Origin: Halorhabdus tiamatea SARL4B | GTDB taxonomy: Archaea; Halobacteriota; Halobacteria; Halobacteriales; Haloarculaceae | Assembly (NCBI RefSeq): GCF_000470655.1 | Contig: NC_021921.1 | Coordinates: forward strand, 1,302,001 to 1,366,000 | Length of the DNA stretch: 64,000 nucleotides | Reading direction: 5' to 3' | Shown: positions 1-64,000 of the stretch, piece by piece | Layout: each line of letters opens with the position of its first letter | Numbering within the stretch: position 1 is the first letter of the stretch | The notes under the pieces: model-generated | Told to the model about the DNA's origin: nothing | The model's input: only the letters and a program-made list of their open reading frames with translations | The model's database searches: none | Program-made: the position numbers and the translations under genes

Positions 1-208
1 TTCGGTTGATCAGCTCCGTGCCGTTGATCCCCTCCGGGAAGCCGGGGAAGTTCGCGACGTCGGTCGTCAGCGTGAGCTGGCCGCCGGGTTCGTCGCCCTC
101 CAGGACGAGCGGCTCGTTGTTCGCGCGGCCGGCATAGATCGCAGCCGTCAGCCCCGCGGTCCCCGATCCGGCGATGATGAGTCGACGGTGTTCGATTTCG
201 TCAGTCAT
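1..208 (-). CDS. trxB: thioredoxin-disulfide reductase, N-terminal part (gene runs off the left edge)
   Basis: Only the first 69 codons lie in the window. They read as an FAD-binding Rossmann start ([19 protein letters not shown], a GxGxxG fold) followed by [20 protein letters not shown], the classic region of TrxB-type flavoprotein reductases near the FAD site. The family uses NADPH to reduce thioredoxin-like proteins in the cytoplasm. The start is the ATG at 208. The CxxC redox centre would lie beyond the edge, so a TrxB-like paralogue cannot be excluded. Confidence 0.85.
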
Positions 209-298
209 GCCCGTGGGTACCGGTGGCGAGCGTTTGTAGCTTGCGCCGCAGGTCAATGTCGCGGGAGACTGTTCGGAGAAACGCTGAACGTGCGGTCG

Positions 299-988
299 TC
301 AGGCCTCTGGGCGCTCGCGAGTCTGCTGACCGAGCGCCCGGGCGAGCGCGATGATCACGCCCAGCCCGGCCTTGACGTCGGGGTCACGGGTGGCCTTCAT
401 CAGGCCGAGGACACCGAGTTCGTCGGGTTCCTCGCTGCTCGCCTCACCGAGGGCCGTCAGCACGTCGTCGAGTCCACGCGCGACGTCCTCGTCGGTCGCC
501 GTGTCGGCGAGTTCGCCCACACGTGTGCCGGTCGAGGCCAGTGACATGATCATCTCGTCGTCGGCCGCGCCCCGAAGCAACGAGGCGAGTTCGGCCATCT
601 CCAGCAGGTCATCGAGGGTGCCCGTCCGCTGGAGTTCGGCGACCTTCTCGACGCCTTCGGCGAGTTCGTCGGCGTTCTCGCCGACCGTCTCGCCCAAGTG
701 GACGGTCTCCTCGGTCGCCATCCCGTCGGCGGCCATCGCGAGGTTCGTCCCCGTACCCGACAGCGACTGGACCATCTCGTCGTCCATCGCCGAGGTCGCG
801 ACCGCCGTCGCGTCGAGCAGGTCGTTGACCAGATCGAGTCGGTCGAGGAACCGGGCGACCGCCTCGGGGTTGTCCTCGATCAGCGATTCGAGGTCGGTCG
901 ACTGGTCGACCCCAGCGCCTGTCGCGTCGCCCGTCGACTCGGCCGTGTCGTCCGTCGGCTCGTCCGCAGAGTCGCTCACGTCGACCAC
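299..988 (-). CDS. DUF1641 family protein of the sulfur-relay operon
   Basis: A 229-residue acidic helical protein. The first 35 residues are low-complexity and acidic. The rest carries repeated helices with ALASLLRGAADDEMI-type motifs and ends in the conserved DUF1641 stretch GLMKATRDPDVKAGLGVIIALARAL. It begins with GTG one base after the stop of the SQR-like gene, so it is translated as the last gene of the DsrE-TusA-SQR operon. DUF1641 proteins commonly travel with SQR-like or formate-dehydrogenase-like redox proteins. The biochemical role is unknown; a scaffold or membrane-recruitment role for the flavoprotein is only inference. Confidence 0.8.
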   Translation of the reverse strand: MVDVSDSADEPTDDTAESTGDATGAGVDQSTDLESLIEDNPEAVARFLDRLDLVNDLLDATAVATSAMDDEMVQSLSGTGTNLAMAADGMATEETVHLGETVGENADELAEGVEKVAELQRTGTLDDLLEMAELASLLRGAADDEMIMSLASTGTRVGELADTATDEDVARGLDDVLTALGEASSEEPDELGVLGLMKATRDPDVKAGLGVIIALARALGQQTRERPEA

Positions 989-989
989 C

Positions 990-2132
990 TCACATCAGGC
1001 CTCTGGCGGTCAGCCAGTAGGCCTCGTTGTAGCCCAGCTTCGCCCAGTGGACGGGCGCAGACGGTTCACGCATCGTCGGTCCGCTCTGGTAGTCGAAGTC
1101 GACGAACGTCGCCTCGTCCATTCCGGTCTCGATGAAGCAGATCGTCTTGCCGTCGTAGGCTGCCGTCGGCGTCTCGCCGCGGACGCGGCTCGCGATCCGG
1201 TCGGCGATCGTCGTCGACTCGTAGTGGGCGACGCTGCCGGCCTTACTCGTCGGGACGTCCGCGACGTCGCCGATGGCGTAGACGTCCTCGGCGTCTTCGG
1301 CTTCGAGCGTGTGGTTGTCGACGGCGACCCAGCCGTCGTCGCCCAGTCCGGCGTCGCTGACGAGCTCACTGCCCTCGTGGGGGACGATCCCGACCAGCAG
1401 GTCGTAGTCCATTTCGTTGCCTTCCATGGTCTCTAAGACCTGGTCGTCGGGATCGACCGAGTCGACGTTGAAGAACGTCTCGACGTTGATGTCGCGCTCC
1501 TCGAGTTTCGGCGTCGCCCACTCGGCGATCTCTTCGAGGCCGTGGGCGCGCTGGATCGGGTAGGTGTAGGTGATCTCGACGTCCTCACGGAGCCCGCGCT
1601 TGCGCAGCCAGTCGTCGGCCATGAAGACGAACTCCAGTGGGGCGGCCGGACACATGTGCGGCACACCGATGACCGACAGGACGAGATGCCCCCCCTCGAA
1701 GTCGGCCAGTTCCTCCCGGAGGGCCTGTGCCCCCTCGGGACTGTAGAAGTGGTGACCGCCTTCGGCGAGACCCGGCACCTTCTCGGGCGCGAGGTTCGCC
1801 CCCGTCGCGAGCACGAGATGGTCGTAGGTGAGGTCGTCGCCGTCGTCCAGGGCGACTGTCTTCCCGTCGGTATCGAGTTCGGTCACGCGGCCGTCCCGGA
1901 AGTCCGCCCGGCGATCGAGGAGGTCCGCGATCGGTCGCTTTGCCTCCTCGACGCTCTTCTTGCCGAAGGGGACGTACAGATAGGCCGGCTTGTAGTACTG
2001 GTACTCGCCGTCGTTGATCACCGTGACGGTGACGTCGCCGGCCTCGATTGCCGGGCCGAGCCGTTCGGTCAGCCGATTCGCCATGATGGTTCCGCCGGTC
2101 CCACCGCCGACGATGACGATGTCGTCGGTCAT
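990..2132 (-). CDS. sulfide:quinone oxidoreductase-like FAD/NAD(P) flavoprotein
   Basis: A 380-residue protein of the SQR/flavocytochrome c sulfide dehydrogenase superfamily. The N-terminus has the dinucleotide-binding GGGTGG (about residues 9-14), the middle has a Cys161 in MCPAAPLEF at the usual place of a redox-active SQR cysteine, and the C-terminal third has the second FAD motif YAIGDVADVP and another Cys near 331 (TICFIETG). SQR-type enzymes oxidise sulfide to sulfane sulfur and pass electrons to quinone at the membrane. The start codon overlaps the TusA stop by four bases (ATGA), so they are translationally coupled. With TusA and DsrE beside it, sulfane sulfur or persulfide handling is likely. 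Type III SQR or a related persulfide oxidoreductase both fit. Confidence 0.82.
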   Translation of the reverse strand: MTDDIVIVGGGTGGTIMANRLTERLGPAIEAGDVTVTVINDGEYQYYKPAYLYVPFGKKSVEEAKRPIADLLDRRADFRDGRVTELDTDGKTVALDDGDDLTYDHLVLATGANLAPEKVPGLAEGGHHFYSPEGAQALREELADFEGGHLVLSVIGVPHMCPAAPLEFVFMADDWLRKRGLREDVEITYTYPIQRAHGLEEIAEWATPKLEERDINVETFFNVDSVDPDDQVLETMEGNEMDYDLLVGIVPHEGSELVSDAGLGDDGWVAVDNHTLEAEDAEDVYAIGDVADVPTSKAGSVAHYESTTIADRIASRVRGETPTAAYDGKTICFIETGMDEATFVDFDYQSGPTMREPSAPVHWAKLGYNEAYWLTARGLM

Positions 2133-2368
2133 GCTGTCTCGACGTAGATCGCCCAGTAGTCGTCTTCCTCCTCGATGCTCAGTAGTTCGTGGCCTGCCTC
2201 CTCGAGCCAGTCGGGGACGTCGTTCTTCGAGCCCTCGTCGGTCGTGAGGAGTTCGATGACGGTCCCGGACTCGACGTCTTTGACCTTGCCGATGAGGTCC
2301 ATCAGCGGGCCGGGGCAGGCTGCGTTGCGCGAGTCTATCTCGACGTCGGGGGTCGGTGTGTCACTCAT
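2129..2368 (-). CDS. TusA-family sulfurtransferase
   Basis: A 79-residue two-layer alpha/beta protein. Cys18 in the signature NAACPGPLMDL is the persulfide-carrying cysteine of the TusA/SirA family. The ATG at 2368 is preferred over a GTG at 2377 because an AGGTGA ribosome-binding sequence lies five bases before it. It sits between DsrE and the SQR-like gene and overlaps the latter by four bases. In this setting it probably carries sulfane sulfur between the flavoprotein and DsrE, although tRNA thiolation is the role of the namesake in E. coli. Confidence 0.9.
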   Translation of the reverse strand: MSDTPTPDVEIDSRNAACPGPLMDLIGKVKDVESGTVIELLTTDEGSKNDVPDWLEEAGHELLSIEEEDDYWAIYVETA

Positions 2369-2378
2369 TTGAATCACC

Positions 2379-2780
2379 TTAGACGAAGATCACTTGTTTG
2401 TCTGTCGCATGGCTCAGGAAGCCGGCGACGCCCAGTGTGTCGTCGAAGATATCGACGTAATCGTCGAGGTCGGTGCCCATGACGTCCATCACCATCTCAC
2501 AGGCGTAGACCTGAAGCGGGCCGATACCCTTCGCGCGCTCGAGCTGTTCGGTGTACAGCGGCACCTCGTCGCCGTCACCCGCGAGCATCGCTTCGCCGGC
2601 CGGGCCGGCGACCTGGAAGTCGCCGTTCTCGATTCGGTCTTTCTCGAAAGCCGAAAGACCGTTCATCGTCACGAACACTTCTACCGGGGTGTCCGAGGAC
2701 GCCGCGATCGAGCTGATCATACTGACTGCCTGTACGCGCTCTAGTTCGCCGGACGCGAGGACGACTGCATAGCCTGTCAT
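2379..2780 (-). CDS. DsrE/DsrF-like sulfur-carrier protein
   Basis: A 133-residue protein of the DsrE2-like group. It starts with a beta-strand and helix typical of the fold (YAVVLASGELERVQAV) and has one conserved cysteine in YACEMVMDVMG, near residue 98, followed by a hydrophobic AGFLSHATDKQVIFV tail. DsrE proteins bind sulfur on this cysteine and exchange it with TusA. It is the first gene of the four-gene operon DsrE-TusA-SQR-DUF1641, and a TATA box lies about 30 bases upstream of its ATG. Confidence 0.85.
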   Translation of the reverse strand: MTGYAVVLASGELERVQAVSMISSIAASSDTPVEVFVTMNGLSAFEKDRIENGDFQVAGPAGEAMLAGDGDEVPLYTEQLERAKGIGPLQVYACEMVMDVMGTDLDDYVDIFDDTLGVAGFLSHATDKQVIFV

Positions 2781-2810
2781 TGGTTTCTCGCTTCGAGATT
2801 GGAGACGAGG

Positions 2811-2821
2811 CTTTATAGTAT
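2811..2821 (-). promoter_or_regulatory. TATA box of the sulfur-relay operon
   Basis: On the minus strand this reads ATACTATAAAG, about 32 bases before the DsrE start codon. The spacing implies a very short leader. It is the only good promoter-like sequence before the four-gene operon. Confidence 0.6.
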
Positions 2822-2930
2822 TTCACATTACTTCCAAGATAGTGGGAACAGGTGATCGGGCCGTCCGTGGCGGCGGGTGGGACTGGCACTTCTCGGTCGT
2901 TTTTTGAGGTGGCCGCCCGTGCGTTCGGTC

Positions 2931-3506
2931 ATGACTGTCCGCGAGACCGCCGTCCGGGCTTACAGGGAGGGCCTGCCGGCGCTGTCGGCCAGCCTCGTCG
3001 GTGGCCTCCTCGCGGGCGTCGTCCTCGGCGGGATGCGGGCGGAACTGACTGCGATCGATGGGTTACTCGTCCTGGTGCCGGCGTTGCTCGCCACCCGGGG
3101 CAACGTCTACGGCTCGCTGGGCGCGCGGATCGCGACGGCACTCCACCAGGGGTTTCTCGAACCTCGCGTGCGTGAAGCCGACGATCGACTCCTTCGAGCA
3201 GTGGCAGCGGCGATCGCCAACGGGCTGCTCGCCAGTGTCTTCGCGGCGGTCGTCGCGACGGCGGCACTCACCTGGCTGGCTCGGCCCGCCGCCGGACTCC
3301 CGGCCCTCGTGGCTGTCGCCGCCATCTCCGGGTTACTCTCCGGGATCGCGCTGGCGACGACTGTCGTGGTCGTCGTCTTCGCGGGCTTCCGTCGGGGGTA
3401 CAACCCCGACACGCTGGTCGGCCCGCTGGTGACGACTGCGGGCGATGTCTTCGGAATGGCGGCCCTGCTGATCGCCGCCAGGCTCGTCATCTGGGGGGTG
3501 GGGTGA
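2931..3506 (+). CDS. MgtE/SLC41-like divalent-cation transporter, first half
   Basis: A 191-residue membrane protein with five or so hydrophobic segments and the MgtE membrane-domain signature VPALLATRGNVYGSLGARIATALHQG near residue 55. MgtE family channels move Mg2+ or related cations across the cytoplasmic membrane. The cytoplasmic N and CBS domains of bacterial MgtE are missing. The ATG at 2931 is chosen because upstream codons do not look like a membrane protein. The next gene encodes a homologous half, so the two probably form a heterodimer like the duplicated SLC41 fold. Confidence 0.85.
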   Translation: MTVRETAVRAYREGLPALSASLVGGLLAGVVLGGMRAELTAIDGLLVLVPALLATRGNVYGSLGARIATALHQGFLEPRVREADDRLLRAVAAAIANGLLASVFAAVVATAALTWLARPAAGLPALVAVAAISGLLSGIALATTVVVVVFAGFRRGYNPDTLVGPLVTTAGDVFGMAALLIAARLVIWGVG

Positions 3507-3509
3507 CTC

Positions 3510-4070
3510 GTGGCTCGCACGGCCTGGACGGTCCGGGCGATCACGCGGGCGATGTTGCCCGTCTTGCTCGTGTTGACCACGATCGAGATCGGCAGCGGAC
3601 TCGTTCTGGAGAGCTTCGAGGCCGAGCTGCTGGCCTATCCGTCGCTGCTGATCCTCGTTCCCGTCACGATCGGGACGGCGGGCAACCTCGGCAGTATCCT
3701 CGCTGCCCGGCTCTCGACGGCGTTTCACCTCGGGACGCTCTCCTTCGCCGTCGACGACGATCGATTGCTGGGCAACGCCGTTGCCACGGTCGCGCTCGCG
3801 CTGACGGTGTTTCCCGTGATCGGCGTCGGTGCCTGGGGGCTGGGCGTCCTCACTGGCGGCCCCTCGCTCCCGGTGACGACGGTGCTGGCTGTTGCCGTCA
3901 CCAGCGGCGCGGTGCTGTCGGTGCTGGCCGTCGCGGTGACCGTCGTGGCGACGTACGTCGCCTACCGGCTCGAACTCGACCCCGACGACGTGGTGATCCC
4001 CGTCGTCACGAACGTCTGTGACGTGCTGGGGGTGGTGGTGCTGTTCGTCGTCGTGCAGGTGCTGGTGTGA
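3510..4070 (+). CDS. MgtE/SLC41-like divalent-cation transporter, second half
   Basis: A 186-residue membrane protein starting with GTG three bases after the previous stop. It repeats the family signature (LVPVTIGTAGNLGSILAARL) and the length and segment pattern of the first half. The third helix region LEAE-LLAYPSLLILVP matches the pore-lining part of MgtE. Translation is presumably coupled with the first gene, giving 1:1 halves. Substrate is inferred from the family only; Mg2+ is most likely. Confidence 0.85.
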   Translation: MARTAWTVRAITRAMLPVLLVLTTIEIGSGLVLESFEAELLAYPSLLILVPVTIGTAGNLGSILAARLSTAFHLGTLSFAVDDDRLLGNAVATVALALTVFPVIGVGAWGLGVLTGGPSLPVTTVLAVAVTSGAVLSVLAVAVTVVATYVAYRLELDPDDVVIPVVTNVCDVLGVVVLFVVVQVLV

Positions 4071-4083
4071 GCGACCGACGGCG

Positions 4084-4704
4084 TCAAGCCAGCGCCCGCA
4101 GTGTCGTCCAGAAGTCCGGCACGTCCTCGCCGCGTTCGACGCGAACCGGGACGAACCCGGCCGCCCGCGCTCCGTCGATGTCCTTGTCGCTATCACCGAC
4201 CATGACGTACTCCTCGGCGTCGATCGCCTCACGCGCCCGCTCGAACATCGCCGCGTCGGGCTTGTGCGCACCGACGTCGTAGGAGGCGATGACGGTCTCG
4301 AAGTAATCGAGCAGGTCGTGGTGTTCGAGTTTCGCGCGCTGGAACGCGGCGACGCCGTCGGTCAGCACACCCAGTTCGTTCTCGGCACCGAGGGCGTCGA
4401 GGCTTGCGCGAGCATCGTCGCTGACCTGCGTGCGCTCACACTCGGCCTCCCGGAGGGCGTCGACCAACACGTCCGGATCGGCGTCGGCCTCGATGTCCTC
4501 GTGCTCACAGACGGCCGCCATCCCGGCCCGGTAGGGCTCGGGGTCGAGCGCGTCGAAGCGCTCGCCGAACGTCGCAAGGAAGCGCTCGGTTGCGGCGGCC
4601 GGATCGGCGACGTACTCGCTCAGAACGCCCTCGACGATATCATCGTATGGCACTTCGAGCGTGAGCAGGGTGCCATCGAGATCGAAGTAGATCGCCGTCG
4701 ACAT
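4084..4704 (-). CDS. HAD-superfamily hydrolase (phosphatase)
   Basis: A 206-residue cytoplasmic protein. Motif I is FDLDGTLL with nucleophile Asp8 and acid Asp10, motif II the LTDG near residue 114, motif III a Lys in AHKPD, and motif IV VGDSDKDIDGARAAGF. The helical cap after motif I is of the C1 type, as in phosphoglycolate phosphatases. The substrate cannot be told from sequence. It converges with the MgtE-like pair, leaving 13 bases between the stops. Confidence 0.88.
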   Translation of the reverse strand: MSTAIYFDLDGTLLTLEVPYDDIVEGVLSEYVADPAAATERFLATFGERFDALDPEPYRAGMAAVCEHEDIEADADPDVLVDALREAECERTQVSDDARASLDALGAENELGVLTDGVAAFQRAKLEHHDLLDYFETVIASYDVGAHKPDAAMFERAREAIDAEEYVMVGDSDKDIDGARAAGFVPVRVERGEDVPDFWTTLRALA

Positions 4705-4890
4705 GATAGCTTTGGCAAACGGTTCTCATCACGATGCTTCCGTGCTTCGATCTGTCCGGGCCCGACCCAGGGGGTAGATCCACACTGTCCGGGCAGGGGA
4801 GAGCCCAGTCAGAATAGTCGAACACCAGGAGAACCCCCTCCCGGAACCGCAGAACGAGAGGTCAACAACCCGTTTCAGAAGACCATAACG

Positions 4891-5661
4891 TTACTGAACG
4901 GGGTGAGCGAACCCGAACTGGGGCTTGACGTCGTCGACGCGGACCGTCACCGTCTCGCCCGCCTCGACGCCGGAGACGAACAGTGTGAATCCCTCGACCT
5001 TCGCGATGCCGTCGCCCTCCTCGCCGGTATCGACGATCTCGACCTCGATCTCATCGCCCTCCCGGACTGGCGCGGTCAGGCGGTGTTTGGCGACCAGGTA
5101 GAGTTCCGAGGAGGCGTCCCGCGAGGCGTCTGGCCGGACCTCCCGGACGTACTCGAACTCGTCTTCGATGTCTGCTTTTAAGTCCTCCAGGTCACGACCG
5201 TCGAAGACCTTCACGACGAGGTCGCCGCCGGCCCCGAGCACGTCCAGCGCGACCTCGAAGGCCTGGCGGGCCAGGTGGACCGAGCGGGCGTGGTCGAGGT
5301 CGTACTCGCCGGTGACGTTCGGGGCCATGTCCGAGAGCACGAGGTTGGCCTCGCCAACGGCGTCGGTGATGGCTTCGACCGTCGATTCGTCGGTGATGTC
5401 GCCGCGGATCGTCTCGACCGGGACGTCGGTGTCCTCGAGCGGGTCGATGCGCTGGCGGTCGACACCGACGACGCGACCGCCGTCGCCGAGGCGCTCGGCG
5501 GCGACCTGGAGCCACCCGCCGGGGGCCGCGCCCAGGTCGACGACGGTCCGCTCCGCGCCAAGCAGGTCGGCCGTCTCGTCGAGTTGCCGGAGTTTGAACG
5601 CCGAACGGGCGCGATAGCCCTGCTGTTTCGCCCGGTTGTAGTACTTGTCCTTCCCGCTCAT
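4891..5661 (-). CDS. rlmE: 23S rRNA 2'-O-ribose methyltransferase RlmE with C-terminal TRAM domain
   Basis: A 256-residue FtsJ/RrmJ family methyltransferase. Lys in RSAFKLRQLDE, the SAM loop VDLGAAPGGW, Asp in LVLSDMAPNVTG, Lys in DLVVKVFDG and Glu in SSELYLVAKH supply the K-D-K-E catalytic tetrad. Residues after about 195 form a TRAM RNA-binding domain (GDEIEVEIVDTGEEGDGIAKVEG broken here as GDEIEVEIVD then GDGIAKV), the usual haloarchaeal arrangement. The start is the ATG at 5661 (SGKDKYYNRAKQQGYRAR); the frame continues upstream, but those residues are not family-like. It methylates the A-loop uridine of 23S rRNA in the large subunit. Confidence 0.93.
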   Translation of the reverse strand: MSGKDKYYNRAKQQGYRARSAFKLRQLDETADLLGAERTVVDLGAAPGGWLQVAAERLGDGGRVVGVDRQRIDPLEDTDVPVETIRGDITDESTVEAITDAVGEANLVLSDMAPNVTGEYDLDHARSVHLARQAFEVALDVLGAGGDLVVKVFDGRDLEDLKADIEDEFEYVREVRPDASRDASSELYLVAKHRLTAPVREGDEIEVEIVDTGEEGDGIAKVEGFTLFVSGVEAGETVTVRVDDVKPQFGFAHPVQ

Positions 5662-5740
5662 GGGGCACTCACCGGGCTCCGTGTCGTCGTTCGGCGGCCA
5701 GTCGCTGGCGAATCTGCGTTCATACACGGAGAGACGCCGT

Positions 5741-5796
5741 CGAGGCGGAAAGGCACATCGGATGGGGCCGAGGCGGAAAGGAACATCGGATGGGGC
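5741..5796. repeat. 28-bp tandem duplication between rlmE and tiaS
   Basis: Two adjacent 28-base units (5741-5768 and 5769-5796) differ at one base (GGCACAT versus GGAACAT), followed by the first few bases of a third. They lie in the non-coding gap upstream of rlmE. No protein-coding or CRISPR character is seen. Confidence 0.85.
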
Positions 5797-5832
5797 CGAG
5801 ACTGGAACGGGTAGAGCTCGGTCCGCTACCGG

Positions 5833-7104
5833 TCACCGCTCGGGATGGACGGGTGCGTCGAACCCACCTCTGACGAGTGGTTTGGCGATGTGGCGGCGGG
5901 CACACGGCGGCACCTCGTACCACCCCACCTCCAGATCGCGGTCGATCTCCCGCTCGGCTTTCCCGGCGGTCGTCGTGCCACACTCCCGGCAGCGATACCC
6001 CTGGTCCCGGCCGGCGCTCTCCATCGTCCGACCGCAGTCGGGGCAGGTCGGCGTGACGCGCTCGGCCCGGACGAGATCCCGGACGGCGAACTTCTCGAGT
6101 TTGAGCGTGCCGTCGCCGACTTCGCCACCGACGGTGACGCGATCACCGACCCGGAGCGCGCGAACCCGGTCGCGAAAGCGCTTGGTCGGCTCGAAGGCGG
6201 CGCAGGGCAATTCCTCGCCACCTTCGCCGGCGACCGTGAGAAAGACGTGGCCGCCCTCGCGGGTCTCGGGCGGTTCGGTTACGGTTCCGGTCACCCGGTA
6301 GGCTCGGCCGTCCCGGACTATTCCGAGCGTCCCCTCGCGCAGGTGGGCGTCGGTCCCCTGGTTGGTGACGAACAGCGAGGTTCGTTCGATCGGTTCGCTC
6401 TCGATGCCGGCGGCGACCTCGCGAACAACGGCAGAGGCGTCGCCGCGGATGCCGTGGAGGATCGGACCCGGTGCGTGCGGGACGCAAACGAGTTCGTCCT
6501 CGCCGCCGTCGACGGTGTCCCAGGCGGCTGGGTAACCCGCCTCGGCGGCCGCGAAAACGGACTCGGCGTCGACCTCGCGGGGCGTCCCCCGACGCTCGGG
6601 TTCGCGATACGAAATGTGCTCGTACGTCCACTCCTCGAAGGCCACCCAGGCCCCGAGTGCGGCGAGCGCGCCGATCAACCCACGGCCGTTGCCCGCCTCC
6701 AGAGTGTCGTACCCGAAGCGCTCGATCAACTCGCGGGCGTCGGCGACGTCGTGGAAGTCCCGGACGGCCTCGCGGGCGAACTCGACGACGGCTTCGGGGA
6801 TCTCTACCGCCGATTCGTCTGTGAGGACGACGCCGGGGTTCGTGCGTGGGTCGTCGGTCTCGGCCAGCGGGAGTTCCGCGCGGACGATTTCTCGGGCAAC
6901 ATCGACGGGGGCATCGGTGTGGATCGACAGGGCGGCGTTGCCCCGGGTCTTGTGCTCGACGGCGGGGTTCAGCCGGACGAGCAGTCGCCGATCGACCGTC
7001 CAGTCGTCCGCAGCCGCCAGTCGGTCGGCGATCCGGGCCGCGAGGTACGTGGTGCACATCCCCGCCTCCCGGGAGTCCGTGTCGTCGAGGCCGATGACTG
7101 TCAC
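5833..7104 (-). CDS. tiaS: tRNA(Ile2) 2-agmatinylcytidine synthetase
   Basis: A 423-residue protein starting GLDDTDSREAGMCTTYLAA, the TiaS signature. It modifies C34 of tRNA-Ile(CAU) with agmatine and ATP so that it reads AUA codons, an archaea-specific reaction. After the catalytic domain (to about residue 260) come an OB-fold (AYRVTGTVTEPPETREGGHV) and a C-terminal zinc ribbon with PTCPDCGRTM and YRCRECGTT (CxxC twice) that bind the tRNA. It starts with GTG at 7104, as no ATG fits the conserved N-terminus. Confidence 0.95.
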   Translation of the reverse strand: MTVIGLDDTDSREAGMCTTYLAARIADRLAAADDWTVDRRLLVRLNPAVEHKTRGNAALSIHTDAPVDVAREIVRAELPLAETDDPRTNPGVVLTDESAVEIPEAVVEFAREAVRDFHDVADARELIERFGYDTLEAGNGRGLIGALAALGAWVAFEEWTYEHISYREPERRGTPREVDAESVFAAAEAGYPAAWDTVDGGEDELVCVPHAPGPILHGIRGDASAVVREVAAGIESEPIERTSLFVTNQGTDAHLREGTLGIVRDGRAYRVTGTVTEPPETREGGHVFLTVAGEGGEELPCAAFEPTKRFRDRVRALRVGDRVTVGGEVGDGTLKLEKFAVRDLVRAERVTPTCPDCGRTMESAGRDQGYRCRECGTTTAGKAEREIDRDLEVGWYEVPPCARRHIAKPLVRGGFDAPVHPER

Positions 7105-7245
7105 GGTCGAGCGTACCCGACCGGGGAACTAACGGGTTTCGGCTGACGGGGCGAGTCCGCAAGCGCACGTCGGGGCGAGGGCGTCGAGCAACTCTAGTTC
7201 AAATGCGAAAAACGGGAGAAGACGCCGTCTTAGACCGGCGGAACG

Positions 7246-7255
7246 CATTTATAGC
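7246..7255 (+). promoter_or_regulatory. TATA box for the XRE-type regulator
   Basis: CATTTATAGC lies about 35 bases before the ATG at 7285. A second AT-rich stretch (CATTACATATAG, from 7261) is too near the start to serve as its TATA box but could bind a regulator. Confidence 0.5.
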
Positions 7256-7284
7256 AGGATCACATTACATATAGTAGCGAATCT

Positions 7285-8244
7285 ATGTCACGATCGGCAC
7301 TGGTCGGCAACGTCATCGCCATGCTCGAGGACGCCGGGTTCCTCGTCAGCGACCGGTGTGCGATTCGGCCCAAGAGTTTCGACGTCGCGGCTCGCCGGGG
7401 CGAGGACACTATTTTAGTGAAGATCCTCGGCAACATCGACGCCTTCGACGGCGTCACCGGCGCGGAGATGCGACGCCTCGGGGAGTATCTGAACGCGACA
7501 CCGCTGGTGATCGGCCTCCGGACGCGCGACGAGGAACTCAAACCGGGCGTCGTCTACTTCCGTCACGGCGTCCCCGTCTTCAGCCCGGACACCGCGATGG
7601 ACTACTTCCTCGAGGGCGTCCCGCCGCTCATCTACGCCGCACCGGGCGGGCTGTACGTCAACATCGACAGCGACGTGCTCGCCGACGCCCGCGAGGAGCG
7701 CGACTGGAGTCTGGGCAAACTCGCCAACGAACTCGGCGTCTCCCGACGGACCGTCTCGAAGTACGAGAACGGGATGGACGCAAGCGTCGAGGTGGCCGCC
7801 GCACTCGACGACCTCTTCGAGGAGCCACTCACGTCGCCGGTCAACGTCCTCGAGGAGGGCGAAGACGTCCGCGAGGACGACTCGATGCCCGAAGAACCCG
7901 AGGTCGATCCCGACGACGAACGGATCGTGACGGTGTTGACCCGCGTCGGGTTCGACGTCCACCCGACCAACCGCGCACCCTTCAAGACCGTCAGCGAGAA
8001 CGAGGGCGTGGAGGACCGCGTCTTCACGGGCCACTCCGAGCTCAACGAGGCCGCCAGAAAGCGCGCCCGGATCATGGCCTCCGTGGGTCGAGTCACCCGG
8101 ACCCGATCGGTCTACGTCGTCGAACGCGCGACCAGAGACTCCCTGGAGGGGACGGCGCTCGTCGAGGAGAGCGAGATGGACGACATCGAGGTCGCCGAGG
8201 ACCTCCGGGAATTGATCCGCGAGCGAGGCGAGGAGCCCGCCTGA
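7285..8244 (+). CDS. archaeal HTH-type transcriptional regulator (XRE-like, COG1395 type)
   Basis: A 319-residue protein of the conserved archaeal group annotated as putative HTH-type transcriptional regulatory protein. Residues 1-130 form a nuclease-like fold domain ([19 protein letters not shown]); residues about 135-185 are a Cro/C1-type helix-turn-helix ([23 protein letters not shown]); the C-terminal part after an acidic linker contains a second conserved domain ([17 protein letters not shown]). It is transcribed alone, away from tiaS. Its targets are unknown. Confidence 0.85.
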
Positions 8245-8319
8245 CACCGCGACAGCCGATTTACTCGGTCGCCAAGACGAACCGGAACGCACTACCCGCT
8301 GGTTCTCCCAGAGGGTCGT

Positions 8320-9696
8320 ATGCCCGGCGACCTGACGATCTACGACGACCGCCTCGCCCGCCAGATGGACGCCGGCGGGTTCGTCCTCGCGGTCGTGACG
8401 GCGACCAAGCCCGACTTCTACAAACAGGCCCCCGTCGTGACGGCCGCCCGCGAGGCCGGCGTCCCCACGTTCGTCCTCCACACCGGCCAGCACTACGACG
8501 ACGTCCTCGGCCACGGCCTCGCCGAGTACGGCATCGAGGACCGCGTCGCCGTCGACCTCTCGATCCGCGGCAGCCTCTCGGAGAAGACCGCGCAGGTCCA
8601 CCGCCGGATCGACGAGTTGACCGACCACCTCGCCGAGAACTGGCCCGATACCACGGTCCTGCCGATCGTTCACGGCGACACCCACGCTGCCGGGATCGTC
8701 CCCCAGGCCTGGCTGTTCGCCACCAACCAGGCCGTCGCCCACAACGAGGCCGGCCTTCGGGGAATGTCCCCGGACTTCGAGAATCACGCCGACCCCGAGG
8801 CCTTCGTCGAGGCCCAGTGGTCGGGCGAGTGGTCGATCAACCGCGCCGAACCCTTCCCCGAGCAGTACGACACCTTCGTCGGCTCCGCTGGCTCGATCTA
8901 TCAGTTCGCCCCCGTTTCACTCAACCGCGAACATCTCGAAAACGAGGGCTACCCCGCCGACGTCGACGGCGAGCAGCGCATTCCCGTGGTCGGCAACAGC
9001 GTCGTCGACGCCATCGAGATGAAGCGCGACGCCGATCTCGAAGAGAGCATCTTCGACATCTATCCCGTCCTCGAGGAGCGCGACGACTGGATCCGGGTGG
9101 ACATCCACCGCCGGGCGAACCTGCTTCCCGACCGGTTCGAAGCCATCGTCGAGGGCGTCATCGGCCTGGTCGAGGCCGGCTACAACGTCAACTTCGTCGA
9201 GCTGACCGCGACCGAACAGGCCCTCAAAGAGTACGGCTATCGCGAGAAACTGCTCGAACTCGACGAGAATCGGGAGAACTTCCTCTTTACCGGCCTCTGG
9301 AAGAAACACGCCCACGTCTACGAGTTTCTCACCTCGGGGCAGTGTTTCGCGGAGTTCACCGACTCCGGCAGCATGCAGGAGGAACTCAACTACATCGACG
9401 AGGCGATCTGCCTGACGGCGCGGTTCAACACCGACCGCCCGGAGACGGTCTTCGAGGCGAAGACGAACCTCCTCGTCCCGCCCGTCGACGGCGAGTACGT
9501 CACCGAGATGATCGAGTACGTCGCCGAGACCGACGCCGTCCGCGAGGAGATCCAGACCGGGCCGAACCTCTACGGCGGCAACGTCGGCGAGTCGATCGTG
9601 GAGTTCCTCCAGGAGAAGCGCGAGGCGTCGACGTTCGACTGGGCCCACGACCGCGTCGGCTTCTCGACGAGCGATCAGGACTTCGAGTACCTCTAA
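8320..9696 (+). CDS. wecB: UDP-N-acetylglucosamine 2-epimerase (non-hydrolysing)
   Basis: A 458-residue GT-B-fold protein. It has the epimerase hallmarks VVTATKPDFYKQAPVV, HTGQHYDD, HGDTHAAG, the conserved VDIHRRANL region and C-terminal SGSMQEE and TERPETV-like segment (TDRPETV). It interconverts UDP-GlcNAc and UDP-ManNAc in the cytoplasm for cell-surface glycan and N-glycan precursors. It is about 80 residues longer than bacterial WecB, as usual for the haloarchaeal form. The start is the ATG at 8320 after a 75-base gap. Confidence 0.9.
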   Translation: MPGDLTIYDDRLARQMDAGGFVLAVVTATKPDFYKQAPVVTAAREAGVPTFVLHTGQHYDDVLGHGLAEYGIEDRVAVDLSIRGSLSEKTAQVHRRIDELTDHLAENWPDTTVLPIVHGDTHAAGIVPQAWLFATNQAVAHNEAGLRGMSPDFENHADPEAFVEAQWSGEWSINRAEPFPEQYDTFVGSAGSIYQFAPVSLNREHLENEGYPADVDGEQRIPVVGNSVVDAIEMKRDADLEESIFDIYPVLEERDDWIRVDIHRRANLLPDRFEAIVEGVIGLVEAGYNVNFVELTATEQALKEYGYREKLLELDENRENFLFTGLWKKHAHVYEFLTSGQCFAEFTDSGSMQEELNYIDEAICLTARFNTDRPETVFEAKTNLLVPPVDGEYVTEMIEYVAETDAVREEIQTGPNLYGGNVGESIVEFLQEKREASTFDWAHDRVGFSTSDQDFEYL

Positions 9697-9782
9697 GCGA
9701 CGGCGGCGATCGACCCCTCGCGACCGTGGATTTGGCCCCGGGTGGCCCCGAACCTTATCCAGTTGGGCCGACATAAATGTGT

Positions 9783-10577
9783 ATGGGAGTCACCCAGCCC
9801 ACCAACGACCTCGCGGCCACGCTCGATGACGGCGGCGTCGCCCTCGGCGTTCTCGATAGCGCGTACAGCCCCCGGCTCGTGGAGTTCTACGGCGACCTCG
9901 GCGTCGACTTCGTCTGGCTGGATCTCGAACACGGCGGCCCGGATCCCTGGGACGGCGGCCGTATCGAGAACCTGTTGCGGGCCGGCGAACGGACTGGCGT
10001 GGAGTTGCTCGTCCGACTGCCCGATACCGACCCGACGCTCGTCCGCAAGGCACTGGATCTCGGCGTCCGGAACGTCTTCCTCCCGCGGGTCGAGACCGCG
10101 GCGGCGGTCGAGGCGGCGGTGCGATCCGGTCGCTTCCGCTACGACGGCGACCCCGGCGATCGCGGGCTGGCGGCCCCGCGGGCCAGTCGCTGGGGAACGG
10201 CTGCCGAGTACGTCACGACCGAGGACGAGCAGACGCTGGTCGGGACGACGATCGAGACCGCGGCCGCCGTCGAGAACATCGACGATATCCTCGCAGTCCC
10301 GGAACTCGGCTTCGTGTTCATCGGGCCGTTCGACCTCTCGGTCTCGCTTGGCCACCCCGGCGAGATCGACCATCCGGACGTCCAGGAGGCCGTCGAGACG
10401 GTCCGTTCGAAGGCACTCGAGGCGGACGTGCCAGTCGCTGGACTCGGGTTCGGCATGGACGACGTGGCCGAGAAGGCCGAGGCGGGCTACCAGCTCCTCA
10501 ACCTCGGGAGCACGACCGGTGCACTGAACCAGGTGGTCTCGAAGTGGCTCGAAGACTTCGAGGACGGCCGCTCGTAG
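9783..10577 (+). CDS. HpcH/HpaI-family aldolase (2-oxo acid or citrate-lyase-like)
   Basis: A 264-residue TIM-barrel protein. The motifs WLDLEHGGPD, VRLPDTDPTLVRKALDLG and NVFLPRVETAAAVEAAV, then FIGPFDLSVSLGHPG, are those of the HpaI class II aldolase family, in which the Glu/Asp pair binds a divalent metal and pyruvate enolate. The physiological aldehyde is unknown. An ATG exists at 9777, but the TATA-like CCTTAT at 9753-9758 places transcription start at the ATG of 9783, suggesting leaderless translation from there. Confidence 0.85.
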   Translation: MGVTQPTNDLAATLDDGGVALGVLDSAYSPRLVEFYGDLGVDFVWLDLEHGGPDPWDGGRIENLLRAGERTGVELLVRLPDTDPTLVRKALDLGVRNVFLPRVETAAAVEAAVRSGRFRYDGDPGDRGLAAPRASRWGTAAEYVTTEDEQTLVGTTIETAAAVENIDDILAVPELGFVFIGPFDLSVSLGHPGEIDHPDVQEAVETVRSKALEADVPVAGLGFGMDDVAEKAEAGYQLLNLGSTTGALNQVVSKWLEDFEDGRS

Positions 10578-10619
10578 GCCGTCGCTCCTGAAGCACTGTG
10601 CGAAACGCCCCCGGCGGAA

Positions 10620-10874
10620 TCAGGCGCCGCTACCGTAGGTCTCTTCTAAGTATTCGACGATGTCGTCGCTCTCGGGCATCCCCTCGATCCCGTGGTCCTC
10701 GTCGACCAAGACAGGGACGCCCGTCTGGCCGCTGATCTCTTTGACTTCCTCGCGGGCACGCTTGCTCGCTGGAACCTCGTGAGATTCGTATTCGAGGCCG
10801 AGGTCCTCAAGTTTCTGCCGGACTTTCGCACAGAACGGACAGCCAGTGAGTTCGTAGAGTTCGATCGTGCTCAT
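10620..10874 (-). CDS. glutaredoxin-like thiol-disulfide protein
   Basis: An 84-residue thioredoxin fold with the CPFC active site at residues 12-15 (TGCPFCAKVR), the cis-proline segment TGVPVL and the GMPESDDIVEYLEE C-terminal helix of glutaredoxins. It works as a cytoplasmic thiol carrier; haloarchaea use gamma-glutamylcysteine rather than glutathione. The start is the ATG at 10874; residues encoded upstream do not fit the fold. Confidence 0.92.
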   Translation of the reverse strand: MSTIELYELTGCPFCAKVRQKLEDLGLEYESHEVPASKRAREEVKEISGQTGVPVLVDEDHGIEGMPESDDIVEYLEETYGSGA

Positions 10875-10966
10875 CAGTCCTGTACACGACTGGCGACTAC
10901 AAGAGCGCGACGGTCCCAACGAGGGCTACCGCGAGCTATGACGAAGAGTCGCAGTGCGAACCTCGA

Positions 10967-12409
10967 TCAGAGTGCGCCCTGCAGGACGCCGCCAGTCCGG
11001 ACGACGAAGTACAGTACGAACGCGCCGGCGAGCACCCACTGCCCGAGACGGACGTCGTCGAACTCGCCCTGTGCAGTCTTCAAAATCGGGAAGGAGACGA
11101 TCCCGGCCGCGATCCCGTACGCGATCGAGTACGTCAACGGCATCACGATGATGGTCAGCCCCCCGGCCGTCGCGTGAGCGAAGTCGTCCCACTGGATCTC
11201 GGTCACGTTCCGGAGCATCAGGACGGCGACGATGACCAGCGCGATGTGGGAGGCGAACTGTGGGACGGCAGTCGCGAGTGGCACGAAGATCAGCGAGACC
11301 AGGAACAGCACGCTGATGACGAGGGCAGTCATACCGGTCCGGCCGCCCTCCTCGACGCCGGTCGCGGACTCGACGAACGTCGTCACCGTCGAGGTCCCCA
11401 GAATTGCGCCGGCGGTCGTCCCGACGGCGTCGGCCATCAGCGGCTTGTCGATGTCCGGGAAGTTGCCGTCCTCGTCGAGGAAGCCACCGGCCTGGCCGAC
11501 GCCGACGAGCGTCCCCGCGGTGTCGAAGAAGTCGACGAAGAAGAACGTGAAGACGATCAACGCGAACGCGAACCCGTCGACCTGGCCGAACCCGTCGGCG
11601 AACGCCCCGACGAGTGGCGAAATGTCGTACTGCGCGCCGGTGAAGTTCGCGGGCACGAACGCCCCGCTCTGGACGAAGTTGCCGGCCAAGATTCCCGTAT
11701 CGACGACCCCGGCGAACGTCAGGGCGATCCCGGCGAGCGTCGTCGTGACGATGCCGAGGATGATCGAGCCACGGATCCCCCGAGCGTACAGCCCGAAGGT
11801 GAAAAACAGGCCCAGGACCGACAGGACGGCGACGGGACTCTGGGCGACCTCCCCGAGCGTGACCAGCGTCGCCGGGTCGTCGACGACGATCCCCATCGCC
11901 TGCAACCCGATGATCGCGAGGAACAGTCCGATCCCGGTGCCGACCCCCCGTTTGACCGGTTCCGGAAACAGTCTGATGACGTACTTGCGCGCGCCGACCA
12001 GCGTGAGGAGGACGAAGACGATCCCCTCGACGAAGATCGCAGCCAGCGCCGTCTGCCACGGCACGCCCAGCACGCCCACGACAGTGATCGAGAAGAAGGC
12101 GTTCAACCCGAGTCCGGGTGCCAACCCGAACGGGAGATTGGCATAGAACGCCATCACGAGCAGGGCAACGATCGACGCCAGGATCGTGATGACCGCGAGC
12201 ATCTGAAAGACCTGATCCGGCGTGTACCCCGGGATGGCGATGCCACCGGGAACGTTGTCCTCCGGATACGCCGTCAGAATGTCGGCGTTGACGACCACGA
12301 TGTAACTCATCGCGAGGAACGTCGTGATCCCCGCGAGGATCTCGGTCTGGAGGTCCGTCCCGTGCTCCTCGAATCCAAAGTACTCGGCGAGTGTGTCTGT
12401 TACCGCCAT
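10967..12409 (-). CDS. NCS2-family nucleobase permease (AzgA-like)
   Basis: A 480-residue integral membrane protein with about 12-14 hydrophobic segments. The N-terminus carries AGITTFLAMSYIVVVNADIL and NLPFGLAPGLGLNAFF, the hallmarks of the AzgA subgroup (adenine, guanine, hypoxanthine transport), and the middle has FFFVDFFDTAGTLVGVG, the conserved motif of the substrate site. It is likely a proton or sodium symporter for purine bases. The phosphoribosyltransferase-HTH gene lies directly upstream on the same strand, which supports a purine-salvage link. It has its own TATA box. Confidence 0.9.
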   Translation of the reverse strand: MAVTDTLAEYFGFEEHGTDLQTEILAGITTFLAMSYIVVVNADILTAYPEDNVPGGIAIPGYTPDQVFQMLAVITILASIVALLVMAFYANLPFGLAPGLGLNAFFSITVVGVLGVPWQTALAAIFVEGIVFVLLTLVGARKYVIRLFPEPVKRGVGTGIGLFLAIIGLQAMGIVVDDPATLVTLGEVAQSPVAVLSVLGLFFTFGLYARGIRGSIILGIVTTTLAGIALTFAGVVDTGILAGNFVQSGAFVPANFTGAQYDISPLVGAFADGFGQVDGFAFALIVFTFFFVDFFDTAGTLVGVGQAGGFLDEDGNFPDIDKPLMADAVGTTAGAILGTSTVTTFVESATGVEEGGRTGMTALVISVLFLVSLIFVPLATAVPQFASHIALVIVAVLMLRNVTEIQWDDFAHATAGGLTIIVMPLTYSIAYGIAAGIVSFPILKTAQGEFDDVRLGQWVLAGAFVLYFVVRTGGVLQGAL

Positions 12410-12451
12410 GTGTCTACCACATTCGACTACCTTGCACAGAAGCGACTTAAT

Positions 12452-12462
12452 GTTTTATAAAC
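12452..12462 (-). promoter_or_regulatory. TATA box of the nucleobase permease gene
   Basis: The minus strand reads TTATAAAACAT, about 47 bases before the permease ATG. It implies a leader of roughly 20 bases and shows that the permease can be transcribed apart from the upstream regulator. Confidence 0.6.
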
Positions 12463-12477
12463 TTCCGGAATTGGTAT

Positions 12478-13224
12478 TCACGTTCGTGGATACCCTTCCG
12501 GCTCGCCGGCGTCCGAAAGCGTCGTGAACGCGACGACAGGAGCGTCAGTCGACTGCCGGACCGAAGCGAGTCCGTCCTCGCCGACGGCGATCAGCGTGAA
12601 GACGCCGGAGACCGTCGCGCCGGCACGATCGGCGAGTTCGAGGAGGAGTGCCTGGGTGTTGCCAGAGCGGACGAAGTCGTCGACCAGCAGGACGTCGTCA
12701 CCGTCTTCGAGCGCACTCGCGGGCAACGAGTAGGTGATCTCGATCCCGGGAGTGAGTCGCTGGCGCGCCTCTACGAACTCGGAGACGCCGGTCTCGCGGG
12801 ACTTCTTGGCGTAAGCGACCGGAACGTCGAAGTGGCGCGCCATCGCGCCCGCGATCGTGATCCCGTCGGTTGCAGCGGTAAGGACGACGTCGGGACGCTC
12901 GAGTTCGAAGGTCTCGGCGGCGACGCCGGCGACCAGATCCAGCAGCGACTGGTCGAAGACGACGGCCGTATTGTCGACGTACCCCTCCTCGTCACGGTCG
13001 ATCCGGGACTCGATCTCGGCGGCGAGTGTCTCCCGGCCCAGGTCGTCGACGATCTCCCGGGCGCGCTCGACACCCGGCAGGACGTGGCCGTTGACGTACC
13101 GATTGAGGTCACTCGCCGACAGGCCGGTCACGTCGGCAAGTTCGTCGTACGTCCGACGGGACTTGAGCCGTCGAAGAACCGAGACAGCCCGCAACTGGAG
13201 GGTAGTCTTCTCGAGGCGCTTCAT
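12478..13224 (-). CDS. HTH-phosphoribosyltransferase fusion, probable purine-responsive regulator
   Basis: A 248-residue protein. Residues about 1-65 form a helix-turn-helix (TYDELADVTGLSASDLNRYVNGHVLPG). Residues about 90-245 are a type I phosphoribosyltransferase fold with the PRPP loop VLLVDDFVRSGNTQ near residue 180 and a flexible loop KKSRETGVSEF. The architecture resembles PurR/GfcR-type regulators that sense PRPP or nucleotides. It sits next to a purine permease and before pyrE. ATG 13224 is preferred; a GTG-like start three codons upstream is possible. Whether it keeps catalytic activity cannot be told. Confidence 0.78.
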   Translation of the reverse strand: MKRLEKTTLQLRAVSVLRRLKSRRTYDELADVTGLSASDLNRYVNGHVLPGVERAREIVDDLGRETLAAEIESRIDRDEEGYVDNTAVVFDQSLLDLVAGVAAETFELERPDVVLTAATDGITIAGAMARHFDVPVAYAKKSRETGVSEFVEARQRLTPGIEITYSLPASALEDGDDVLLVDDFVRSGNTQALLLELADRAGATVSGVFTLIAVGEDGLASVRQSTDAPVVAFTTLSDAGEPEGYPRT

Positions 13225-13232
13225 GACTCCCA

Positions 13233-13246
13233 CGTGTCACGACACG
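13233..13246. promoter_or_regulatory. palindromic operator candidate at the start of the HTH-phosphoribosyltransferase gene
   Basis: CGTGTCACGACACG has perfect 6-base arms (CGTGTC/GACACG) around a 2-base centre. It lies 9 bases upstream of the ATG at 13224. TATA-like sequences occur on the minus strand at 13250-13262 (GAAATATTC) and 13279-13288 (TGTATATATC), so the palindrome overlaps the likely transcription start. Autoregulation is inference. Confidence 0.5.
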
Positions 13247-13295
13247 ACCGTGAATATTTCGAAAGCGGTGACAGAGGATATATACAGTATCGCGG

Positions 13296-13400
13296 AATCG
13301 GTCGGCGCGATCGGCGGTACTCAGTCGGCAGAATCGGTCGGCGCGATCGGCAGCACTCAGTCGGCGCAATTGGCCGCGATCAGTCGGCGCGATCGGCGTC
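13296..13400. repeat. tandem repeats derived from the 3' end of pyrE
   Basis: The last codons and stop of pyrE (minus strand GCCGATCGCGCCGACTGA) are followed by further imperfect copies. GCCGATCGCGCCGACCGATT occurs twice more, 36 bases apart, and GCCGACTGA occurs in each spacer. The array runs from inside pyrE to the promoter of the neighbouring HTH gene. Unit size is about 36 bases with one longer first unit. Confidence 0.8.
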
Positions 13401-13913
13401 CGCGAGCAGTTCCTCGGCAGTCACCAGCGACTGGAGTTCGATATCGTGTTCGGCCAGGTTCTCGCGGGCCCCCTCCTGTCGGTCGACGACCACGAGAACG
13501 CGATCGACGACCGCACCGGCCTCCCGAAGGGCCGCCACGGCGTCGATTGCGCTCTGGCCGGTCGTGGCGATATCCTCCAGGACGACGACTTCCTCACCCT
13601 CGTCGAGTTCGCCCTCGATCAAGTTGGCCGTTCCGTAGTCCTTCTGTCGTTTGCGGACGATCACGTAGGGCGTGTCGGTCTCGGCGCTGGTGACGGCCAC
13701 CAGCGGGACCGCGCCCAGCGCGACGCCGGCGAGTTTCGTCCCGTCGAGTCGAGCGGCGAACTCCTCGGCGATCAAGCGGAGGCAAGTGGGGTCAGTCTCG
13801 AAGACGTACTTGTCGACGTAGTAGTCACTCGTGCCGCCGTGGGAGAGTTCGAACTCGCCGTAGCGGACGGCGTCGGCGTCACGGAGCGCGTCGATGAGTT
13901 CCTGGGAAGCCAT
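13380..13913 (-). CDS. pyrE: orotate phosphoribosyltransferase
   Basis: A 177-residue type I phosphoribosyltransferase. It has [19 protein letters not shown], the OPRTase-specific [15 protein letters not shown] flexible loop and the PRPP motif [14 protein letters not shown] near residue 110. It makes OMP from orotate and PRPP in pyrimidine synthesis. The start is the ATG at 13913 ([20 protein letters not shown]). The C-terminal ADRAD and stop fall within a short tandem repeat. Confidence 0.94.
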
Positions 13914-13988
13914 ATCGGCGTCTGCGTTGCGGTCGGGGTAATAGCCATCGGAATCCGACGCTGTCTGCTCGAGTGGAACGGGAAGCCG

Positions 13989-14564
13989 TCACTCGAGTTG
14001 CTGACGGATGGCCCTGACTTCTTCGAGAAGTGCGTCCAGGGTCGCTTCGTCGGGCCTCCCGGTCGTCGGTTCACCAGTCCGTTCGTACTCGTCCCCGCCC
14101 TCTCGGACGGATTCGAGGATCTGTTCGCGAAGATCTTCGTAGTCGGCGACACCCTGGATCGTGAGTTCAGCGGTGCTCTGTGCGCCCTGGCCCGCGGTCT
14201 GGATGGCGACGCTGCCGACGCCAAAGCGCCTGGTGATCGGTCCCTGTTTCGTCTCGGCGTTCGTGATCCGCGAGTAGGGGACGGTCGACTGGCTGTGCCA
14301 CCAGACGCCACCACGGGACTCGATCTCGTCGTCGGTCAGCCGGAACCCGACCGAACGAGCGTACGCGCCTGCCCACCACCAGAAGAACGCGAGGAGGCCT
14401 ATCGTGAGCGCAGTCAGCCCGGCAGGAACGAACCAGGGGGCGTCCTCGACGAGGAGGGTCACGACGATCGGAATTCCCATCGTCACCACCAGCGAGCCGA
14501 CGAGATACGTCCGATAGAGCGAAGCCAGTGCGTCGGGACCGAACCACTCGTGTCGCTGTCGCAT
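13989..14564 (-). CDS. membrane protein with bacterial PH-like domain (YdbS type)
   Basis: A 191-residue protein. Two membrane segments (LVGSLVVTMGIPIVVTLLV and GLTALTIGLLAFFWWW) occupy residues about 18-65. A bPH_2 domain follows, with FRLTDDEIESRGGVWWHSQSTVPY, the typical RITNAETKQGPITRRFGVGSV and QTAG motif. The C-terminus is an acidic helix (LDALLEEVRAIRQQLE). The start is the ATG at 14564, since residues upstream are arginine-rich out-of-character sequence. The function of such proteins is unknown; a membrane or envelope role is usual. Confidence 0.85.
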   Translation of the reverse strand: MRQRHEWFGPDALASLYRTYLVGSLVVTMGIPIVVTLLVEDAPWFVPAGLTALTIGLLAFFWWWAGAYARSVGFRLTDDEIESRGGVWWHSQSTVPYSRITNAETKQGPITRRFGVGSVAIQTAGQGAQSTAELTIQGVADYEDLREQILESVREGGDEYERTGEPTTGRPDEATLDALLEEVRAIRQQLE

Positions 14565-14614
14565 ACCGTCCGCCAGAACTGCCAACCGCTTAATACTACC
14601 CTGTCGTGCCCTGT

Positions 14615-15781
14615 TCAGCGCTCGGGATATTTCTCGAGGGCCGCTTCGAGGTGATCCCGCTCGTCCCGAAGCGCCGAAAGTTCGGCCTCGACGTCGCCGC
14701 GTTCGAGGCGTTCGCGCTCCGCGTCGGTGAGCTGCTCGCGGGCCCGGACACTCTCGCGTAACCGCTCGTAGTCGGCCGTCCGCGGCAGTGCTCGGACGGC
14801 CCGGAGTTTCGCCACGACGTCTTCGGGGGCGATCCGACTCACGACGGCGATCAGTTCTCGGCACCGCCACCACAGCGTCTCGGCGGCCGGCGGCGGCCAG
14901 GAGATCTCGAGTGGCCCAGAGTCGAGCCGTCGCAGATACGTCTGATGGGTCGCGACGTTGCGCTTGAGTCGTCTGGCCGCTGGGACGTAGTGTTCGAGCT
15001 TCGAGACCGAATAGTCGGCGTACTCGAGCAGGGTCGGGATCGTCTCGGTCCCGGCCTCGCTGTCGACCACGTAGGCGACCAGATCCGGCGGCGGCGGGCG
15101 ATACTCGACCAGCGGGTAGGCCGTCGTCGTCTCGACGAAATCGAGCAGCTCGCGGGCAGAGTCCTCGCGCTTGCGGCGGTCGAACGCCTCGGCGATGGCC
15201 CGATTGTAGGCCTCGATCGGCTCGCGTACGTTCTCGACCGGGGCGTCCAGATCGGCGTCACCGAGCGCGACCAGATCCTCGAGTTCGTCGACACGCCCGT
15301 CGAGTTCGCGCCGGCGAACCGCGACGTCGTGGCGGGCCTCGCGGTAGCGTTCGCGCGTCCGCTCACGTTCCTCGATGCGCTCGACGAGATCGGCAATCGG
15401 GTCGAGCGCCTGCCGGGCCGTCTCGAAATCCGAACTCTTCAGCCACTTCTGGTGCATCGTCTCGTCGACCGTCTCGAAGGCCTCGCGATGATCGACGTCG
15501 TCCGGGAGATTCTCGACGAAGCGGGCGATCTCCTCCTGGAACTCGATGAACGCCTCCATGTCGACGTCCGTCTCGCCGTCGCTGGTTGCCCGGGCCTCGT
15601 AGCGATCCAGCAGACCGGTCATCTCCTCGTAGTGCTCCCGGAGTTCTTCGAGGCGCGCCTCACCCGCCGCCTCGACGCGCTCGAGGGCCTGTTCGTGTGC
15701 CGTCGCCGCCCGTTCGAGGGTCGTCACGAGTGCCTCGGCGGACGGCTCGTCCGCATCCGGTTCAGGCGATTGCGTACTCAT
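14615..15781 (-). CDS. haloarchaeal coiled-coil protein (DUF7118-like)
   Basis: A 388-residue acidic protein dominated by heptad-like helices, with long E/R-rich segments at residues 20-70, 140-190 and 330-388. The middle contains a conserved VEYRPPPPDLVAYVVDSEAG segment and a WPPPAAETLWWRCRELI motif. It resembles the haloarchaeal family now called DUF7118 from memory. The start is the ATG at 15781, seven bases after the hisI stop; an ATG 21 bases upstream would overlap hisI. No catalytic motif is seen. A structural or scaffold role is possible. Confidence 0.7.
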   Translation of the reverse strand: MSTQSPEPDADEPSAEALVTTLERAATAHEQALERVEAAGEARLEELREHYEEMTGLLDRYEARATSDGETDVDMEAFIEFQEEIARFVENLPDDVDHREAFETVDETMHQKWLKSSDFETARQALDPIADLVERIEERERTRERYREARHDVAVRRRELDGRVDELEDLVALGDADLDAPVENVREPIEAYNRAIAEAFDRRKREDSARELLDFVETTTAYPLVEYRPPPPDLVAYVVDSEAGTETIPTLLEYADYSVSKLEHYVPAARRLKRNVATHQTYLRRLDSGPLEISWPPPAAETLWWRCRELIAVVSRIAPEDVVAKLRAVRALPRTADYERLRESVRAREQLTDAERERLERGDVEAELSALRDERDHLEAALEKYPER

Positions 15782-15788
15782 TCGTCGA

Positions 15789-16178
15789 TCAGTCGTAGAC
15801 ATTGTCGGGATCGAACACCCGTTCGCTGACGACCTCGCCGTCGATCGTGCGGTAGAAACACGACCGGAAGCCGGTGTGACAGGCACCGCCCTCCTGGTCG
15901 ATCAGATAGAGCAATGCGTCACCGTCGCAGTCGACCCGGACCTCCTCGACGTGCTGGACGTTGCCGCTCGTCCCGCCCTTCTGCCAGAGTTCCCCGCGAC
16001 TCCGCGAGTAGTAATGTGCCAGGCCAGTCTCGCGTGTTCGTTCGAGGGCCTCCCGGGTCACGTACGCGAGCATGAGCACCTCGCCGGACTCGGCGTCCTG
16101 GGCGACCGCCGGGAGGTACTCGTTGTCCTCGAAATCGAGATCGACGTCGGGGACGTCGTGGGCGTCAGTGGCAGTCAT
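15789..16178 (-). CDS. hisI: phosphoribosyl-AMP cyclohydrolase
   Basis: A 129-residue HisI. The motifs [45 protein letters not shown] and [15 protein letters not shown] include the Asp and Cys ligands for Mg2+ and Zn2+. It opens the adenine ring of PR-AMP in histidine synthesis. The HisE domain is not fused. The start is the ATG at 16178. The nearest other histidine gene in the window is hisH at 20.6 kb, so his genes are dispersed. Confidence 0.95.
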
Positions 16179-16265
16179 ACCCGGGAAGACGGTGTCTCCG
16201 CGCATAGGCCTTTTGTCACGAGCGACGGTTGCCGACCGACCACGAAATCAAAGAACCGACCTCGA

Positions 16266-17303
16266 TCAACTCAGCGGGGCGATCCCGACGAGATCGAGCA
16301 CCCAGAGCAAGACGTCGCCGACGAGCAGGCTCACCACCAGCCCGCCGAACATTGGCACCAGAAACGGAATCCCGGGGGTGATCCAGACGGTGTCACTCTC
16401 GGCGAGGACGTCGAGTCCCTCGCGTAACTCCGCCGGCGTGGTTCCGTAGGCAGAATGGTCGATGTCGTCGAAAAAGGCGTCTGCTCCCCAGGGATCGGCA
16501 AGCTCGCCGCCATCAGATTGTGGCGTCGACTCGTCGGTATCGCCGAACGGCCCCACACCGTCCGGCGGGATCGACCCATCGCCGGGGTCGTTGGGCTCCC
16601 CGGGGATCGACGCCGGATCGCGATAGGATTCGGGATCGGCCCGGAGTGAAGCGAGTGAGAGGCCACGCCAGGTGAGGTACATCCGGAGCGCGTCCAGATC
16701 GAGGCCGCGGCGGGTGAACCCCTCGGGCGTCTCCAGCAGTCGGCCGTACTCCTCGAGTGTCTGCTCGGCTGGAATGGGGCGACCGATGACCATCGCCTTC
16801 GCGACGTGCCCCCTGAGGGCGTTCCTGACCGCGAGCGCGACGGGATAGGCCAGCCCCACGAGGACGGCGTTCGAGAGGATCGTCAGCGCGAAGACCCCCA
16901 ACGATGGGCGGATCGCCGGCAGGGCCATGTCCGCGAGGAGATACGTCGGATAGGTCGGAAAGAGGATCGCGAGGACGATCAACGCCTTCGCGTCGGCCCC
17001 GCCGAACCCACCCATCCACCAGAAGGCGTACGCGAGCGGAACCAGCAACCCGAGGCTGAACGCGACCTGGAAGACGAACAGGGCCGGCGTCGGTGCAATG
17101 ATGCGTGGATCGACGACCAGTCCGTCGGTCCAGACCAGCCACGCGTCCCAGGCGAGCAGCAGAACGCCGAAGACAGCCAGCGGGAGCCACGTACGATTCG
17201 GGACCCGGCGCGTGCGGACGTCCCGCCAGGCCACCCATCCGAAGACGGGCACCACCACCAGTCGCAAGAGGTCGGGAAGCGTGGCGTTCACACCGCAAGC
17301 CAC
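16266..17303 (-). CDS. pibD: type IV prepilin/pre-archaellin peptidase (PibD-like)
   Basis: A 345-residue membrane protease of family A24. The first catalytic Asp is Asp28 in [11 protein letters not shown]; the second is Asp104 in [11 protein letters not shown], a variant of the GxGD motif. Six or more hydrophobic segments alternate with short loops, and a large soluble insert (about 175-290) precedes the last membrane helices. It cleaves the basic leader peptide of pilins and archaellins before their assembly. The long cytoplasmic insert is typical of haloarchaeal PibD. Confidence 0.85.
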
Positions 17304-17402
17304 ACCGAGGGGCGTGTTAGCCCTTGCGGATTGCTATGGAAGCGAGAGGCGACGCTCGACCCGGAATCCGGGCCAGCGCGCGAACAGAGCGGCGAGGCAG
17401 AA

Positions 17403-17792
17403 TTATATGACGCGGTTCTGGAGGTAATCCAGGTGCTTGGCGTTGTAAACTATCTTGACGTCCTCTTCGGTAGGGGTACCGACACAGGTCAGGCGGACGC
17501 CCTTGTCCTCGACCTCCTCGTCGGAGAGGATCTGCTGCATGTCCATGTCGATGTCACCCTCCTTGACGATCGAGGCGCAGTTCGCACAGGCACCGGCGCG
17601 ACACGAGAACGGCCAGTCGTAGCCCTGGGCCTCGGCGGCCTCGAGAATGTACTCGCCTTCAGCGACGTCGATCGTTCCGTAATCCCCTTCGTCGAGGCCG
17701 GCGTCGCCGGCCTTCTCGAAGAGGTCGTCGTCGTCCATGTCCCAGCCGTGATCGTCCAGCACTTCGTAGTTGAGGTATTCTACAGTGGGCAT
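17403..17792 (-). CDS. halobacterial-type 2Fe-2S ferredoxin
   Basis: A 129-residue plant-type ferredoxin. The cluster ligands are in CRAGACANC (CxxxxCxxC) near residue 65 and the last Cys in RLTCVGTP. An acidic helical N-terminal insert ([20 protein letters not shown]) is the halophilic adaptation seen in Halobacterium and Haloarcula ferredoxins. It carries electrons from 2-oxoacid:ferredoxin oxidoreductases. The start is the ATG at 17792. It stands alone between the prepilin peptidase and a long non-coding stretch. Confidence 0.95.
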
Positions 17793-17876
17793 CAAGACCA
17801 CGGTACACACGCCTGACTGTTAACTTTGCTGTTCGGAATAGATCTTCCGGATATAATTTCCGGTTTCTGAGCGAAT

Positions 17877-17916
17877 CGAGAACGCGCTACGCGGTTCTCG
17901 GCGATGTGTTCGCGGC
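17877..17916 (+). repeat. 40-bp direct repeat, distal copy
   Basis: The 40 bases differ at one position from 18164-18203. Both read CGAGAAC(G/A)CGCTACGCGG and continue to TTCGCGGC. The second copy ends seven bases before the 3' end of tRNA-Ser, and the two copies are 287 bases apart. Confidence 0.9.
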
Positions 17917-18034
17917 TCTCACGGGTCGCTCCGTTCTCACGGGTCGCTTCGCTTCCCGTTCGAAAAGCCGTGACGCTCGCGCCTCGGTCTCCCCGTTCAC
18001 TACTTCGGCGACCCTCACAGAGTTCGGGCCGTCC

Positions 18035-18056
18035 ACGCCAGGACTGGGATTTGAAC
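18035..18056 (-). repeat. detached 22-base copy of the tRNA-Ser 3' end
   Basis: The bases match 18209-18230 exactly. They cover the acceptor 3' strand and half the T-arm of tRNA-Ser(GGA), in the same orientation. Flanking tRNA sequence is absent, so this is a fragment, as left by site-specific integration or duplication. Confidence 0.85.
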
Positions 18057-18163
18057 AGGTGCGAGACGTTCCGGGGTGCTCACTCACGTCCGTTCGTTGC
18101 GCTCCCGGGGCTGCGACTCGCGTGCTCAAATCCCAGCGAAGACGCACAGCCGCTCACGGGGGC

Positions 18164-18203
18164 CGAGAACACGCTACGCGGTTCTCGGCGATGTGTTCGC
18201 GGC
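18164..18203 (+). repeat. 40-bp direct repeat, tRNA-proximal copy
   Basis: Partner of 17877-17916 with one mismatch. It abuts the tRNA-Ser 3' end. Confidence 0.9.
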
Positions 18204-18209
18204 AGAAGA

Positions 18210-18291
18210 CGCCAGGACTGGGATTTGAACCCAGAATCCCGAAAGGGAACACGCTTTCCAGGCGTGCGCCTTACCGTTCGGCCATCCTGGC
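18210..18291 (-). tRNA. tRNA-Ser(GGA)
   Basis: The minus strand folds as a class II tRNA. The acceptor stem is GCCAGGA/TCCTGGC with discriminator G, the anticodon stem is CACGC/GCGTG with loop CTGGAAA (anticodon GGA), the variable arm is long (TTCCCTTTCGGGA) and the T-arm is CTGGGTTCAAATCCCAG. The length of 82 nt without CCA is usual for archaeal tRNA-Ser. Confidence 0.95.
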
Positions 18292-18521
18292 TCGTGTCTA
18301 CTGATGAGTGACGGTGCGGTTAAGCGTTTTCGCTCTCGATCGACATCGCGAGAAATTGTAAAACAAATATAATATGTCCGCTACCCAAACGAACTCGACA
18401 AACGAATCGATAGCCGGCAAAATACCTGAAGCGACTCCAACGAATCAGTCGAAAAGAATCAATAATCTCGGAAATCAGTACATTTATCTTCTGAGAGTCG
18501 TTTGACTCTATAGAGCGGGCC

Positions 18522-19772
18522 GTGGGTGAAACTGACACACAAGCGAACGACGACACCGTCTCGAAAAACGGGGTGACGGTGACGCGGTCGCTACGGGAGC
18601 GGGGTGACGGCGTGCTGGGATCGATCGAGATCCGATCGGAGCGGGCGGAGTCAGTCCTGGTTCACGTCGTCGAGGAATTTCCGGCACACCTCCCGGTCAG
18701 GAGGGCGACGTTCGAACCGGGAAGTGAACCAGCGGAGGGAACGATCACGGACGAATACGTTTCGATCAGACACGAAGTGGTGGAGGACTCGTGTCAGATT
18801 CGGTACGGCGTCGTCGTGTCCGGACCAGTCGATGATCTCGAGTGGGGGCCACCGCGGATTCTATCGGTCAGAGACGCGGATGCCGACCCTGAACCGGGTC
18901 GAGCGGCCGCGATGGGCATCGATCACGCCGAGACATCTGAGTCAGATCCGGACAGACCAGCCCGGTTCGAGCAGGACAACATCGAGCGTGGCGACGAAGA
19001 CCACGTGAGGCCATCCATCCAGGCCGATCCGTCGCGGACGGACCCGGAGCCGACCGCGCCAGCGACTGACGACGCGGACGCGTCAGATCGGGAATCGAAC
19101 GAGCGGGAAGAACCATCCCAGAAGGGGAGTACCGATCGGGAAGCGACACCGACAACGGCGGGACGGTCTCCGTCGCCATCACCAGACCGGACGGTGGCAA
19201 CCGAAGGTGCCGAGCCAGGCGGGGATACCGCACGGGATATCGAGGTACGACTGGATCACCTCAGCGCCCGTGTCGCGGAGTTCGAGGCGTACGCGACAGC
19301 GCTCGAACCGATCGTCTCCGAGCACGGGAGCGGGACCGACATCGTCGACGCATTCGACCGGCGAATCGAGGAGATCGATAGTCGCGTCGACACACTCGAG
19401 GGGCGGGTGACGGGAATGAGTGAGGAACATACCGAGGCGGTCGAGAAGATACACGACGCCATCGATCGAGTCGAAGGACGGACGGACGACGTCGAGGAGA
19501 CGCTCACGCGGATCGATGGAGATCTCGCCCAGCAACGTGAGAACCTCTCAACGCTGGAGGAGACGCTTGAGTCCGTCGAGGCCGAACTGGGGACACTCGA
19601 TACGGAGGGCGCGGAGGTTCAGTCGAACGTCGCCACCCTCGAGCGGACCGTCACCGACGTCTCCCGGGAGGTCGCGGCGTTGAACACGCAACTCGAAGCG
19701 TTCCGTGACGAGTTGGCCGAGCTACGCGCCTTTCGGGACTCTCTCGCGGAGATCACCACGTTCGAGGAGTGA
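18522..19772 (+). CDS. haloarchaeal protein of unknown function with C-terminal coiled coil
   Basis: A 416-residue acidic protein beginning with GTG. Residues 1-125 make a compact beta-rich domain (GVTVTRSLRERGDGVLGSIEIRSE; RAESVLVHVVEEFPAHLPV). Residues 125-235 are disordered and rich in D, E, S, T and P. Residues 235-416 form a long coiled coil with regular heptads (VDTLEGRVTGMSEEH; VEETLTRIDGDLAQ). There is no signal peptide or membrane helix. A similar layout is seen in haloarchaeal proteins near sensory or cell-surface genes, but I do not recognise a function. Confidence 0.7.
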   Translation: MGETDTQANDDTVSKNGVTVTRSLRERGDGVLGSIEIRSERAESVLVHVVEEFPAHLPVRRATFEPGSEPAEGTITDEYVSIRHEVVEDSCQIRYGVVVSGPVDDLEWGPPRILSVRDADADPEPGRAAAMGIDHAETSESDPDRPARFEQDNIERGDEDHVRPSIQADPSRTDPEPTAPATDDADASDRESNEREEPSQKGSTDREATPTTAGRSPSPSPDRTVATEGAEPGGDTARDIEVRLDHLSARVAEFEAYATALEPIVSEHGSGTDIVDAFDRRIEEIDSRVDTLEGRVTGMSEEHTEAVEKIHDAIDRVEGRTDDVEETLTRIDGDLAQQRENLSTLEETLESVEAELGTLDTEGAEVQSNVATLERTVTDVSREVAALNTQLEAFRDELAELRAFRDSLAEITTFEE

Positions 19773-19873
19773 TCCTGGCGTCGTTCGTGACGGCACCCAG
19801 CCAGCGTCACGGCCGAACAACTCACGATCCTGACGTTCCGATCCCGAACGGCTCACAGTAACTGTTGGCACGA

Positions 19874-20251
19874 TCACGTCGTCGCGATCGCTTCGATCTC
19901 GACGCCGACGCCTTTCGGCAGCGCGGCGACCTCGACGGCGCTTCGGGCGGGCGGCTCTTGGTCGAAGAACGTCTCGTAGGCCGCGTCCATCGCCTCGAAG
20001 TCCTCGATATCGTCGACGTAGACAGTCACTTTCAGGACGTCGTCCATGCTCGCGCCCGCCTCCGCTAAGACTGCCTCGACGTTGTCCAGTGCCTGCTGGG
20101 TCTGGACGTCGATGTCGGCGTGGTCGAGGAGGTCGCCGTCCGGCGTCAACGGGATCTGTCCCGCCGTGAACACCAGGTCGTCGGTCGCGGTCGCCTGACT
20201 GTACGCGCCGACCGCCGCGGGGGCCGCCTCGGTCTCGATTGTCCGCTTCAT
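19874..20251 (-). CDS. RidA/YjgF-family enamine/imine deaminase
   Basis: A 125-residue trimeric chorismate-mutase-like fold. It has AVGAYSQAT, FTAGQIPLTPDGDL, the VTVYVDDIEDF segment and the catalytic Arg in PPARSAVEVAALPKG. RidA hydrolyses reactive 2-aminoacrylate and other enamines formed by PLP enzymes. The start is the ATG at 20251. A TATA box at 20274-20283 places transcription start at the ATG, so the mRNA is leaderless. Confidence 0.93.
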   Translation of the reverse strand: MKRTIETEAAPAAVGAYSQATATDDLVFTAGQIPLTPDGDLLDHADIDVQTQQALDNVEAVLAEAGASMDDVLKVTVYVDDIEDFEAMDAAYETFFDQEPPARSAVEVAALPKGVGVEIEAIATT

Positions 20252-20273
20252 AGCGACAACTCCGGCTGGAACC

Positions 20274-20283
20274 GGTATAAAAC
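20274..20283 (-). promoter_or_regulatory. TATA box of ridA-family gene (leaderless)
   Basis: The minus strand reads GTTTTATACC, centred about 27 bases before the ATG at 20251. The following plus-strand gene starts 52 bases away in the other direction, so the region carries two divergent promoters. Confidence 0.65.
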
Positions 20284-20334
20284 CGCTGCCGGGGACGGCC
20301 CGGGCTTGATGGGGCTGGCCGGCGAGGAGCCGGT

Positions 20335-20625
20335 ATGGACACACGCTTGCGGTACGGATACGGCGTCGTCCTGCTCGGCCTCGGAAACGTCGCCGTTGGG
20401 GCGACCCAGTTGGCGGTCGGCGGCCAGACGACGGTAGTGATCGCGATGGAACTGGTCATCGGCGCGCTGCTGTTCGGCTTCGGATACGGCGTCGTCTCTG
20501 ACCCCGATCGAATCGATCCCGAACAGCTCTCCCCGTGGGTGATTACTGCCGTCGGCTACGTCGGGATCACGCTCGGCGTGGCCATGCTCGCGTGGTCGGC
20601 GCTCGTGGTCGTGAACGCGCTGTAA
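20335..20625 (+). CDS. small haloarchaeal membrane protein
   Basis: A 96-residue protein with three hydrophobic segments: YGVVLLGLGNVAVGATQLAV, TVVIAMELVIGALLFGFGYGVV and WVITAVGYVGITLGVAMLAW. The short loop between the second and third is acidic (SDPDRIDPEQLSP). It diverges from ridA and ends just before the hisH stop. I do not recognise a family. Confidence 0.7.
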   Translation: MDTRLRYGYGVVLLGLGNVAVGATQLAVGGQTTVVIAMELVIGALLFGFGYGVVSDPDRIDPEQLSPWVITAVGYVGITLGVAMLAWSALVVVNAL

Positions 20626-20636
20626 GCGGCGCGGCG

Positions 20637-21287
20637 CTACTGCTCGGCGCAGTACGCGACGAAGTTCCGCAGAATCCGGAGGCCGGTCTCGCCGGACTTC
20701 TCGGGGTGAAACTGCGTCCCGACGACGTTGCCGGCCTCGTTGGCGACGACGCTCGCGAAGCGCTCGCCGTAATCGGTCGTCGCAGCGACGGCAGCCGTAT
20801 CGTCCGGCTCGGCGTAGTAAGAGTGAACGAAGTAAGCGTGTTCGCCGTCGACACCCGCAACCAGCGGGTGATCGCGCTCGACGTCGAGTTCGTTCCAGCC
20901 CATGTGGGGGACTTTCCGGTCGCCGTCGAAGCGGACGTTCGTCCCGGGGATCAGATCGAGCCCCTCGACGTCACCCTCGCCGGCGTGTTCGGCCTCCTCG
21001 CTCGTAGTGAGGAGCATCTGCATGCCGAGACAGATGCCAAGCAGCGGCCGACCGTCCGCAGCCGCCTCGACGAGCGCGTCCCTGAACGGGCCGGCGTTTT
21101 CCATCCCCTCGCTGAACGCGCCGACGCCGGGGAGGACGATCCCGTCGGCGTCTTCGAGTGCTGCTGGATCGTCGGAGATCGTCACGGTCGCGCCCGCGCG
21201 TTCGAGTCCACGCGTGACGCTCCGGAGGTTCCCCAGTCCGTAGTCGACGACGACGACCTCGACGTCACCCGACTCGTGTTCGGTCAT
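20637..21287 (-). CDS. hisH: imidazole glycerol phosphate synthase subunit HisH (glutaminase)
   Basis: A 216-residue class I glutamine amidotransferase. Cys86 in LLGICLGMQMLL is the nucleophile, and the His-Glu pair is in GTQFHPEKSG near residue 197. It starts VVVVDYGLGNLRSV and has DGIVLPGVGAF, both diagnostic for HisH. It supplies ammonia to HisF in histidine synthesis. The start is the ATG at 21287; upstream codons in frame belong to the antisense of the neighbouring gene's end and are not HisH-like. Confidence 0.95.
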   Translation of the reverse strand: MTEHESGDVEVVVVDYGLGNLRSVTRGLERAGATVTISDDPAALEDADGIVLPGVGAFSEGMENAGPFRDALVEAAADGRPLLGICLGMQMLLTTSEEAEHAGEGDVEGLDLIPGTNVRFDGDRKVPHMGWNELDVERDHPLVAGVDGEHAYFVHSYYAEPDDTAAVAATTDYGERFASVVANEAGNVVGTQFHPEKSGETGLRILRNFVAYCAEQ

Positions 21288-21354
21288 ACGACACGCTTGG
21301 GCAGTGGCGACCTTGGCGCTTTCCGTTCGCCGAATGTTTCCACGGAGAGGAGCA

Positions 21355-22080
21355 TCAGTCTCCGAGCACGGACGTGAGGTTCGGATCGCGATACGGCGAC
21401 CGCCCGAGCACCGCGCCGTGGAGGTCCTGCTCGTCGAGTTGGGCGTCGAGGACACGTTCGAGCCGGTTGACGGCCGTCGTGTCCAGGTCGTAGACCTCGA
21501 GCAACCGCTGAAAGTGCGACTCGTCAGTGATCGAGGAGAAGAGGTCGTATAAGGACGCCATCTCGTCGGGCGAGAGCGCGGCGAGTCGCTCCTCGTCGTC
21601 CAGCCCGAGGAACCGCCGGCGTTCGGCGTCGACCACATGGCGGATGACCACCAGCGCGACCTTCGGGATGGCTCGCTGGCTCCCGAAGGCCGTCAGGTCG
21701 ATCCCGGTCACGATCCCGAGGACGCGATCGCGCTCCCAGGGCGTCAGATCGAGGGCGTTACACAGCGCCTGAGTGATGCGAGCTTTGTCGAGGCGGTGCA
21801 TCCGCTCGGCGTGACCCTGCATGGCCGGATGTTGCTCGTCGTGAAGCCGACGGATTCGCTCCCCGGGGTCGTCCTCGGGGTTCTCGGCGCGCCCGATCCG
21901 GGTCGCTCCCGGCGTGATCACGTCCCACTGCCGGGTCGTGGCGTCCCGCGTGGCTTCCGCCCGCGACAGCGTCCCGTCCCCCGGTTTCGTCGAGACTTCG
22001 CGATCCTCGCGCCACTCCCGGCGCTCGCGGCCGGCCGGTTCCCGAATGCGATCGTCCCCCTGCTCGCCAGCGTCGTCCAT
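21355..22080 (-). CDS. DNA-directed RNA polymerase subunit epsilon-like protein (halobacterial)
   Basis: A 241-residue charged protein. After a disordered N-terminus of about 50 residues comes TRQWDVITPGATRIGRAE, then HAERMHRLDKARITQALCNALDLTPWERDR and FGSQRAIPKVALVVIRHVVDAERRR. From memory these match the protein called RNA polymerase epsilon in Halobacteria, a group-specific subunit whose role is unclear. Homology to other polymerase subunits is not evident. Its promoter is nearly identical to that of serS in this window, which fits a housekeeping, growth-linked role. Confidence 0.65.
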   Translation of the reverse strand: MDDAGEQGDDRIREPAGRERREWREDREVSTKPGDGTLSRAEATRDATTRQWDVITPGATRIGRAENPEDDPGERIRRLHDEQHPAMQGHAERMHRLDKARITQALCNALDLTPWERDRVLGIVTGIDLTAFGSQRAIPKVALVVIRHVVDAERRRFLGLDDEERLAALSPDEMASLYDLFSSITDESHFQRLLEVYDLDTTAVNRLERVLDAQLDEQDLHGAVLGRSPYRDPNLTSVLGD

Positions 22081-22154
22081 TACCCCAACAGTCGGCGCTA
22101 CGGACAGTTGAATCCACTGGCTCGGGACAGTCCCGCGGGAAAGACGTCGAAATT

Positions 22155-22207
22155 GGTCCGCCAGAAATCCCGTCTATATATTCACCTTGTAACCAGAGGC
22201 ACTTAAA
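22155..22207 (-). promoter_or_regulatory. promoter of the RNA polymerase epsilon gene, shared block with serS
   Basis: The minus strand has the TATA-like CTTTAAGTG and then CCTCTGGTTACAAGGT and ATATAGACGGG, about 90-125 bases before the start codon at 22080. The same block, in the same orientation relative to its gene, occurs at 25263-25312 before serS. The conserved part covers the TATA box, the spacer and the expected start of the transcript. Confidence 0.7.
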
Positions 22208-22230
22208 GCGAGTCGGCGATCGGCCGTCGG

Positions 22231-22815
22231 TCAGAAATCACCCAGTTCGGCCTGGCCGCCGTCGCCCGTCAGGTCGGCGGCCTGCTGGATCGTCCGCTCG
22301 AAGGTCTCGCGCTGACTCCGGTCGTAGAGCGTCGCGGCCGGGTGGACACAGACGAGGACCCGCCGTCGTGTGCCGTCGATCTCGATCTCCTCGATCGAAC
22401 CGGCCTCGCCGGTGACGGCTAGTTCTCGGCCCAACAGATGTTCGCCCGGCACCTTCCCGAGCGTGACGATCACCGCGGGATCGACCAGGTCGATCTCCCG
22501 GTCGAGGTAGGGCCGACAGTTCGATCGCTCCTCGGCAGTCGGATCGCGGTTCTCGGGCGGTCGACACCGCACGCAGTTGGTGATCCGGACGTCCGCCCGC
22601 GAGAGGCCGGCGTCCCGCAGCGCGTCGTCGAGGACCGTCCCGCTGCGGCCGACGAAGGGTTCACCCTGCTGATCCTCGCGCTCGCCCGGGGCTTCGCCGA
22701 CGAAGAGGAGATCGGCGTCGTCTGGGCCGACGCCGTCGACGATCCGCGACCGGGAGGCGACGAGGTCCGAACACTGCTTGCAGCCCTCGACCGAGAGTCC
22801 GTCCATGTGCTCCAT
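22231..22815 (-). CDS. family 4 (4Fe-4S) uracil-DNA glycosylase
   Basis: A 194-residue protein. Cys12 and Cys15 (GCKQC) begin the iron-sulfur cluster, and two more cysteines lie in NCVRCRPP and NCRPYL. The active-site motif is GEAPGEREDQQGEPFVG, and HPAATL closes the DNA-binding loop. It removes uracil from DNA as the first step of base excision repair. The start is ATG 22815 (three residues before the alternative at 22806). It runs in the same direction as the DUF99 gene, with a gap of 35 bases. Confidence 0.92.
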   Translation of the reverse strand: MEHMDGLSVEGCKQCSDLVASRSRIVDGVGPDDADLLFVGEAPGEREDQQGEPFVGRSGTVLDDALRDAGLSRADVRITNCVRCRPPENRDPTAEERSNCRPYLDREIDLVDPAVIVTLGKVPGEHLLGRELAVTGEAGSIEEIEIDGTRRRVLVCVHPAATLYDRSQRETFERTIQQAADLTGDGGQAELGDF

Positions 22816-22850
22816 GCCCGAGCCTGCGGGCCGAGCCCGCAAAAACGTCG

Positions 22851-23414
22851 TTATCGCTTGGCGGAATCGAACGCCCCATCGGCGGCGCGGGCGGCCAGTC
22901 GCGCGACCCGCAACGGTTCGGGTCGGCCTCCCTCCGGCGTGAACGCCCGGACGACTTCGCGAGCCTCGCCCGCGTCACAGCCCACACTCCGGACGAAGAC
23001 CGTCTCGTCGTCGACCGAGACGCGCTCACGCTCCGGTTGGGCGCGGTACGTATCGAGCCGCCAGGCGAGGGCCTCCCCGGAAAACTCCTCGCGCAACGTC
23101 GGTTCCAGTCCCTCGCTCTCCTCGAAGGTGATCGAGAGCACCGGCAGTCCAGTTTCGTCGTGGATTCGGTGGAGGTCGATCACGTTGAACCACGCCGGCG
23201 CGATCCCGGCGACGAGGAGAAGCCGGACGTCCGGGCGATCTAGTCGGTCGACCATCTCGACGATGGCGTCGGTCGCGTCGCTTCCGCCCACGGCGCAGGA
23301 CCCGAAAACGAAGCCGTCGGTGACGCGACTCGCGCGGACGACTGCGCCCGCGAGCGTACTCGAATCACCGGTATAGGACTCGGCGACCCCGAGGGCGCGA
23401 ACCCCCGATTTCAC
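22851..23414 (-). CDS. DUF99 family protein (endonuclease dU type)
   Basis: A 187-residue protein with the family start VRALGVAESY, the central VRLLLVAGIAPAWFNVIDLHRIHDETGLPVLSITFEE (the DUF99 core) and a C-terminal VRSVGCDAGEAREVV. The Pyrococcus homologue is an endonuclease that cuts DNA at deoxyuridine. Being next to the uracil-DNA glycosylase gene supports a role in uracil repair. It starts with ATG at 23414, one base from the stop of the small gene upstream. Confidence 0.87.
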   Translation of the reverse strand: MKSGVRALGVAESYTGDSSTLAGAVVRASRVTDGFVFGSCAVGGSDATDAIVEMVDRLDRPDVRLLLVAGIAPAWFNVIDLHRIHDETGLPVLSITFEESEGLEPTLREEFSGEALAWRLDTYRAQPERERVSVDDETVFVRSVGCDAGEAREVVRAFTPEGGRPEPLRVARLAARAADGAFDSAKR

Positions 23415-23415
23415 G

Positions 23416-23595
23416 TCAGGTGTTCTCCTTGATGTCCGATAGCTGGTCGATCAGTTCGTCGTTCGACGCCGTGAACTCGAACTCGACGTCGCCGTCGTGG
23501 GTGTTCTCGGCGGCGTTGACCCCGTCATCGTCGTCAAAATCAGCGTCCAGGTCTTGATTCTCCTGTTCTGATTCGTCGTAGCTCCCAAACCCCAT
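23416..23595 (-). CDS. small acidic haloarchaeal protein (DUF5786-like)
   Basis: A 59-residue protein starting MGFGSYDESEQENQ and ending in a helix TASNDELIDQLSDIKENT. It has very high Asp/Glu content with a DDDDG stretch. The sequence matches my memory of a conserved small haloarchaeal family of unknown function. It is one base from the DUF99 gene and in the same direction, so it is probably co-transcribed with the uracil-repair genes. Confidence 0.75.
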   Translation of the reverse strand: MGFGSYDESEQENQDLDADFDDDDGVNAAENTHDGDVEFEFTASNDELIDQLSDIKENT

Positions 23596-23693
23596 GTCGT
23601 CTGTGAATAGGGGGTTCGTGGTGAAAAATCACACGCTACTCGCTCACACCCGCCACCGCCAGACTCAACAGGATACTCCCCCCAGAGACGACC

Positions 23694-24299
23694 ATGGACG
23701 TACACAACGTGACGGCCGACGCGGAGACCTTCACCGCGAACGTCTACCTGACGACCGGCGACCGACCGGCGCTCGTCGACGCCGGCGCGATGGACGGCGT
23801 CGTCGACGTGATCCGCGAGTACACTGACGAGCTGGACAGCGTCGTGTTGACCCACCAGCACGGCGACCACGTCGCCCAACTCGATGCGGTCCTCGACGCT
23901 TTCGACGCCGAGGTGTACGCCTACGCCGACCACCCCCGGCGAACGGAAGCACTCGGCGACGGCGACACCCTCCAGATCGGCGACGAGGACTTCGAGGTCG
24001 TCTACACGCCGGGCCACGCCGACGATCACGTCTCGCTGGTCAGCGAGAGCAGCCTGTTTTCGGGCGACGTCGTCGTCCACGACGACGGGGCCTTCGAGGG
24101 CGGGAGTTTCGGCCGGACCGACAACCCCGGCCAGTCCCGTGAACGCCTCATCGAGAGCATCCGGGAGCTTCTCGGTCGAATGCCGGAGACCGTCGAGCAC
24201 ATGTACAGCGGCCACGGCGGCGTCTTCCACGGCGACGTCCGGGACATCGTCGAGACGGCGCTGGAACGAGCTGAGAGACGGGAGCCGAAGTACGATTGA
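23694..24299 (+). CDS. MBL-fold metallo-hydrolase (glyoxalase II-like)
   Basis: A 201-residue metallo-beta-lactamase fold. The first metal site is THQHGDHVAQLD (His54, His56, Asp58, His59), the second part is TPGHADDH, then an acid in SGDVVVHDDG and the last His in MYSGHGG. Such proteins hydrolyse thioesters or similar bonds with one or two zinc ions. The substrate is unknown. It diverges from the small acidic gene and converges with hepT. Confidence 0.9.
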   Translation: MDVHNVTADAETFTANVYLTTGDRPALVDAGAMDGVVDVIREYTDELDSVVLTHQHGDHVAQLDAVLDAFDAEVYAYADHPRRTEALGDGDTLQIGDEDFEVVYTPGHADDHVSLVSESSLFSGDVVVHDDGAFEGGSFGRTDNPGQSRERLIESIRELLGRMPETVEHMYSGHGGVFHGDVRDIVETALERAERREPKYD

Positions 24300-24315
24300 G
24301 GGGAAGCGCCGACCG

Positions 24316-24744
24316 TCACTTGCTGTCTCGGACCCACTCGGCGATCTGACGGCTATAGCTATCGTACACGTCGAGGCCGGTCCGGAGCGTTTCGTACACT
24401 TCTTCGGGGTCGATGCGCCCGTACTCGTGTGCGAGGACGTTTCTGAACCCGATTGCGGTGACGAGCGTCATCATCGTCTCGTCGTCGATGACGGCGTGCT
24501 CGCACAGGATGCGGACGGCCTCTTTGGAAGTGTTCCCGTCGTACGCGAAATCCCGCGTGGCGACGTGCTGGGCCAGATCCGCACTCGCCTGAATCGCATT
24601 CTCGAACATGCGTTCGACGGCACGCTGCTCGGTCGTACTCCCGAGAAACTCACGGCGGGACAGCGATTCTCGCTTCTCGATCAACTCGCCGTGGTACTGC
24701 TCGATCTGTTCGAGTTTGACCGCGACGACGCGTTCGTCAGCCAC
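24316..24744 (-). CDS. hepT: HepT-like toxin (DUF86, HEPN domain)
   Basis: A 142-residue all-helical HEPN protein. The catalytic RNase motif is RNVLAHEY: Arg101, His106 and Tyr108 fit Rx4HxY. It begins with GTG inside the 3' end of mntA (8-base overlap), so the pair is coupled. HepT acts as an RNase toxin that is silenced when MntA AMPylates its Tyr residue. Conserved active-site residues are all present, so it looks intact. Confidence 0.9.
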   Translation of the reverse strand: MADERVVAVKLEQIEQYHGELIEKRESLSRREFLGSTTEQRAVERMFENAIQASADLAQHVATRDFAYDGNTSKEAVRILCEHAVIDDETMMTLVTAIGFRNVLAHEYGRIDPEEVYETLRTGLDVYDSYSRQIAEWVRDSK

Positions 24745-25168
24745 GCAGTCCGTCCTCCGCGATCCTGTCGATGACGTCACGCTGGCGGCGACGAAGCGGC
24801 TCGCGCTCCTCGGCGAACGTCGCCTCGACGTCCGCTTTGAACCGTTCGAACGCGTCGCGGTCGCCACAGACAAAGCTCCCGTTGACCGCGTCGTTTCTGA
24901 CGGCTATGGGAAGGGTTTCGATATCGGAGATGTCGACAAAGGGACCCTCCTCACGCTGGAGGGTTCCCGACAGAAAGCACTGCTTCTCGAAACGATCGTG
25001 GTCCGATAGTTCGTCCACGAACTTGACTGCGAGGTCGAGATCGGACGTGTCAGTCGACTCCCCAGTGACTCGTGATCCGAACGCCACGACAAACTCGACA
25101 TCGGAATCAGAGCAGATGGACTCTTCGAAGTCCTCGAACCCCCGTTTCCGGCCATCCTCGACCGCCAT
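24737..25168 (-). CDS. mntA: MntA-like nucleotidyltransferase antitoxin
   Basis: A 143-residue minimal nucleotidyltransferase. The motif GSx10DxD is complete (Gly31, Ser32, Asp43, Asp45 in FGSRVTGESTDTSDLDLAV). It is the first gene of the HepT/MntA pair, transcribed away from serS. MntA neutralises HepT by adding AMP groups from ATP. A DUF4111-like or tRNA-modifying role is unlikely given the partner. Confidence 0.9.
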   Translation of the reverse strand: MAVEDGRKRGFEDFEESICSDSDVEFVVAFGSRVTGESTDTSDLDLAVKFVDELSDHDRFEKQCFLSGTLQREEGPFVDISDIETLPIAVRNDAVNGSFVCGDRDAFERFKADVEATFAEEREPLRRRQRDVIDRIAEDGLRG

Positions 25169-25262
25169 ATCTTTATGATCGACGTATCGTCACAAAAGAA
25201 TTCCGGCGAATCGCCCGGTCGAACTGTCTGTGATCCTCCTCGCAGCTATCACCGACCGCGTT

Positions 25263-25312
25263 TTAAGTACCTCTGGTTACAAGGTAGAGATATAGACGGG
25301 GTTTCTCCGGGA
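25263..25312 (+). promoter_or_regulatory. serS promoter, shared block with the RNA polymerase epsilon gene
   Basis: TTTTAAGTACC (TATA-like) is followed by CTCTGGTTACAAGGT and ATATAGACGGGGTTTCT. Over about 45 bases only a few differ from the minus-strand block at 22155-22207. Its distance to the start codon of serS (about 85-130 bases) is close to that at the other copy, so both mRNAs should have leaders of about 90-100 bases. Confidence 0.7.
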
Positions 25313-25392
25313 CGCCGATCGGCGAGCGGGTGCTGTCGCCGGCAGACGGCCAGAGCGATACGGTTTTGAGACGCCACCGAGAAATGGCGTCC

Positions 25393-26748
25393 ATGTTATC
25401 ACGCCAGTACGTCCGCGAGCACCCCGAGGAGGTTCGAGAGACCCTCGCGGCTCGCGGCGTCGAAGACGTCGATCTCGACGCGATCCTGGAGATCGACGAG
25501 GAGTGGCGCGAGCTGAAAGCCCGCGGCGACGACCTGCGACACGACCGCAACGAGGTCTCCTCGAAGATCGGCGAGCTCAAACAAGCAGGTGACGAGGAAG
25601 CCGCCCAAGAGGCCATCGAGCGTTCTCAGGAACTCAAAGAGGAACTCCAGGACGTCGAGGAACGCGCCGACGAACTCGAAGCCGAACTCGAAGCGCGACT
25701 GCTGGAGATTCCGAACATTCCCCAAGAGGGCGTTCCCGAGGGCGAGGACGAGAGCGACAACGTCGAAACGCGACGGTGGGGCTTCGACGATATGCGGGAC
25801 CTCCCGGCGGACGTCACACCGCACTACGACCTCGGCGAGGAACTCGACATCCTGGACTTCGACCGCGGGGCGAAAGTCTCGGGTGGCGGCTTCTACTTCC
25901 TCAAAGGCGACGCCGCACGCCTCGAACACGCGCTCATCCAGTTCATGCGGGACATCCACCGCGAGCAGGGCTACTCGGAAGTGTTCCCGCCGATCCCGGT
26001 CTCGAGTGAATCGATGACCGGCACCGGGCAACTCCCCAAGTTCGCCGACGACGCCTACAAACTCGAAGACGAAGACCTCTGGCTGTGCCCGACGGCGGAG
26101 GTTCCGGTGACGAACATGTACCGCGACGAGATCCTGCTCGACGACGACCTCCCGCTGAAACACCAGGCCTACACGCCCAACTTCCGCCAGGAGGCCGGCG
26201 AGCACGGCACCGAGACCCGTGGGATCGTCCGCGTCCACCAGTTCAACAAGGTCGAGCTGGTCAACTTCGTCGAACCCGAAGGGAGCGACGACCGCCTCGA
26301 CGGACTCCTCGAGGAAGCAGAGGAAGTCCTCAAGCGCCTGGAACTCCCCTATCGCGTGCTCGAGCTCTGTACCGGGGATCTGACCTTCGCCTCGGCGAAG
26401 ACCTACGACATCGAGGTGTGGGCACCGGGCGATGACATGGAAGACGGACCGGCCGAAGGCGGACGGTGGCTCGAAGTCTCTTCAGCCTCGAACTTCGAGG
26501 ACTTCCAGGCCCGGCGGGCCGGCATCCGGTATCGGCCTGAGCGCCACGAATCCGCGGAGTACCTCCACACACTCAACGCCTCAGGCGTGGCGCTGCCGCG
26601 CGTGCTCGTGGCGATCTTGGAGTACTACCAGAACGACGACGGGACGGTGACGGTGCCGGAAGCACTCCGTCCCTATCTCGGTGGCCAGGAACACATCGAG
26701 GGCCATGATCCAGTCGGCGAGAGCGCGCTGGGTGCCGGCGAACGCTGA
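25393..26748 (+). CDS. serS: seryl-tRNA synthetase
   Basis: A 451-residue class II synthetase of the common (not methanogenic) type. Residues 30-100 form the antiparallel coiled-coil arm that holds tRNA-Ser (REHPEEVRETLAARGVED then RNEVSSKIGELKQAG). Motif 2 is NFRQEAGEHGTETRGIVRVHQF and motif 3 is NASGVALPRVLVAILEYY. ATG 25393 is chosen because the protein family begins MLxRxYVRExPEE; ATG 25384 is three codons upstream. It faces a conserved promoter block. Confidence 0.95.
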   Translation: MLSRQYVREHPEEVRETLAARGVEDVDLDAILEIDEEWRELKARGDDLRHDRNEVSSKIGELKQAGDEEAAQEAIERSQELKEELQDVEERADELEAELEARLLEIPNIPQEGVPEGEDESDNVETRRWGFDDMRDLPADVTPHYDLGEELDILDFDRGAKVSGGGFYFLKGDAARLEHALIQFMRDIHREQGYSEVFPPIPVSSESMTGTGQLPKFADDAYKLEDEDLWLCPTAEVPVTNMYRDEILLDDDLPLKHQAYTPNFRQEAGEHGTETRGIVRVHQFNKVELVNFVEPEGSDDRLDGLLEEAEEVLKRLELPYRVLELCTGDLTFASAKTYDIEVWAPGDDMEDGPAEGGRWLEVSSASNFEDFQARRAGIRYRPERHESAEYLHTLNASGVALPRVLVAILEYYQNDDGTVTVPEALRPYLGGQEHIEGHDPVGESALGAGER

Positions 26749-26772
26749 TCAGCACGCGACGCCGCGGACGGC

Positions 26773-27138
26773 TCACCACTCGACGCTGAGTCGCCCGTCG
26801 CCGTGGCGATCGGGCGCGATCTCCTCGTCGGTCCGGCGGTCGATGACGTGGATCACGCCGCGGCCCTTCTTCGCGGGACAGCTCTCGGCTGCCCGGACGT
26901 GATGGTCCAGGTCGTCCGCCCCGACGTAGTAGGTGCTGGGCCGCGCCAGACCGGTTTCGAGATCCAGTTCCCAATCCGGAGATTCGGCGGCGCACTTCCC
27001 GGCACCGAAACACCGGTTGGCCTCGAAGATGATCTTGTACGGCTTGGCCTCAATCGGCGGTCCGTCATCCCCGCCGACGTCGCTTGGCCGGATCACGTCG
27101 CCATCGTTGGACGGTTCCAGGCTCTCATCGCCGCCCAT
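26773..27138 (-). CDS. single-cluster ferredoxin of the siroheme operon
   Basis: A 121-residue protein. After about 45 disordered residues comes YKIIFEANRCFGAGKCAAESPDWELD and later AAESCPAKKGRGVIHVI. The spacing (Cx5C, then CP) is that of 3Fe-4S or 4Fe-4S ferredoxins that feed P450 and sulfite/nitrite reductases. It is the last gene of the nirA operon, one base after trpD2-like, so it is the probable electron donor to the reductase. Confidence 0.8.
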   Translation of the reverse strand: MGGDESLEPSNDGDVIRPSDVGGDDGPPIEAKPYKIIFEANRCFGAGKCAAESPDWELDLETGLARPSTYYVGADDLDHHVRAAESCPAKKGRGVIHVIDRRTDEEIAPDRHGDGRLSVEW

Positions 27139-27139
27139 C

Positions 27140-28195
27140 TCAGAACCCCCGTAGCTCGTCGAGCACTCCTGCAGCCGACCCGTCGTCGATGGCGTCGCGG
27201 GCAGCATCGAGCCCCGCATCGAGGGTGTCGACGTCGCCGCCGGCGTAGATCCGGACCGCGGCGTTGAGCGCGACGGCGTCGGCCCAATGGTCCGTCCGGT
27301 CGCCGGTGAGGACTTCGCGGGTGAGCCGAGCGCTGTCGACCGCCACGTCCTCGACGGCGAGATCGTCGGTCTCGAAGTCCATGCCGTAGGCGGCGGTTTC
27401 GATCTCGTCGCTTTCGAGGCCGTCCGCTTGCGTCCACTCGGCGAACTTCGTGTAGCCCGGCCGGATGTCGTCGTAGCCCTCGAGCCCCTGGAACATGATG
27501 ACGCGGTCGGGATCGTGGACTCGGCTGCGCTCGAACGTCTCGACGACCTTCTTGGCGAAGGAGAGGTGATAGAACGAACCGAGGTGGACGCTCGCACCGG
27601 CGGGGTTGGCGAGCGTCTCGACGGTGTTGAGGACGGTTCGGACGCCCATCTGCTCGCGGCGGTCGAAGAGATCGTCGACCGCAGGATTGAACGCCGGCTG
27701 ATAGTAGAATCCGAAGCCAGTCTCCTCGACCATCGCGGCGGATTTCGCGGGGCGGAGCACGGTCCGCACGCCGAGTTCGTCGAGGACGTGCTTGTAGGCG
27801 TCATTCTTCTGGGTCGGCACGCGATCGCCCGAGTGGACGACGACAGGTGTCCCCGCCGCGGCGGCGACAATCCCGGCCGCGACCCCGAGGATCGCCGTGC
27901 GCTGCTTGCCGTCGTAGTTCGCGCCGCAGTCGACGGGATCGACGTCGGGGACGCCCGTCTCGACGCGGTCGGCCATCACGTCCACGTAGGCGGCGAGTTC
28001 CTCGCTCGTGTTGTGCTTCCAGCGGTTGGCGAGCCAGAACGCGCCGAGCGTCGTGGGATCGGGTTCGTCGTCGAGGATGCGCTCCATCGCCTCGGCCGCC
28101 TGCTCGCGAGTCATGTCCTCGGCGGACTTCGTGCCGGAGCCGACCACCTCGGTCATGAGCCGCTGCAGGGGCCACTCGCCGTACCCGGTGCTCAC
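27140..28195 (-). CDS. anthranilate phosphoribosyltransferase-like protein (TrpD2/YbiB type)
   Basis: A 351-residue glycosyltransferase family 3 fold. The N-terminal helices (MTREQAAEAMERILDDEPDPTTLGAFWLANRWK) fit TrpD. The PRPP loop of true TrpD (GTGGD) is replaced by DCGANYDGKQRTA, and the KHGN motif by HSGDRVPTQKNDAYKHVLDELG. These changes are typical of TrpD2/YbiB, which bind nucleic acid or have an unknown role. It overlaps cobA by four bases inside the siroheme operon. It is therefore unlikely to serve tryptophan synthesis. Confidence 0.82.
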   Translation of the reverse strand: MSTGYGEWPLQRLMTEVVGSGTKSAEDMTREQAAEAMERILDDEPDPTTLGAFWLANRWKHNTSEELAAYVDVMADRVETGVPDVDPVDCGANYDGKQRTAILGVAAGIVAAAAGTPVVVHSGDRVPTQKNDAYKHVLDELGVRTVLRPAKSAAMVEETGFGFYYQPAFNPAVDDLFDRREQMGVRTVLNTVETLANPAGASVHLGSFYHLSFAKKVVETFERSRVHDPDRVIMFQGLEGYDDIRPGYTKFAEWTQADGLESDEIETAAYGMDFETDDLAVEDVAVDSARLTREVLTGDRTDHWADAVALNAAVRIYAGGDVDTLDAGLDAARDAIDDGSAAGVLDELRGF

Positions 28196-29028
28196 TGTCG
28201 GTTCACCTCCGCGAGCCCGTCGGTCGTCCCGGCCAGCGGGGCCTCGGCCACCGCGTCGGCCTCGCCGAGGCAGTGCGCGACCGTCTCGCGGACGTCGACG
28301 ACGTCGCCGACGATCGTCACGGCAGGCGGTTCGATCCCTACCTCGTCGGCCCGACCCACGATCGTCCCGATCGTCCCCGTGACGACGCGCTCGTCGGGAA
28401 GCGTTGCGCGCTCGACCATCGCCACGGGCGTCTCGGCGTCGACGGCACCCGCTCGGAGCGCAGCCACGTTGTCGGGGAGTCGACCCACACCCATCAGGAT
28501 CACCAGGGTGCCGCCGGCAGCGACGATCCGGGAGAGGGCGTCCCAGTCGAGCGAGGAGTCGGCCTTTGTCGGGTCTTCGTGGCCGGTGACGACGACGAAT
28601 GCCGAGGCGTGATCGCGGTGGGTCGCCGGGATGCCGGCGACGCCCGGCCCGGCGATAGCGCTCGTGACGCCGGGGACGACCTCGAAGGGGACGCCGTGGG
28701 CCGCGAGGTGTTCGGCCTCCTCGCCGCCGCGGGCGAACAGCGTCGGATCGCCACCCTTGAGTCGAACGACGTCCCGGCCGGCCGATGCCTCACACACGAG
28801 GCGTTCGTTGATCGCCGCCTGGGGCGTTCGCTGCCCATCGGCACGCTTGCCGACGTTCTCGACGCGGACGGAGTCGGGAATCGATTCGACGACGGCGTTG
28901 CCCACGAGGGAATCGTGGAGGACGACGTCGGCCTCGTCGAGTAGGCGGCGGGCTTTCACCGTTAGCAGTTCGGGATCGCCCGGGCCAGCGCCGACGAGAA
29001 AGACGGTTCCGTTGGTGTTCATGCTCAT
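28192..29028 (-). CDS. cobA: uroporphyrinogen-III C-methyltransferase
   Basis: A 278-residue tetrapyrrole methylase. VGAGPGDPELLTVKARRLL at the N-terminus, VLHDSLVG, RLKGGDPTLFARGGEE and VPGVTSAIAGPGVAGIPATH are the diagnostic motifs. It makes precorrin-2 from uroporphyrinogen III with two SAM, the first step to siroheme and cobalamin. Gene order and 1-4 base overlaps couple it to cbiX and the TrpD-like gene. Confidence 0.95.
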   Translation of the reverse strand: MSMNTNGTVFLVGAGPGDPELLTVKARRLLDEADVVLHDSLVGNAVVESIPDSVRVENVGKRADGQRTPQAAINERLVCEASAGRDVVRLKGGDPTLFARGGEEAEHLAAHGVPFEVVPGVTSAIAGPGVAGIPATHRDHASAFVVVTGHEDPTKADSSLDWDALSRIVAAGGTLVILMGVGRLPDNVAALRAGAVDAETPVAMVERATLPDERVVTGTIGTIVGRADEVGIEPPAVTIVGDVVDVRETVAHCLGEADAVAEAPLAGTTDGLAEVNRQ

Positions 29029-30542
29029 CAGTCTGAAATCTGGGTGACGCCGCGTGCCTGCCGGTATCGAGCCCGGTAGCGATTGGCCGACTGGGTCAGA
29101 TCGCCCGGCGGTACGTCGGCGTCGGGGTGGTCGGTTCGCGGTTCGTCAGTGGTGTCGGCCGCCAGGACCTCCCGGGCCGCGGCGATCAGGAACGAACACG
29201 GCTCCCGGCAAGGGAGTTCGCTCGTCGCGACATCGGTCGACTGGGTTGACGCCCCGTCACCGTCCCACTCGCGGCGCTTGGCGCAGTTGCCACACACGGC
29301 GGTCGTCAGATCGTCGAGCTCCCCGCTCGAAAGGGCCGAGACCCCGGCGTACATGCCGGTCTGGCGAGCGGCGACGTCCCGGAAGGAGATGGGTTCAGGA
29401 TCGTCGACCCACGTCTCGATGCTGGCCGGATACACCGCCGCGACGGCACGTAGGAGTTCCCGCGGGTTCAGATCCGGGAGCACCCACCCCGTCGGGAGCG
29501 AACGCTCGCCGGCGAACGGCCGGAATCGGTCGTCGTCGGTACGGACGAACCACCGGAACGTCTCGGGATCCTGCTCGGTGAGGGTCGCCCGGGACGCGTC
29601 ACGATCCGCCCGATGACGGAGTTCGTAGGTGTCCTCCGTGACAGTCACAAGGAGGTCGCCCCACGTCCGGGATCGGCGACCGTCTTCGGCGGGAGCAGCG
29701 GCGATCCACGAGAGAAATTTCTCGGCGGCGTCTGGCCGCACCGGGTGTTCCCGCTCGACAGTGCGCTCCAGGTCGGCCCCGGCGTCGCCGGCTCGTTCGA
29801 GAATGACGTCGGGCACGAGCCGGTCAGTCCCGACGGCGGAGGTATACCAGATCCGGCGACCGTCGACGCTTCCGGGAACTGGATACCCGGATCGGGGGTC
29901 GTCGGTGATCCCCAGCAACTCAGGGATCTCGTCGCGCGTGTGAAAGCCGTCGGCGACGAACAGCGGGACGACGGCGATATCGTCGGCCTCGAATGCATCG
30001 AGGATGTCTTCGACAGCCGGCGCTTCGTCCATGAACAACGCGTCGACCTCGGCGAAGTCGGTTTGGGCCCGGAGCGCCTCGACGTGGTCGTAGACGGCCT
30101 CGGCGCTTTTTGGGTTCCGATCGGTGCCGTGGCCGACGACCGCGAGCGCGGCCTGCTCCTCGGGGACGCCGTCGAGGTACCGGCGGGCGCGGGCCGCAAT
30201 GACGTCGGTCATCGCCGGGTGGGTGCCGACGGGATCGGTGTACACCATCTCGGGGGCAGTCGCTTCGCCGGCCAGGTCGTCCATTCCGAGGTCGAACTCC
30301 CGGGGGAGCACCTGGTCGACGAAGTAGCCCTGGCTGACGAACAGCGGGACGACGTAGGCCCGCTCGGCGTCGATCGTCCGCAGGACGTCCCGAAAGCTGG
30401 GGGACTCCTTCCAGAAGGCCGTCCGGACCTGGTCGAAACACCCGCGGTCGCGGATGGCCTCGGTGTGGGACAGCGTTGGAAGCGCGGAGTCGGAGTTGCG
30501 GTGGGAGCCGTGGGCCGCGACGACGAGTGCCTGCCCGGTCAT
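29028..30542 (-). CDS. sirohydrochlorin chelatase CbiX with DR2241-type C-terminal domain
   Basis: A 504-residue protein. Residues 1-260 hold two CbiX-like chelatase repeats: LVVAAHGSHRNSD at the start and LAVVGHGTDRNPKSAE near 135, with VPLFVSQGYFVDQ and VVPLFVADGFHT as the second motif of each. Residues about 270-504 form the DR2241 domain, with a cysteine set (CGNCAKR and ELPCREPCSF) that may bind an iron-sulfur cluster. It inserts Co2+ or Fe2+ into sirohydrochlorin. Here, with nirA, iron for siroheme is most likely. Confidence 0.87.
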   Translation of the reverse strand: MTGQALVVAAHGSHRNSDSALPTLSHTEAIRDRGCFDQVRTAFWKESPSFRDVLRTIDAERAYVVPLFVSQGYFVDQVLPREFDLGMDDLAGEATAPEMVYTDPVGTHPAMTDVIAARARRYLDGVPEEQAALAVVGHGTDRNPKSAEAVYDHVEALRAQTDFAEVDALFMDEAPAVEDILDAFEADDIAVVPLFVADGFHTRDEIPELLGITDDPRSGYPVPGSVDGRRIWYTSAVGTDRLVPDVILERAGDAGADLERTVEREHPVRPDAAEKFLSWIAAAPAEDGRRSRTWGDLLVTVTEDTYELRHRADRDASRATLTEQDPETFRWFVRTDDDRFRPFAGERSLPTGWVLPDLNPRELLRAVAAVYPASIETWVDDPEPISFRDVAARQTGMYAGVSALSSGELDDLTTAVCGNCAKRREWDGDGASTQSTDVATSELPCREPCSFLIAAAREVLAADTTDEPRTDHPDADVPPGDLTQSANRYRARYRQARGVTQISD

Positions 30543-30829
30543 GGCTCGTCCACCTGGCTTGCCTCGATGCGTTCGGCTGCTTGCTCTAGCTCGCTCGCGA
30601 GTTCCCGAGCCTCCGCGGCCGAGAGCGTCACGCGGTCGGCGTGGGCCGGCACCGAATCGAGGGCGACGTTGTCGAGTTCGAGTTCGAGCGTGACGTCCGC
30701 GGGATCCTCGCGGGCCGTCCGCACGTTCAGCGTGGCGAAGGCCGCCTCCGCGAAGCCGTGGCCCTCCACGCGCCCCTCGAGGAGGTCGAACGTCGTGAAG
30801 GCGTTGACCTTCAGCACGCGATCAGCCAT
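30539..30829 (-). CDS. DUF6360-like small protein of the siroheme operon
   Basis: A 96-residue acidic protein. The first half is beta-rich (VLKVNAFTTFDLLEGRVEGHGFAEAAFATLNV) and the second ends in an amphipathic helix (AEARELASELEQAAERIEAS). It sits between nirA and cbiX, overlapping cbiX by four bases. I recall it as a haloarchaeal conserved family of unknown function. A chaperone-like or assembly role is only a guess from position. Confidence 0.7.
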   Translation of the reverse strand: MADRVLKVNAFTTFDLLEGRVEGHGFAEAAFATLNVRTAREDPADVTLELELDNVALDSVPAHADRVTLSAAEARELASELEQAAERIEASQVDEP

Positions 30830-30830
30830 G

Positions 30831-32606
30831 TCAATCGTCCGTCGGGAGGGGTTCGCCGCTGGCGTTCGTCGGTGCGGGCGAGGCGCTCATGTCACTCTCG
30901 TCGGCGTAGGGATACCACGTCAGCTTCGTGTTGCCGAGATACGGGTCCTCGTAACTCGTCTCTTCGGGCTCGGCGAGGCCGGTAAGTTCGTCCTCCTCGC
31001 GGTCGGTGACGAACTCCCGGAAGGACTCCTGGCCCTCACGGTTGGCCTCGTAAACCTCGAGCAGGTTGGCGATATAGCCCGGGATCTCGTCAGCGGGGAC
31101 GCGCATCTCCACCCAGTCGGCGAACTGCGGGTTCTCGCCGAGGCCGCCGCCCAGTCCGACGTCGAAGGCCTCGACGGCCCCGCCGTCCTTGCGGGTCTTC
31201 ATCCCGCGGAGGCTGATATCGGCGATCTGAGGCTGGGCACACGAGGCCGTACACCCCGAGAGGTGGATGTGGAAGTCCGAAACACCCTCAGGAACTGGAA
31301 CGTTCTCTTTGAGCCACCGAGCGTACCGCACCATCCGGTTTTTCGTCTCGACGATCGACAGCGAGCAGTACTCGGTCCCCGTACACGCGATCGAGCCGCG
31401 CATGAACGGATGGGGATCGGGCGAGTAGTCCTCGAGGACCGACTCCGCGAGGAAGTCATCGAGGTCGTCATCGGCGATATCGCCGACGATGACGTTCTGG
31501 CGCTGGGTCAGGCCGATCATCTCGGAGTCGTACTCCTCGGCCAGGTCCGCGAGTTCGATGACGTCCGCGGCGGCCATCCGCCCGACGAGCACGGAGAGCC
31601 CGACGAAATGCTGGCCGTCGGCCTGGTCGTGGACGCCGACGTAGTCGCCCGGCGCGTCCGACCGCCCGGCGTTGTAGTCGTACTCCTCGCGGAGGCCCTG
31701 GCCCGCGGTCGGAAGGTCGTACTCGACGTACTCCTCCTGGAGGACCGAGCGGATCTTCTCGGTGCCCCACTCGTCGACGAGGAACTTCATCCGGGCGTTG
31801 AACCGGTCTTCGCGGTCGCCGTAGTCCCGGAAGAGCCCGGAGAGCCCGGCCGCGACCTCGGCAGCGTTCTCGGGCCGGCAGAAGACGTCGATGCTGCGGG
31901 CGAGGCGGGGCTCTTTTCGTGCCAGGCCGCCGCCGACGTTGACGTTGAAGCCAGCGACCTCCTCACTGTCGATTTCCTTGACCGCCGGCTCGAAGGCGAG
32001 GTCGTTGATGTCGCCCTGGCCGGCACCGCGACGGTCGCCGGTGACGGCGACCTTCCACTTCCGGGGGAGGTTCGTATAGAGATCGTTGCCCTTGAAGCGG
32101 TCGTGGAGGTCCTGGACGATGGGCCAGACGTCGATGAGTTCGTCGGCGTCCCGGCCGGCGACCGGCGAGCCGACGATGTTGCGCCAGGAATCGCCACACG
32201 CCTGGATCGTGGAGAGACCCACAGCTTCGAGTTCGTCGAAGATGTCGGGGACGTCCTCGATCTTGATCCAGTGAAGCTGGATCGACTGCCTGGTCGTGAA
32301 GTCAGCGTAGGCGTCGCCGAACTCGGGGTTCTCGACGGGGCCGGTGGCGTACTCGCGGGCCACCTCGCCGACGGTCCGGAGTTGTTCGGGCGTCAGCCGG
32401 CCCATCGGCGTCCCGATGCGCATCATGAAGTAGCTCTCCTGGCCCTTCCGCTGGTGGTACAGCCCCCACCATTTGAAGCGCTCGAACCACGCGTCGCGTT
32501 CGTCTTCCGGGATGGTATCGAACCCCTCGGCGGCGAACCGTTCGAGGTGCTCGCGTATCTCCAACCCGTAGGTTTCGTCCTTCCACCGTTCGACCTTCGA
32601 GGGCAT
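30831..32606 (-). CDS. nirA: ferredoxin-dependent nitrite/sulfite reductase
   Basis: A 591-residue siroheme protein with two ferredoxin-like half domains. The coupled siroheme-4Fe4S centre has ligands in CTGTEYC (Cx5C) and SGCTASC (Cx3C), around residues 404-455. The siroheme-binding GRLTPEQLRT and TRQSIQLHWI motifs are conserved. It reduces nitrite to ammonium or sulfite to sulfide with ferredoxin electrons. Haloarchaeal NirA and SirA are close, and the window has no nitrate reductase to decide between them. It is the first gene of its operon. Confidence 0.88.
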   Translation of the reverse strand: MPSKVERWKDETYGLEIREHLERFAAEGFDTIPEDERDAWFERFKWWGLYHQRKGQESYFMMRIGTPMGRLTPEQLRTVGEVAREYATGPVENPEFGDAYADFTTRQSIQLHWIKIEDVPDIFDELEAVGLSTIQACGDSWRNIVGSPVAGRDADELIDVWPIVQDLHDRFKGNDLYTNLPRKWKVAVTGDRRGAGQGDINDLAFEPAVKEIDSEEVAGFNVNVGGGLARKEPRLARSIDVFCRPENAAEVAAGLSGLFRDYGDREDRFNARMKFLVDEWGTEKIRSVLQEEYVEYDLPTAGQGLREEYDYNAGRSDAPGDYVGVHDQADGQHFVGLSVLVGRMAAADVIELADLAEEYDSEMIGLTQRQNVIVGDIADDDLDDFLAESVLEDYSPDPHPFMRGSIACTGTEYCSLSIVETKNRMVRYARWLKENVPVPEGVSDFHIHLSGCTASCAQPQIADISLRGMKTRKDGGAVEAFDVGLGGGLGENPQFADWVEMRVPADEIPGYIANLLEVYEANREGQESFREFVTDREEDELTGLAEPEETSYEDPYLGNTKLTWYPYADESDMSASPAPTNASGEPLPTDD

Positions 32607-32627
32607 GTCAACCACGAAGAGAGCCGG

Positions 32628-32636
32628 GCATATACC
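32628..32636 (-). promoter_or_regulatory. TATA box of the nirA operon (leaderless)
   Basis: The minus strand reads GGGTATATGC, centred 26-27 bases before the ATG at 32606. Transcription should therefore start at the start codon, giving a leaderless polycistronic mRNA for six genes. Confidence 0.65.
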
Positions 32637-32732
32637 CGCGACCACCTCGTCAACCTTCCCCGGCTCTCCGGGAGCCTGACAATACTTGCAGCTATGTGTG
32701 AGACGTCACGCCGACGTCGTGACCAACCACCC

Positions 32733-33041
32733 TCAAGCCGGGCAGTGGACGCTCTCGGGAACCACCGGTCTGAACTCGCCGGTCTCGGGGTCGACGCGCC
32801 CGAGCGTGAGCCAGTCGGTCACGCCGCTTTCCCCACACTGGATACATTGGCCGGCGATGCGCGCCTCGACGTTCCCGCCGTCGACGCCGACCTCGACGAA
32901 GCCCTCGGCGAGAAAATCGGTGAGGCGACAGGTGCAAAATTCCCCGCCAGCGAGCCGCCAGAGGTCGCTGACGTTGACCTCGCGCGTATCGTTGACGCTG
33001 ACCCAGGCCCCGTCGTCGAGCTGGTGGACGTCGGTGGTCAT
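32733..33041 (-). CDS. small haloarchaeal protein with four cysteines
   Basis: A 102-residue protein starting TTDVHQLDDGAWVSVNDTREVNV. It has FCTCRLTDFL (CxC) and then CIQCGESG (CxxC), which together could bind zinc or an iron-sulfur cluster. The end (VDPETGEFRPVVPESVHCPA) has one more Cys. The start is the ATG at 33041; upstream in-frame codons are Arg-rich and unconvincing. It is close to the siroheme genes but separated from nirA by 126 bases. Function unknown. Confidence 0.72.
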   Translation of the reverse strand: MTTDVHQLDDGAWVSVNDTREVNVSDLWRLAGGEFCTCRLTDFLAEGFVEVGVDGGNVEARIAGQCIQCGESGVTDWLTLGRVDPETGEFRPVVPESVHCPA

Positions 33042-33266
33042 GGCCGGAGTTGTCCCCTGCCAGCGGTAAGCCCGTCGGCACCTGCGGCGATTGCCGCTCG
33101 TCACAGACTCAGGTCGACGTCAGGGGGACAGATTCGCCGGACTGCACCGCCTTCTATCGTCGATCACTGTTCGAGTGGATCAGCAAATACTGCCGCATTA
33201 CTGGAGAACTGGTAGCGATTACGCCTGAACACGGCCTTATCAAGACGTGGGGACTACGGGCCGTCG

Positions 33267-33419
33267 ATGACCGAGACTGCCGAGACGGCGACCGGAGCGC
33301 CGGAACGTGACGACGAGCGAGCGAACCAAGACCACCTCGCAGACGTCGAGGTCGGGGCCGGCTGTACGGAGATCTGGGAACACCTGAGTGAGGGACGTGC
33401 CGGTGCCAGCGACGACTGA
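33267..33419 (+). CDS. 50-residue haloarchaeal protein (DUF7556-like)
   Basis: A short acidic protein with conserved-looking C-terminal half DVEVGAGCTEIWEHLSEGRAG. This CTEIWEHLSE segment recurs in a small haloarchaeal family as far as I recall. A TATA box (CCTTATCA, 33235-33242) sits 25-30 bases before the ATG, which supports a real leaderless gene. It lies 24 bases before the precorrin-2 dehydrogenase gene and is probably co-transcribed. Confidence 0.7.
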   Translation: MTETAETATGAPERDDERANQDHLADVEVGAGCTEIWEHLSEGRAGASDD

Positions 33420-33443
33420 CCGCTCTGCTTCGACCGACCACAC

Positions 33444-34094
33444 GTGATTCCACTGCTACACGACTTCAGCGACGCCCGCGTTCTCGTCTTCGGCGGCGGA
33501 CCTGTCGGCGCACGGAAGGCCCGCCGGTTCGACCGCGAAGCCGAGGTCGTCGTCGTGGCTCCCGAATTCGCGGACGCCGACTTCGGCGACGCGACGCTCG
33601 AGTGTGCCAGCCCCGACCCGGCGGCGGTGCCGGACTGGCTCGACCGGATCGAACCGGCGCTCGTCGTCGCCGCGACTGACGAGACGGCCGTGAACGCGGC
33701 CGTCGAGACCGCTGCCGAGGAGCGAGGAATGCTCGTCAACCGGGCGGATCACGCGGGCGACCGAGCGCCGGGGAACGTGATTCTCCCGGCAATCGCCCGC
33801 GACGATCCCGTCGTCGTCGGAATCTCGACACAGGGGCACGCTCCGGCAGTGAGTGGCGTCCTGCGCGAGGAGATCGAAACGGAGATCGGCGGGGCCGGCG
33901 CGCTTGCGACCTTCGTCGGCGACCGTCGCGAGCGCTTCGCCGAACGTGGCATCGACGGCCCTCACCGACGCGACGCCCTCAAAGCGATCGCGAGGTCTGA
34001 ACGTATCCGCGCGCTCGTCGCCGACGGAAAAACCGACATGGCACGCGAGGTCGCCGAGGAGTTGCTCACAGACATCCAGAACGAGACGGACTAG
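33444..34094 (+). CDS. precorrin-2 dehydrogenase (siroheme synthase N-domain)
   Basis: A 216-residue NAD-binding protein starting with GTG. It has VLVFGGGPVGARKARRF (GxGxxG), ALVVAATDETAVNAAV and LVNRADHAGDRAPGNVILPAIARDD, the hallmarks of Met8/SirC/CysG-N. It oxidises precorrin-2 to sirohydrochlorin with NAD, the step between CobA and CbiX. In many haloarchaea hemA follows; here it does not, and copA converges instead. Confidence 0.92.
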   Translation: MIPLLHDFSDARVLVFGGGPVGARKARRFDREAEVVVVAPEFADADFGDATLECASPDPAAVPDWLDRIEPALVVAATDETAVNAAVETAAEERGMLVNRADHAGDRAPGNVILPAIARDDPVVVGISTQGHAPAVSGVLREEIETEIGGAGALATFVGDRRERFAERGIDGPHRRDALKAIARSERIRALVADGKTDMAREVAEELLTDIQNETD

Positions 34095-34119
34095 CGGCGA
34101 AACGGAGCGAGGTGGCCCG

Positions 34120-36729
34120 TCACCGGAGCCGACCGAAGATCCGGTAGTCCCGATCGGGCGTGTACCGCCTGAACAGCAGACTGTTCGTCAGCACGGAGAC
34201 GCTAGAGAAGGCCATCGCCGCCGCGGCCAGCACGGGTTGGAGTAACCCGAGTGAGGCCAGTGGAATCATCGCGGTGTTGTATCCCAGTGCCCACAGCAGG
34301 TTCTGCTTGATCTTCTGCAGGGTTGCATCGGAGATCCGGATGGCCTTGACGACGTCCCCGGGGTCAGAGCGCATCAGCGTGACGTCCGCCGCCTCGATCG
34401 CGACATCGGTCCCAGAGCCGATGGCCGTCCCGACGTGGGCCACGGCGAGTGCCGGCGCGTCGTTGACGCCGTCGCCGACCATCATCGCCTTCCGCCCATC
34501 ACGTTGGATCGCTTCGACAGCATCGGACTTCTCGTCGGGGAGTACCTCCGCGCGGACGTTCTCGGGGTCGATGCCGACCGCCTCGGCGACGGCGCGGGCC
34601 GTCCGCTCGTTGTCGCCGGTGATCATCATGACGTCGACGCCACGCTCGCGGAGTGCAGCGACGGCCTCTTTCGCGCCCTGCTTTACCGTATCGGCGTCGG
34701 CGACGACACCCGCGAGAGCGCCGTCGATGGCCACCAGCATCGCAGTCTTGCCCTCGCGTTCGAGGCGCTCCATCGTCTCTTCTGCCGGTGACGGGTCGAT
34801 CCCCTCGTCTGCGAGCAGCTTGCGATTCCCGACCAGAACGTCGCTGTCACCCACGGTAGCCCGGATCCCGTGCCCCGGAACGTTCTCGAAATTCTCGGGT
34901 TCGGGGACGTCCAGCCCGCGCTGCTGGGCACCGTCGACGATCGCGCGTGCGAGGGGGTGTTCGCTACCGCTCTCGGCCGCCGCCGCGAGTCGGAGGATAT
35001 CGTCCTCGGAGTGGCGCTCACGTTCGGTCACGACGCCGCCGTCGGCGGCCGCACCGCCGGTTCCGCGCGGGTTTCCTTCGTCGTCGAGGGCCACCACGTC
35101 GGTGAGTTCCATCTCACCCTCGGTGAGCGTCCCCGTCTTGTCGAAGACGACCGTGTCGACGTCCCTCGCACGTTCCAGAATGTCGCCGCCCTTGAACAGG
35201 ACGCCGTGCTGTGCCCCGATCGTCGTCCCGACCATCGTCGCCGCGGGCGTCGCCAGTCCGAGCGCGCAGGGACAGGCGATCAACACCGCCGAGGCGAAGA
35301 CGATGACGGCGAACTCGAAGACCGAGACACCCCCGCCCACGATTTCCGGTCCGCCAGCGACGGGCCCCCACAGCGGGAGCCAGTCGACGAAGCCCGCGAG
35401 CGTCTCGGGGAAGGCGAACCAGACGATTCCCCAGAAGACGGCGTTCGCGATGACCGCCGGCACGAAGTACGCCGAGATTCGATCGGCGAGGTTCTGGATC
35501 TCGGGCTGGCGGGACTGGGCCGCCTTGACCGTCTGGACGATCTGCTGGAGGGCGGTGTCCGCGCCGACCTTCGTCGCCTTGACCGTGAGCAAGCCGTTCT
35601 CGTTGATCGTCGAGCCGACGACCTCCTCGCCCTCACTTTTCTCGACGGGGACCGACTCGCCGGTCACCATCGACTCGTCGACGGCCGACTGGCCATCGAC
35701 CACGACGCCGTCGGTCGGGATCTGCTCGCCCGGTCGGACTTTCATCAGATCGCCGGCCTGAACGTCTTCCAGTGGAACCTCTCGTTCGGTCCCGTCCGGG
35801 CCGATGAGCGTCGCCGTCTCGGCTTCCATCTCTAGGAGCTTCCGGAGTGCCTCGCCGGCCTGGCCCTTCGAGCGCGCTTCGAGATAATTTCCGAGCGTGA
35901 TGAACACCAAGATGAGCGCGGCGGTATCGAAGTAGACCTCGCCTGCGATCAGGCCGGAAAGCACCGCGACGGAGTAGACGTAGGCTGTCGAGGACCCCAG
36001 CGCGATGAGCACGTCCATGTTGGCCCGGCGGTTGTTGACCAGGGCGTTGTAGGAGTTCCGATAGAACGGCCAGCCAAGCAACGCCTGGACGGGCGTCGCG
36101 AGCGCGAACTCGACCCAGCCCAGCCGGACCCCGACGAGTGCCTCGACGCCGGCGACGATGCCGCCGCCGAGGACGAGTTTGTCGGCCATGAAGAGCAACA
36201 TCGGTGCCGAGAGCAGCGCCCCGAACAGCGTCAGCCGGAGTTGCTTGCGGATCTCCTCGTCCCGTGCCGCGTCGCGGGCGTCCGCCCCGGCGTCCCCGGC
36301 GTCGTCGTCCTCGCGAACCGGCGAGTAGCCCGCGGCCTCGATGGCGTCGTAGAGGTCCGCTCGGGATGCCTCGGCAGGGTTGTAGGTGACCTGGGCCTCG
36401 TCGGTCGCGTAGTTGACCTCCGCCTCGATGACGCCCGGCGTGTCTTCGAGTGCGGTCGCGTTGGCCTCCGCACAGTTCGCACACGACATGTCCGAGATGG
36501 CAACGGTGACAGTCTCGGACACTGCGCCGTAGCCGGCTGATTCGACCGCGTCGTAGATCTCGCCGAGTGTCACTACCTCCGGATCGTACTCGACTGAGCC
36601 CTCGTCGGTGGCGAAGTTGGCGCTGGCCGCCGTGACGCCGTCGAGGGATTCGAGGGTGTCCTGGATCGTCCCCGAACAGTTCGCACAGGACATCCCCGTG
36701 ATATCGAGATGGATTGTTCGTGTAGCCAT
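34120..36729 (-). CDS. copA: copper-exporting P1B-type ATPase
   Basis: An 869-residue membrane pump. Two N-terminal heavy-metal domains carry GMSCANC (Cys15/Cys18) and DMSCANC (about residue 80). Eight membrane helices follow, with the transport motif ACPCALGLA near residue 486, the phosphorylation site DKTGTLT near 530, and the hinge [11 protein letters not shown]. It exports Cu+ from the cytoplasm with ATP. The TRASH-Lrp regulator gene lies directly upstream on the same strand and copZ diverges just beyond. A minus-strand TATA-like CCTAAAGC at about 36750 fits a leaderless start. Confidence 0.95.
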
Positions 36730-36822
36730 GATATGTATCCCTACGGGTTCACGCTTTAGGCACCTTTCCGCTTTGAGACACCGACCGAAACCCCATCGGA
36801 ACTTTCGATTCCAAAGCCCGTC

Positions 36823-37413
36823 TCAGGCCCCCTCTTCGAGTCGCCGATACCGAGTCTCGAAGCGATCCAGACAGGACGGACAACAGAAGTGATAGATCTC
36901 GCCGTCGATCCGGGCCGTCTCGCCCTCGCTGTCGACCGTGTTGCCACACTCCACGCAGGTGAGGGCGAACTCCAGCCCCTCGACCGACGGCGTCCACTCG
37001 AAGTCGTCGACCAGTGTCACGGCGTACCCCTCGACGTCGACGTCCGAAAGGAGCCCCGCTACCCACGAGCGGACGTTGCGCGCTTCGGCGCGCGCGTAGA
37101 ACCAGACGTCACCCTCTGCCGTGACGAAAACGTGTTCGACGCCGTCGCTACCGCGCACACGTTCACGAACGGTCTCCACTGACTCCGCCGGGAGTGCAAC
37201 CTGCACCAGGACAGGGACGCCCGCGCGAAGCTGCGCCCGGTCGACGTCGATGGTGAACTGTTCGATGATGCCTGCGTCCTGTAATCGCGTGACACGATCG
37301 GAGACGGCCGGCCCGGACAGATCGACCGCCTCGCCGATTTCGCTGAACGGCCGGCGAGCGTCCTCGGCCAGCATCGAAAGGATCTCTAAGTCGGTCTCGT
37401 CGAGATCGTGCAT
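36823..37413 (-). CDS. Lrp/AsnC-type regulator with C-terminal TRASH domain (copper sensor)
   Basis: A 196-residue protein. Residues 1-60 are an AsnC-type helix-turn-helix (FSEIGEAVDLSGPAVSDRVTRLQDAG), residues 70-140 an Lrp-like ligand domain, and residues about 155-190 a TRASH metal-binding domain with TCVECGNTV and YHFCCPSCLDRFE. This architecture matches archaeal CopR/CopT regulators that sense copper. The minus-strand TATA CTGTATTGTTT at 37434-37444 points to the ATG at 37413 as a leaderless start, rather than a GTG five codons upstream. It probably controls copA and copZ. Confidence 0.85.
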   Translation of the reverse strand: MHDLDETDLEILSMLAEDARRPFSEIGEAVDLSGPAVSDRVTRLQDAGIIEQFTIDVDRAQLRAGVPVLVQVALPAESVETVRERVRGSDGVEHVFVTAEGDVWFYARAEARNVRSWVAGLLSDVDVEGYAVTLVDDFEWTPSVEGLEFALTCVECGNTVDSEGETARIDGEIYHFCCPSCLDRFETRYRRLEEGA

Positions 37414-37546
37414 ATCGTCACTACTCACTCGGCAAACAATACAGTTTCCCGGACGAGACTTCGGAAAGTGCGGTTCAGAAAGTCGCGTGAGGCTAGAATC
37501 GAAGCAAGAACGTACAAAGAGTGGGCTCCCCTAGGACGATTCGGAT

Positions 37547-37744
37547 ATGACCCAGACGATCACCGTCGAAGGAATGTCGTGTGAGCACTGCGAGCAAACC
37601 GTCGAGGAAGCGCTCGAAAACGTCGACGGCGTGACCGCCGCGACAGCCGACCGGGAAACCGACTCGGCAACTATCGAGGGGACGGCAGAACCAGCCGCGC
37701 TGGTCAATGCCGTCTCGGAAGCAGGCTACGACGCCGCAGCGTGA
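37547..37744 (+). CDS. copZ: CopZ-like copper chaperone (single HMA domain)
   Basis: A 65-residue heavy-metal-associated domain protein with GMSCEHCEQTVEEAL, the CxxC copper site at residues 11-14 and the usual hydrophobic end AVSEAGYDAAA. It ferries Cu+ to the N-terminal domains of CopA. It diverges from the TRASH-Lrp regulator gene, so one control region between them probably serves all three copper genes. Confidence 0.93.
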   Translation: MTQTITVEGMSCEHCEQTVEEALENVDGVTAATADRETDSATIEGTAEPAALVNAVSEAGYDAAA

Positions 37745-38000
37745 CGACAGACGACCGCGAATCACGTTCTGCGCCCGAGAACAGAGCGTGTCGGTTGACT
37801 CCTGTTTTTCCCGATTCCGTTTGTCGTCTCGACGCCACCACAATGGGCGATCGATGAGGTATGAACACAAGCCAAGGGCCAGCTATTAGGCAGCCTTTTA
37901 TATATTAGAATAGCTTACTTCGGGTTAATATTGCCCATTTTCGGCCCCAGGTTCTTTCTAACGCCCAAACAGCGTCCAGAGGTTGAAACACCAATCGAAG
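37745..38000. other. boundary between core copper genes and the accessory island
   Basis: This 256-base gap has no credible gene. It turns AT-rich from about 37885 (TTTTATATATTAG). At 37870-37880 it contains AGCCAAGGGCC, identical to the last 11 bases of the T-arm side and 3' end region of tRNA-Cys at 51709-51719 (here 51709-51719 in the same orientation). Gene content changes from conserved core to accessory right after it, so it may be the far attachment repeat of an integrated element. Confidence 0.45.
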
Positions 38001-38972
38001 CTATCCCTGCATCTGTGTTCCAGTACTGAAACTGGTGAGGTCGTCGATACGCTCTTCGAGGGCTTCGATTTCTTGCCGTAGTTCGTCTGATTCTGCATCG
38101 TCGCTTGCCGCCAGTCGGTCTTTCAGCCCTTGGAGACGTGATTCCTTGACATCGTTATCGACTTCGGCTTTCCGGATGTACTCGCTTTCGGAAATCTCGT
38201 AAAGATCCGACTCAGCTAGTTCAGTCACATCCAGTGCCTCAGCCACCTTACTCGAATCGAGGCTCATCACGCGCTCACGTTCAATCCCAGCGTCTTCCAA
38301 TAGATCGATCACGTCGTCTTCGTCTTTGAGCGAACGATTGCGACGTGACGTTCGCTGAACCGACCCGTACTGGCCGTGGACCGGTTGGTCGTGATGCAGA
38401 CGGTCAAGTAACACATCAGCCACATCCTGCCGGAACTCGTTTGCGTTCCGCTGGACATCCGAACAGAGTGTGTAGATGTTCACTATGGCGTCCGTCTCAA
38501 GTTCGCTGAGATCTGTTACGTCATGTCGTTCTAGCGCGTCGATGAGGAGCAAGGCATCGGAGTAGACATCCAGTCCATCGGGTTCGACACGGGTATCCTC
38601 CCCTGAAACTGTGTCGCCGTCAACGAGTTGCGTCTCTGTCTGGCCCTCTGTTTCGACAATGACTCCTCTATCGCCGTCGGTTTCGAAGCGCGGATGCAGG
38701 CTCAGGACCGCTGGATACGGATCGGCATCGGCCGGCAGCCGGTCGAGTTCGAACTCGCCATGCGAATCTTGAATCCGCCGATAAAGTGTCTCGAACTGCT
38801 CGCGCTTGAGTGGGTGACGCTCACCGGACTCGTCGAACGTAATGATGACACGATGCTCCTGTACGTCTGTGATTCGAAATCGGTCGTGAGACAGCGGCGT
38901 AATGAGTTCAGCCCCTTCGGAGAGGTCATCGAGTTCGTCAATGAGCGTGTGCCAACTGACGCTGAATGGCAT
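38001..38972 (-). CDS. hypothetical protein with C-terminal coiled coil, island gene
   Basis: A 323-residue acidic protein. The N-terminal 65 residues form a beta-rich piece with HDRFRITDVQEHRVIITFDESGERH. The middle is helical, with a run of Asp/Ser-rich linkers. The end (about 260-320) is a coiled coil, LKDRLAASDDAESDELRQEIEALEERIDDLTSF. Base composition is visibly lower in G+C than the flanking core genes. It diverges from the helicase remnant. I do not recognise the family, though a link to the helicase by position is possible. Confidence 0.6.
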   Translation of the reverse strand: MPFSVSWHTLIDELDDLSEGAELITPLSHDRFRITDVQEHRVIITFDESGERHPLKREQFETLYRRIQDSHGEFELDRLPADADPYPAVLSLHPRFETDGDRGVIVETEGQTETQLVDGDTVSGEDTRVEPDGLDVYSDALLLIDALERHDVTDLSELETDAIVNIYTLCSDVQRNANEFRQDVADVLLDRLHHDQPVHGQYGSVQRTSRRNRSLKDEDDVIDLLEDAGIERERVMSLDSSKVAEALDVTELAESDLYEISESEYIRKAEVDNDVKESRLQGLKDRLAASDDAESDELRQEIEALEERIDDLTSFSTGTQMQG

Positions 38973-39056
38973 AGGAAGGAGTACGGCGGCTTTGGGAAAA
39001 GTGTTCAGGACACGAGTCTATATCACTATATGCGATTGCGTACGTAGTAGGGTATC

Positions 39057-40059
39057 GTGGACGAGTTCGTCGACTGGGTCCGGAACCGCGAGTACTACAC
39101 TGACCAGATACAGTTCCAGCGAGAGGTATCTGCCCGCCGTCCCGAGACACGGCCCTGTGAGATGGCGACGCACGGCCAGCGGGCGGACGATCAATCCCTA
39201 CCAGCGAGGGCTACGCACGATCACCGACCGTACTGTCGTCCTCAAAGTTCGGGGCAGCCAGTCCGACGAACTCGGAGAGTTACCACTTGACGCCGCGCTT
39301 CGAGATGTCCATCCGGGCGCAATCTACCATCATCAGGGCCAGAGCTACGAGGTGCAGTCGCTTGACCTCGACCGGGACGTGGCGTGGCTCGCGCCGACAA
39401 AGAGCGACCATCAGACCCGCGTCCAATTCGAAGAATCGATGACAATCGAGGAGGACATCACCACCAAACCGTTGGCGACCCGCGAGGATGTCACCGTCCA
39501 CTTCGCGGAGGTGGCCCGTCGAAAGCAGGTAACCGGCTTCCAGCGACGCGACCACCGGACGGGCGAGATTGTCAGCGACGAATCACTCGACCTGCCCGAG
39601 ACGACGCTGTCGACCCGTGCGCTGTATCTGACACTCCCGCCGGGCGTCGAAGGACTCATGCAAACGATGTCCGGCTCCTTAGAGGGGGGTCTCCACGCCG
39701 TCCAGCATGCCCTCGTCGCCACGTTCCCACTCGTGATTCTCTGTGACCGCCGTGACGTTGGCAGTGTCTCGACGACCGACCATCCACAGGTGGAGACGAG
39801 TGCGCTGTTCATCTATGACGGCTACCACGGTGGCGTCGGGCTGGCCCGGAACGGATACGATCAGATTGAGGACCTCCTCCAGCACACGTGGGGATTGCTC
39901 GCCGACTGTGGCTGTGCGGACGGCTGTCCGGCCTGTATCCAGTCACCTCACTGCGGTCGGGCGAACGAACCGTTGGATAAACGCCTCGCAGTAACACTCA
40001 CGATGGCGCTTGCCGACCCAAACTGGCAGGGCGATACTGTCGAACAGAACTCAAATTAG
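39057..40059 (+). pseudogene. remnant of an Hrq1/MrfA-like DEAD/DEAH helicase (internal deletion and frameshift)
   Basis: The 5' part reads, from a GTG at 39057, DEFVDWVRNREYYTDQIQFQREV, which looks like the N-terminus of haloarchaeal Hrq1-type helicases. From about 39170 the coding frame shifts by one. The second frame continues INPYQRGLRTITDRTV, then DVHPGAIYHHQGQSYEV and the DUF1998/MZB zinc site CGCADGCPACIQSPHCGRANEPLDKR. Everything in between, including the Walker A and DExH motor motifs (about 500 residues), is missing. It cannot make a working helicase. Calling the N-terminal piece Hrq1-like is from memory; the C-terminal MZB assignment is secure. Confidence 0.75.
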
Positions 40060-40081
40060 CCCCGCCCGCGAACGACGGAAC

Positions 40082-40882
40082 ATGAACGTCGACGAAGAGG
40101 CCATCCGAAAACGGAGCACGGACGCCGTGTTCGAGCGGGGCGAAACGTACCGCAAGGAGGGACGTATTCAACGGCTTGACCGATTCGACGATCTCGTTAC
40201 CGCGGCCGTCAGTGGATCGAAACTGTACGACGTGACAATCGAGTTCGGTGGGCGCAACTTCAGCACGAACTGCACCTGTCCGTACGACGGGAGCGGCGAC
40301 TGCAAACACGTCGTTGCCGTGTTATTGGATATCGCCGCTGGCCCGCCAGATGACGAGAGCGAGGGCGTCGAGGGAGTTCTTGAGGACGTGTCGGCCGACG
40401 ACTTGGGTGGCTTTGTCCGCGATGCACTTGCCGAAGACCCAGAGTTGCGCGAGCAGTTTCTCGCACAGTTCGGTGACGACCACAAGTCAGTTGGTGAGTA
40501 CCGTGAGGAAATCGCCCACCTGTTCGAACAGCACGCTGACCCCGGCGTGTACGACGCGATTGACTTCTCCCGGTTTTTCGAGATTGCCGAGCAGTACCGT
40601 GATCGGGACCGATACCTAGCCGCCGCGACGGTGTATCGGGCTGTATTCGAGGAAGTCGACGAGAAATCGAATTGGATTGACGGGGCCTACGACCACTACG
40701 CGAAAATCATCCAGAGAGCTATCGATGGCTACGCCGACTGTGTCTTAGCGACTGATCCAAGTCCCGAAGAGTTCGATACATACGCGGGCGTACTGGAAGC
40801 ACGAGCGTCGACAGAGCCGCCGATTAACAACGAGCAGTTCCGGCGCGAACTCGACGATCTCGAGGAGCGATACGATGAGTGA
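40082..40882 (+). CDS. SWIM zinc-finger protein, shorter paralogue
   Basis: A 266-residue protein. The SWIM finger is CTCPYDGSGDCKH (Cys64, Cys66, Cys74, His76), with the typical FERGETYRKEGRIQRL lead-in from residue 17. Downstream lies a helical region with a tetratricopeptide-like look (FEIAEQYRDRDRYLAAATVYRAVFEEVDE). It is alignable by eye with residues 1-250 of the protein at 47952. SWIM fingers bind DNA or proteins and are common next to SNF2 helicases. The ATG at 40082 begins the homologous part. Confidence 0.85.
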   Translation: MNVDEEAIRKRSTDAVFERGETYRKEGRIQRLDRFDDLVTAAVSGSKLYDVTIEFGGRNFSTNCTCPYDGSGDCKHVVAVLLDIAAGPPDDESEGVEGVLEDVSADDLGGFVRDALAEDPELREQFLAQFGDDHKSVGEYREEIAHLFEQHADPGVYDAIDFSRFFEIAEQYRDRDRYLAAATVYRAVFEEVDEKSNWIDGAYDHYAKIIQRAIDGYADCVLATDPSPEEFDTYAGVLEARASTEPPINNEQFRRELDDLEERYDE

Positions 40883-40937
40883 TACACAACGGTATCGACG
40901 AGAGAGTTTTAAACAACGTCGATGAGAGACAACAACC

Positions 40938-41969
40938 ATGCCCCACATCTGTGATGACTGCGGTGAGGAATTCGATACGCTGTCTGGTCTTCGTCTGCAC
41001 GAGTGTCCGGAAAAAGAATCTACCGGCGCCGAAGACATGTTCGAGGATCGGACAAAAGAGATCAGCAAACAGAGGCGCAAAACCGAGCGGCGAGTGAAAC
41101 GGGCGGCCAGCGAGGAAATGACAGACGCTATAGAACAGGCACAGCAGGGCGACGAGATGGCCGTCTACCAGGCCCTCGCACAGTACGAACAGCGTCTCTC
41201 CGATGAGTGGTCACAGCACGAAGAGGGGGATTACTGGGGATTCCATCGAGTCTTCTTCGGCCCCGTAGTCGAGGGTCTCGAAACGATCGTTGATCGCGAA
41301 GGGTGGCCGTTTCTGCTCGATGTACTCGACGCCTACTGGCCCGAGGTCACGTACGACTTCGATACCTATTCCGAACACGAGGCGTTCGGTGGGGCGGAGC
41401 GGGGTGATTTCGATGAGTACCCACACGTCAGTCATGTGCTCGCAACTGTGACTGGCAAGCAACTAGTCCGGACGCGCCGTGCCGACGGTGTCGCGGCGAT
41501 TCCCGCCGAAGCGCTCGATTATCTGCTGCTGTTCCATCGCCACCCTGGAGACACACAGCCCTGGATCGACTCGATGAGTTACGGCTGGGGGATCGGTCAT
41601 CCCGACCACCCGTTCGAGGACTATATCGAAATGATCGTCGACGGCGAATACGAGATTTGGGCCGGCACGGCTATCGAACACGCCATACACGCCGATCAGC
41701 ACGCCGCGACGACACTCCTCGAAGACCTGTTTGCGGCGGACGTCGTTTCGGACCCCGCACAGTTACTCCACATAGTCGGCACGATCGACCGTGGTTACTA
41801 CCCTGATTCGAGTGACCACTGGGACTGGGAAACCCTGTACCCCGAGTTCCACGCGGACGGTTTCGACTGGGACCCCGCGGTTCGGGACCGACTGGAGTCC
41901 GTCGTCGTCGATTGTGGTCTCGCTCGACAGTTGCCGGACAACTGGGAGTTCACCGATATCGTTCTGTAA
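40938..41969 (+). CDS. hypothetical protein with N-terminal C2HC zinc finger
   Basis: A 343-residue protein. Residues 5-24 (CDDCGEEFDTLSGLRLHEC) form a C2H2/C2HC-like finger. A basic helix follows (KEISKQRRKTERRVKRAASEEM), then a large mixed domain with many Trp, His and Asp residues (HEEGDYWGFHRVFFGPVVEG). The end has SSDHWDWETLYPEFHADGFDWD. The pattern suggests DNA or RNA binding plus an unknown globular domain. It follows the SWIM gene by 55 bases in the same direction. Confidence 0.65.
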   Translation: MPHICDDCGEEFDTLSGLRLHECPEKESTGAEDMFEDRTKEISKQRRKTERRVKRAASEEMTDAIEQAQQGDEMAVYQALAQYEQRLSDEWSQHEEGDYWGFHRVFFGPVVEGLETIVDREGWPFLLDVLDAYWPEVTYDFDTYSEHEAFGGAERGDFDEYPHVSHVLATVTGKQLVRTRRADGVAAIPAEALDYLLLFHRHPGDTQPWIDSMSYGWGIGHPDHPFEDYIEMIVDGEYEIWAGTAIEHAIHADQHAATTLLEDLFAADVVSDPAQLLHIVGTIDRGYYPDSSDHWDWETLYPEFHADGFDWDPAVRDRLESVVVDCGLARQLPDNWEFTDIVL

Positions 41970-42002
41970 AAGTTTGAGTGTCTCGCCGGACATCTCCTCG
42001 GT

Positions 42003-43226
42003 ATGAACGATGACACAGACTGGAACGGGATCGGCCCAGAAGACCTCCCGGAAGGTCTCGAGATCGATCCTGCCGAGTTCGAAGCGGTCTCCGAAGAGAT
42101 GGCGGTTATCGACGACGCGATCGACGCACTCTCCGCCGAACAGATGGAGACAATCGAGGAAGTTCTGGAAGGGCTAGACGGCAAGGCGGTCGTTCCCGAG
42201 CGGGACGCGCTCTTCGCGGACCTCGATACGACGCCCGAAGAAACCCAGGAAGCCCTCGATATCCTCCTCACGGAACTGGAGGGGTCCGATATCGACCTCG
42301 GCGGGGGACCGGGCGACGACCATCCGGCGGTGCTGGATACCGAACAGGCCGAGCGCTTCCTCGAACTGTACGGTCGACTCCTCGTCTACGTCAACGATCG
42401 GTTCGACGTCGTCGTCGGAATCGACACCTACGAGGAGTTCAGCGAGGCGTTTCTGGACGAGATCTATCCGATCCGTGAACGGTTGTACGAGGGAGATGCC
42501 GAGGCGATCATCGCGGACTTTCTCGCCGAGAATCCCGCGGGGCTGTCCGAGTCCGAGTTAGAAGTGCTCAGAGGATGGCGTGATTACGAGTTCTGTGAGT
42601 TCGCCGCCGTCGTCGAACACCGCGAGGAGGATACCGTCTTCGTGGAACCCGAAGCGCCTCAAGCATTCGCCGTGACTGCGATCCACGACCCGTTCGAGCA
42701 GCAGTTCCCGGAGCCAGCGCTACCAGTGATACTGAACGACCTGGTGATGCTCCCGTTCGAGGGCGAAGTCGTCCCTGACGGGTGGCTGCTGTCCGAACCA
42801 CTCGGTCCGATGATGCTCGACTTCCTCGATATGGACATCGAGACGGCGTACGGGGAGGCCAAACACAGTCACGGAATCGCCGAGTCACTCCCTCCAGGCG
42901 AAGGCTCGGCGACGAGTGACGCCGAACGCCTCCGCTTCTACACGAAAAACGAGGAGAACCGCGAACGCTTCGCCGACGAGATCGAACAACTCAGAAACCG
43001 GAGCGACGAACTGGCGGGAATCTACCACGAGCAGATGGGGAAGGCACAGGCACGACGACTCGGGCGCGAATTCCGCGATCTCGACCTGCGGGAAGCCCAC
43101 GTCGCCATTTATGATGGACAAGTCGTCGCGACCGCACCCACCGAGGACGCACTCAAGGAGACGTTGTCTTCCATTATGCCCGAGGACGTCGTCGACCATC
43201 CCTATATTTATCACTACGATCCCTGA
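42003..43226 (+). CDS. hypothetical protein of unknown family, island gene
   Basis: A 407-residue acidic protein. It has segments YPIRERLYEGDAEAIIADF, then NPAGLSESELEVLRGWRDYEFCEF, VILNDLVMLPFEGEVVPDGWLL and YGEAKHSHGIAESLPP. These resemble, from memory, an uncharacterised family found in bacteria and archaea, sometimes next to SEC-C zinc proteins. The C-terminal 90 residues are helical. No catalytic site is obvious. It is the third gene of a co-directional run of six or seven. Confidence 0.6.
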   Translation: MNDDTDWNGIGPEDLPEGLEIDPAEFEAVSEEMAVIDDAIDALSAEQMETIEEVLEGLDGKAVVPERDALFADLDTTPEETQEALDILLTELEGSDIDLGGGPGDDHPAVLDTEQAERFLELYGRLLVYVNDRFDVVVGIDTYEEFSEAFLDEIYPIRERLYEGDAEAIIADFLAENPAGLSESELEVLRGWRDYEFCEFAAVVEHREEDTVFVEPEAPQAFAVTAIHDPFEQQFPEPALPVILNDLVMLPFEGEVVPDGWLLSEPLGPMMLDFLDMDIETAYGEAKHSHGIAESLPPGEGSATSDAERLRFYTKNEENRERFADEIEQLRNRSDELAGIYHEQMGKAQARRLGREFRDLDLREAHVAIYDGQVVATAPTEDALKETLSSIMPEDVVDHPYIYHYDP

Positions 43227-43284
43227 TCTCGTCGAACGCTCGGTATCGGAAAGTATTGATACCGTCCTGACATACGGCCTCCTA

Positions 43285-43917
43285 ATGAGCGATGTAGACC
43301 AGTACAAGACCTATCGGGAGATCGGAACACAACTGAACAGCGACATCCTCGAAGCGTACTCCGACCGCAAGCTGATCGTAGAAACTGCATCCGAACTGGA
43401 CATCGAATTCGACGGGCCGAACCTGGCCTACGAGTTCGAGTCACAGATGCCAGCCCACTTCGAGTTCGCGCTGTACGAATACCGCCGGGACGGGGCCACT
43501 ACGGCGGAGCGATACCTCGAAGCGGAACGCTGGGGGAGCGAAACCGAACGGGACATTCTCGAAGCCACCGTCGACGCCGATCCCTCGCTGTTCGAGGTCG
43601 AATCCATCAGCGACTCAGGCCCCCGTCTGACGGTAACCGACTTGCTGGACGACCGAGAAGAACGCGCGCTGTTGGATGTCAATCTCAGCCGAACCGCAGA
43701 GCCAGGGGTCGTGCTGTTTTTCAGACCCGTTCGCTACGACGAGTTCACAACGACCTCGGGCGTCTCGTTTCCGTTCCCCGGCGAGGAGAAAGAGCAACTG
43801 CTGGACGAGCACGGCCGCCGGATAGATCCTGACGCGTCGAAAGCGGTGTCCCGCCAGCGGTTCGTCGCGTTCCACGACCTGTATCGTGACCACGGCATCC
43901 ACATCCAGTACCGGTGA
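43285..43917 (+). CDS. hypothetical protein, island gene
   Basis: A 210-residue acidic protein. It starts DVDQYKTYREIGTQLNSDILEAYSDRKLI and contains FEFALYEYRRDGATTAERYLEAE and FFRPVRYDEFTTTSGVSFPFPGEE. The frame is open far upstream in the antisense direction of a neighbour, so ATG 43285 is chosen by the change in codon character. There are no membrane segments or metal sites. It ends six bases before the next gene. Family not recognised. Confidence 0.6.
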   Translation: MSDVDQYKTYREIGTQLNSDILEAYSDRKLIVETASELDIEFDGPNLAYEFESQMPAHFEFALYEYRRDGATTAERYLEAERWGSETERDILEATVDADPSLFEVESISDSGPRLTVTDLLDDREERALLDVNLSRTAEPGVVLFFRPVRYDEFTTTSGVSFPFPGEEKEQLLDEHGRRIDPDASKAVSRQRFVAFHDLYRDHGIHIQYR

Positions 43918-43923
43918 TCAACA

Positions 43924-44694
43924 ATGAGCGAGCCAACAGACCGATTCGTCGTCGAGATTGGAACCGGAACGGTCGCGCACATCATCGATATGGACGCCGA
44001 CCAAGACGAGACGGACTCTCGCTTCTCGCTCGGACTCAGTGGTCCCGGCGAGAAGATGTGTAGTCGAGGGAACCGCCATCCGGGAGACAAGCGAGTCCCG
44101 TTTGTGGAGTTTCTCTCCCATCATGACATCGACAAATCAGGATTCGAGGGCGATGCACCTGACGAGATCTGCTCGTACTGCTGGTCGAACACACGTGAAG
44201 CAGTGGGGAGAGAGCAGGATCCTGACGACCGATCAGAGCAGATCGGCACTGTCGGGTATCGCCTCCGGTGGAAGCAGAAAGGGCGTGCACGCGAGGAATG
44301 GTACGATATCGTCGTCAGACCGGAGACGACGATGGCGGAACTGGACAGACTCGTGTGTCGAATCTCCACGCTCGACGACTTCCACCTCCGGATGTACGGC
44401 CTCGAAGACGAATACCTGGATTCCAGTCTCAACGTGCTTCCCGACCACCAGTGCGAGGAGACGGGAGACCGGACATACACGAAAGCGAGTGAGATGACGA
44501 TTGCTGACGTCGCCGAACGGGCCCGACTCCGAAAGGGCGACAGACTCAGTCTGGTCTATGACTTCGGGACGCCCTCACACTACTACTGCCTCGTCAAGGA
44601 AGTCTACGAACCAGACAGACTCGACGAGGTGCTCGACGGCGACGTAATCACGTCGACCGACACGGCTGCAATCGTCACGGAGAAACGACCGTGA
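43924..44694 (+). CDS. pRiA4b ORF-3-like domain protein
   Basis: A 256-residue protein. Residues 1-75 carry cysteine and histidine residues (KMCSRGNRHPGDKR, EICSYCW) that could bind zinc. From about 100 to 235 it has the pRiA4b ORF-3 fold: YRLRWKQKGRAREEWYDIVVRPETTMAELDRLV, HLRMYGLEDEYLD and LSLVYDFGTPSHYYCLVKEV. The family is a common plasmid and mobile-element passenger of unknown function. Its presence supports the view that this stretch was acquired horizontally. The stop codon overlaps the next gene's GTG. Confidence 0.82.
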   Translation: MSEPTDRFVVEIGTGTVAHIIDMDADQDETDSRFSLGLSGPGEKMCSRGNRHPGDKRVPFVEFLSHHDIDKSGFEGDAPDEICSYCWSNTREAVGREQDPDDRSEQIGTVGYRLRWKQKGRAREEWYDIVVRPETTMAELDRLVCRISTLDDFHLRMYGLEDEYLDSSLNVLPDHQCEETGDRTYTKASEMTIADVAERARLRKGDRLSLVYDFGTPSHYYCLVKEVYEPDRLDEVLDGDVITSTDTAAIVTEKRP

Positions 44695-45059
44695 CACAGG
44701 AGACAGACCAAGAGCGGGACAAACGCATTCGAAGGGAGGTACTCACCGACGCCTACACCACAAGTGAGCGGGCAATCAGCTGGTGCTATCACCTCGAACG
44801 CGAGATGGGATTTCCGTTCCGGGCGCGGTGTATCGAGGAGCGAACGATCTCACCACTGCGCGAAGGGGAACAAGTGCCTGTCGTCGGAATGACGGACGAA
44901 GTCGTCAGCAGCAGCGAGATGTTCGTCCTCGTGGAGTGGGAGGACAGGGAGTTCGGCGTGCCGCTGTCACAGCTCGAAGTGCTCGACGTGGATCAGGACA
45001 CTCGGGACGCAGTCGACGACTGGCACTACTGGAACGGCGACGGCGGCCGATTGGGCTGA
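44691..45059 (+). CDS. CcbP-like calcium-binding protein
   Basis: A 122-residue acidic protein. IRREVLTDAYTTSERAISWCYHLE, then FPFRARCIEERTISPLREGE, PVVGMTDEV, MFVLVEWEDREFGVPLSQLEVLDVD and DWHYWN match the Anabaena CcbP family along the whole length. CcbP buffers Ca2+ in heterocyst formation. The role in an archaeon is unknown. It starts with GTG overlapping the previous stop (GTGA), so it is co-translated with the pRiA4b ORF-3-like protein. Confidence 0.85.
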   Translation: MTQETDQERDKRIRREVLTDAYTTSERAISWCYHLEREMGFPFRARCIEERTISPLREGEQVPVVGMTDEVVSSSEMFVLVEWEDREFGVPLSQLEVLDVDQDTRDAVDDWHYWNGDGGRLG

Positions 45060-45066
45060 GTGCCGA

Positions 45067-46419
45067 TCAGTCGGGGTCTGTTTCGACCGGAGAGGCGTAC
45101 TCCTCAGCCAGTTCGACTACGTCGTAAACGTGCATCCCAGTTTTGAACCACAGCACCCGATCTGCGGCGTCTCCGAAGTCCGCGTCGGAACAGTCCAGTC
45201 GTTTCGAGACAGCTAACACGAAGTTATCGGCCTCGACCTGCCGAATCTTCGCCAGTTTCGACCGCAGATACTCCGGCGTCCAGAACCCGACGATTTCCAT
45301 GATCGCGCGCCGTCCGTCGGGATGTTCGATAGCGAAATCCGGGATCATCACTTCGGAGCCGAGGTCGAAGACGTCGTCTTCGCGCTGGAGGTCCCATTCG
45401 GTTGTCGCCCGATCCCACTTCCGGGCGAGCGTGCGCTCGACGTCGCTGTCGAACCGCTTTCCGGTGCTGTAGTGGGAGACGAGGCCATCGGTGTGGTCGA
45501 GCGTGAACTGATTGGTGTCTCTGGCCGACTCCTCGCCGATGATCTCGGCGCGCATTTCCCATCGGTCACACAGAGGGAGCGCGGGCAGGAAGTTGGCCAT
45601 CCGAATGCCGTACTTCTGGGATTGCCGAAACAGGGAAACTGGCCCGTCGAGTTCGGCCTCGTAGCCCGCTGCCAGGTCGGTACTCGCGACGCGGGTCCCG
45701 TCCTCGTCGATGGGGTAGATCCGGTGCATCAATCCGAACAGCTTCAGATAGCTGAACACCGTTCCGAAGTTGTCCCACACCCGGATGTGCATCGTCGAGG
45801 CGTCGTAGAGCACGGCCTGTGCCAGTGCCAGATTGTAGCGAGCTAGCAACCAATCGACCGTCTGGTCGTGCTGGTCGTACGTCTGCTTGCTGTTCCCCGT
45901 GAGTTTCGTCGTTGTCGTCGTGGATGCCTGTCTGTCGTTGTCGTCACGCACCGACTGGTCGCCGAACCGAACCAGCCGTCTGTTGGCCGCCAGATCCGCG
46001 TACATACCCCGATAACACTCCTCGAGTGAGATTCCCAACTCGTCGGCGACCGCACTGTAGACTTCCAGTTTCTGGGTGTCTTCTCCGAGTGTGGGCTGGC
46101 GAACGATCGGGTAGCGATCGCTGGCTCGCTCGAACAGTCGCTGCCTGATCTCTCGTGGGTCAACAGCCGCCTGTTGCTCGAACTCACACTCGTCTCTGAG
46201 GAGTTTCGCCAACCCTTGGACGATCTTGTAGTCGGTATCGTCCACGGTCAGTTCGTCGATGGCGTCGTCCAGTTCTCCCTTCGGGTCACTGAGGTGGTCC
46301 TCGAACAGCGCGATCAACGTGGCCGCTGTCTCTCGGTACCGCTCGTCGGAGATATCGATGAACAGCGGGCGAACTTCACCATCACGTGTCCGCGACCGGG
46401 CGAGATCAGCCGTCAGCAC
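45067..46419 (-). CDS. Bax1-like nuclease partner of XPB (DUF790)
   Basis: A 450-residue protein. It has the DUF790 body (LARYNLALAQAVLYDASTMHIRVWDNFGTVFSYLKLFGLMHRI split here) and a C-terminal PD-(D/E)xK nuclease domain with MIPDFAIEHPDGRRAIMEIVGFWTPEYLRSK in two parts, residues about 355-385. Bax1 binds XPB in Sulfolobus and Archaeoglobus, where the complex unwinds and cuts DNA, similar to XPB-XPG in nucleotide excision repair. The GTG start lies 14 bases inside the XPB gene end, so the pair is coupled. Confidence 0.87.
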   Translation of the reverse strand: MLTADLARSRTRDGEVRPLFIDISDERYRETAATLIALFEDHLSDPKGELDDAIDELTVDDTDYKIVQGLAKLLRDECEFEQQAAVDPREIRQRLFERASDRYPIVRQPTLGEDTQKLEVYSAVADELGISLEECYRGMYADLAANRRLVRFGDQSVRDDNDRQASTTTTTKLTGNSKQTYDQHDQTVDWLLARYNLALAQAVLYDASTMHIRVWDNFGTVFSYLKLFGLMHRIYPIDEDGTRVASTDLAAGYEAELDGPVSLFRQSQKYGIRMANFLPALPLCDRWEMRAEIIGEESARDTNQFTLDHTDGLVSHYSTGKRFDSDVERTLARKWDRATTEWDLQREDDVFDLGSEVMIPDFAIEHPDGRRAIMEIVGFWTPEYLRSKLAKIRQVEADNFVLAVSKRLDCSDADFGDAADRVLWFKTGMHVYDVVELAEEYASPVETDPD

Positions 46420-47818
46420 TGCTACTCACCCCATCGCGTCGTCGCTGGGAAACGTATGTCTCCATCGTGTCGGTCGTGATGATCTCGTAGAGCCGTGCTG
46501 GGTGGCGGTCGTCGGTCGGGCGGAGGATGCGGCCGAGTCGTTGGGCGTACTGGCGTTTCGATGCGCTCCCGGAGAGGATGATACCGACATTGGCCGCTGG
46601 CACGTCGATACCCTCGTCGAGGACCTGCGAGGTGGCGAGCATCGAGTACTCGCCGCTGCGAAACCGATCGAGGATCTCGGTGCGTTCGTCGGTGTCGGTC
46701 TGGTGTGTGATACACGGGAGGATGAACTCCCGGGAGATGTCGTAGGCGAAGTCGTTGTTGGCGGTGAAGACGATAACACGGTCGTCGTGGTGGCGTTTGA
46801 GCAGAGTGTCGAGCGTATCGAGTTTCTTCGACGCCGTCCGGGCGATGCGCTCGGCCCGTTGCTTTGCGACGAGCGCACGTCGCCCCTGCCGGTCGTAAGA
46901 CGTACGCTTGAGAAACTCGGCGTACCCCTGTTCGTTCCAGAGATCGAAGTCGTGACTGTCGACGTAATCCCGGTATATCTGGTACTCCTCGTCGTATTCA
47001 GTCCGTTCCGCTGGCGTGAGATCGACGGACATCTGGATGGTTTCGTACTCACTGAGAAACTCTCCGGCGAGGTTGTCAACATCTTCCTCGTAGACGACCG
47101 GCCCCATGCGGTCTTCGAGCAGTGCCTCTCGTCCGTCGGCGCGTTCGTAGGTCGCCGTTAGCCCGAGCCGGTAGGGTGCAATCGTCATCTCGGGAATCTG
47201 GAGGTACGTCTCGGCCGCCAAATGGTGGGTTTCGTCGGTGATGAGCAAGCCGAACCGGTCGCCGTACTCGTCGATATACCGGTAGGCGCTGTCGTAGGTA
47301 GTGACTGTGAGCGCGCCGATATCGTGACTCCCGCCACCGAGGACACCGACCTCGCCGGTGAGTTGCTCGCCGAACGCGTTGGTGAGCGTGGCGTGCCACT
47401 GGTTCATTAGATCGATCGTCGGGGTGACGACGAGCGCGCTGACGCCGGCGTCGGCGATCGCCTGCAATCCGAGGAACGTCTTCCCGCTGCCGGTCGGGAG
47501 GACGACTGTGCCCTGCCGGTCGTGCGCACGCCACGAGTCGAGTGCGGCCTGCTGATAGTCACGCGGTTCGATCTGGAGTGCAGGCGTCAGGGAGAGATCG
47601 GTGTACGCGCTGGCAGCGTCTTCGACCTCGTGGCTGAATCCGCTGTCGAGGGTGGCCTGGCTACCGCCATCGCTCCACTGCTCAGCCCACTCAAGGAGTG
47701 CCCGATATCGGTACGCTTGGGCGCGGTGCGTATCGACGCGGTCGTCCCACTCTGCGTGTGGAACTGTCTCGGGTGTATCGTAGAGCAAGAGCGTTCCGTC
47801 GTCGAATTCGATCCGCAT
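46406..47818 (-). CDS. XPB-type superfamily 2 DNA helicase
   Basis: A 470-residue helicase. Motif I is LPTGSGKTFLGLQAI near residue 109; Ia is VVTPTIDLMNQW; II is TDETHH near 195; III-like TATYERADGRE holds the RED-type segment; VI is QRLGRILRP near 427. The thumb between III and IV (YDEEYQIYRDYVDSHDFDLW) and the N-terminal damage-recognition-like domain agree with archaeal XPB. It is the upstream partner of Bax1. It probably remodels damaged or foreign DNA with the nuclease. Confidence 0.9.
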   Translation of the reverse strand: MRIEFDDGTLLLYDTPETVPHAEWDDRVDTHRAQAYRYRALLEWAEQWSDGGSQATLDSGFSHEVEDAASAYTDLSLTPALQIEPRDYQQAALDSWRAHDRQGTVVLPTGSGKTFLGLQAIADAGVSALVVTPTIDLMNQWHATLTNAFGEQLTGEVGVLGGGSHDIGALTVTTYDSAYRYIDEYGDRFGLLITDETHHLAAETYLQIPEMTIAPYRLGLTATYERADGREALLEDRMGPVVYEEDVDNLAGEFLSEYETIQMSVDLTPAERTEYDEEYQIYRDYVDSHDFDLWNEQGYAEFLKRTSYDRQGRRALVAKQRAERIARTASKKLDTLDTLLKRHHDDRVIVFTANNDFAYDISREFILPCITHQTDTDERTEILDRFRSGEYSMLATSQVLDEGIDVPAANVGIILSGSASKRQYAQRLGRILRPTDDRHPARLYEIITTDTMETYVSQRRRDGVSSSADG

Positions 47819-47951
47819 TCGGTACGTGGACGCACGACCGTCAGACGATTCAATCTGTCGGGAGTTCCGTCGAGGGACATAGCGCCTGACAACAGCCAGT
47901 GAGAGACGGCGTCACGTTTTCGGGACGTACCATAGTAGACAAACACAAGAC

Positions 47952-49934
47952 ATGGACTACCCGACTCGAGACGAAATACGATCGCTCTGTACCGATCAGT
48001 CGTTCGAGCGCGGTGTCAACTATTACCACCAAGATCGGGTGCAGGAACTGGATATCGACGGCGACGAGATCAGAGCCACCGTTCGGGGATCCAACTACTA
48101 CGATGTCGCGATCGACCTCGTAGACGATGCGGTCCGGTCGCGTTGCAGTTGCCCGTACGACTACGCGGGCGACTGCAAACACGTTGTCGCAGTTTTGCTC
48201 ACCGTAGACGACCGAGACACTGAGACGGTGAGCGATCCCGAACCCGAGCGAGATGAAACAGTCGACGTCGAATCGCTGATCGAAGAGACGACACCCGTGG
48301 ACCTCAGAGCGTTTCTGCTCGACATCGTTTCCGAGGATCGAGATATCCGCGACCGCTTTGTCGCATTCATTGGAGAAGACACCGGCAAGACCGTCTACGA
48401 CTACAAACAGGAGATCGATCGACTGTTCGACGACGCTGTCAGCCGCCGAGGGATGGTCGAACACGACACGCACATCGACTTCTCGCAGTACACCGACCTC
48501 GCGGAGACACATCGAGAACGGGGCCACGTCGATACGGCGACAGGTATCTATCGAGCGGTTTCCGAGGCGATACGCGAGAATCTGGACCGGGTTGACGACA
48601 GCAGCGGCCACTACGGCCGTGAACTGGAGCGCGCTATCGAGTCGTATGCAGAGACGGTCGCAGAACAGGAGTTCGACCACGAGCGAAAGCAGCCGTCCAT
48701 CCAGTATCTCTGTGCGGAGTTCGTCGGGGCAGACTACGGCTTCGCCAGCGACTACTATGACAACGCACTCCGAACGCTCTGCACGACGGACGCGGACCTC
48801 GAATACTGGCTGGAGCAACTCGACGCACACGTGTCCGGTGTCACGCTCGATGTAGTGCTGTCGGGAGAGTTGTCCTCGAAAGCGGACGTCCGACAAGATG
48901 TAACTGCGGACAGCGTCGATACATCCGACGGATCAGCGAGAGACGACGAGTCGACTGTCCACTCCGAGCGGACGGACGACGTTCTCTACGTATCCGATTT
49001 CACCGATGGTCCGCTCAGCACTGACGATTTCACTGGTGGAACGCTCGGCGTCGAACACTTGGCTGTTGGAACACTGCAATTCGAGTACTTCGTCGGTGAC
49101 GCGTTCGAGAAGTTACGCGTCGATGAACCGACGACCGTCGAGAGACACACCGCTAGCGTCGAGCCGACCGAATCAGGAACGACTGACACGGAGATCTCGT
49201 CGTCACTCCAGAAGCGGCGGATATTCTCGACCTACGTCTACATCCTCGAGGAACTCGGCGACGAAGACGCCCTCTCGCAACTCTACGAGGAGATCTACCT
49301 CGAAAGCAAGCGCTTCTGCGAGGAGTACGCCCGACAACTGATCAACGAAGGTAAGCAAGCCCGTGCGATCCAAGTCATTGAAAACGGTATCCATACGTTC
49401 CGATCGGCTCGTGAGCTCCGTTGGCTCGCTGCCGACCTCTACGAAAACCGGGACATGGACGAGTACCGTGACACGCTGAAACAGTTGTTTCTTGACCACA
49501 CGGAGTGGGCAGCGTACGATGACCTGAAGTCGGTCTGTGACGATCAGGAGTGGCAGTCGATCTACGAGGAATTCGAACAGCGCTTCCAGAGAGACGATCG
49601 AAAGGACCTCGTCGCGCTGTACGTCCACGACGACGACCTCGAAAAAGCGTTCGTCGAACTGAGAGAGAACACAAACCTCTCGTCAGTTCGCCAGTATCGT
49701 GATCCAGTCGCAACTACCGCGCCCGCCGAGTACTTCGAGCTCTACCGGGAACTGCTCGTCCCGTTTGCCGCCGGCGACACCGGCCGGCGACACTACCGAG
49801 ACATCGCCGACCACTTAGAAGAGATGCGAGGGTTGGTCCCCGAAACCCGGTTCGAGGAGTTCGTCGATTTCCTCAAAGACAAACACTCGAACCGGCCAGC
49901 GTTCCTGGACGAACTGGAGAAAGCCGGGTTCTGA
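47952..49934 (+). CDS. SWIM zinc-finger protein, long paralogue
   Basis: A 660-residue protein. The SWIM finger CSCPYDYAGDCKH uses Cys65, Cys67, Cys75 and His77. Residues 1-250 parallel the 266-residue paralogue at 40082. Residues 410-660 add a helical repeat region (YVYILEELGDEDALSQLYEEIYL; IQVIENGIHTFRSARELRWLAADLYEN) like a TPR solenoid. A disordered acidic linker (about 300-400) holds short repeats of FTDGPLSTDDFTGGTLG. It diverges from XPB across 133 bases. It could recruit the XPB-Bax1 pair to DNA; this is inference. Confidence 0.85.
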   Translation: MDYPTRDEIRSLCTDQSFERGVNYYHQDRVQELDIDGDEIRATVRGSNYYDVAIDLVDDAVRSRCSCPYDYAGDCKHVVAVLLTVDDRDTETVSDPEPERDETVDVESLIEETTPVDLRAFLLDIVSEDRDIRDRFVAFIGEDTGKTVYDYKQEIDRLFDDAVSRRGMVEHDTHIDFSQYTDLAETHRERGHVDTATGIYRAVSEAIRENLDRVDDSSGHYGRELERAIESYAETVAEQEFDHERKQPSIQYLCAEFVGADYGFASDYYDNALRTLCTTDADLEYWLEQLDAHVSGVTLDVVLSGELSSKADVRQDVTADSVDTSDGSARDDESTVHSERTDDVLYVSDFTDGPLSTDDFTGGTLGVEHLAVGTLQFEYFVGDAFEKLRVDEPTTVERHTASVEPTESGTTDTEISSSLQKRRIFSTYVYILEELGDEDALSQLYEEIYLESKRFCEEYARQLINEGKQARAIQVIENGIHTFRSARELRWLAADLYENRDMDEYRDTLKQLFLDHTEWAAYDDLKSVCDDQEWQSIYEEFEQRFQRDDRKDLVALYVHDDDLEKAFVELRENTNLSSVRQYRDPVATTAPAEYFELYRELLVPFAAGDTGRRHYRDIADHLEEMRGLVPETRFEEFVDFLKDKHSNRPAFLDELEKAGF

Positions 49935-49966
49935 TCCGCCTCGTGCATCCAATCGTTTCGCCGCGA

Positions 49967-49975
49967 ATATTTATG
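49967..49975 (+). promoter_or_regulatory. TATA box of the ERCC4 nuclease gene
   Basis: ATATTTATG lies about 30 bases before the ATG at 50002. It suggests that the nuclease has its own short-leader promoter and is not only read through from the SWIM gene. Confidence 0.5.
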
Positions 49976-50001
49976 CCAGATACCGGCCCCAAACGCGATA
50001 G

Positions 50002-50505
50002 ATGGACGAGACACGGCACGACAATGCCATACCTACCACGGTACTACGAGATACGCGCGAACAGCGGCCTTGGACGTTCGACGGGTGTGCAGTCGAGACG
50101 CGAGATGTGACGCTCTCGACCGCCGATTACGCCGTCCCGGCTGCCTGTACGCACGACTCGAGCTCGGACACCTACCATCCGCGATTCGCGGTCGAACGCA
50201 AATCCGGAGACGACTTCCTCACCGCACTCACATGGGAACGGGACCGATTCACCTCCGAGCTACGGCGGGCAGCCGAGTGGCCACAGCCCCTCGCGGTCGT
50301 CGTGGAGACATCCTGGGAAACCCTCCTCCGGAACCGGGGCTGTATGTCGTGGCGAGACATCCATCCGAACCAGATGGTCGGCACCCTCTCAGCGTGGACT
50401 CGTCACTACAACGTTGCGTTCCGTTTCTTTGAGTCCCGACGACGTGCCGAACTGTGTGCGTTTCTCCTCCTCGTCCGCCACAGTCTACGACGGGAGCAAA
50501 TCTGA
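50002..50505 (+). CDS. stand-alone ERCC4 (XPF-type) nuclease domain protein
   Basis: A 167-residue protein that is a single nuclease domain. It has VLRDTREQRPWTF (Asp17, Glu20), TADYAVP and FAVERKSGDDF (Glu65, Arg66, Lys67, Asp70 or 71), the GDx(n)ERKx3D site of XPF/Mus81 nucleases. It lacks the helicase and helix-hairpin-helix parts of Hef/XPF. Small ERCC4 proteins occur in phage and mobile elements, where they cut branched DNA. It follows the long SWIM gene in the same direction. Confidence 0.88.
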   Translation: MDETRHDNAIPTTVLRDTREQRPWTFDGCAVETRDVTLSTADYAVPAACTHDSSSDTYHPRFAVERKSGDDFLTALTWERDRFTSELRRAAEWPQPLAVVVETSWETLLRNRGCMSWRDIHPNQMVGTLSAWTRHYNVAFRFFESRRRAELCAFLLLVRHSLRREQI

Positions 50506-50513
50506 CATGACAC

Positions 50514-50963
50514 TCACTCGGCCCAGAAGGTCCGCTGTCGATCTTCGATCTCTGCGAGAACCATCGACAGCACGTCACGCCACTCCACCGGATGTGACGC
50601 GTCGTCGCCGGGTGTCGGCGCGTCCGGACCCGGGTGGACGTTATCACGCGTGTTGTGGTCTGTGGGATGGCGATCGCACCGATGGTCGAACTCACCATCC
50701 CGGTGCTCTTCGTGGTAGTGCAGCGAGAAGTCCCCGTTCTCGAACCACACCACTTCCAGGCGAGCGCTCTGCACGCGCTGCGGATAGAACCCGGGATCGT
50801 ACCGACAGACGACGCGATCCGGCGCGAATTCCGGCTGGCGTTCGACCCCTGTGAAGCGGTCGTCGGTGATGAATCGCTCTTCGATAGCGTTCAGGCGATC
50901 GAAATCGATCGGGGCACCGCTGACATCGTCGGTCGAACCGGCGTCGTCGCTTCCGCCACTCAT
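50514..50963 (-). CDS. TumE-like protein, putative toxin of a haloarchaeal pair
   Basis: A 149-residue protein. The C-terminal half has FSLHYHEEHRDGEFDHRCDRHPTDHNTRDNVHPGPD, dense in His and Arg, and WRDVLSMVLAEIEDRQ. This order of motifs resembles the TumE (DUF6516) toxin family, with its HxH and DNaPHH elements. Homology is a memory-based guess. Its start codon overlaps the stop of the winged-helix gene by four bases, the layout of an antitoxin-toxin pair. Confidence 0.55.
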   Translation of the reverse strand: MSGGSDDAGSTDDVSGAPIDFDRLNAIEERFITDDRFTGVERQPEFAPDRVVCRYDPGFYPQRVQSARLEVVWFENGDFSLHYHEEHRDGEFDHRCDRHPTDHNTRDNVHPGPDAPTPGDDASHPVEWRDVLSMVLAEIEDRQRTFWAE

Positions 50964-51535
50964 GCGACAGTACGTCGATCGACAGTGCCGTCCGAGTCAG
51001 TCTGTAGCGCTCGTTCGAGCAACGTAATCCGACGGCGAGTCGTTTTCCACGCAGAGACATCCTGCCACACTGACTCGACAGACCGCCCAGTATCAGCTGC
51101 GTGGGTAGTGATAGCTACTGCATCCGGCGAGGCGACGCCAAACGTCTCAGCGAACGACTCGTCACGCTCTGCCGCATCGTCCAGAAACGCGAGGAGTTCG
51201 TCCTTATCGTACCTGTTCTGAAGTTTCTGGATACGCCGCCAGTTCAGGTACGCTTGGTTCCGCTCGTACGTCGCGGGAGAGTCGGTGACCCGCGTGACGA
51301 TTCCCATGCGCTCGAACCACTCCAAGTACTCCCGAGCGGCGTCTACTCCGTGTCCCGCACGGTCGCCCACCTCACTCGCCGTCGCGGGACTATCGAGTCC
51401 GAGTACGGCGTCGAAGAAGTCGTCCCGTGTGCGGTCCCCGGAGACCAGCTCTTCGGGAGCGGCGAGCTCGTCGAAATCAGGCGCGTCCCAACGCTCGTCG
51501 GCGTCCGCCTTTAGTTCGGGGCGTGGATCTTCCAT
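50960..51535 (-). CDS. winged-helix DNA-binding protein (DUF7342-like), putative antitoxin
   Basis: A 191-residue protein. DDFFDAVLGLDSPATASEVGDRAGHGVDAAREYLEWFERMGIV (given in part) is a winged helix-turn-helix at residues about 42-90. The rest is helical, with RIQKLQNRYDKDELLAFLDDAAERDESF. It is a widespread haloarchaeal regulator family that often sits with small toxin-like genes. ATG 51535 is preceded by a minus-strand TATA (GATTTATTC near 51565), giving a leaderless mRNA. It is the last gene before tRNA-Cys. Confidence 0.7.
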   Translation of the reverse strand: MEDPRPELKADADERWDAPDFDELAAPEELVSGDRTRDDFFDAVLGLDSPATASEVGDRAGHGVDAAREYLEWFERMGIVTRVTDSPATYERNQAYLNWRRIQKLQNRYDKDELLAFLDDAAERDESFAETFGVASPDAVAITTHAADTGRSVESVWQDVSAWKTTRRRITLLERALQTDSDGTVDRRTVA

Positions 51536-51707
51536 ACCGGACGTACGCTCCACAGACGGAATAAATCTTCGTGAGCTTGGGATATTTCCAGAATTCGGTT
51601 CGGTAGGATAGACACCTACGTGATTTCACGTTCTATTTATCGAACTATCGAAAGGAAAGACTACACACCAAGACAATGTCGTCTTGGGCTTTAGGGTAGT
51701 GTGCTAG

Positions 51708-51783
51708 AGCCAAGGGCCGGATTTGAACCGGCGATGGGCGGCTCTGCAGGCCGCTGCGTTAGGCCGGACTCTGCCACCTTGGC
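51708..51783 (-). tRNA. tRNA-Cys(GCA)
   Basis: The minus strand folds as a 76-nt cloverleaf. The acceptor stem is GCCAAGG/CCTTGGC with discriminator U, the anticodon stem is GCGGC/GCCGC, the loop CTGCAGA gives anticodon GCA, and the T-arm is GCCGGTTCAAATCCGGC. Its 3' end faces the accessory island at lower coordinates. Confidence 0.95.
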
Positions 51784-51803
51784 GCAGTGGATATTCCGTG
51801 ATC

Positions 51804-51957
51804 AGCCAAGTTATGGATTGTGGTCCGGCCCATTCCCCCTGGAAGGCGATGGGCGGCTGTCGCACGCGATGAAAGAGCGTGCGACGTCGACAGACGAACG
51901 AAGTGAGTCTGTCGGAACTGCAGGCCGCTGCGTTAGGCCGGACGCTGCCACCTTGGC
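51804..51957 (-). pseudogene. decayed second tRNA-Cys with intron-like insertion in the anticodon loop
   Basis: The 5' half (GCCAAGGTGGCAG then CGTCCGG) matches the intact tRNA-Cys through the anticodon GCA, with one change (A14 to C). After CTGCAG a 58-60 base insertion follows, made of two hairpins (GACAGAC/GTCTGTC and GTCGCACGC/GCGTGCGAC). Then GCCGCCCATCGCC resumes, followed by a 15-base insertion and a degraded T-arm and acceptor end (AACTTGGCT). The insertion is at the canonical 37/38 intron site. The poor T-arm makes it non-functional as a tRNA. Confidence 0.7.
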
Positions 51958-52111
51958 GTAATTTCGTCTAGCCCGAGCGACCCAATAAACATAGCGGTCT
52001 GACTGCAACCCACCGCTACGACTCATCAAGCCCCCCACAAACAATACGAATTCAACCACATTGTTCAAAATATAATAACGTTCTTGACCGAATATCACGT
52101 AAACGGTCGTA

Positions 52112-52327
52112 ATGACATCGAACAACCGATTGTTCGGACTGATCGACGCAGGGGACTGGCGACTGATTGCCCTCGGCACGGGCCTGGTGGTCGGAAGTCT
52201 CCTGTTGGCCGGGTGGTTCCTGACCACCGGTGACCTCCCGGGCGGATTCGCCACGCTGTTGTTGACTGTTTCGGGCGCGCTGTTCGTCGCGATCGGATCC
52301 TCCGAGTCCTCGCGACCGAGCGCTTGA
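52112..52327 (+). CDS. small haloarchaeal membrane protein
   Basis: A 71-residue protein with two membrane segments, WRLIALGTGLVVGSLLLAGWFL and FATLLLTVSGALFVAIGS, joined by the short loop TTGDLPGG. A TATA-like AAAATATAATA (52067-52077) lies about 40 bases before the ATG, supporting a real gene. It lies between tRNA-Cys and the 5S rRNA terminator. Function unknown. Confidence 0.65.
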   Translation: MTSNNRLFGLIDAGDWRLIALGTGLVVGSLLLAGWFLTTGDLPGGFATLLLTVSGALFVAIGSSESSRPSA

Positions 52328-52409
52328 CCGTCAGCTGAATTCTCTCTGCATTGTTCTGGAGCACCCTGTAGCGTTGCCACTCTCGACAGCAACTCCGTGT
52401 ATGAAATGC

Positions 52410-52447
52410 AAAAATCCCACCCGAGAGTGTTGTCACTCTCGGATGGG
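52410..52447 (-). terminator. intrinsic-like terminator of the rRNA operon
   Basis: Downstream of 5S the minus strand has CCATCCGAGAGTG, the loop ACAA, CACTCTCGGGTGG and then GATTTTTGC. The stem has one G-U pair or mismatch per arm. A run of five U follows the hairpin. Confidence 0.7.
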
Positions 52448-52463
52448 TTGAATGAAGTATGAA

Positions 52464-52586
52464 TGGAGGCGGCGAACCGGATTTCCCAGAGACTCTCGTA
52501 CTCCAGTACTCGCCGGAACGCAGGCGGGCTTAACTTCCGTGTTCGGAATGGGTACGGGTGTTGCCCCGCCGCTATGGCCGCCTTAA
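52464..52586 (-). rRNA. 5S ribosomal RNA
   Basis: The minus strand starts TTAAGGCGGCCATAGC and contains CCCGTACCCATTCCGAACACGG and AAGTTAAGCCCGCC, the conserved 5S loops B and C. The 3' end GCCGCCTCCAT pairs with the 5' end. The length of about 122 nt is normal for Halobacteria. Confidence 0.96.
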
Positions 52587-52641
52587 CGCCGATCCGTGGA
52601 ATCGAACCACGCGAGGCCAGCGATCGGTCGATGCACAGCCA

Positions 52642-52674
52642 GTGTACGTGCGATCCAGATTGCGCCTGGACGCG
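52642..52674 (-). other. 23S rRNA processing stem, 3' strand
   Basis: On the minus strand CTGGATCGCACGTACAC pairs with GTGTACGTGCGATCCAG at 55635-55668, and CGCGTCCAGGCG pairs in part with the other arm. The interruption forms the bulge-helix-bulge cut by the archaeal splicing endonuclease, which then circularises pre-23S. Confidence 0.75.
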
Positions 52675-52699
52675 ACTACGTCGCGTTCACATGCGGTAT

Positions 52700-55614
<2,915 letters not shown>

Positions 55615-55634
55615 CGAGTGTGAACTCGACGTAA

Positions 55635-55668
55635 ACGCGTCCAGTGGACGCCTGGATCGCACGTACAC
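55635..55668 (-). other. 23S rRNA processing stem, 5' strand
   Basis: Partner of 52642-52674. An adjacent perfect 8-base inverted repeat (GTCGAGTT/AACTCGAC reversed, near 55612-55632) lies between the stem and the 23S 5' end. Confidence 0.72.
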
Positions 55669-55775
55669 ACGGTATCATACACACGCCCGTCGGTGGCGGT
55701 GCGTGCATCAACCCTTCCCATCCGCGTTCACACGGGATGGTGCATCGGTCGTCCGTACCCGAATCGAACGCCGTC

Positions 55776-55801
55776 CCACACTTAAGGGGATCGGATTCGA
55801 T
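55776..55801 (-). promoter_or_regulatory. spacer promoter upstream of 23S rRNA
   Basis: The minus strand reads TCGAATCCGATCCCCTTAAG then TGTG, very close to the leader promoter at 57747-57773 (TTCGATCCGATGCCCTTAAG). It lies between tRNA-Ala and 23S. It could give extra transcription of 23S and 5S. Confidence 0.6.
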
Positions 55802-55814
55802 CGGATACGAGCTA

Positions 55815-55886
55815 TGGACCCACTGGGATTCGAACCCAGGGCATCCTCCTTGCAAAGGAGGCACTCTACCGCTGAGCTATGGGCCC
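55815..55886 (-). tRNA. tRNA-Ala(UGC)
   Basis: The minus strand GGGCCCATAGCTCAGCGGTAG is followed by the anticodon loop TTTGCAA (anticodon TGC), the T-loop GGTTCGAATCC and the end GGGTCC with discriminator A. It is the standard spacer tRNA of archaeal rRNA operons. An acceptor G3-G70-like U pair (GGGCCC/GGGTCC) holds the alanine identity region. Confidence 0.96.
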
Positions 55887-55903
55887 TTCCGCCGTACAAT
55901 GTC

Positions 55904-55917
55904 AGCCCTGGTAGTTC
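55904..55917 (-). other. 16S rRNA processing stem, 3' strand
   Basis: GAACTACCAGGGCT on the minus strand pairs exactly with AGCCCTGGTAGTTC at 57555-57568 in the leader. The two flank 16S and form the stem for pre-16S excision. Confidence 0.75.
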
Positions 55918-55985
55918 ATAGGTGCCCAACTGGGGTGGCAGCGAGCGTGCAGGTGGGTCGGGGCAACGCCCCGATCCCGATCGTT

Positions 55986-57457
<1,472 letters not shown>

Positions 57458-57554
57458 GTCTCCCCGGAATGGGGAGGGTTAGGCGGGATGACACCCCAAA
57501 GGGGTGTCGTCGCTATCGTAAGCACGTTCGCTGACACCCCAGTCGGGTGTCACC

Positions 57555-57568
57555 GAACTACCAGGGCT
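57555..57568 (-). other. 16S rRNA processing stem, 5' strand
   Basis: Partner of 55904-55917, about 100 bases upstream of the mature 16S 5' end. A second hairpin (ACACCCC/GGGGTGT pairs at 57490-57550) lies between. Confidence 0.72.
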
Positions 57569-57645
57569 AACATCAGATCCCATCTATACGGCGGACCGCA
57601 GGGGTGGAATCCTCATGTCTTTCCGGACCCGAACATACACCGAGA

Positions 57646-57665
57646 GAGGGTATAAACCCTTCGAA
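57646..57665 (-). promoter_or_regulatory. rRNA operon promoter, proximal
   Basis: The minus strand reads TTCGAAGGGTTTATACCCTC: the upstream TTCGA box and the TATA box TTTATA, as in other halobacterial rRNA promoters. It lies about 190 bases before 16S. Confidence 0.75.
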
Positions 57666-57746
57666 CCGGCGTGAGTCGAGACCGGGTGCGGCCGGGGCGA
57701 TCCGTGCCCCGTCCGAACCACGTTCGTATTCAATCCGAAATGCCCT

Positions 57747-57773
57747 GTTACACTTAAGGGCATCGGATCGAAT
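57747..57773 (-). promoter_or_regulatory. rRNA operon promoter, middle
   Basis: The minus strand has TTCGATCCGATGCCCTTAAG then TGTAAC, with the TTCGA box and a CTTAAGTG TATA element. It resembles the spacer promoter at 55776-55801. Confidence 0.7.
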
Positions 57774-57850
57774 CGCACCACGCGAGTGGCGCGACGCGGC
57801 CGGAGGGGCGCCGTTCGCCCTTCGCCGCTGCGTATCTTCGAAGATGGGAA

Positions 57851-57872
57851 GTAATTACTTAAACCCGTCGAA
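57851..57872 (-). promoter_or_regulatory. rRNA operon promoter, distal
   Basis: The minus strand reads TTCGACGGGTTTAAGTAATT then AC, with the strongest match to the halobacterial TTCGAC-n-TTTAAGTA pattern. It lies about 400 bases upstream of 16S. Confidence 0.75.
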
Positions 57873-58264
57873 GGAGACCCGCCACGTCATGCGATTACAA
57901 GCGGGTCGTGATGTCGTACCGTGACATGGAGGGAGGGCCTCGTCAGCAGACCCACAAACCCCACAGAACGCGGAGTACATGTTACGCGGGGAGGTAAATA
58001 GGTCATACAGGAGTCGCTCACGTGGCTGGCAACCGTTCGCGGACACGAGAAATATCACCCAGTCACCGAAGCCACTGCCGAGGTTCAAGGGGTGTTCTGA
58101 CCAGAGGAAATGTCGCGCGGCCGGAGGTCGGGTGGTCATCCCGCGCCTGTTGCGTCAGGTCTCCCCGAGTGGAAGCCGCGCATCGGCGCTTGACTTGCAG
58201 GACAGTAGAGACTATCGACTCTCAACGACCGTCGAAAAGAGACTCTGCGGGATGGATAACCGCG
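57873..58264. other. upstream region of the rRNA operon, no gene seen
   Basis: This 392-base stretch between the distal promoter and the MC1 gene has no convincing reading frame. On the minus strand near 57985-58010 there is an AT-rich CTATTTACC that could be one more weak promoter. Nothing else was recognised. Confidence 0.5.
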
Positions 58265-58576
58265 TCAGATCTCCTCGAGATGTTCGACGCCCTGCTTGGA
58301 GACGTTACCCTTGGTGATCTCGCCCGGCATCCAGTCGGGCTTGTCCTCCGGGGCTTCCTCTTCCCAGGCCCACCCTTCGTAGACGTGGACCTTCTCCGTC
58401 CCCTTCTCGCGGAGTCGGATCGTCTCGGGGTCGGCCGCGTCCTCGCTCGGTGCGGGGTCCAGCCGCCGTGCGGCCTTCAACGCGGCCTGACGGGGTGTCC
58501 CACCAGAGAAGACACTCGTTTCGCTACCGTTCGATTCCCGCAACGCAAAGTTACGCTTGTCCGTATCACGTGCCAT
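58265..58576 (-). CDS. MC1-family non-histone chromosomal protein
   Basis: A 103-residue DNA-binding protein. NFALRESNGSETSVFSGGTPRQAALKAARRLDP (in part), TIRLREKGTEKVHVYEGWAWE and KPDWMPGEITKGNVSKQGVEHLEE cover the entire MC1 fold. MC1 bends and protects DNA in Methanosarcina and Halobacteria. This copy is acidic compared with the Methanosarcina protein, as expected in a salt-in cell. It starts at ATG 58576, with a TATA box 40-50 bases upstream. Confidence 0.93.
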   Translation of the reverse strand: MARDTDKRNFALRESNGSETSVFSGGTPRQAALKAARRLDPAPSEDAADPETIRLREKGTEKVHVYEGWAWEEEAPEDKPDWMPGEITKGNVSKQGVEHLEEI

Positions 58577-58839
58577 GGTTTTCGAGACTCCATGTCAACC
58601 CAGAACATGACACACTATAAAAATACCCCCCGATTCGGGGGGCAACTGCCACAAAATATTTATGAGAAGAAGTGACGGCTGGCGATATTCGGGCGAAAAA
58701 CGGGCATTCGACCGACGAGACACGGTTCGCGCGCGCCGGGCGCCACGAAGGGACGGAAGGCACCGGCGAGCGGCGACGACAGGACAGGCACGGTAGGCTT
58801 AAGTGCGTGCTCCGGCCAACCACAGGTTAAGATACCGCG
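58577..58839. other. intergenic region between divergent MC1 and AbrB-like genes
   Basis: Contains the MC1 promoter (above) and a TATA-like GGCTTAAGTG at 58795-58804, about 35-40 bases before the AbrB-like ATG. The middle also has CAAAATATTTATGAG (58653-58667), AT-rich on both strands. No further gene is seen. Confidence 0.55.
58614..58642 (-). promoter_or_regulatory. MC1 promoter with G/C-rich palindrome
   Basis: The minus strand TATTTTTATAG (58614-58624) is the TATA box. Directly upstream, 58626-58642, is a palindrome with perfect arms CCCCCCGA/TCGGGGGG around one base pair. It could be an operator or the BRE-proximal stem of a terminator; it is unusual for a basal promoter. Confidence 0.55.
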
Positions 58840-59037
58840 ATGGTGCGAAAGAAGAAGCTCAGCCCGAGTGGCGCGAAGGACGAGGACGGGGAGTATCACA
58901 ACGTCCACATCAACCTTCACGAGGACGAGTTGGCGGTCGCCGGGATGGAAATCGGCGACGAAGTGTTCGTCAGAGTTCGGGACAACAAGATTATCATTCA
59001 ACAGGCAGATCAAGAGGATGTCGAGCACGACTTCTGA
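58840..59037 (+). CDS. small AbrB-like protein
   Basis: A 65-residue protein. HNVHINLHEDELAVAGMEIGDEVFVRVRDNKIII has the swapped-hairpin pattern of AbrB/MazE proteins (a V-x-I strand, then G-D-x-V and a final I-I-I strand). It has a basic start VRKKKLSP. It lacks a toxin partner; the next gene is pyrD 42 bases later. A DNA-binding regulator or structural role is likely. Well conserved in Halobacteria as far as I recall. Confidence 0.75.
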   Translation: MVRKKKLSPSGAKDEDGEYHNVHINLHEDELAVAGMEIGDEVFVRVRDNKIIIQQADQEDVEHDF

Positions 59038-59079
59038 GTACCGTCGCGAGCCGGACGGGAGAGTCCGGTATCGACCACC

Positions 59080-60132
59080 ATGAATCTATATAACACCACC
59101 AAGCCGCTGTTGTTCCAGCTATCCCCAGAGACTGCGCACGCGCTCGCGCACGAGGGACTGAAACTCGTCGACGGGACGCCGTTCGAGTCGGTACTCGAAC
59201 GTGCGTTCGTCGTCGACGATGACCGCCTCTCGACGTCGGCGTTCGGGTGTGAGTTCCCGAACCCGATCGGCGTCGCGGCCGGCTTAGACAAGACGGCCGA
59301 GGCCCCGGGCGCACTGGGTGCACTCGGCTTCGGGCACGTCGAGGTTGGCGGCGTCACCGCCCAAGCCCAAGACGGGAACTCGCGCCCACGCGTGTTCAGG
59401 CTCGCAAAGGACGAAGCGATCATCAACCGGATGGGGCTCAACAATCCGGGCGCGGACGTCATCGGCGACCGCCTCGACCGCACCGACGTCTCGATCCCGG
59501 TCGGCGTCAACCTCGCCAAAACGGAAGACGTCCCGATGGACGAAGCTGCTGCGGACTACCGGTATACCTACGAACAGACAGCCGACGGTGGGGATTTCTT
59601 CGTGATCAACGTCTCCTGTCCCAACTCGCCGGGGATCAGGGAGTTACAGAACCGCGAATCCCTCGAAGAGATCTTCGGCACGCTGAAAGACGCCGGCGCA
59701 AACCCGCTCCTGGTGAAACTCTCGCCCGACCTGCCGGAGCCAGCAGTCGAGGAGACGTTAGAGCTCGTCGACGAATACGATCTCGACGGCGTGATCGCGA
59801 CCAACACCACGACCGACCGGCCGGAGACGCTCGAGAGCCCGGACCGCGTCGAGGAGGGTGGCCTCTCGGGCAGACCCATCGAGGAGCAGGCGACCGAAAT
59901 GGTTCGATTCGTCGCGCGCCGGACGGACGTCCCGGTCGTGGGCGTGGGCGGCGTCTTCACCGCGGCCGACGCCTACCGGAAGATCCGGGCGGGCGCGAGC
60001 CTGGTCCAGATCTACACCGGGTTCATCTTCCGCGGGCCGACGATCGCCCGGAACGTCAATCGCGGGCTCGCGACGCTGCTGGAACGTGATGGCTTCGACA
60101 GCGTCGAGGACGCAGTCGGTGCGGACCTCTGA
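59080..60132 (+). CDS. pyrD: dihydroorotate dehydrogenase (quinone), class 2
   Basis: A 350-residue FMN barrel. The N-terminal helices (NTTKPLLFQLSPETAHALAHEG) form the membrane-associated part of class 2 enzymes. PNPIGVAAGLDKTAEA, VGGVTAQAQDGNSRPRVFR, INRMGLNNPG, NVSCPNSPG (catalytic loop), GLSGRP and VGVGGVFTAADAYRKIRAGAS bind FMN and orotate. It oxidises dihydroorotate with quinone in pyrimidine synthesis. It follows the AbrB-like gene by 42 bases with no clear promoter between. Confidence 0.95.
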   Translation: MNLYNTTKPLLFQLSPETAHALAHEGLKLVDGTPFESVLERAFVVDDDRLSTSAFGCEFPNPIGVAAGLDKTAEAPGALGALGFGHVEVGGVTAQAQDGNSRPRVFRLAKDEAIINRMGLNNPGADVIGDRLDRTDVSIPVGVNLAKTEDVPMDEAAADYRYTYEQTADGGDFFVINVSCPNSPGIRELQNRESLEEIFGTLKDAGANPLLVKLSPDLPEPAVEETLELVDEYDLDGVIATNTTTDRPETLESPDRVEEGGLSGRPIEEQATEMVRFVARRTDVPVVGVGGVFTAADAYRKIRAGASLVQIYTGFIFRGPTIARNVNRGLATLLERDGFDSVEDAVGADL

Positions 60133-60167
60133 GCAGGCAGTCTACCGGAATTCTTCGAGAAGCAGCG

Positions 60168-60371
60168 TCACCGCCAGTCAGCCGCTGAAACCGCGTCGTC
60201 GACGTCGACGGAGATCCACGTGGTCCCGATCTCCGGCCACTCGGCGTCGGCCGGGAACACCGTGAGGATCGACGGATCCTCACAGTCGTCGTAGGCCCGA
60301 TCCAGGTCGCGATCCCGCTCGCGAGAGCTGGCTGGCAATGCGGGCGTCGCAGTGTCGTCGGTAGTCGACAT
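60168..60371 (-). CDS. small haloarchaeal protein (DUF7511-like)
   Basis: A 67-residue protein. The C-terminal core is CEDPSILTVFPADAEWPEIGTTWISVDVDDAVSAADWR, which I recall as a small conserved haloarchaeal family (DUF7511). The N-terminus is disordered. A TATA box (GATATATAAGG, 60402-60412 on the minus strand) lies 30-40 bases before the ATG. Function unknown. Confidence 0.75.
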   Translation of the reverse strand: MSTTDDTATPALPASSRERDRDLDRAYDDCEDPSILTVFPADAEWPEIGTTWISVDVDDAVSAADWR

Positions 60372-60401
60372 CGTTGCTCGTCACAACCTAACGGTTGTTT
60401 C

Positions 60402-60412
60402 CTTATATATCG
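60402..60412 (-). promoter_or_regulatory. TATA box of the small DUF7511-like gene
   Basis: The minus strand reads CGATATATAAG. An imperfect inverted repeat AACCTAACGGTT (60385-60396) lies between it and the ATG. Confidence 0.55.
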
Positions 60413-60566
60413 GATCGTACCGGAAATACTGGCGTCATCTCACAGAATTTTCGGACAAAGTAATACAACCCCGCCCAAATACAGGCTACAGAATTAAATT
60501 GTAATCCTAACACCCGTGCCAATGAGTATCCCACCACTGACCTCGGTTTTTCCATCAACATCGACA

Positions 60567-60824
60567 CTTCTCGCGAAAAACGTGGTCCACGCGAGCGAAG
60601 CGAGTGTGGGCTCGGGAGTGTTTGCGCTCCCGGTGGCGAAAAAGCCGCCTACTGCAACGCCGCCAGAGTAAACTCGAACGCAACCACCGGCAGCTCCAAA
60701 TCGTGCCCGACCACCTTTTTCCGCTCGAAGCAAAGCTTCTCGCGAAAAACGTGGGCGAAAAAGCCGCCTACCGCAACGCCGCCAGAGTAAACTCGAACGC
60801 AACCACCGGCAGCTCCAAATCGTG
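60567..60824. repeat. duplication of the pheT 3' end
   Basis: Two 70-base copies, 60636-60705 and 60755-60824, differ at one base. Each is preceded by the same 19 bases CTTCTCGCGAAAAACGTGG (60567-60585 and 60736-60754). In the outer copy a 50-base insertion (60586-60635) with two hairpins separates the two parts. The inner copy is the real end of pheT; the outer copy encodes the same last 17 codons with Arg changed to Gln, plus the stop. The stretch 60413-60566 before it shows nothing recognisable. Confidence 0.9.
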
Positions 60825-62516
60825 TTCGACGAGCACGGACGGGTGGAGTTCGCCGATCACGCCGACCACGTCGCCGTCGATCTCAACGGCGGCAGTCCGG
60901 CCGTCGATGAACGACGGGTGGTCGGTAGGTGGCGTCGCCAACTCGGCATCGAAGTCCGCCACCAGCGCCTGAAGGCGTGCCTTGGCGTCCTCGTAGGATA
61001 CATCGTGACGCGCGAGCGCGCCCGCGACATGTCGCGCCTCGGCGACACCGGTGTTCACCTCGTCGTCGCGCTCCGCGACGAAGCCGACCTCCGCGAGGTC
61101 CTGGGGGTAGCGCCGGTGCGTGTTGTTCTCGAGGACCTGCATGATCGAGGGCAACAGCCACGTCCGGACGACGGTGTAGTCCTCGCTGTAGGGATTGCGG
61201 ACTTCGACGGGGTCGCCACCGCCCAAGACGTCGGACCTCGGCCCGACCTTCATCCGGTCGTGGAGTTCCTCGGCACTCGTCAGATGGAAATTGAGGAGAT
61301 CCTGGAAGCCAAACCCGACCAGCGCAGTCCTGACGGCCTCTTCGAGGCGAGCGCGCTCGTGGCGGCCGCCGATCGTCCCGACCGCGGGGTAGCGCGGGTC
61401 GAGATTGTTGAAGCCGTAGGCCCGCCCGACGTCGTCGATCACGTCGACGGGGTGGAGTACGTCGACGCGATACGGCGGGATCGTGACGTCGTAGGCTGGC
61501 GAACCGGCCGTCTCCGTGGGTTCTCCTGTTTCGTCTGCAATCTCGCCGTCCAGCCCGGACCGTTCGAGCAGGTCGATCACGTCCTCGGGTTCGAGTTCGA
61601 TCCCCAGCGTGCGCTCGATCCGATCGTGGGCGACGGTCTTCGTCTTCGTCGAGAAATCGGGGCGGACGAGAGACTCGCGGTACTCCTCGGGTGGGCTCTC
61701 GTACTCGACGCGGACCGACTCGATCGTCCCACCGCGGGCGTCCAGGGCATAGCAGACAATCGACAGCATGTGGTCGATCGTCCACTGGTCGGTGCCGGTC
61801 ATCTCGATGAAGAGGTCCCGCGACTCGGTCGAGACCTCCGTCCGGCGGCCGTTGACCACCGGCGGGAACGAGAACAGCCCGATCGAGTCGTAGATCGCGG
61901 GGACGGTGTCGTACTCGGCGACGAGGTCGGCGTACTCGGTGCCGATGTGGTGTTCGGAGAGGACCTCGCCGGGGGTCATCTCGGCGTCGCCCTCCAGGGG
62001 GACGAAGGTATCGCCGTCGCGGTCGATCCCGGTGTAGCGGACGCTCTTTTCGCCATCCCCACCCGCAGACGCCCCCTTGAGCATGGTGAGGTCGTGGACC
62101 CCGATCGCGCCCTTCGCCCGCTTGCGCCCCATCGTCGCGTGGAGTTTCTCCTGGAGCTGGATCAGCGAGTCCAGGGATGCCTCGTCGAGGTCCAGCCCGC
62201 GGACGACCGCGCCCGTGACGTAGGGGCGTTCCTCGGGCACGTCCTCGACGTGGATCGTCCAGTCGGCGTCGTTGGTCTTCGGGACGTATACGCCCCGATC
62301 GTCGCCGTACTGATACCGCAGCGACCGGGCGACCCCCTCGACGGAGAGGCGATCGAGGCGATCTGGTTCGAACTCGAATCGTAGTTCGCCCTCGTCGGTC
62401 TCGCCCTCGTACTCCAGGCCGAGTTCGAAGAGATCATCACGCAGGTCGTCGTCGCTTTTGTCGTCGTGGCCGGTCAGCGTGCGAAGTTCGTCAGTGTCAA
62501 TGTCGACAGTGGGCAT
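60768..62516 (-). CDS. pheT: phenylalanyl-tRNA synthetase beta subunit
   Basis: A 582-residue archaeal/eukaryote-type beta subunit. It has the B3/B4 tRNA-editing domain (about residues 90-260; DRDGDTFVPLEGDAEMTPGEVLSEH and YDSIGLFSFPPVVNGRRTEVS in part), the B5 domain and a class II-like core with VIDDVGRAYGFNNLDPRYP and LGGGDPVEVRNPYSEDYTVVRTWLLPS (in part). It lacks the bacterial EMAP and anticodon-binding FDX parts. Start ATG overlaps the pheS stop (TGATG). The 3' end lies in a recent duplication. Confidence 0.95.
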   Translation of the reverse strand: MPTVDIDTDELRTLTGHDDKSDDDLRDDLFELGLEYEGETDEGELRFEFEPDRLDRLSVEGVARSLRYQYGDDRGVYVPKTNDADWTIHVEDVPEERPYVTGAVVRGLDLDEASLDSLIQLQEKLHATMGRKRAKGAIGVHDLTMLKGASAGGDGEKSVRYTGIDRDGDTFVPLEGDAEMTPGEVLSEHHIGTEYADLVAEYDTVPAIYDSIGLFSFPPVVNGRRTEVSTESRDLFIEMTGTDQWTIDHMLSIVCYALDARGGTIESVRVEYESPPEEYRESLVRPDFSTKTKTVAHDRIERTLGIELEPEDVIDLLERSGLDGEIADETGEPTETAGSPAYDVTIPPYRVDVLHPVDVIDDVGRAYGFNNLDPRYPAVGTIGGRHERARLEEAVRTALVGFGFQDLLNFHLTSAEELHDRMKVGPRSDVLGGGDPVEVRNPYSEDYTVVRTWLLPSIMQVLENNTHRRYPQDLAEVGFVAERDDEVNTGVAEARHVAGALARHDVSYEDAKARLQALVADFDAELATPPTDHPSFIDGRTAAVEIDGDVVGVIGELHPSVLVEHDLELPVVAFEFTLAALR

Positions 62517-64000
62517 CAGTAACGCACCTCCTCGGTCCGCAAGTAGTCAAGATCGACCAGCGTGCCGTGGACGTCCCGGATGTCCTCGGCACCGGTGACG
62601 AGCATCATCAGCCGCTCTAACGCGAGTCCCCAGGCCATCACGTCACACTCGACGCCGAGGGGATCGAGCATCTCCGGCCGGAAGATCCCGGAGTTGCCGA
62701 TCTCGACGACCTCGCCCGTGACCGGATGCTCACCGAACAGCTCGAAGCTGGGCTCCGTGTAGGGGTTGTAGGTCGGCTTGAACTCCAGGTCGGTGATCCC
62801 GAACTGCTCGTAGAACTCCGTGAACGTGCCCATCAGGTCCCGCACCGAGAGGTCCTCGGCCATCACCCACCCCTCGATCTGGAAGAACTCCAGGAGGTGG
62901 GTGGCGTCGATCTCGTCGTTGCGGTAGGCCTTCTCGACGGAGAAGAATCGCTGTGGCGGTTCGAGATCACCTTGCGCGATGCCGGCAAGGTGGCGGGCAG
63001 AGAGTGACGTGGTGTGGCCGCGCAGATCGACCTGGCGGGCCATCTCCTCGCCCCAGGGGGAGTGATACCCCTCGCCGTCGGGGCCAGCGCCCACGCGGTG
63101 GGCCGCCTCGACGTCCTCGCGGACCTCGTCAGGCAGATCGTCCATCGGTGGGACGTCCAGCGCGAACTGGTCCCAGTGCGTGCGCGCGGGGTGGTCCTGT
63201 GGCATGAACAGCGCGTCGTTGATCCAGAACTCCGCGTCGGCGTGGGGACCGTCCATCTCCTCGAATCCCGTCCCCACGAGAACCTCCTTGACGCGCTCGG
63301 CCATGCCGCGAAGCGGGTGCATCTTCCCGCCGTCGATGGCTTCGGCGTCGGCCTCGACGTTGTAGTCGGCGAATTCGACGTCCTCCCACTCCCCGCTGGT
63401 GAGGAGGTCCGGCGTGAGGCGATCGACTTCCTCGGCCTCCTCGATTCCGGCCATAAGTTCCGTCACGCCCGCGTCGGTGAGTTCGACCGACCGGACGGTA
63501 CGCTCTGCGCGCTCGATCAACCCGCGGCGGTCGAGCTGGTCGAGGACGTCCTCGTCAGCAACGGGTTCGCCCGCAGCGAGGGCGTCGAGTGCGGCGGCTT
63601 CTACGTCGTCGTTCAGGTCAACGTCAGCTTCGGCAGTGATCTCGCCGGATTCGATCTCGCCGTAGCCCTTCCGGGCGAAGTTCGACAGCGCGATGTCGAC
63701 GGCCTCGCCATCGAGATCGGCGGCTCCGACGACCTGTCCCATCGAGACGCCGCCTTCCTCGGCACCCTGCTCGACGGCAGCGGAGTAGAGGCGGTGTTCG
63801 GGCAAGCCAGCGTCGAGGTAGGACTCGCCCTCCGCGGTCAACGAGACGGATTCGTCGGTCGTCTCGGTGACGGCCACCAGCCCCTCGGCTTCGAGTTCGA
63901 ACGCGGCGCGGGTGACGGCCGCCGTGTCCAGGCCGGTCTCCTCGCGTAGCTGTTCGACGGTGCGCCGGTCGTCTGCGCTCGCGGCCTCGACGACCGCGAG
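62516..64000 (-). CDS. pheS: phenylalanyl-tRNA synthetase alpha subunit (5' end beyond the window)
   Basis: The last 494 codons are present and the frame is open to the right edge. Residues at the start (EQLREETGLDTAAVTRAAFELEAEGL, TAEGESYLDAGLPEHRLY) form the DNA-binding-like N-terminal domains of the archaeal/eukaryotic alpha subunit. Class II motif 2 (YRNDEIDATHLLEFFQIEGWV) and motif 3 (GLALERLMML) are complete, as is the motif 1 region with HPLRGMAERVKEVLVGTGFEEMDGP in part. A GTG at 63877 is internal and not the start. It makes Phe-tRNA with PheT. Confidence 0.95.
   Translation of the reverse strand, partial: LAVVEAASADDRRTVEQLREETGLDTAAVTRAAFELEAEGLVAVTETTDESVSLTAEGESYLDAGLPEHRLYSAAVEQGAEEGGVSMGQVVGAADLDGEAVDIALSNFARKGYGEIESGEITAEADVDLNDDVEAAALDALAAGEPVADEDVLDQLDRRGLIERAERTVRSVELTDAGVTELMAGIEEAEEVDRLTPDLLTSGEWEDVEFADYNVEADAEAIDGGKMHPLRGMAERVKEVLVGTGFEEMDGPHADAEFWINDALFMPQDHPARTHWDQFALDVPPMDDLPDEVREDVEAAHRVGAGPDGEGYHSPWGEEMARQVDLRGHTTSLSARHLAGIAQGDLEPPQRFFSVEKAYRNDEIDATHLLEFFQIEGWVMAEDLSVRDLMGTFTEFYEQFGITDLEFKPTYNPYTEPSFELFGEHPVTGEVVEIGNSGIFRPEMLDPLGVECDVMAWGLALERLMMLVTGAEDIRDVHGTLVDLDYLRTEEVRY

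Follow-up and report, generated by a model that had tools for sequence, protein, structure and literature searches.

The genes for RNA polymerase subunit epsilon (rpoeps) and seryl-tRNA synthetase (serS) lie a few kilobases apart in the window, i.e., the whole 64-kb stretch of Halorhabdus DNA analysed here, and each is preceded by a copy of a promoter box that is conserved in haloarchaea and that phylogeny and co-variation securely tie to rpoeps. The first-pass annotation, which had described near-identical blocks before the two genes, thus understated its observation, as the copies belong to a class-wide promoter box.

Two copies of the box in the window

The two copies form an inverted repeat of 55 nucleotides (nt) with arms at 22156-22210 and 25259-25313. 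The arms are complementary at 84% of positions, better than any other pair in this region, and they have the sequence TTTAAGTNN[CT]TCT[CG]GNNNNAAGGTNNAGATA in common (Table 1). With up to three mismatches allowed, the window contains the 16-mer CCTCTGGTTACAAGGT exactly two times, against a mean of 0.22 by chance, and an exact search of the 3.15-Mb genome with the 14-mer CTCTGGTTACAAGG returned two occurrences; with the inverted repeat, this establishes the annotated resemblance as real. Taken singly, ATATAGACGGG is ordinary (9 matches at two mismatches vs 8.1 expected), and the evidence for relatedness of the copies is the whole block, not ATATAGACGGG alone. The like distance, gene-facing orientation and opposite strands reported for the copies agree with a spacing of ~122-131 nt from box start to start codon, running from 22207 (-) to the rpoeps ATG at 22080 and from 25262 (+) to the serS ATG at 25384 or 25393. 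The same genome holds a third box amid convergent genes (G000:C2:1438212, +) and a degenerate fourth one (C2:2752878).

The idea that the pair marks the two ends of a mobile element as terminal inverted repeats was rejected, as boxes are also found alone or in co-oriented tandem arrays and the genes that separate the two boxes of the window vary among genera.

Table 1 Features at the two window copies of the box and plasmid genes near boxes
Feature	Position	Strand	Details
rpoeps, DNA-directed RNA polymerase subunit epsilon	21355-22080	-	241 aa; RefSeq family name
Box copy A (before rpoeps)	22162-22208	-	TTTAAGT 22207-22201; YTCTGGTTACAAGGT as spacer block, reaching 22184; ATATAGACGGG as start-site region, reaching 22169
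Predicted rpoeps transcription start	22175-22179	-	TA ~29-30 nt past first T of TTTAAGT; leader ~97 nt; predicted only from spacing and the conserved TA
Box copy B (before serS)	25262-25307	+	TTTAAGT 25262-25268; spacer block to 25285; ATATAGACGGG 25290-25300
Predicted serS transcription start	25290-25294	+	leader ~90-100 nt; predicted only, on the same basis as for copy A
serS, seryl-tRNA synthetase	25384-26748	+	TIGR00414, 490 bits; start 25384 or 25393
SfsA nuclease	annotated plasmid		161 nt from box start
Pyrimidine-dimer glycosylase	annotated plasmid		151 nt from box
HTH protein	annotated plasmid		207 nt from box

Conservation before rpoeps across the class

The search for relatives of rpoeps yielded 55 named loci that represent several haloarchaeal families. 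At most of these, co-oriented boxes precede rpoeps in 1-5 tandem copies 110-150 nt apart, so that the arrangement extends over the majority of haloarchaeal families, with genera including Halosimplex, Natronococcus, Natrinema, Natronorubrum, Halococcus, Halorussus, and Haloarchaeobius. The pattern TTTAAGTNNYTCTNGNNNNAANGK matched 74 of 194 genomes of the class, many at several sites, while the reversed pattern, run as a control on the same genomes, matched once. Conservation of the shared motif in relatives, on which the earlier reading depended, therefore holds before rpoeps across the class but not before serS, which is a box target in Halorhabdus only.

The relatives recovered for rpoeps put the window within Halorhabdus or close to it. 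In this genus, boxes were found at this locus in 7 of 7 genomes (consensus CTTTAAGTGCYTCTGGTTACAAGGTGAAGATATAGACGGGGTTTCT), and all of those checked further carry them before both rpoeps and serS. As the serS box is present in every Halorhabdus genome examined, it is old within the genus rather than recent; a recent promoter duplication, as had been proposed, is therefore not supported, and the serS box is a genus-wide addition of Halorhabdus. Two genomes have tandem boxes before rpoeps, two in G005 (110 nt apart) and two in G002 (118 nt apart). The third box, flanked by convergent genes and lacking a sense gene, is found in both G000 and G005, and G006 has a similarly placed one.

A literature search for the box sequence returned unrelated papers only. 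Neither the box nor the epsilon protein matched in 50,697 phage records, which excludes a virus origin of the box on that collection, and Rfam families gave no match up to E 1 in window positions 21300-26800, ruling out a known structured RNA. Halovirus HF2 is reported to have intergenic repeats carrying promoters (PMC8707807). Like the box, these are promoter sequences of a haloarchaeal system that recur between genes, yet the box is without a match in the phage records.

Co-occurrence and co-variation with the epsilon gene

The presence of rpoeps was assessed in 391 genomes, made up of the 194 above, with rpoeps called at E < 1e-50, and 197 further ones added as a second sample once the hypothesis had been formed. 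The exact box is present in 149 of 160 genomes with rpoeps vs 2 of 231 without it. The first sample (73/80 with rpoeps vs 1/114 without; p 6e-44) was replicated by the second (76/80 vs 1/117; p 2e-48), and the same holds at the level of genera in the first sample (28/30 vs 1/35; p 6e-15), these Fisher tests counting kindred genomes as independent, for which the genus-level and within-family counts correct partly. Families of the first sample that include both states show the same split, and in genus g48 of the second sample boxes are confined to two of six members, the two with rpoeps. In the family of Haloferax volcanii, as sampled, rpoeps and the box are both almost entirely missing. Of the two rpoeps-less exceptions, G115 has an epsilon paralog adjoining its box, and the other is an incomplete assembly in which the contig breaks just after a box cluster. 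Conversely, three of the four rpoeps-only genomes of the second sample have a two-mismatch box directly before rpoeps.

Part of this co-occurrence is built in because rpoeps itself carries the box. Boxes away from rpoeps, to which this does not apply, were found in at least 26 of 80 rpoeps genomes vs 0 of 114 others (p 6e-12), and in genus g3 all boxes are of this distal kind, its rpoeps being preceded by none. These distal boxes could be copies of the rpoeps promoter that are read by another factor.

Co-variation was assessed with 180 boxes from 54 genomes at positions 24-40, which the search pattern left free. Copies within one genome are 73-79% identical (73% for rpoeps vs other loci), while rpoeps boxes from different genera are 46-57% identical, and sequence outside the box is ~27% identical between copies, i.e., at chance. 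Each genus has a dialect of its own, such as CTCGTCACAACGG...TAGTAAGAGG in Halosimplex and CTGGCGATAAGG...ATATAGACGG in Halocatena, and the copies in one genome agree in their variant of spacer and start site but have unrelated flanks. Such change of the copies together, without their flanks, is expected if a single factor reads them all. Recent local copying of the box is seen as well, chiefly in Halocatena. Conservation, co-variation and co-occurrence with rpoeps together support well the shared trans-acting factor implied by the common regulator of the first-pass annotation, although the link to translation and transcription genes is not general.

Anatomy of the box

A genus-weighted profile of 23 genera shows TTTAAGT, invariant but demanded by the search itself, then NN-Y-T-C-T-S-G----A-C-A-A-G-G, and then AG-M-T-A near the expected start, with TA conserved at box positions 29/30 and information close to zero beyond position 38. 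Sequence upstream of the TATA-like element is pyrimidine-rich, with A at a frequency of 0.00 at -3 and 0.01 at -2. The haloarchaeal TFB recognition element (BRE) is CGAAA (PMC4983044), and the near absence of A at -3/-2 therefore means that it is missing from the box. The spacer block has no clear palindrome as read from the sequence.

Transcription would start inside the box, ~30 nt past the TATA-like element. While 72% of transcripts are reported as leaderless (PMC4983044), the predicted box-derived leaders in the window are ~95 nt long, which is unusual. Taken together, the two blocks belong to a conserved promoter class of haloarchaea, read here as a core promoter composed of a BRE-less TTTAAGT, a sequence-specific block at ~-20 to -5, and a start region that is likewise conserved.

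Compared with the canonical haloarchaeal TBP/TFB promoter (BRE CGAAA, TATA TTWT, -10 WW), the box likewise has a TATA-like TTTAAG, which would lie ~26-30 nt before a predicted purine start, but differs in having pyrimidines instead of a BRE upstream, strong conservation of both the spacer block and the start region, copies in tandem, and long leaders. The tandem promoters of haloarchaeal rRNA operons resemble the boxes in that several promoters lie ~100-150 nt apart. However, upstream of the 16S gene of the window (57457-58000, -) there are other TTTAAGT/CTTAAGT promoters without the spacer block, and kinship of the box with rRNA promoters was excluded on this ground.

The epsilon protein and its paralogs

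Epsilon has been known since 1983 as an additional component of the polymerase. In Halobacterium salinarum it is reported to co-purify with the enzyme and to let it transcribe native DNA, native templates being transcribed efficiently with epsilon (PMC8305020). Its biological role is still called "enigmatic", and the gene is named rpoeps in Halobacterium (PMC8305020), where it is OE_1279R in Hbt. salinarum. The rpoeps product of the window matches four RefSeq RNA polymerase subunit epsilon proteins at 59-61% identity, with 86-87% of the query covered. Its AlphaFold model is all-helical with a mean pLDDT of 73, residues ~88-220 being above 85. In VIA-align, this region aligned with the N-terminal cyclin repeat of TFIIB/Brf2/TFB at Z 9.9-11.4 and ~2.9 Å over ~98 residues in most rows, although helical folds reach middling Z by chance; the top 43 rows include TFIIB, Brf2, Pyrococcus TFB, and cyclins. 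Foldseek with the epsilon model gave nothing significant (best E 0.56), nor did an hhalign profile comparison of epsilon with nine TFBs (P 0.28), and the cyclin-like fold is therefore a lead and not a result. With paralogs added, the epsilon profile reached P 0.009 vs TFB, above all 60 column shuffles, at Prob 4.5%; sequence homology of epsilon and TFB is thus not established and is kept as a hint. A PDB sequence search with epsilon found nothing useful, and no N-terminal zinc ribbon motif (two CxxC) is present in its sequence. Pfam gave no credible match for epsilon, with PF00382 absent even at E 5 and rpoeps not among the genes that PF00382 matched in the genome with a cut-off of E 1, so that a DNA-binding role of epsilon is without independent support.

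Epsilon paralogs exist on plasmids, and the paralog on pSTJ003 of Halobacterium hubeiense has a box. Two relatives share a divergent box of roughly TTTAAGT..GGTTNCAAYAC..AATGAAGGGAGG. In several clades of plasmid paralogs, no box could be recognised.

Candidate readers of the box

We propose, as the best explanation, that epsilon is a promoter-specificity factor recognising the sequence block that follows TATA, such that epsilon-containing polymerase would start preferentially at boxes. With 1-5 boxes of its own, the epsilon gene would be autoregulated, and each lineage would have added a few further targets, such as serS in Halorhabdus. That epsilon reads the box and autoregulates its own gene seems to us evenly balanced; we infer the binding as well as the existence and sign of autoregulation from sequence patterns. 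A fuller version, in which epsilon would be a sigma-like, TFB-related specificity factor with a single cyclin repeat, run by itself from tandem boxes and with plasmid paralogs each having their own box, is more tentative and falls somewhat short of an even chance.

The main rival to epsilon as reader is a regulator that travels with rpoeps. Archaeal repressor sites typically sit between TATA and start, as the block does, and the block may be the operator of such an ordinary regulator, probably a repressor, controlling rpoeps and a few lineage-specific genes, with epsilon a mere target and the regulator gene tracking rpoeps. Tandem boxes would fit an operator array, and co-variation within genomes fits any trans factor. 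Yet, such a regulator would need to have been gained and lost along with rpoeps in many lineages, even inside one genus, while its operator shows no clear palindrome and divergent epsilon paralogs accompany divergent boxes; we consider it possible but less likely than epsilon. Another explanation dispenses with a dedicated reader, the rpoeps promoter being repeatedly duplicated into intergenic DNA by recombination. The copies in gene-free positions fit this, as does Halocatena, where some of the 4-10 boxes per genome have longer shared flanks of recent origin. It is nevertheless unlikely, as the box stays alike while most flanks are unrelated right outside it, serS copies persist in Halorhabdus, GNAT and DsbA copies recur, and exact copying of ~40 bp is otherwise hard to account for. 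Finally, the box may make the 5' end of leaders or small RNAs, with the conserved part acting in the transcript. While some boxes lack a sense ORF and a leader as long as ~90-150 nt stands out against the 72% of transcripts that are leaderless (PMC4983044), the greater part of the conserved box lies upstream of the predicted start, information is near zero past position 38 and Rfam has no match, making this very improbable.

If epsilon is the reader, two known systems are instructive. The promoters of bacterial alternative sigma factors form a sequence-defined class, and the sigma gene is autoregulated. The epsilon/box pair is similar in having such a promoter class, a polymerase-associated protein, an autoregulatory gene position, small lineage-specific regulons, and divergent paralogs with divergent boxes. 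However, epsilon is archaeal and without sigma homology, and its recognition of the box is proposed. In TFIIB, it is the N-terminal cyclin repeat that recognises the downstream BRE (BREd). Like BREd, the box block is immediately downstream of TATA, and the epsilon model resembles the TFIIB N-terminal repeat, but the block is longer and of other sequence, while epsilon is without a zinc ribbon and second repeat and homology is unproven. Recognition by epsilon would add a layer of archaeal promoter specificity beyond TBP/TFB paralogs and turn the stretch from TATA to the start site, which in archaea tends to be ignored, into an addressable code. A class-wide box whose presence follows that of rpoeps provides epsilon with a concrete candidate job and a short target list per species, and suggests a simple test of its function.

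Genes downstream of the box

The annotation had proposed common control of translation and transcription genes, but outside Halorhabdus the boxes precede other genes or no gene. In Natrialbaceae, a box lies before the gene for an RlaP-like nucleotidyltransferase adjoining rpoeps, and in Halobacterium before a DsbA gene adjoining it. Other downstream genes encode a GNAT acetyltransferase, a phosphoribosyl-pyrophosphate-synthetase-like protein, and regulators, with the GNAT and DsbA copies recurring in several genomes. The best plasmid box matches have no annotated feature beneath them in a gene table that is incomplete. A tilt of box targets to DNA and RNA repair is possible. Many distal copies have no sense gene downstream; these are mostly from Halocatena, which has 4-10 boxes per genome, the majority without a sense gene behind them.

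Genomic surroundings of the promoter boxes

Between the two conserved promoter blocks (boxes) of the window, which precede rpoeps and serS, lies a HepT/MntA-type toxin-antitoxin pair that is likely a lineage-specific insertion, because the box-to-box interval is shorter in other Halorhabdus genomes. A third box, seen in three Halorhabdus genomes, is located between IMPase-like and ComB-like genes with no sense ORF behind it, and is a candidate promoter of a non-coding or antisense transcript.

Nucleases or repair enzymes, i.e., SfsA, pyrimidine-dimer glycosylase and RlaP-like proteins, are encoded behind some boxes away from rpoeps (loci L355, L357, L119-L142), and such boxes may possibly serve a repair-related regulon. 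Halocatena genomes carry 4-10 dispersed boxes each (L065, L076, L075 and further loci), many without a sense gene behind them and some with longer common flanks that arose recently.

One clade of plasmid-borne epsilon paralogs has a divergent box, and a different clade shares its own TTTAAGTNNNNCGTGNACAGTAG block close to the gene. The spacer sequence of the window's 16S rRNA promoters differs from that of the box.

Features and loci discussed
Feature	Position or locus	Strand	Details
HepT/MntA-type pair	window 24316-25168		MBL gene on one side, serS on the other; NF047751, NF047752
Third box	G000:C2:1438212 (L003; window genome); G005 (L029); G006 (L081)		flanked by convergent genes
Epsilon paralogs	L212, L334, L335; L342, L344		plasmid-borne
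16S rRNA promoters	window 57457-57900	-	several TTTAAGT/CTTAAGT/TTTATA elements
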